20,263 nt of DNA from Nitrospinota bacterium (GTDB lineage: Bacteria; 2-12-FULL-45-22; JACOWJ01). The stretch's first letter is position 1; the number at the start of each line of letters is the position of its first letter. The DNA is taken from the NCBI GenBank assembly GCA_016176845.1, contig JACOWJ010000052.1:1-20263 (forward strand), in the 5' to 3' direction. The notes under the pieces were generated by a model. It ran no database searches. It was not told the DNA's origin and saw only the letters and a program-made list of their open reading frames with translations. Positions 1 through 20,263 of the stretch are shown here, piece by piece. A program made the position numbers and the translations under genes.

Positions 1-1203
1 CTGAACAAGCGGGGACTGTTGACCCAGCGGAAGTTCTATGCCCTGCGGGAGGTCCTGTACGACAACTATATCGACGTAATGCAGTACGACGAGGATAAGG
101 GCAGCAAGACCGGGACCAACGGCCTGATGAACAAGTTCCTGGTGCTCTACGAGACCCCCGCCGATGTCCGGGGAACTTCGCAGGTCAAGTTGACCTACCT
201 CAACAGCCCCGTGGCCAAGTGGAAGATGACAGACGCCTGGACTTATTCCCCGGGCCTTCGCAGGGTAACCCGGGCCCAGGGAGGAGACCGGCAGGACGAG
301 GCCCTGGGCACCCCGGTGACCAACGACGACAACGGGGAGCGTAACGTCTGGGAGGAGGAGCACTCCCTGATCGGCGAGGACGTCCTCTACATGCAGATGC
401 TCGACCCCCAGTTCCTCGCCCCAGACCGGATGTTCAATACCGGTGACCTTAAGGTGGACGGCGAGTGGCTCGCCAAGAACCTGGAGCCCGCCCGCGGGGA
501 GGAGCGGTTGAGCCCCTACCGGCCTGATGGGGGAATCGAGTGCTGGGTGGTCTTGAGCCAGTGGGCCAAACGAACGGATAAGTTCGGCTCCCACGTCTTT
601 CCTAACCCCAAAGACTATTACCTGAAGTACCGGATCACCTGGGTCGAGAAGGTCACCAAGACCCCCGTCCGGGAGGAACAGTACGACCACGACAACCGGC
701 TGATCAAACATGGGTTCTCCTTTAACCCCGAGATGTTCGCCGGCGGGTTCGTGAACGGTGGCAACAGCCGGACGCAGTACATGATGTACGACTACCGGCG
801 GCACTTTCGCTCTTGGGGAACTTATGACCGAACCGACATGGGTCCCAAGGCCAAGGTCCCGGAGGACTGGTACAGTCCCGAGCACCTCTTCCGGGAGTAC
901 TTCTGGAAGAAGGTGAAGATTCCCTTGATGAAGAGCGTCAAGGAGTTCTGCCCTCCGGCGGAGCTCTACCGGGCCAAGTTCCCCAGGTACCGCAAGGGGG
1001 CGAGCGATTGGATCTCCAAGGAGGACATGGCTTACATGATCAACATCTGGAAGGAGCATGGCTTCACCGATGAGGAGATCGACGCCATGATGAACGGGGA
1101 TGGGGTCATCCGCAAGGGCGGCAAGGCCATCCCGGTCCGGCGCAACGTCCGGCCGGCCCATATCCACGGCAAGCCCCTGCCGGTGAAGTTCCCCACGGGC
1201 TAG
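1..1203 (+). CDS. DUF1329 (LolA-like) envelope protein, 5' end outside the window
   Basis: The frame is already open at base 1 and no start with a ribosome binding site is visible, so this is the 3' portion of a longer gene (about 400 codons here). The segment with AWTYSPGLRRVTR, followed by a DD pair and a Gly-Glu-Asp turn about 25-40 residues later, resembles the core of DUF1329, a periplasmic or outer-membrane-associated family with a LolA/LolB-like fold. The rest is rich in Tyr, Trp and charged residues and has no membrane segment, as expected for a secreted protein whose signal peptide is off the left edge. DUF1329 genes usually lie beside DUF1302 and MMPL/RND genes; both occur downstream here. 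The family has been linked to moving hydrophobic molecules across the periplasm, but no substrate can be read from the sequence. A hairpin begins at the stop codon. Family call moderately sure. Confidence 0.72.
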   Translation: MNKRGLLTQRKFYALREVLYDNYIDVMQYDEDKGSKTGTNGLMNKFLVLYETPADVRGTSQVKLTYLNSPVAKWKMTDAWTYSPGLRRVTRAQGGDRQDEALGTPVTNDDNGERNVWEEEHSLIGEDVLYMQMLDPQFLAPDRMFNTGDLKVDGEWLAKNLEPARGEERLSPYRPDGGIECWVVLSQWAKRTDKFGSHVFPNPKDYYLKYRITWVEKVTKTPVREEQYDHDNRLIKHGFSFNPEMFAGGFVNGGNSRTQYMMYDYRRHFRSWGTYDRTDMGPKAKVPEDWYSPEHLFREYFWKKVKIPLMKSVKEFCPPAELYRAKFPRYRKGASDWISKEDMAYMINIWKEHGFTDEEIDAMMNGDGVIRKGGKAIPVRRNVRPAHIHGKPLPVKFPTG

Positions 1204-1223
1204 CGGCCTTCGCAGAAGGCCGC
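1203..1223 (+). terminator. Perfect 9-bp GC-rich hairpin at the end of the DUF1329 gene
   Basis: GCGGCCTTC (1203-1211) pairs perfectly with GAAGGCCGC (1215-1223) around a 3-nt loop, starting on the last base of the stop codon. The tract that follows is A/T-rich but is not a clean T-run, so it is either an imperfect intrinsic terminator or an mRNA 3' stabiliser. Confidence 0.5.
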
Positions 1224-1225
1224 AA

Positions 1226-1260
1226 TTGAAAATTGAAAATTTTAAATTGTAAATTGCAAG
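1226..1260. repeat. AT-rich heptamer array (TTGAAAA-type)
   Basis: Five consecutive 7-bp units in phase: TTGAAAA, TTGAAAA, TTTTAAA, TTGTAAA, TTGCAAG. The first two are the reverse complement of the TTTTCAA unit that makes up the array at 1400-1434, so the two arrays flank 1261-1399 in inverted orientation. Confidence 0.8.
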
Positions 1261-1399
1261 GCACTGTGAAGGAATACTCGTAGAAGCGCTTCACGCAACC
1301 AGGAATCCCATGTGATCAGCCTTGTGAGTACCACGGCAGGCTAGCCAAGCGGGCTTTCACGGCAGGGGAACACGGTTGAATGGAGGTGTATCTACACGT
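1261..1399. other. Unassigned spacer between two inverted heptamer arrays
   Basis: This 139-bp stretch is GC-richer than the arrays on either side and has no convincing ORF in any frame. It contains the 10-bp palindrome GAAGCGCTTC (about 1284-1293). It could be the remnant of a mobile element or a structured RNA, but nothing in it identifies which. Confidence 0.3.
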
Positions 1400-1434
1400 T
1401 TTTCAATTTTCAATTTTCAATTTTCAATTTTCAA
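1400..1434. repeat. Five perfect tandem copies of TTTTCAA
   Basis: The 7-bp unit TTTTCAA is repeated five times without a mismatch and ends about 15 bp before the protease start codon. Its position just upstream of the ribosome binding site means it would lie in the leader of that mRNA. Confidence 0.9.
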
Positions 1435-1449
1435 TGGAGCGTAGCGACC

Positions 1450-1872
1450 ATGGGAGATGTCTATGTAGAAATTACGCTGGAAAATTATATCGACAGGATC
1501 CTGGTTAAAAGGGGGTATTTGGAGCCTGAAAAGATCCGGGTGGAAAAGGTGAAAGTCCTGGCAGATTCGGGCTCTACCATGCTGGTACTCCCTCAGGATT
1601 TGGTAGAAAGGCTGGGGCTGGAATTGACCTCGGAAAAGGTCATTGTGACCTATGCCGATGAGAGGAAAGAGGCAAGGCCCGTGGCGGGAGTTGTAACGGT
1701 AAGGGTAGGTGATAGAAGCATGGAGTGCGACTGTGTGATCAATCCTCCTGCCAGTGAGCCTCTCCTGGGCCAGATCGTCTTGGAGCGGCTTGACCTGTTG
1801 GTTGATTGCAAGGAAGGGAAGCTGGTCCCAAGACCGGAATCTCCCTATCTGCCCCTGTTAAAGATGAAGTGA
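1450..1872 (+). CDS. Small retropepsin-like (clan AA) aspartic protease
   Basis: This 140-residue protein has the layout of single-domain bacterial retropepsin-like proteases. The catalytic motif Asp39-Ser-Gly lies in VLADSGSTMLVLP (about 36-48). A beta-rich middle follows, then the C-terminal PLLGQIVLERLDLLVD segment (about 104-119), which corresponds to the hydrophobic-hydrophobic-Gly element that packs against the active site. Such proteins act as homodimers, each supplying one Asp. No signal peptide or membrane segment is visible, so a cytoplasmic location is most likely. The ATG at 1450 has GGAG about 9 nt upstream. A hairpin with a T-tract follows the stop, so it may be transcribed apart from the porin gene. 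Its substrate is unknown. Some family members are annotated only as hypothetical proteins near toxin-antitoxin or repeat-rich DNA, and this one sits beside a heptamer array. Confidence 0.82.
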   Translation: MGDVYVEITLENYIDRILVKRGYLEPEKIRVEKVKVLADSGSTMLVLPQDLVERLGLELTSEKVIVTYADERKEARPVAGVVTVRVGDRSMECDCVINPPASEPLLGQIVLERLDLLVDCKEGKLVPRPESPYLPLLKMK

Positions 1873-1910
1873 AAGCGTACGCTATTTCTCGATCTCCTGC
1901 CTGATGGGAG

Positions 1911-1938
1911 AAAAACCCTATCGGGAGGAGGGGTTTTT
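1911..1938 (+). terminator. Candidate intrinsic terminator after the protease gene
   Basis: AAAAACCC (1911-1918) pairs with GGGTTTTT (1931-1938) around a 12-nt loop. The run of five T at the 3' side fits Rho-independent termination. The stem is A/T-rich and so only moderately stable. Confidence 0.45.
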
Positions 1939-2010
1939 GGATGACGCTGACGACGATCAGCGGCTTAGGGTCAGGTTTTTGGCTTTCAACGCTTTCCAAG
2001 GAGGAAAAGG

Positions 2011-4095
2011 ATGAGATTCAGCTTGAAGAAATTTCTGGGATTGCTCATCTTGATCCCCTTCCTTTTGTCCGGTTATGCATACGCCGTGGCGGAGGAGGGG
2101 GAGACCGAAGGCAAAAAGGAAGAGGCGGCCGTTGAAGAGGCAAAGCCAGAAGCGGCCCCAGAACCGGGGGAGGTGAAGCCGGAAGAGCCGGCCCCGGGGA
2201 CGAAGGAGGAAGCACCCGGAGCAACGGGAGAAAAGGAGGGGAAGGGATTCTATCAAGAATACGTCAAGCCCGCCGACTATGCGATCTCGCGGGCCTTCAT
2301 GAAGATCTCTCCCCTGGAGAGCCCGGTCGTGACTCAGTTCAGGCTTCTGGGGAGCCAGATCGATTACCTGACCGAGGCCATCCCCGGCCTGGAGATCATG
2401 GGCATGATCAAGAACCGAACCTGGGTCAACACCCACGGCCGGTCGGGATACACCTCCGGGGGCGGGGATCTGCACGGCGACGCCCGGGGCAACATCAACA
2501 ACAAGGGGAGGAGGGTCTCCCAGTTCAACATGATCGAGTGGCTAGGGGAGCTGGAGATGCGGTACTCCATCAGCCCCAACTTCTCCCTGACGAGCGTCCT
2601 GAACTACCGCTACGACTCGCTCTACGACTGGGACAAGGGCCACATTTTGGGGGGCACCGAGAAGCCTTACCCCGATGAGATCAAGCGGTTCGGACTCCGG
2701 ACCGCGCAGGCCATGGGGCTGGTCCGGCGCCAATTAGAGAAGGAGGTCGAGAAAGAGCAGAGCTATTACCGGGATACCAAGCAGATCCTGCGGGAGCTCT
2801 ACCTGGATGCGATCTTCCCCTCGTCGGAGAACGGGACGGTCAGCTTCCGCCTGGGCAAGCAGCAGGTGGGGCTGGGAAAGCAGGACTTCAACGTGATCGA
2901 CCTGATTTCGCCGCGGTGGAGTGTTGAATCGCCCTATAGCGACTCGCCCAACCTGGAATGGGACCGGCAGCCGACCTGGATGACCAACGTCTCCTACACC
3001 TTCCCGGAGCGGATCCTGCCCGGCGTCAGCATGAAGTTCATCTGGATTCCCGATTTTGAGCCGAACTACACGAACAATAGGGCTGGGGCGCCCAACTTTG
3101 GCCGGGGGCGACCGCTCGTCCGGGAAGACCTGACCAATCCCCATAGGGTCATTCGCGCCCGCAACGGGGTCCTGCTCGGCCCCGCCACCCTCACTGCCGC
3201 CGATAGAGCCAGGGGGGTTCAGCCTGTTGGCGTCACGACGAGCCCCCCGATCGACGACCCCACCGATTGGTCCTTCGGCGGGAGCGAGTGGGCCTTCAAC
3301 GTCGAGTTCGCCGGGCCCATGCATGGGACGCAGTGGATCCCCGTCCTGGGGGAGGGATGGCAGACGGGCCTCTGGTGGCTGTCGGACTTCGAGGGCGGAT
3401 TTACCAACTTCCGGCGAGGGGTGAGGCAGGGGCGAGGCTGCACTGCCACCCCAACCTCACCCTGTGTCGCGCGGCCGAACGAGCTGAAGTTTACCCGCAA
3501 GGAGCACTTCATGTGGGGGACAGACAAGAACTTCTACTGGGCGGGCCGCTACTGGCTCTTCAAGTGGGAGCAGAACTTCGTCTTCGGCGTCCCGGTGGCG
3601 GACGCCCGGGAGAACACCACTGCAGCCTCTCTGGCAACCGTCTACCCCGGCCTCACCGCGGCGCAGCGGGGGATCATCGCCAGGCGGAACCTGCGGTTCA
3701 ATGACGGCTTCAAGAAGTCGAACCGCATGGACACTGGCGTCACCGTCACCACCAAGTTCCTGACCGATCTGGGCGTGAATATCCTGTACATCGACCAGCG
3801 ATGGCTCAACCGGCCCCTGAGGAGCGGTACGAGAAGGCTCAACGCCAACGTCTTGCTCTGGAGCTTGTCGTATCCGTTGGAGGGAACGGAGGACCGGCTG
3901 ACCCCGTCGATAACCACGTACGTCAACCTGGTGGGGCCGGCCAGCTGGCGGCAGCAGTACGTGCTGGGCTATGACCTGGGGGAGAACACCAAGTTGTCTT
4001 TCGAGTACATGTGGCTCTCGGGGGACTCTGACACCGGCTATGGCGGCTGGGACGACTGGGACCTGTTCCGCTTTAAGGTCACCCACAAGTTTTAA
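2011..4095 (+). CDS. DUF1302-family outer-membrane beta-barrel protein
   Basis: This is a 694-residue protein. Residues 1-27 form a Sec signal peptide (basic MRFSLKKF, hydrophobic core, cleavage near AYA). Residues about 28-75 are a Glu/Pro/Ala-rich low-complexity linker. The remainder has alternating aromatic strands typical of a beta-barrel. The segments RLGKQQVGLGKQDFNVIDLI (about 288-307) and MKFIWIPDFEP are hallmarks of DUF1302, and the protein ends in Phe (VTHKF), the usual C-terminal signal for outer-membrane assembly. AAGGAGG sits about 7 nt before the ATG, a strong ribosome binding site. DUF1302 proteins are thought to be the outer-membrane partner of DUF1329 and MMPL/RND proteins. 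The Glu/Pro-rich linker after the signal is unusual. A fragment homologous to its C-terminus lies at 5041-5262, so this gene was once part of a tandem pair. Confidence 0.87.
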   Translation: MRFSLKKFLGLLILIPFLLSGYAYAVAEEGETEGKKEEAAVEEAKPEAAPEPGEVKPEEPAPGTKEEAPGATGEKEGKGFYQEYVKPADYAISRAFMKISPLESPVVTQFRLLGSQIDYLTEAIPGLEIMGMIKNRTWVNTHGRSGYTSGGGDLHGDARGNINNKGRRVSQFNMIEWLGELEMRYSISPNFSLTSVLNYRYDSLYDWDKGHILGGTEKPYPDEIKRFGLRTAQAMGLVRRQLEKEVEKEQSYYRDTKQILRELYLDAIFPSSENGTVSFRLGKQQVGLGKQDFNVIDLISPRWSVESPYSDSPNLEWDRQPTWMTNVSYTFPERILPGVSMKFIWIPDFEPNYTNNRAGAPNFGRGRPLVREDLTNPHRVIRARNGVLLGPATLTAADRARGVQPVGVTTSPPIDDPTDWSFGGSEWAFNVEFAGPMHGTQWIPVLGEGWQTGLWWLSDFEGGFTNFRRGVRQGRGCTATPTSPCVARPNELKFTRKEHFMWGTDKNFYWAGRYWLFKWEQNFVFGVPVADARENTTAASLATVYPGLTAAQRGIIARRNLRFNDGFKKSNRMDTGVTVTTKFLTDLGVNILYIDQRWLNRPLRSGTRRLNANVLLWSLSYPLEGTEDRLTPSITTYVNLVGPASWRQQYVLGYDLGENTKLSFEYMWLSGDSDTGYGGWDDWDLFRFKVTHKF

Positions 4096-4121
4096 CGGCC
4101 TGGCCGGAGATTTTGACTGGC

Positions 4122-4195
4122 TGAGATTTCCAGGGTGTCCCCAGGGACCTGGAGACCCTTCGGGGCGCACCCCTTGAGGCGCCTTGGAAATCTCA
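4122..4195. repeat. 11-bp inverted repeat enclosing a GC-rich hairpin region
   Basis: TGAGATTTCCA (4122-4132) and TGGAAATCTCA (4185-4195) are perfect inverted repeats, and the pairing can extend inward through G-C and G-T pairs. The 52-bp interior has further CCC/GGG runs that can fold. It lies just after the porin stop codon, so it may end that transcript. Its right arm overlaps the spacer of the toxin-antitoxin promoter. It could instead be the terminal repeats of a small element. Confidence 0.6.
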
Positions 4196-4202
4196 GTATA
4201 AT
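4174..4202 (+). promoter_or_regulatory. Near-consensus sigma70 promoter for the AT-rich toxin-antitoxin island
   Basis: TTGAGG (4174-4179) is separated by exactly 17 bp from a perfect TATAAT (4197-4202). Transcription would start near 4209 and read into the 56-residue ORF and hicBA. The spacer overlaps the right arm of the 4122-4195 inverted repeat. Confidence 0.65.
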
Positions 4203-4220
4203 TTGTGGTTGGGTGGCGGT

Positions 4221-4253
4221 TATCTAGATAGTTCACCCCTTTGTGTCGTGAAC
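4221..4253 (+). promoter_or_regulatory. Candidate operator palindromes downstream of the hicBA promoter
   Basis: TATCTAGATA (4221-4230) is a perfect 10-bp palindrome. GTTCAC (4231-4236) and GTGAAC (4248-4253) form a second inverted repeat. Both lie just downstream of the predicted transcription start, a common position for toxin-antitoxin autoregulatory operators. Binding by HicB is an inference. Confidence 0.35.
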
Positions 4254-4286
4254 ACTTTGCGGTTTCACATTTTGAGGAATTTCCAA

Positions 4287-4457
4287 ATGCCAAGGAGACT
4301 AAAAGACATTAAAGAGATCAAGATCGAGCGGCTACTACGGGCTAAGCTTTCTGCAGAAGAATCTCTGAAGCGGACACAAGAGTTTGACAAGCGAAAGGAG
4401 AAATTCATTGCCTCTATTCGAGAGAGCAAGGAGAGAAGTTATTTGCCAAAATTATAG
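4287..4457 (+). CDS. Small charged hypothetical protein ahead of hicBA
   Basis: The ORF encodes 56 residues, MPRRLKDIKEIKIERLLRAK at the N-terminus and then Lys/Glu-rich, predicted mostly helical and without Cys, signal peptide or membrane segment. The ATG at 4287 has GAGG about 10 nt upstream; a TTG 84 bp earlier keeps the frame open but has no binding site. It is AT-rich like hicB and hicA and unlike the GC-rich flanks, lies downstream of the same promoter, and ends 62 bp before the chosen hicB start. I do not recognise a family. Its placement suggests it travels with the toxin-antitoxin pair, possibly as a third component, but that is only inferred from position. Confidence 0.55.
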   Translation: MPRRLKDIKEIKIERLLRAKLSAEESLKRTQEFDKRKEKFIASIRESKERSYLPKL

Positions 4458-4519
4458 AATTGTTTAGTGGAGAAAAGAACAAAAACGGCTCTTTGACGAT
4501 TATGAGAGAGATGGATGCT

Positions 4520-4783
4520 ATGAATATATTTATAAAGATTGAGATATTTAAGGAAGAAGATGTTTATGTAGCACTGTCACCAGAACTAAATGTTTCTAGC
4601 TTCGGTGATACCATTGAAGATGCTAAAAATTCCATTAAAGAGGCTATAAAGGCTTTTATTGAAGAATGCGAAATAATGGGGACATTGGAGGATGTTTTGG
4701 AAGAATCGGGTTTTTTAAAAATTAATGCCTCATGGGAACTAAGAAAACCTGTTGAGGAAGAAAATATCGCCGTTGTAATATAG
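4520..4783 (+). CDS. hicB: HicB-family antitoxin
   Basis: The predicted protein has 87 residues. It has the partial RNase H-like HicB pattern: an N-terminal strand (MNIFIKIEIFKEEDVYVALS), a Pro-Glu-Leu step, then SSFGDTIEDAKNSIKEAIKA, where Gly-Asp-Thr and the amphipathic helix match the family. Members bind and neutralise the HicA RNase. No added ribbon-helix-helix or helix-turn-helix domain is evident at the C-terminus, so direct autoregulation is uncertain. The frame is open back to a TTG at 4460 and has ATGs at 4502 and 4511. I prefer 4520 because homologues begin right before the first strand and GAGAGAG lies roughly 10 nt upstream. Here the antitoxin precedes the toxin, the reverse of the classic hicA-hicB order. 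Codon use is strongly AT-biased relative to neighbours, suggesting horizontal acquisition. Confidence 0.82.
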   Translation: MNIFIKIEIFKEEDVYVALSPELNVSSFGDTIEDAKNSIKEAIKAFIEECEIMGTLEDVLEESGFLKINASWELRKPVEEENIAVVI

Positions 4784-4792
4784 ATTAATTAA

Positions 4793-5035
4793 ATGTACGA
4801 GAGAAAAATTATTCCTATTCACTATGAAATCCTGGTAAATATATTTGAACTTGATGGTTTTGTTGTCCAGAGGATGAGAGGAGATCATATTATAATGACA
4901 AAGGCTGGCATAAAAAGACCTCTTGTCATAAAGACCAGCCCAAAGCTTGTCCCTGTGACACACATTCGCACCAATATGACAACGGCTGGGATGATAAGAG
5001 AACGTTTCTTTGAACTTTTAGAAAAGGTCAGATAA
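4793..5035 (+). CDS. hicA: HicA-family toxin (double-stranded-RNA-binding-like mRNA interferase)
   Basis: This 80-residue protein has the HicA/YcfA pattern: a short N-terminal helix, the strand DGFVVQRMRG, the catalytic-type GDHIIM with His32, then a strand (KRPLVIKT) and a C-terminal helix (TTAGMIRERFFELLEKV). In characterised members the conserved His drives translation-dependent mRNA cleavage. It starts 9 bp after the hicB stop, consistent with translational coupling; no good Shine-Dalgarno is seen. The usual Gly-Ser-His is Gly-Asp-His here, so activity should not be assumed. Its stop is followed within 6 bp by the remnant of a second DUF1302 gene, marking the right edge of the AT-rich block. 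Confidence 0.82.
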   Translation: MYERKIIPIHYEILVNIFELDGFVVQRMRGDHIIMTKAGIKRPLVIKTSPKLVPVTHIRTNMTTAGMIRERFFELLEKVR

Positions 5036-5040
5036 AGGGA

Positions 5041-5262
5041 CAAGAGGGGGCGGAGGACCAGCCCTTGCCGGCGGTGACCACCTTCCACCACCTGAGGTCG
5101 GGGCCAGTCAACTGGCGGCAACGGATCGAACTGAGCTGCGACCTGGGGGAGAATACCAAGATGTATTTCGACTACAACTGGTTCTCGGGGAAGTCCGACA
5201 CCACCTATGGCGGCTGGGACGACTGGGACCAGATCCGCATCGGGGTCACCCACAAGTTCTAA
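5041..5262 (+). pseudogene. C-terminal remnant of a second DUF1302 porin gene
   Basis: In frame to the stop at 5262 this encodes about 73 residues that align with the last 73 residues of the 694-residue porin. Shared features are EG-ED, GP--WRQ, DLGENTK, YGGWDDWD and the terminal VTHKF. Alignment starts at 5041, immediately after the hicA stop, and corresponds to position 3877 in the intact gene. It has no start codon with a ribosome binding site and lacks signal peptide and most of the barrel, so it is not a functional gene. It is GC-rich, unlike the block to its left. It is best read as the tail of a tandem paralogue whose front part was replaced or deleted with arrival of the hicBA block. 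Confidence 0.85.
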
Positions 5263-5441
5263 CAGCCGAGATTTACATGGAAGAAGGCTACGATATCGGC
5301 ATGAACGTCATTGAGTGGTCAATGGCAAATGCAGGAGAGGCAAAATGTAGTGTCACCCAACATGATGAACAAAAAACCCGGCAAGGATAACATCTATGGG
5401 CAAAATAGGATGTGCCAGGCAAGGCTTGCGAGGTATTTGAA
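5263..5441. other. Spacer between porin remnant and antitoxin-like gene
   Basis: The 179 bp hold only a 37-codon ORF (5277-5390) with no ribosome binding site or recognisable family. No clear promoter or hairpin was found. Base composition changes from GC-rich to AT-rich across it. Confidence 0.3.
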
Positions 5442-5618
5442 ATGGATTCGATTAAAGAAGTAACTATAGAAACTATAAAACGATTACCTGATGAGTGTTC
5501 ATTGGAAGACATAATGTATGAAGTAAATTTTGTCGCTCAAGTTCTTGAAGGGCTTAGAGATGCTGAAAACGGGGAATTGTTGACCACGGAAGAACTTCTC
5601 AACAGAGTTGAACAATGA
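5442..5618 (+). CDS. Orphan antitoxin-like small protein (RelB/ParD-type partner)
   Basis: The protein has 58 residues. The pattern IKRLPDECSLEDIMYEVNF then a helix with EGLRDAENGELLTTEELLNRV is typical of small antitoxins paired with RelE/ParE toxins: a Leu-Pro-(D/E) turn, an Asp-Ile-Met-Tyr helix, a Gly-Leu-x-(D/E)-x-(E/D)-x-Gly segment and a terminal Glu-Glu-x-x-x-Arg helix. The ATG at 5442 has GAGG about 8 nt upstream; a GTG at 5412 is less well placed. Immediately downstream lie the last codons of a toxin of that type in another frame, so the antitoxin seems intact while the toxin is destroyed. It may persist by neutralising related toxins elsewhere, or may simply be decaying. Confidence 0.62.
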   Translation: MDSIKEVTIETIKRLPDECSLEDIMYEVNFVAQVLEGLRDAENGELLTTEELLNRVEQ

Positions 5619-5691
5619 TGTGGAAATACTTGGAGTAGTGCATGGTGCTCGTGAAATCAAAACAGCATTCCGGCAAGAATGGGAACTATAG
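5617..5691 (+). pseudogene. C-terminal fragment of a RelE/ParE-type toxin
   Basis: In frame from 5617 to the TAG at 5689-5691 the translation reads DVEILGVVHGAREIKTAF and ends with six more residues. The pattern Val-x-Ile-Leu-x-Val-Val-His-Gly-Ala-Arg is the characteristic last strand of RelE/ParE toxins. Only 24 codons remain and no start codon lies in this frame. The out-of-frame ATG at 5618 stops after six codons. The fragment overlaps the antitoxin stop, as a toxin start normally would, so most of the toxin appears to be internally deleted. Confidence 0.6.
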
Positions 5692-5711
5692 TTGAACGAG
5701 AGGTTAGGCCA

Positions 5712-6506
5712 ATGCGCGCTGTAGAACAGGAAGTCTCCCCCCGACGGGAGCGGCCGATCATCGATTATCCCGACTCGGATGGGGAGCCCATGGCCGACAA
5801 TGATCCGCAGTACCGCTGCATCACCGATACCCGCTTCGCCCTGGAGCAGTATTACCATGATGATTTCCGGGTCTACGTCGGGGCCGATCTGCTGATCTAC
5901 TACGTCGAAGGCGACCCCACCAAGTCGGTGGCTCCGGATGTATTGGTCTCGTTGGGGGTGCCCAAGAGGAATCGGCGAAGCTACCGGCTGTGGGAGGAGG
6001 GCAAGCCCCCAGACGTGGTCTACGAGTTCGCCTCGGAGCGATCGTGGCGCGGAGATCTGGGATGGAAGCGGGGGCTGTACGAGGGGTTGGGAATCCGGGA
6101 ATATTTCCTGTTCGATCCCACGGGGGAATACTTCTCTCCGGTACTGCGGGGCTACCGGCTGGAGGAGGAGGTCTACCAACGGCTACCGCTGATGGAGTCC
6201 CCCTCTGGAGAGATCAGCCTGGTCAGCGAAGTGCTGGGGCTGGAGCTGTGGGTGAAGACCGACGGAGAGGAAGGGATGCCCTGGGTGCTCCGATTATATG
6301 ACCCGAAGACAGGCAAATGGCTGCCGACGCCGGCCGAGGAGGCCGAGGCCCGCCGCACTGCCGAAGCCCGTGCGGCCGAAGCCGAAGCCCGCGCTGCCGA
6401 AGAGGCTCAGGCCCGCCACGCTGCTGAGGCCCGCGCCACTGCGCTGGCAGTGGAATTGGATCGCCTGCGGGCCGAGCTGGACCGAAAGGCAGGCCAGGGA
6501 GGATAG
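5712..6506 (+). CDS. Uma2-family (DUF820) restriction endonuclease-like protein with C-terminal coiled coil
   Basis: From the ATG at 5712 the protein has 264 residues. The N-terminal two thirds carry the Uma2 PD-(D/E)XK-like pattern: APDVLV with Asp76, then VVYEFASE with Glu105, a conserved Lys119 in GDLGWKRGLYEGLGIREYF, then FDPTGEYFSPVLRGYRL. The tail (about 215-264) is a run of Ala/Glu/Arg heptad-like repeats predicted to be a coiled coil, as in many Uma2 proteins of cyanobacteria and Chloroflexi. An ATG at 5679 would overlap the toxin fragment; I chose 5712 because GAGAGG lies upstream, though the binding site is weak. Uma2 genes occur in large numbers in some genomes and have been suggested to be nucleases; their role is unproven. 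It ends 25 bp before the SUMF1 lipoprotein gene, so the two are probably co-transcribed. Confidence 0.83.
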   Translation: MRAVEQEVSPRRERPIIDYPDSDGEPMADNDPQYRCITDTRFALEQYYHDDFRVYVGADLLIYYVEGDPTKSVAPDVLVSLGVPKRNRRSYRLWEEGKPPDVVYEFASERSWRGDLGWKRGLYEGLGIREYFLFDPTGEYFSPVLRGYRLEEEVYQRLPLMESPSGEISLVSEVLGLELWVKTDGEEGMPWVLRLYDPKTGKWLPTPAEEAEARRTAEARAAEAEARAAEEAQARHAAEARATALAVELDRLRAELDRKAGQGG

Positions 6507-6531
6507 AAAAATAAAATTAGGGAGGAACAAA

Positions 6532-7380
6532 ATGAAAAAGCCATGCATCTCCATGGGCATCCTTATGATCCCGATGATCTTCTTTTTCCTGCCGATCCTG
6601 TCCGCCTGCATCTCCGCCGACTCCAAAGAAGAAGAAGCTACAGAAGTGATCCTGGGCAAGATGATCTTTATCCCGGAGGGGGAGTTCACCATGGGCAGCG
6701 ATGACCCCGAATTGCGGGGCTACTTCGACATCTGGGGGGGCAAGGCCAGATTTCAAAAGCCGGTCGGAACCGCTCGGAAGGTCCACGTGAAGGGCTTTTA
6801 CATCGATTCCCACGAGGTCACTCAGGGGCAGTACAAGAAGTTCATCGACGACACGCATTATCCCCCGCCCTCTTACTGGGAGAACGGGACCTTCCCGGCA
6901 GGAAAAGAGAACCACCCCGTTCATAGCGTGAGCTGGTCGGATGCCCGGGCCTATGCCAGGTGGGCGGGCAAACGGCTCCCCACCGAAGAGGAGTGGGAAA
7001 AGGCCGCCCGGGGGGGAGATCTGCGAGTTTTCCCATGGGGCAACCAGCCCGAGGGGGCCATGGCGCAGTTGTGGAAAACGGCCTGGGGAAAGACCGAAGG
7101 GCCCCAACCCATCGGAAAGTTCAAATTCGATAAGAGCCCCTATGGAGTGAGGGACATGGCGAGCAACCTGATGGAGTGGACCGCTTCGACCTATGAGTAC
7201 CAAGGGGTGGTCACCCAAGGCCGCGCATGGGAGGAGAGCAGCTCCGGGACGGAGATCGTCGTCAAAGGAGGGAATTGGAGCTCTGAAATGGCTGATGGCA
7301 TGATCTCGCGCAAGATCCTGGCTCCGCCGGGTGAGATCAGCAATGGGATCGGCTTTCGGTGCGTGAAAGATGCCAAATGA
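6532..7380 (+). CDS. SUMF1/FGE-domain lipoprotein, likely not a formylglycine-generating enzyme
   Basis: The 282-residue protein begins with a lipoprotein signal: a long hydrophobic stretch and the lipobox LSAC with Cys26. The rest is a sulfatase-modifying-factor fold: MIFIPEGEFTMGSDD (about 44-58), FYIDSHEVTQGQYKKF (89-104), VSWSDARAYARWAGKRLPTE (133-152) followed by EEWEKAARGG, then VVKGGNWSS (243-251) and GFRCVKD near the end. The paired catalytic cysteines of true FGE are absent: the stretch after GGNWSS has none. It is therefore more like the large group of SUMF1-domain envelope proteins of unknown or ligand-binding role. GGAGG lies 6 nt before the ATG, a strong start. It is probably tethered on the periplasmic side of a membrane and lies between the Uma2 and MMPL genes. 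Confidence 0.85.
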   Translation: MKKPCISMGILMIPMIFFFLPILSACISADSKEEEATEVILGKMIFIPEGEFTMGSDDPELRGYFDIWGGKARFQKPVGTARKVHVKGFYIDSHEVTQGQYKKFIDDTHYPPPSYWENGTFPAGKENHPVHSVSWSDARAYARWAGKRLPTEEEWEKAARGGDLRVFPWGNQPEGAMAQLWKTAWGKTEGPQPIGKFKFDKSPYGVRDMASNLMEWTASTYEYQGVVTQGRAWEESSSGTEIVVKGGNWSSEMADGMISRKILAPPGEISNGIGFRCVKDAK

Positions 7381-7423
7381 ACGCCGCCTTGCTCCGTTGG
7401 AGCAGGATGAGCAGCCCTTTCAT

Positions 7424-7451
7424 TTTTGAATTTTGAATTTTCAATTTTCAA
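7424..7451. repeat. Heptamer array TTTTGAA x2, TTTTCAA x2
   Basis: Four in-phase 7-bp units fill the gap before the MMPL gene. The TTTTCAA units match the array at 1400-1434, which is likewise just upstream of a gene start. Confidence 0.85.
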
Positions 7452-7453
7452 TT

Positions 7454-7472
7454 CGACATTCCTCGAATGTCG
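7454..7472 (+). promoter_or_regulatory. Perfect 8-bp hairpin just upstream of the MMPL start
   Basis: CGACATTC (7454-7461) pairs with GAATGTCG (7465-7472) around a CTC loop. It ends about 6 nt before the weak ribosome binding site (AGGTG near 7479) of the transporter gene, so in the mRNA it could tune translation or processing. It could also be an attenuating structure after the SUMF1 gene. Confidence 0.45.
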
Positions 7473-7489
7473 TCAAGTAGGTGCGAAAA

Positions 7490-9847
7490 ATGGACGTATT
7501 TGCCCGGCTCTTCGCCCGGAACGTCATCCGACTCCGGTGGCCCTTGTTCTTCCTGGTCCTTGCCCTTACGCTCTTTTTCTCCTATCAGCTGAGGAAGATC
7601 TCCCTCGACCAGCACCTGACGGAGATCGCCCCCGAGGGGCACCCCTACGTCCAGCTCAATCGATACATGACCGGCGTCTTCGGCGGGTATGCCATGGTCC
7701 AGATTGCCATGGAGGTCCGGCAGGGCGAGGTATTCGATCCCAAGTCCCTGGGCAAGCTCTACCGCATCCAGCAGCAGTTGGAGCACTTGAGCGGCGTCGT
7801 GCCCGGAGGTGTCGTCTCCATCGTATCCCGGAAGCTCAAACATGTCTATGCGACCACGGATGAGCATGGCTACCCGATGCTGACCACCGAAAGTCTGAAG
7901 GATATGGTGGAACGGGTCTTCCGTGGGCCCCGTGGGGACGGCGTGGAGGGAACAAGTTACCGCCGCACCTTGCTGAACGACGAGCGGATCTATGGCCCTC
8001 TGATCTCCCGCGATCGGAAATCGACGGTCATTCAGGTTCAGTTCTTCTCGGATAAAGATTACCTCTATCTCTTCAACCAGGTGAAACAGATCATCGAGAA
8101 GGAGGGAGATTCCCACACCCGGTTCTTCCTTTCCGGGAGGCCCATCGCCATGGGATATCTATACACCCACATGCGGGAGATGATTCTCCTCTTTGCCCTG
8201 GCGATCGGGATCACCATGGTCCTGCTCCTCTTCGCCTTCGGCACGGCCCGGGGGGTATTGATCCCCCTGTGGGCCGGCCTGGTCACCGTCGTATGGGGCC
8301 TGGGCAGCGAGGCGCTCTTGGGGATCCAGATCGACATCATGAGCATCATCGTGCCCTTCATGATCATGGCGATCGAGGTGAGCCACTCGGTCCAGATCCT
8401 CAATCGGTACTACGAGGAGTTCGACCGGTGGAGAGACAATCAGAAGGCGGCCGAGGAGGCCCTGGCGCACCTCTTCGTCCCTGGCCTCTCCTCGATCATC
8501 ACGGATGGGGCCGGGTTCGCCACGTTGTTGATCGTCCCGTTCCGGTTGATCCAGATGATGGCGGGCCTGGCGACCTATGGGGTCCTGCGGATCCTGCTCA
8601 CTACCATCGTCTTCCTGCCGGCCTTCCTGGCGATCCTGCCCGCCCCCAGCGAGAAGGAGCTGGCCCGGTTCAAGAGCCGGGGGCAGTTCTTGGGGAAGAT
8701 CCTGGAGCGGATCGCCCTGATCTCTTACCACCGCAAGGGTCTGGTGGGGGCCCTGGCCCTGATCCTTCTGGCCATCGGGATCGCCGGCGCCGCCCGCCTG
8801 GAGGTGGGCGAAATGCAGCCCGGCTCCCCCATCTTCTGGCAGAGCTCGGAATACAACCGGGCCGAGGCCATCAACAACCATTTCACGGGGACCAATCCCT
8901 ACCAGTTGTACATCGAGGGACAGCGGGAGTTCGACCTGTGGGATCCGCAGGTGGTCCGGAAGATCCACCGCCTGCAGCGCCACCTGGAGGAGCGGGAAGA
9001 TATCCGGGGAAGCCGCTCTTACGTGGACGTGCTGATCAGCATGAACCGGGTCTCCCACGATAACGACCCCCGCTGGGAGATCCTCCCTAAGGAGCGGAGG
9101 CTCATCGCGGAGTACCTGGAGAGGTTCTCGCGATCCGGGGGGCCGGAGGCTTCCAAGGGCTACTTCGAGATGGATTTTCGCGAGGCGAACCTGACGCTCT
9201 TCGTCAAGGATCACCGGGGCCAGACCATCCGCGAGATCCTCCGGGACACCGACGAGTTCCTGGCGAAAAGCCCGGAAAACGTCTGCGTCGATATCAAGCC
9301 GGCGGCCGGGATCATCGGGGTCTATGCCGCCATCATGGAGGAGATCAAGCGGGGCCAGCTGGGGAACTTGCTCCAGATCTCGGCGGTGGTCTTCCTCTTC
9401 TGTCTCTTGACCTTCCGCTCCTTCGTGGCCTCGTTCATGATCCTTTTGACGTTGGGCCTGGGCTGCCTGATCACGTATGCAGTGATGGGATATGGGCGGA
9501 TTGGGCTGTTTATCTATACCCTTCCCATCGCTTCCTTGGGCATGGGCCTCGGGGTGGACTATGCACTCTACGTGGTCAGCCGGTTAAAAGAGGAGGCCAG
9601 CGCGGAGCCAGACCTGGAAAAGGCCTGGGTAAAAGCGATGACCACCTCCGGCGGGGCGATCTTCTACACGGCGATGTCGATCGCCGTCGGAGTAGCCACC
9701 CTCCTTCTCTCTGGTATCCGGTTCCAGGCGATCATGGGGGGGATGCTTACCGTGGTGACGTTCGTCAATATGGTGGGGGCCTTGCTCTTCCTGCCAGCCC
9801 TCATCGCATGGGCTCGTCCGCGATTTTTGGTGAACGGAAAGCAGTAA
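7490..9847 (+). CDS. MMPL/RND-superfamily inner-membrane transporter
   Basis: The 785-residue protein has the duplicated RND layout. A first membrane helix (about 14-32) is followed by a large periplasmic loop, a six-helix bundle (about 218-390), a second periplasmic loop, and a second bundle (about 620-780). Signature elements are IMAIEVSHSVQILNRYYEE in the first half (about 291-309) and GLGVDYALYVVSRLKEE in the second (about 685-701), the Gly-x-Asp-Tyr-(A/S) motif of MMPL and hydrophobe/amphiphile efflux-3 proteins. The first half has Glu-Val-Ser-His where an Asp is usual, so proton coupling may rest mainly on the second half. I chose the ATG at 7490; a GTG at 7481 is an alternative. With DUF1329 and DUF1302 nearby, it is likely the energy-driven part of a lipid or hydrophobic-compound export path. 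Confidence 0.92.
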   Translation: MDVFARLFARNVIRLRWPLFFLVLALTLFFSYQLRKISLDQHLTEIAPEGHPYVQLNRYMTGVFGGYAMVQIAMEVRQGEVFDPKSLGKLYRIQQQLEHLSGVVPGGVVSIVSRKLKHVYATTDEHGYPMLTTESLKDMVERVFRGPRGDGVEGTSYRRTLLNDERIYGPLISRDRKSTVIQVQFFSDKDYLYLFNQVKQIIEKEGDSHTRFFLSGRPIAMGYLYTHMREMILLFALAIGITMVLLLFAFGTARGVLIPLWAGLVTVVWGLGSEALLGIQIDIMSIIVPFMIMAIEVSHSVQILNRYYEEFDRWRDNQKAAEEALAHLFVPGLSSIITDGAGFATLLIVPFRLIQMMAGLATYGVLRILLTTIVFLPAFLAILPAPSEKELARFKSRGQFLGKILERIALISYHRKGLVGALALILLAIGIAGAARLEVGEMQPGSPIFWQSSEYNRAEAINNHFTGTNPYQLYIEGQREFDLWDPQVVRKIHRLQRHLEEREDIRGSRSYVDVLISMNRVSHDNDPRWEILPKERRLIAEYLERFSRSGGPEASKGYFEMDFREANLTLFVKDHRGQTIREILRDTDEFLAKSPENVCVDIKPAAGIIGVYAAIMEEIKRGQLGNLLQISAVVFLFCLLTFRSFVASFMILLTLGLGCLITYAVMGYGRIGLFIYTLPIASLGMGLGVDYALYVVSRLKEEASAEPDLEKAWVKAMTTSGGAIFYTAMSIAVGVATLLLSGIRFQAIMGGMLTVVTFVNMVGALLFLPALIAWARPRFLVNGKQ

Positions 9848-9866
9848 ACCATAAGGAGGATTTGCC

Positions 9867-10309
9867 ATGAGAAAAGGGGTTGTGTCGGTCATCCTGGGCT
9901 GCAGTCTGCTTTTCCTATTCGCATGGATCAACACCCTGCAGGCTCAAGAAAAGAAGAGGGTCCCTCCGGAGAAGATCAAAGGGGAGGAGATCGGCTACCA
10001 AATCGTAACGGTGAACGATGTTAAAGGAGTACGCCCTTTGAACATCAAGGCGAAGAAGGGCACTGCCATGATCTGGCTCAATGATGGGTACTCTCCTTTG
10101 AGCATCACGTTCAAGGGAGAACAGAAGGAGAACCGGTCAATTTTGTGGTGGGACCCGATGGAAGCTTCGTATCGACCTGGATCCCCAACGGGTCCACGGC
10201 CAGTCTCTGCTTTATCGAGTCGGGGAAGTATAAATATGATGTGGCCTTCAGCTTCCCGGGAGACCCGGGAACTGCCCGGAACACCACGGCAACCATCACG
10301 ATTGAATAG
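9867..10309 (+). CDS. Secreted cupredoxin-like protein with an apparent -1 frameshift
   Basis: A strong AAGGAGGA lies 5 nt before the ATG, 19 bp after the transporter stop. Residues 1-26 form a Sec signal peptide ending LQA. The first frame gives strands such as IKAKKGTAMIWLNDGYSPLS to about 10118, a typical cupredoxin start. After that the same frame becomes non-protein-like and runs to 10367. The -1 frame from about 10121 gives EPVNFVVGPDGSFVSTWIPN, then ASLCFIESGKYKYDVAFSFP and a stop at 10309, the expected end of the same beta-sandwich. The break lies between 10112 and 10132 in an A/G-rich tract and is either a real mutation or a base missing from the sequence. The reconstructed protein is about 146 residues. 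The usual His-Cys-His-Met copper ligands are not visible, so it may not bind copper. Confidence 0.72.
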
Positions 10310-10324
10310 AGGTGGAGTCGATCG

Positions 10325-11545
10325 ATGTGCCTCTGGCATAAACCAGCAAATGGTCATGGCCAGGTAGCCCTGGCCGCCCTTGAGAATGAAAATCGACTCC
10401 AGAGAGACTCGGGCATTTTCACGGTTAACCTTCGGGAGATCGCTGCGCTGGCCATGGCCCTTTTCATCCTCGCTCTCTGGGGGACGCGATCCCCCCTGTA
10501 TGCCCTGGATGCCTACTGGGAGGAAAAGCTCGTCAAAGGGATAGAAGGCTGGATGGTCAGCCCGCTCTTTGAATTAAAGGAAATTTCCAAGAGGTCGGGG
10601 GAATACAACCAGTTCGTGAAGAGGGTGAAAAGCCTTCCGGAATGGCTGGAGAACCCCGTCGATCTGGACCAGGTCAAGAGGAGGCTGCCCCCATTCGAGC
10701 AAACCCTTCTTCGCGACCTCAAGGTTTACAATGAGCAGAAGATTCCCTCCCTGGGAATATTTAACACCCAATGGACAGAGGTGTTGGCGAACCCGGTCAA
10801 CTTGAAAGAGGTCGAGAACATCTTCCGGAGGATCAACCAATCCCTTAACGGCGAGCAGAAACAGAAATCTCGGACGGAGAAGATCTGTAAGGCCTGCGTA
10901 AAAGAACTGAAGGACTTGCTGGGAGAGATCCCCCTGTTCACGCTGGAGTTTAAAGCCGCCTTCTCCTATGGCCGGGGCCAGGAGGCGACTTACCGAGGAA
11001 ATCGCCTGGTGGCTGGATTGATCGAGCATTATAAGGACTTCCATACGGTGGAGCTCCAGGCGTTTTCCCAAGATCACCAAAGTCTCGTGAGTTTTGCCGG
11101 GCATAGAGTAATCGAGGGAAACGCAAGTGCGGAGCCCAGCTATGCCTTTTCCCTGGACCCTCCCCCCGCATCCGTCCACCCGGCCTGGAAGGCCCTGGAG
11201 CCTATCCCCTCCTCCCAAGGGTTGAAGTTTATTAGTTATTTTTCCCTGAAGGGCTTCGATAAGCGGGATAAAGGAAAGGATCTGGCCTGGGCCCTGCTGG
11301 TCTTCGATCGTAAGGAGGAAGCCCAAAAGTTCTGGAAGGAGGGGAAAAAGATCCAACGGAAAGGCGAAAAGGAGTTCGCTTACCTCACTCTGGAGAGGAT
11401 TTCCTGGCAAGGAGCGAAAAGTAAGCCTTCCGTTTATGGGGGCCCCTTTGGCCCGTATATCCTTTTGGTGCAAACCCAAGGAAATCGAGGGACGGGAGAG
11501 GAGGAGGTCGATTACCTTTTGGGCAGGCTGACTCGACCGAAATAG
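10325..11545 (+). CDS. Unrecognised exported or membrane-anchored protein
   Basis: The ORF has 406 codons, with GAGGTGGAG 8 nt before the ATG and only 15 bp after the reconstructed cupredoxin-like stop, so it is the last gene of that operon. Residues 1-36 are a polar leader, 37-58 a hydrophobic segment (IAALAMALFILALWG), followed by Ser-Pro-Leu-Tyr-Ala, a possible signal peptidase site, so this is either a signal peptide with a long N-region or a signal anchor. Residues about 60-200 are helical and charged, with a CxxC pair (Cys188, Cys191). Residues about 205-400 look mixed alpha/beta, with the Gly/Pro-rich stretch KPSVYGGPFGPYILLVQT near the end. I do not recognise a family. Context suggests a periplasmic accessory of the MMPL transporter. 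It ends 34 bp from the convergent glnS stop. Confidence 0.75.
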   Translation: MCLWHKPANGHGQVALAALENENRLQRDSGIFTVNLREIAALAMALFILALWGTRSPLYALDAYWEEKLVKGIEGWMVSPLFELKEISKRSGEYNQFVKRVKSLPEWLENPVDLDQVKRRLPPFEQTLLRDLKVYNEQKIPSLGIFNTQWTEVLANPVNLKEVENIFRRINQSLNGEQKQKSRTEKICKACVKELKDLLGEIPLFTLEFKAAFSYGRGQEATYRGNRLVAGLIEHYKDFHTVELQAFSQDHQSLVSFAGHRVIEGNASAEPSYAFSLDPPPASVHPAWKALEPIPSSQGLKFISYFSLKGFDKRDKGKDLAWALLVFDRKEEAQKFWKEGKKIQRKGEKEFAYLTLERISWQGAKSKPSVYGGPFGPYILLVQTQGNRGTGEEEVDYLLGRLTRPK

Positions 11546-11579
11546 GGCAAGACAGGGGTTAGGGGTTAGTAAAGGGCAA

Positions 11580-13274
11580 TTATTCCGTCTGGCCAGTCTT
11601 GACCATCTTGGCCCAGGTGTCGCGCAGCGGCACGATGAGGTTGAACACCGGCATCCCGGGCTGCGAATCCTTGAGATCGACGACGTAGAACCCCTTCCGC
11701 TCGAATTGGAAGCGATCGCCGGGCCTGGCCTCGGCCAGACTCGGCTCGACCAGTGCCTCTTGGAGCACCTGGAGCGAGCTCGGGTTGAGGTAGGTCTTAA
11801 AGTCGGCCTCACCGCCGGCCGGGTTGGGAACGGTAAACAGCCGGTCGTACAGCCGCAGCGTCGCCTTGAGCGCGTGCGCCGCCGATACCCAGTGGATCGT
11901 GCCGCCGATCTTCCGGCCCTCTGGCAGCGGCGCGTTGAGCGTGTCCGGGTCATAAGTGCAGCGCAGCTCCACGACCTCCCCGGTGCGCTCGTCCTTCACC
12001 ACCCCGGTGCACTGAATCACGTAGCTCCAGCGCAGCCGCACCTCGCGGCCGGGCGACAGGCGATGGAACTTCTTCGGCGGGCTCTCCATGAAGTCGTCGC
12101 GCTCGATATAAATCACACGGCAGAAGGGAAGCTTGCGCAGGCCCATCCGCGGCGGGTCGTCGGGGAAGTTGGGCGCCTCCACCTCCTCGACCCGATCCTC
12201 GGGGTAATTTTCGATCACCACCTTGAGCGGCCGGTGCACGGCCATGACGCGGGGCACCCGCGGGTTGAGATCCTCGCGCACGGTGTTCTCGAGCAGTTCC
12301 ATATCCACCGTGCTGTCGGCGCGGGCGACGCGGATGCGCTCGCAGAATTCCCGAATTGCCTCGGAAGTGTAACCGCGGCGCCTGAGCCCTGCGAGGGTCG
12401 GCATCCGGGGATCGTCCCAGCCCGAAACGTGGCCGTCCCGGACCAGCTCGTTCAGCATGCGCTTGCTCATCACCGCGAAGCTCAGGTTAAGGCGGGCAAA
12501 CTCGATCTGCCGGGGCCGATGCGGAGGGTCGATCTGATCGAGGAACCAGTCATACAGCGGCCGGTGATCTTCGAACTCGAGCGTGCAGATGGAGTGGGTG
12601 ATGCCCTCGATCGCGTCAGACTGGCCATGCGCCCAGTCGTAAGTCGAGTAAATGCACCACCGGTCACCGGTCCGGTGATGGACCTCGTGACGGATGCGGT
12701 ACATGACCGGGTCGCGAAGGTTGAGGTTGGGCGAGGCCATGTCGATCTTAGCCCTGAGCACCCTGGCGCCGTCAGGAAACTCGCCGGCCCTCATGCGCCG
12801 GAACAGATCCAGGTTCTCTTCGACCGACCGGTTGCGGTAGGGTGACTCCTTGCCAGGCTCGGTGAGCGTGCCGCGGGTGTCGCGGATCTGGTCGGCGGTA
12901 AGATCGCAGACATAGGCCTTGCCCGCCCGGATCAGCTTGACCGCCCACTCGTAAAGCTGGTCGAAGTAGTCGGCTGCATGGTAGAGGTGCTCGCCCCAAT
13001 CGAAGCCCAGCCAGCACACGTCCTCCTTGATCGCCTCGATGTACTCGATGTCCTCCTTCAAAGGATTGGTGTCGTCGAAGCGCAGGTGGCAACGGCCGCC
13101 ATAGTCCCGGGCCAGGCCAAAGTTGAGACAAATCGACTTGGCGTGGCCGATATGAAGGTAGCCATTGGGCTCGGGGGGGAAGCGGGTCACCACCCGGCCG
13201 CCGTTCTTGCCGGCGGCGATGTCGGCTTCAATGATCTGGCGGATGAAGTTGCTAAAACGGGTTGGCTCGCTCAA
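11580..13274 (-). CDS. glnS: Glutaminyl-tRNA synthetase
   Basis: The 564-residue protein is close in length to the 554-residue E. coli enzyme and matches its layout. It charges tRNA-Gln directly with glutamine. The class I HIGH signature is at 41-44 in [16 protein letters not shown], the acceptor-binding RFDDTNP follows at 65-71, and the KMSKS-type loop is VMSKR at 268-272. The C-terminal half carries the beta-barrel anticodon-binding domains ([13 protein letters not shown]-like [10 protein letters not shown]). The start is TTG, chosen because the next residues ([17 protein letters not shown]) match the N-terminus of homologues; the frame is open further upstream but has no better start, and the ribosome binding site is weak. 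A tRNA-Gln gene lies 170 bp upstream on the same strand. Presence of GlnRS implies the cell need not rely on the Glu-tRNA-Gln transamidation route. Confidence 0.97.
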
Positions 13275-13318
13275 GGTCTCGCTTAAGGTTATCGAAGTGT
13301 CATTAAGGACTGGCGACC

Positions 13319-13424
13319 AAATAACTTTCCCATGGTCGAATGGGATAATAGGTTTTAAGTTTTAAGTTTTAGGTTTTAGGGCTTAAAACTTAAAACCTAA
13401 AGGAACCAAATGGGCAAGTTATTT
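13319..13424. repeat. 106-bp nested palindrome between tRNA-Gln and glnS
   Basis: The outer arms AAATAACTTTCCCAT (13319-13333) and ATGGGCAAGTTATTT (13410-13424) match 14 of 15. The inner arms (13349-13366 and 13382-13399) pair over 18 bp without mismatch around a 15-nt loop. The inner part is an in-phase heptamer array: AGGTTTT/AAGTTTT units, the junction AGGGCTT, then AAAACTT and AAAACCT. It would form a long hairpin in RNA. Confidence 0.85.
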
Positions 13425-13444
13425 AGTCCACGATCCTAAGGAAG

Positions 13445-13519
13445 TGGCTGGGGCGGAAGGATTCGAACCTTCAGATGGCGGATCCAGAGTCCGCTGCCTT
13501 GCCGTTTGGCTACGCCCCA
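13445..13519 (-). tRNA. tRNA-Gln (anticodon CUG), CCA encoded
   Basis: The reverse strand folds as a full cloverleaf: acceptor stem TGGGGCG/CGCCCCA, D-arm GCC...GGC, anticodon stem GCGGA/TCCGC around loop CTCTGGA giving anticodon CTG, and T-arm with GGTTCGAATCC. The discriminator base is G, followed by an encoded CCA (13445-13447). The anticodon reads CAG (Gln). It lies upstream of glnS, the gene for its own synthetase, and in the same orientation. Confidence 0.95.
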
Positions 13520-13609
13520 AATATTTTTACCGTGAAAATGCCCGCGCCTTTCTGGAGCCCATTTGCATTCTCGGCGGCGGCCAACTTTGCCTGGCCATGA
13601 TGGTCTGAA

Positions 13610-13639
13610 AAGATACCATCTTGGATCGGAAGAAGTCAA
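13610..13639 (-). promoter_or_regulatory. Candidate sigma70 promoter for tRNA-Gln and possibly glnS
   Basis: On the minus strand, TTGACT (13639-13634) is followed after 18 bp by TATCTT (13615-13610). Transcription would start near 13603, about 84 nt before the tRNA. It sits in the nuoN-tRNA spacer, and no clear terminator separates the tRNA from glnS. Confidence 0.45.
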
Positions 13640-13675
13640 GGGGGTTTTTTCGCTCGATCACCGGTCCCGTAACCC

Positions 13676-15169
13676 CTAAAAGTGTGAGGCCAGAACCCCC
13701 GCTTTGGGCAACAGGGGAGCCATGGAGCTCATGGCGGCATCGATGAAGGGACCCGGGTAAAGCCCCAGGAAAAGGGTGGCCAGTACCATCACGGTGAGGG
13801 CAAAGACCAGGACCGGATGGGTGGAGAGGTGCAGCGGGCCGGGGAGCTCCTCCATATACATGGCCATGACCACGCGGAAATAGTAATAGAGAGAGATGGC
13901 GCTGTTGAGCACCCCGATGATGGCCAACCCCACGTAATTGGCCTGAATGGCTGCGGCGAAGATGTAAAGCTTCCCCACAAAGCCTCCCGTGGGAGGGATG
14001 CCCGCGAGCGAGAGGAAAAAGACCACGAAGGCCGCCGCCGCCCAGGGATTCACCCGGGCCAGCCCGGTGAAATCCTTGATCTGATCCCCCCGACCGCTCT
14101 TGGTGCACAGGAGGATGATCATGCTGAAGGCTCCCAGGTTCATGAAGACGTAAACCAGGACGTAAAGCAGAACACTGGCATAGCCGATCTGATTGCCCGC
14201 CACAATTCCAATCAGGACGTACCCCGCATGGGCGATGCTGGAATAGGCCAGCATCCTTTTCAGGCTGGTCTGCGCGATCGCCACCACGTTCCCGATCGTC
14301 ATGGATAGGACCGCCAGCCCCCAGAAAATAGAGTTCCAGTGGGGGCGAACCGCCACGATGGCCACCAGGAAGATGCGCATCAGGGCGGCAAATGCGGCCG
14401 CTTTGGGTCCCACGGACATGAAGGCGGTCACCGGCGTCGGGGCGCCCTCGTACACATCGGGGACCCACATGTGGAAAGGCACCGCCGCGATCTTGAAGGC
14501 AAATCCCGCAATCAGCAGGATCATCGCCAGGATCGCCGTAGGCTCATGGCTCAGGTCATGCTGGGCGAAGTAGCTCCCGATCCCGCTCAGGTTGGTGGTG
14601 CCCGAGAGGCCATACAGCAAGGCCATCCCGTAAAGCAAGATTCCCGAGGAGAACGCCCCCAGCAGGAAATACTTCAGGGCGGCCTCGATCGACTTGGGGT
14701 CTTTCTTGATGAAGCCCGCCAGGATGTAAATCGATAGGGACATCAGCTCCAGGGAAAGGTAGATAGTAATCAGGTCCGTGCTGGCCGCCATGACCATCAT
14801 CCCCAGCGTGGCGAACAGCAAGATCCCGTAATATTCCCCCAGATTGATCTCCTCCAATGGGAGGTACCTCAGGGAGATGGCGATGGTCAGCATCACGACC
14901 ACCACGAAGACCATCTTGAAGTAGAGGGCGAAGCCATCGACCGCCAACATCCCGCCGAAGAGGGAGAGGTTCTCGCCCCGCAGGTAGAGGTACCCACTGC
15001 AGAGGAAGGTCAACGTCAGGCCCACCAGGCTGAGGATCCCGACGTAATGCTTCCGATCCTTGGGGATGAACAGATCGATCAGGAGCACGCCACACACCCA
15101 GGCCGTCAGGATCAGCTCAGGGGCGATCGCCGAGAGGTCTGGAAGGGGGATATTGAGCGTCTGGACCAT
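13676..15169 (-). CDS. nuoN: NADH:quinone oxidoreductase subunit N
   Basis: This is a 497-residue, highly hydrophobic antiporter-like subunit of the complex I membrane arm. It carries the key charged residues expected in a proton channel: Glu141 in IYLSLELMSLSIY, Lys166 in ALKYFLLGAF, and Lys226 in AFKIAAVPFHMWVPD, followed by VYEGAPTPVTAF. Length is normal (E. coli about 485). Its ATG overlaps the nuoM stop by one base (TAATG), a sign of coupled translation. It is the last nuo gene; about 156 bp follow before the tRNA gene, with a candidate promoter for that tRNA inside. Confidence 0.97.
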   Translation of the reverse strand: MVQTLNIPLPDLSAIAPELILTAWVCGVLLIDLFIPKDRKHYVGILSLVGLTLTFLCSGYLYLRGENLSLFGGMLAVDGFALYFKMVFVVVVMLTIAISLRYLPLEEINLGEYYGILLFATLGMMVMAASTDLITIYLSLELMSLSIYILAGFIKKDPKSIEAALKYFLLGAFSSGILLYGMALLYGLSGTTNLSGIGSYFAQHDLSHEPTAILAMILLIAGFAFKIAAVPFHMWVPDVYEGAPTPVTAFMSVGPKAAAFAALMRIFLVAIVAVRPHWNSIFWGLAVLSMTIGNVVAIAQTSLKRMLAYSSIAHAGYVLIGIVAGNQIGYASVLLYVLVYVFMNLGAFSMIILLCTKSGRGDQIKDFTGLARVNPWAAAAFVVFFLSLAGIPPTGGFVGKLYIFAAAIQANYVGLAIIGVLNSAISLYYYFRVVMAMYMEELPGPLHLSTHPVLVFALTVMVLATLFLGLYPGPFIDAAMSSMAPLLPKAGVLASHF

Positions 15170-16899
15170 TACCTTCGTCCCTCCGGCGTCGATCCCGTTG
15201 CTCCATTTCCATGCCCTGCGCTGGCCGGGGAAACTTGGGGAAGCGGGGCAGCCGGGTCGCCAGATAGCTGGGGTGAATTCACCTTGGCTCTCATGGGAGT
15301 CCCTTCGGGATTGGCCTTCCCCGCGACTCGCTGAACCGTGCCGGCTCTCCCCTGCTCTGTCCCCTGGCTCTTTTTAGCCACCGCCTGATAGGTGGGGTGG
15401 TTCACCCGCTCCACCAGCTTCTCGACGGTGGGACCCATCATGTCCAGGTACGGCTTGGGATAGAGGCCGATCCAGAACATAAAGATCAGGATGGGGACCA
15501 TGTAGACGACCTCCCGCAGGTTGCAATCGGCGAGATTGCGGTTGGCCGGGTTGGTGATCTGTCCGAACATCATCCGCTGGAAGAGCCACAGCATGTAAGC
15601 CGCCCCCAGGACAATGCCGGAGACCGCGAAAAGGGCATAGAGCCAGCTCGCCTGGAAGGCGCCGATCAGGATCAAAAACTCCCCCACGAAGCCATTCAGG
15701 CCAGGAAGGCCGATCGAGGAGAACATGGTAATGGCAAAGATCACCGTGAAGACCGGGACCTGGTGGGATAGGCCTCCGTATTCCGAGATCATCCGGGTGT
15801 GACGTCGCTCGTAGACCATGCCCACGATCAAAAAGAGGGCCCCCGTGCTGAGGCCATGGTTGATCATTTGGAGCAAACCGCCGGCGATCCCCTGAGGGTT
15901 CAGGGCAAACAGCCCTAACATGACAAACCCCAGGTGGCTGACGCTGGAATAGGCCACCAGCCGCTTGATGTCCTGCTGTGCCATGGCCACCAGCGCCCCG
16001 TAAATGATACCGATGACGGATAGGAGCACCATGAAGGGCACGAGCATCTTACTGGCCTCAGGGAAAATGGGCAGGTTGAAGCGGATGAATCCATAAGTCC
16101 CCATCTTCAGGAGGACCCCCGCCAGGATCACACTGCCCGCCGTGGGGGCATCCGTGTGGGCATCGGGGAGCCAGGTGTGGAAGGGGAACATGGGCACCTT
16201 GATGGCAAATCCGATGAAGAAGGCCAGGAAGAGCCAGAACTGCACGTCCCGGCTGATCTGGAGCTGATAGGTGATCTTGACGATGTCGAAGGTCAGATCC
16301 CCCGTTGCCTGGAAATGCAGGAAATAGAGGGACAGGATCCCCAAGAGCATCAGGACGCTGCCGAAGAGGGTGTAAAGAAAGAACTTGATCGCCGAGTAAA
16401 GCTTCCTTCCTCCACCCCAAACACCGATGAGGAAGTACATCGGGACCAGCATGATCTCCCAGAAGACATAGAAGAGGAAGAAGTCCAGGGCCATGAACGT
16501 CCCCAACATCCCCGTCTCCAGCAACAGCAGGCAGACGTAATATTCCTTTAACCTCTCCGTGATCGCCGCGAAGGAGCAGAGGACCGCGATGGCCGACAGC
16601 AGCGTGGTCAGCATCACCAGCAGGATGCTGATCCCGTCAATGCCCATGAGGTAGGTGACCCCGATAGAAGGGATCCAGGAATATCTCTCCGCAAACTGGA
16701 AGTTGTGGGTGCTGGGATCGAAATAGTAGACCAGCGGGAGAGAGATGACGAAATCCACCAGGGAGATCACGAACGCGCCGTACTTGATCAGCTTCTCCTG
16801 CTCTTTCTTCGTGAAGAGGGCGATCCAGAAGGCCCCCAACAGCGGCAAGAAGCAGGTGATGGTTAGGATGGGCGCAGAAAACTCGATCAACTTTGGCAT
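15169..16899 (-). CDS. nuoM: NADH:quinone oxidoreductase subunit M with extended C-terminal tail
   Basis: This 576-residue antiporter-like subunit has essential residues at the same positions as in E. coli: Glu148 in FWEIMLVPMY (E. coli Glu144), Lys234 in FAIKVPMFPFHTWLPDAH, Lys265 in LLKMGTYG, and Glu407 in GFVGEFLIL. The conserved membrane part ends near residue 490. Then comes a hydrophilic tail of roughly 75 residues rich in Gly, Pro, Ala, Lys and Gln, not usual for NuoM (about 500-510 residues). The ATG has AGAGGA about 10 nt upstream. It is separated from nuoL by 123 bp carrying a palindromic repeat, unlike the tight spacing elsewhere in the operon. Confidence 0.96.
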   Translation of the reverse strand: MPKLIEFSAPILTITCFLPLLGAFWIALFTKKEQEKLIKYGAFVISLVDFVISLPLVYYFDPSTHNFQFAERYSWIPSIGVTYLMGIDGISILLVMLTTLLSAIAVLCSFAAITERLKEYYVCLLLLETGMLGTFMALDFFLFYVFWEIMLVPMYFLIGVWGGGRKLYSAIKFFLYTLFGSVLMLLGILSLYFLHFQATGDLTFDIVKITYQLQISRDVQFWLFLAFFIGFAIKVPMFPFHTWLPDAHTDAPTAGSVILAGVLLKMGTYGFIRFNLPIFPEASKMLVPFMVLLSVIGIIYGALVAMAQQDIKRLVAYSSVSHLGFVMLGLFALNPQGIAGGLLQMINHGLSTGALFLIVGMVYERRHTRMISEYGGLSHQVPVFTVIFAITMFSSIGLPGLNGFVGEFLILIGAFQASWLYALFAVSGIVLGAAYMLWLFQRMMFGQITNPANRNLADCNLREVVYMVPILIFMFWIGLYPKPYLDMMGPTVEKLVERVNHPTYQAVAKKSQGTEQGRAGTVQRVAGKANPEGTPMRAKVNSPQLSGDPAAPLPQVSPASAGHGNGATGSTPEGRR

Positions 16900-16925
16900 C
16901 TTGAGGGTTCCTCTGCTATCAAGAT

Positions 16926-16995
16926 AAGTTTTAGGTTTTAAGTTTTAGGTTTTAGGTCTTAAAACTTAAAACCTAAAACTTGAAACTTGAAACTT
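16926..16995. repeat. Heptamer palindrome inside the nuo operon (nuoL-nuoM gap)
   Basis: Ten consecutive 7-bp units keep phase: AAGTTTT/AGGTTTT x4, the junction AGGTCTT (16954-16960), then AAAACTT, AAAACCT, AAAACTT and GAAACTT x2. Positions 16926-16947 and 16960-16981 are perfect 22-bp inverted repeats around a 12-nt loop. The structure matches the inner part of 13319-13424. Confidence 0.9.
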
Positions 16996-17022
16996 GAAAA
17001 TGGAAATTCCTATACGGTCAAG

Positions 17023-19014
17023 CTACGAGAGCCAATAGATACTTACCAACACGAAGATCCCTAGGAACATCGCCAGGGCATAATTCTGAACCAGGCCCGT
17101 ATGGAGCCGCCGGAAGGCCTTACCCCCGGCCGTGATCAGCGTGCCGACGCCATTCACCGCCCCATCCACTGCGGAGAGATCGAAGCGGCCGGAGGTGAAG
17201 CTGTTCCATAGCGTCAGCCAACCGGCCCCGTTGACCGCCCCATCCACCAGGTTGGCATCGAACTTCCACAAGGAGCGAGTTAATCGTTTGATGGGGTTCA
17301 CGATGAAGTAGAGGTACACCTCGTCCACCCAGTATTTGTTCGACAGGGCCGCGTAGACCCCCGGGAACCTTTGAGCCAACCGGGCGGGCAGCTCGGGTCG
17401 CCTCAAGTACATCTGGTAGGCCAGACCGATCCCCCCAAGGGCAATGGCAACGGAGAGCAACATCAACCCGTATTCCGCGACTGCCGAAGGATGGTGGACG
17501 ACCGCCCCATGGGCCGCCGCCTCGCCATGCCCTCCCAGGACCGGCGCCAGGAAGGCGTGGATCCGGTTGGAGCCTCCCAAGGCCTGAGGGATCCCCACCC
17601 ATCCCCCGACCACCGAGAGCACCGCCAGGATGCTCAGGGGAACCGTCATGTTCCTGGGCGACTCATGAAGGTGATGGGCGGCATGCTCGTCCACGCGGGA
17701 CTCCCCGAAGAAGGTCATGAAGACCAGCCGGGACATGTAAAAGGCGGTCATCCCCGCCGCGACCGCCCCGATGAGCCAAAGCCCGATATGCCCATGAGGG
17801 CTGCTGAAGGCCTGCCAGAGGATCTCGTCCTTGCTGAAGAAGCCCGCGAAGGGCGGGATGCCCGCGATAGCGATCGTCGCGACGGCGAAGGTGAGGAAGG
17901 TGATGGGCATGTGGCGCCGCAGCCCTCCCATCTTGCGCATGTCCTGCTCCCCGCTCATGCCATGGATGACGCTCCCCGAGCCCAAGAAGAGCAAGGCCTT
18001 AAAGAAGGCATGCGTCATCAGATGGAAGATGCCCGCCGCGAAGGCCCCTACGCCACAAGCGAGGAACATGTAACCCAGCTGGCTGACGGTGGAGTAAGCC
18101 AACACCCGCTTGATATCGTTCTGCACCAGGCCAATGGAGGCGGCGAAGATGGCGGTGGCGGCCCCCACGAGGGCCACCGTAGCCATCGAGACCGGGGCCA
18201 TCATAAAGAGGGCGTTGCTGCGGGCCACCATATAAACGCCGGCGGTGACCATGGTGGCGGCATGGATCAGGGCGCTCACCGGGGTCGGGCCCTCCATGGC
18301 GTCGGGCAGCCAAACGTAAAGAGGGAGTTGGGCAGATTTTCCCATCGCCCCCAGGAAGAGGCACAGGGTAATGGCCGTGGCCACGCCGGTGCTGAGATTG
18401 TGCGCGTTCGCAAAAACGGTATGATAATCCAGTCCGCCCAGGTGGGCGAAGATCAGGAAGATGCCCAACAGGAAGCCCGCATCACCGATCCGGTTCACGA
18501 TGAAGGCCTTCTTGCCCGCATCGGCGGCCGACCGCTTCTCGAACCAGAAACCGATCAGCAGGTAGGAGCAAAGCCCCACGCCCTCCCAACCGACGAACAT
18601 CACCAGGTAATTGTCCCCCAGGACCAGAATGAGCATGGAGAACATGAAGAGGTTCAGGTAGGTGAAGAACCGGTAGTAGCCGCCATCCCCGTGCATATAT
18701 CCGACGGAGTAGACATGGATCAGGAAGCCCACCCCGCAGACCACCATCAGCATGATGGCACTCAGGGGATCCACGAGAAAACCGACGTTCACCGACAGCT
18801 GCCCCGAGAAGATCCACGGGTAGAGGATATAATCTCCTCCGCCCCCCAGGAAGGCCACCTCGATGAAGATCCCAATGGCGACGAGTAGGGAGAGGCCCAC
18901 AGAGCCCACAGCCAGGTAATGGGCCTTGTCACGAATGTATTTGCGGCCGAATAGGCCGTTAATCAGCACGGCCAGGATGGGAAACAACGGGATCAGCCAG
19001 ACGTACTGGGACAC
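17023..19014 (-). CDS. nuoL: NADH:quinone oxidoreductase subunit L
   Basis: This 663-residue protein is the distal antiporter-like subunit of complex I. Glu144 lies in FVGWEGVGLCSYLLIGFW, Lys226 in GAMGKSAQLPLYVWLPDAME, followed by GPTPVSALIHAATMV with the conserved His. The C-terminal part (about 540-663) corresponds to the long lateral helix and final anchor, with NKYWVDEVY and two copies of Val-Asp-Gly-Ala-Val-Asn-Gly. The start is GTG, supported by GAGGAGG 5-6 nt upstream; no ATG is nearer. It begins 22 bp after nuoK. Length and residues are those of an intact functional subunit. Confidence 0.97.
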   Translation of the reverse strand: MSQYVWLIPLFPILAVLINGLFGRKYIRDKAHYLAVGSVGLSLLVAIGIFIEVAFLGGGGDYILYPWIFSGQLSVNVGFLVDPLSAIMLMVVCGVGFLIHVYSVGYMHGDGGYYRFFTYLNLFMFSMLILVLGDNYLVMFVGWEGVGLCSYLLIGFWFEKRSAADAGKKAFIVNRIGDAGFLLGIFLIFAHLGGLDYHTVFANAHNLSTGVATAITLCLFLGAMGKSAQLPLYVWLPDAMEGPTPVSALIHAATMVTAGVYMVARSNALFMMAPVSMATVALVGAATAIFAASIGLVQNDIKRVLAYSTVSQLGYMFLACGVGAFAAGIFHLMTHAFFKALLFLGSGSVIHGMSGEQDMRKMGGLRRHMPITFLTFAVATIAIAGIPPFAGFFSKDEILWQAFSSPHGHIGLWLIGAVAAGMTAFYMSRLVFMTFFGESRVDEHAAHHLHESPRNMTVPLSILAVLSVVGGWVGIPQALGGSNRIHAFLAPVLGGHGEAAAHGAVVHHPSAVAEYGLMLLSVAIALGGIGLAYQMYLRRPELPARLAQRFPGVYAALSNKYWVDEVYLYFIVNPIKRLTRSLWKFDANLVDGAVNGAGWLTLWNSFTSGRFDLSAVDGAVNGVGTLITAGGKAFRRLHTGLVQNYALAMFLGIFVLVSIYWLS

Positions 19015-19036
19015 GGAAGCCTCCTCACTTCGTCGT

Positions 19037-19339
19037 TTACCACTTTAACAAGTTGATCTCATCCACGTTCAGGGTAGACCGGTTCCGGAAGAGGGATATG
19101 ATGATCGCCAGCCCCACAGCGGCCTCTCCCGCAGCCACGGTAATTACAAAAATGGCAAATACCTGGCCGCCCAGATCCGCTAAACGTTGAGCGAAGGCAA
19201 TCAAGGTGACATTGACCCCATTCAGCATCAGCTCAATGCACATCAAAATGATGATCGCGTTTCTGCGGGTCAGGACCCCAACAGCCCCGATCATAAAGAG
19301 GATCGCTCCCAGCCACAGGTAGTAAGTGATCGGTACCAT
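19037..19339 (-). CDS. nuoK: NADH:quinone oxidoreductase subunit K
   Basis: This is a 100-residue, three-helix membrane subunit. The two essential membrane glutamates are at their canonical positions, Glu36 in [12 protein letters not shown] and Glu72 in [13 protein letters not shown]. The ATG lies 4 bp after the nuoJ stop. Together with NuoJ it forms part of the proton path next to the quinone module. Confidence 0.97.
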
Positions 19340-19343
19340 AGGA

Positions 19344-19856
19344 TTACTTCCCGAGCTCCTTTTTGGCCAAAACGATAGCCCCGATCATGGCTGCCAGCAG
19401 CAGGACCGAGGCCACTTCGAATGGGAAAAAATAGCGAGTAAACAGGATTTGGCCGAAGGCCTCCGTGTTGCCCACAGCCGCCAACTTATCCGAGGTAAAC
19501 TCTCCCAACTGGAAGGGAAAGAGCCCTCTCCGAACGATCAATACGATCTCCAGCAGCAGGAACGGGCCCAGCAACAAGGCCAGGGGCCACTGCCGATGCC
19601 AGGGGTTCGTCTTCTGGACCTCTTCCATCTGGATCAACAAAACCGTGAAGAGGATCAACACCATGATGGCCCCGGCATAGACCAGCACCTGGACTGCCGC
19701 CAGGAACTCGGCCTGCAAAAGAACGTACAGGGAAGCCACCCAGAACAGAGTAGAAACCAGGAAGAGGGCCGAATGGACCACGTCCTTCTGAGTGACCACC
19801 ATCAGAGCCGAGAATACCGCCAGCCCAGCAAACAGCAGGAAAAAGCCAAGATCCAT
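19344..19856 (-). CDS. nuoJ: NADH:quinone oxidoreductase subunit J
   Basis: The 170-residue membrane protein has five predicted helices. The conserved pattern [20 protein letters not shown] (about 43-62) followed by [12 protein letters not shown], the helix that rotates in complex I turnover, is clear. GAGG lies about 10 nt before the ATG. It starts 12 bp after nuoI and is followed closely by nuoK. Confidence 0.96.
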
Positions 19857-19868
19857 CTTTCAAATTCC

Positions 19869-20263
19869 TCACTTCTTATATTGCTTGGGGACATGGCGCA
19901 CCTCCAGGACGGCCTTGTCCGCCTTGAGGGCGTCCCTACTGTAATCGGCCAGCTCATAGAAATCCGTCATCCGGAGGGCATTGCGTGGGCAGGCCTCCAC
20001 GCAAAGCCCGCAGAACATACAGCGGGTGAGGTCGATCGTGTACGATTCCACCACCCTCTCCTTGCCCTTGCCGGTCCCGACCACTTCGATGGCCGCATCG
20101 GGGCAGGTCCGCGCGCAGAGGCCGCAGGCGTTGCAGAGCTCCTTGCCCTCTTCGTCCTTCATCAGGATATGCAGACCTCGATAACGAGGGGAGAGCTCCA
20201 TCCTCTCCTTGGGATACTGGATCGTCACCGGTTTCCTGACCAGGTGCTTCAACGTAGTGGCCA
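19869..20263 (-). CDS. nuoI: NADH:quinone oxidoreductase subunit I (N-terminus off the window edge)
   Basis: This ferredoxin-type subunit has two 4Fe-4S motifs: CNACGLCARTCP and CMFCGLCVEACP, binding the clusters N6a and N6b that pass electrons towards the quinone site. The stretch LVRKPVTIQYPKERMEL upstream of the clusters is typical NuoI sequence. A TTG at 20252 would give 127 residues, but the frame stays open to the window edge with Ala-Thr-Thr-Leu-Lys-His, a continuation typical of NuoI, so the true start is probably just beyond 20263. nuoA to nuoH are expected further to the right; the window cannot show this. Confidence 0.95.
   Translation of the reverse strand, partial: ATTLKHLVRKPVTIQYPKERMELSPRYRGLHILMKDEEGKELCNACGLCARTCPDAAIEVVGTGKGKERVVESYTIDLTRCMFCGLCVEACPRNALRMTDFYELADYSRDALKADKAVLEVRHVPKQYKK

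Follow-up and report, generated by a model that had tools for sequence, protein, structure and literature searches.

The window analyzed here, a stretch of 20,263 bases, is the entire contig C39 of a 1.53 Mb draft genome (68% complete, 61 contigs). It opens with a DUF1329 gene cut by the contig start, followed by genes for an aspartyl protease and a porin and then by the block under study; after the block come Uma2, SUMF1-like, MMPL transporter, and cupredoxin-like genes and, further on, the nuo cluster (Table 1). The SUMF1, cupredoxin, and nuo labels were given by eye and by likeness to genes of Nitrospinae bacterium RIFCSPLOWO2_12_FULL_45_22 (G001), not by profile; this was the one other genome of the phylum in the comparison, with none from the same genus or family. 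The only Rfam match in the window was to the tRNA, and a plus-strand ORF at 13444–13608 (AGAEGFEPSDGGSRVRCLAVW...) runs antisense over a tRNA-Gln gene and is no real protein.

Table 1 Features of the locus, in window coordinates
Feature	Position	Strand	Basis
DUF1329 gene	19–1203		PF07044, 6.9e-9
Intact DUF1302-like outer-membrane porin, 694 aa	2011–4095	+	ORF; homologues match PF06980
Strong hairpin, no T tract	4120–4197	+	−47.2 kcal/mol, z −5.2
AT-rich block, GC 0.37	4184–5036	.	Three-segment maximum-likelihood split
56-codon ORF ahead of hicB, of no known family, uncertain as a gene	4287–4457	+	
hicB-like antitoxin gene (87 aa) lacking a DNA-binding domain	4520–4783	+	PF15919, E 1.3e-3; model resembles HicB 6g1c
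hicA-like toxin gene, 80 aa, GDH histidine H32	4793–5035	+	PF07927, E 3.6e-5; model resembles HicA 6g26
Putative porin remnant: 72 C-terminal codons plus stop, from a second copy	5044–5262	+	61% aa and 77% nt identity to 3880–4095
Antitoxin-like ORF, 68 aa	5412–5618	+	Homologues in 8 other genomes
ParE/RelE-like toxin C-terminal tail (DVEILGVVHGAREI), rest missing	5611–5691	+	Matches toxin C-terminus in L036
MMPL (RND) transporter gene	7481–9847		Pfam, 5.7e-30

The porin and the AT-rich block

A reading of the letters and open reading frames alone (the sequence-only reading) had placed the end of an intact porin at position 4095, and the open reading frame bears this out. This full-length copy is unique in its own genome. 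It has no match to the Pfam DUF1302 model (PF06980) itself; three of five aligned homologues do match (best 1.6e-14), and we label it DUF1302 because of them. Its neighbors include DUF1329 and RND (MMPL) transporter genes, the context expected of DUF1302 (PF06980) porins. Beyond G001, no close homologue was found in 386 sampled genomes, and none in a first scan of genome contigs; a porin profile scan returned G001 and one distant Deltaproteobacterium, and nothing else.

Downstream, base composition changes. GC content is 0.64 and 0.62 on the two sides of the block and 0.37 within it; by gene, it is 0.62 in the porin, 0.34 in hicB, 0.37 in hicA, and 0.61 in the fragment that follows. Third-position GC sets the same genes further apart (porin 0.85, fragment 0.89; hicB 0.32, hicA 0.37), so the block is indeed AT-rich with a different codon bias, as the sequence-only reading held. 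Its description of the block as lying exactly against the porin and its duplicate holds on the right, where the limit coincides with the hicA stop codon (5033–5035), but not on the left, where the block begins only after some 90 bases of GC-rich sequence that lies outside the porin gene and contains the hairpin. Because the left limit falls within the hairpin that trails the porin, this much of the porin's 3′ flank remains. The hairpin may mark both the end of the porin transcript and the flank of a promoter of the block. No second copy of the hairpin or the block was found in the genome. A TATAAT-like sequence lies directly after the hairpin, at 4197–4202. For the 56-codon ORF further on, searches of Pfam, NCBIfam, PADLOC, and plasmids gave no hit.

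The two small genes of the block lie 9 bases apart, hicB first; the likeliest start codon of hicB, in agreement with its homologues, is ATG 4520 rather than TTG 4460. Neither protein reaches its Pfam gathering score (HicA 24.2 of 27 bits, HicB 19.3 of 27 bits), and a PDB sequence search gave no match for HicA and only weak ones for HicB; it is the predicted structures that settle the identity of the pair as HicA and HicB. The HicA model (pLDDT 93) has a dsRBD-like fold, and its best PDB matches are 1whz and the HicA of 6g26 from Burkholderia, the latter with E 1.9e-3, probability 1.00, and a target TM of 0.84. The HicB model, which reaches pLDDT 92 in only one of five models, has a partial RNase H fold that matches HicB 6g1c at 0.9 Å over 50 columns (E 0.035); neither Pfam nor the model gives HicB a DNA-binding domain. 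HicA H32, in an RGDH motif, is invariant across five homologues, and the role of the HicA catalytic histidine has been described (PMC11594946). The two would be expected to work as a toxin–antitoxin pair, with HicA cutting mRNA once HicB is depleted.

The nearest relative of the module that we found is in another phylum, shares 73% (HicA) and 55% (HicB) amino acid identity, and also has hicB first. No significant match was present in G001, and a search of plasmids for hicA gave none. The patchy spread of hicBA in a thin sample of 98 genomes fits horizontal transfer, and the module is probably foreign.

A probable porin remnant and a second, broken toxin–antitoxin pair

A fragment with the sequence of the porin C-terminus follows hicA. 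The two porin 3′ ends (5044–5262 against 3880–4095) align at 77% identity in nucleotides (E 4e-44), far above chance; over porin residues 624–694, amino acid identity is 61%. The sequence-only reading had the fragment begin at 5041, 6 bp past the hicA stop, and match the last 73 residues of the porin; the match and the frame stand, but homology proper begins one codon later, at 5044, eight bases past the stop codon, and covers 71–72 residues plus the stop. Against other DUF1302-type proteins (from G000, G001, and a Deltaproteobacterium) the fragment reaches at most 23% amino acid identity, in contrast to 61% with its neighbor, and sequence comparison supports it as a copy of the neighboring porin and of no other porin compared.

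Fragment and porin differ at 49 of 213 bases, with no stop or frameshift. The differences are spread 16/17/16 over the three codon positions, with dN/dS of about 0.84, as opposed to 54/39/127 and 0.18 in an intact porin pair of G001; under the G001 pattern, so few third-position changes have P = 0.0003. The fragment shows no sign of purifying selection, and the case that would have told against a remnant, a short gene maintained by selection, did not appear. Substitutions have no lean to AT (12 against 14). Past the two stop codons, 13 of 16 flanking bases are common to both copies (shuffle p 0.015), which weakly favors duplication of a whole gene. In all likelihood the stump is dead sequence.

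Shortly after the stump lies an antitoxin-like ORF, two of whose eight homologues have a ParE/RelE-like gene directly after them. Here the ORF runs directly into the last ~20 residues of such a toxin, in another frame; this tail matches the toxin C-terminus of L036 with a score of 46, attained in 0 of 2000 shuffles. Going by these matches, the stretch from 5412 to about 5690 is a second toxin–antitoxin pair that apparently lost its toxin by deletion. With a broken pair beside the stump, the interval 4184–5690 therefore looks like a site where small modules are gained and lost; the clustering and mobility of toxin–antitoxin modules are well documented (PMC10865869, PMC2701414).

G001 provides the only comparison within the phylum. 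On its contig C181 (MHDQ01000181), positions 98–7575 (L010) hold two tandem DUF1302–DUF1329 units with intact DUF1302 copies that are 88% identical and DUF1329 copies that are 80% identical; there is no hicBA, and the units adjoin homologues of the window's SUMF1-like and cupredoxin-like genes. The likeness to our locus is that of two DUF1302-type genes in tandem beside these two neighbors; G001 differs in having both copies intact, no hicBA, and another gene order, and its DUF1302 copies are only 26–27% identical to the window porin and are not orthologues of the stump. Tandem pairs thus arise in this order of bacteria, and the support for a tandem origin here is by analogy: G001 shows that such pairs are found in the lineage, without implying that one ever stood at this exact locus. 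An intact second DUF1302 gene without hicBA, which the sequence-only reading suggested looking for in relatives, was found in G001, in a different gene order, and no case of hicBA beside two intact porins turned up. The G001 units look like a recent amplification, in a sister lineage, of an uncharacterized outer-membrane system. Another intact DUF1302–DUF1329 pair, in the same genome as the window (G000, C36, 6455–14213; L011), sits among four genes that by eye resemble 2-hydroxyacyl-CoA dehydratase or benzoyl-CoA reductase subunits, a context that could point to an aromatic or lipid substrate.

Origin of the arrangement

We propose, with a probability of about 0.7, that two porin genes once stood in tandem at this locus, that the second was lost down to its tail, and that hicBA now occupies the gap. 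The second copy, whose full length we infer, would have diverged to ~61% identity in its C-terminal part before all but the final 72 codons disappeared; a small class 2 hicBA, rich in AT and probably gained by horizontal transfer, would now fill the space between the hairpin of the first porin and the stump. The stump, the module, the compositional limits, and the DUF1302 genes in tandem in G001, the single relative compared within the phylum, are direct observations. The proposal draws support from the fragment's resemblance to this porin alone, its open frame and retained GC content, the similar 3′ flanks, the block limit at the hicA stop, and the G001 pair; a foreign origin of hicBA is supported by the lack of a significant match in G001 and a closest match in another phylum. 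It is weakened because no same-genus or same-family genome shows the state before the event, because the G001 genes are distant and differently ordered, and because the genome itself is 68% complete. Further points against it come from the block: no remnant of the porin N-terminal part, of DUF1329, or of the aspartyl protease rises above chance there, so that nothing is left of the first 620 codons of the second porin; no 7-base repeat is shared by the two edges as a target-site duplication; and no recombinase was found.

The sequence-only reading was that the toxin–antitoxin block replaced most of the second gene of a tandem DUF1302 pair; the pair and the loss are supported, but the insertion of hicBA and the deletion of the second porin may have been one illegitimate recombination event or two. 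A sizable possibility, somewhat short of even odds, is that they were separate, an ordinary deletion leaving the stump and hicBA arriving earlier or later in a non-essential gap. The missing target-site duplication and recombinase leave no physical link between the two, the adjoining broken pair points to repeated small events, and an insertion beside the stump looks identical whatever the order; against this, a single event is simpler, and the stump starts only eight bases past the hicA stop. It seems very improbable that the capture of hicBA itself took out the target gene and put the module in its place in one recombinase-free step; were it true, small toxin–antitoxin modules could be gene-replacing cassettes that prune duplicated porins.

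It is unlikely that the porin 3′ end alone was copied downstream and never belonged to a full second gene. The even codon-position spread and the dN/dS are what a piece dead from birth would show, but simulated decay from birth kept the frame free of stops in only 14% of runs, and in 0.2–2% once frameshifts were added at an assumed 5–10 indels per 100 substitutions, and both GC and third-position GC remain at porin levels. Given the intact frame and these low odds, the fragment would have been coding for much of its divergence, and we read it as derived from a relaxed or fast-changing paralogue that was truncated later. We give very little credence to a misjoin between the two porin 3′ ends in the metagenome assembly: the draft is fragmented and porin and stump have a 26-base exact stretch in common, but this lies inside the stump, away from its edge, and the junctions at 4184 and 5036–5044 lie outside shared sequence. 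A functional short gene in operon with hicBA, to which the open frame and the nearby hicA stop might point, is hardly credible, and a stand-alone gene at 5044–5262 was rejected, since there is no ATG (only TTG 5065), no signal peptide, and no third-position bias, and the fragment is absent from L037 and L039, relatives with the same hicBA; 5065–5262 should not be annotated as a gene.

The loss of a tandem porin with hicBA in its place amounts to ordinary turnover of small mobile genes, for which a new mechanism is unnecessary. The locus leaves knowledge of HicBA or of DUF1302 porins unchanged and offers a clear single case, in a barely sampled phylum, of a toxin–antitoxin module located where a gene has been lost.

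Comparison with known systems

Class 2 hicBA modules have a small HicB without a DNA-binding domain, encoded before hicA (PMC10865869). The window module resembles them in gene order, in the sizes of its proteins, in the lack of a DNA-binding domain, in predicted folds and catalytic histidine, and in the toxin–antitoxin debris nearby; it differs in that both proteins fall under the Pfam gathering cut-offs and a porin stump adjoins. It also recalls the MNT-HEPN modules of Thermus and Deinococcus (PMC2701414), as a small module present at the locus in one lineage and absent from a relative. Those modules were inserted into syntenic operons, whereas here the neighboring gene copy was mostly lost as well.
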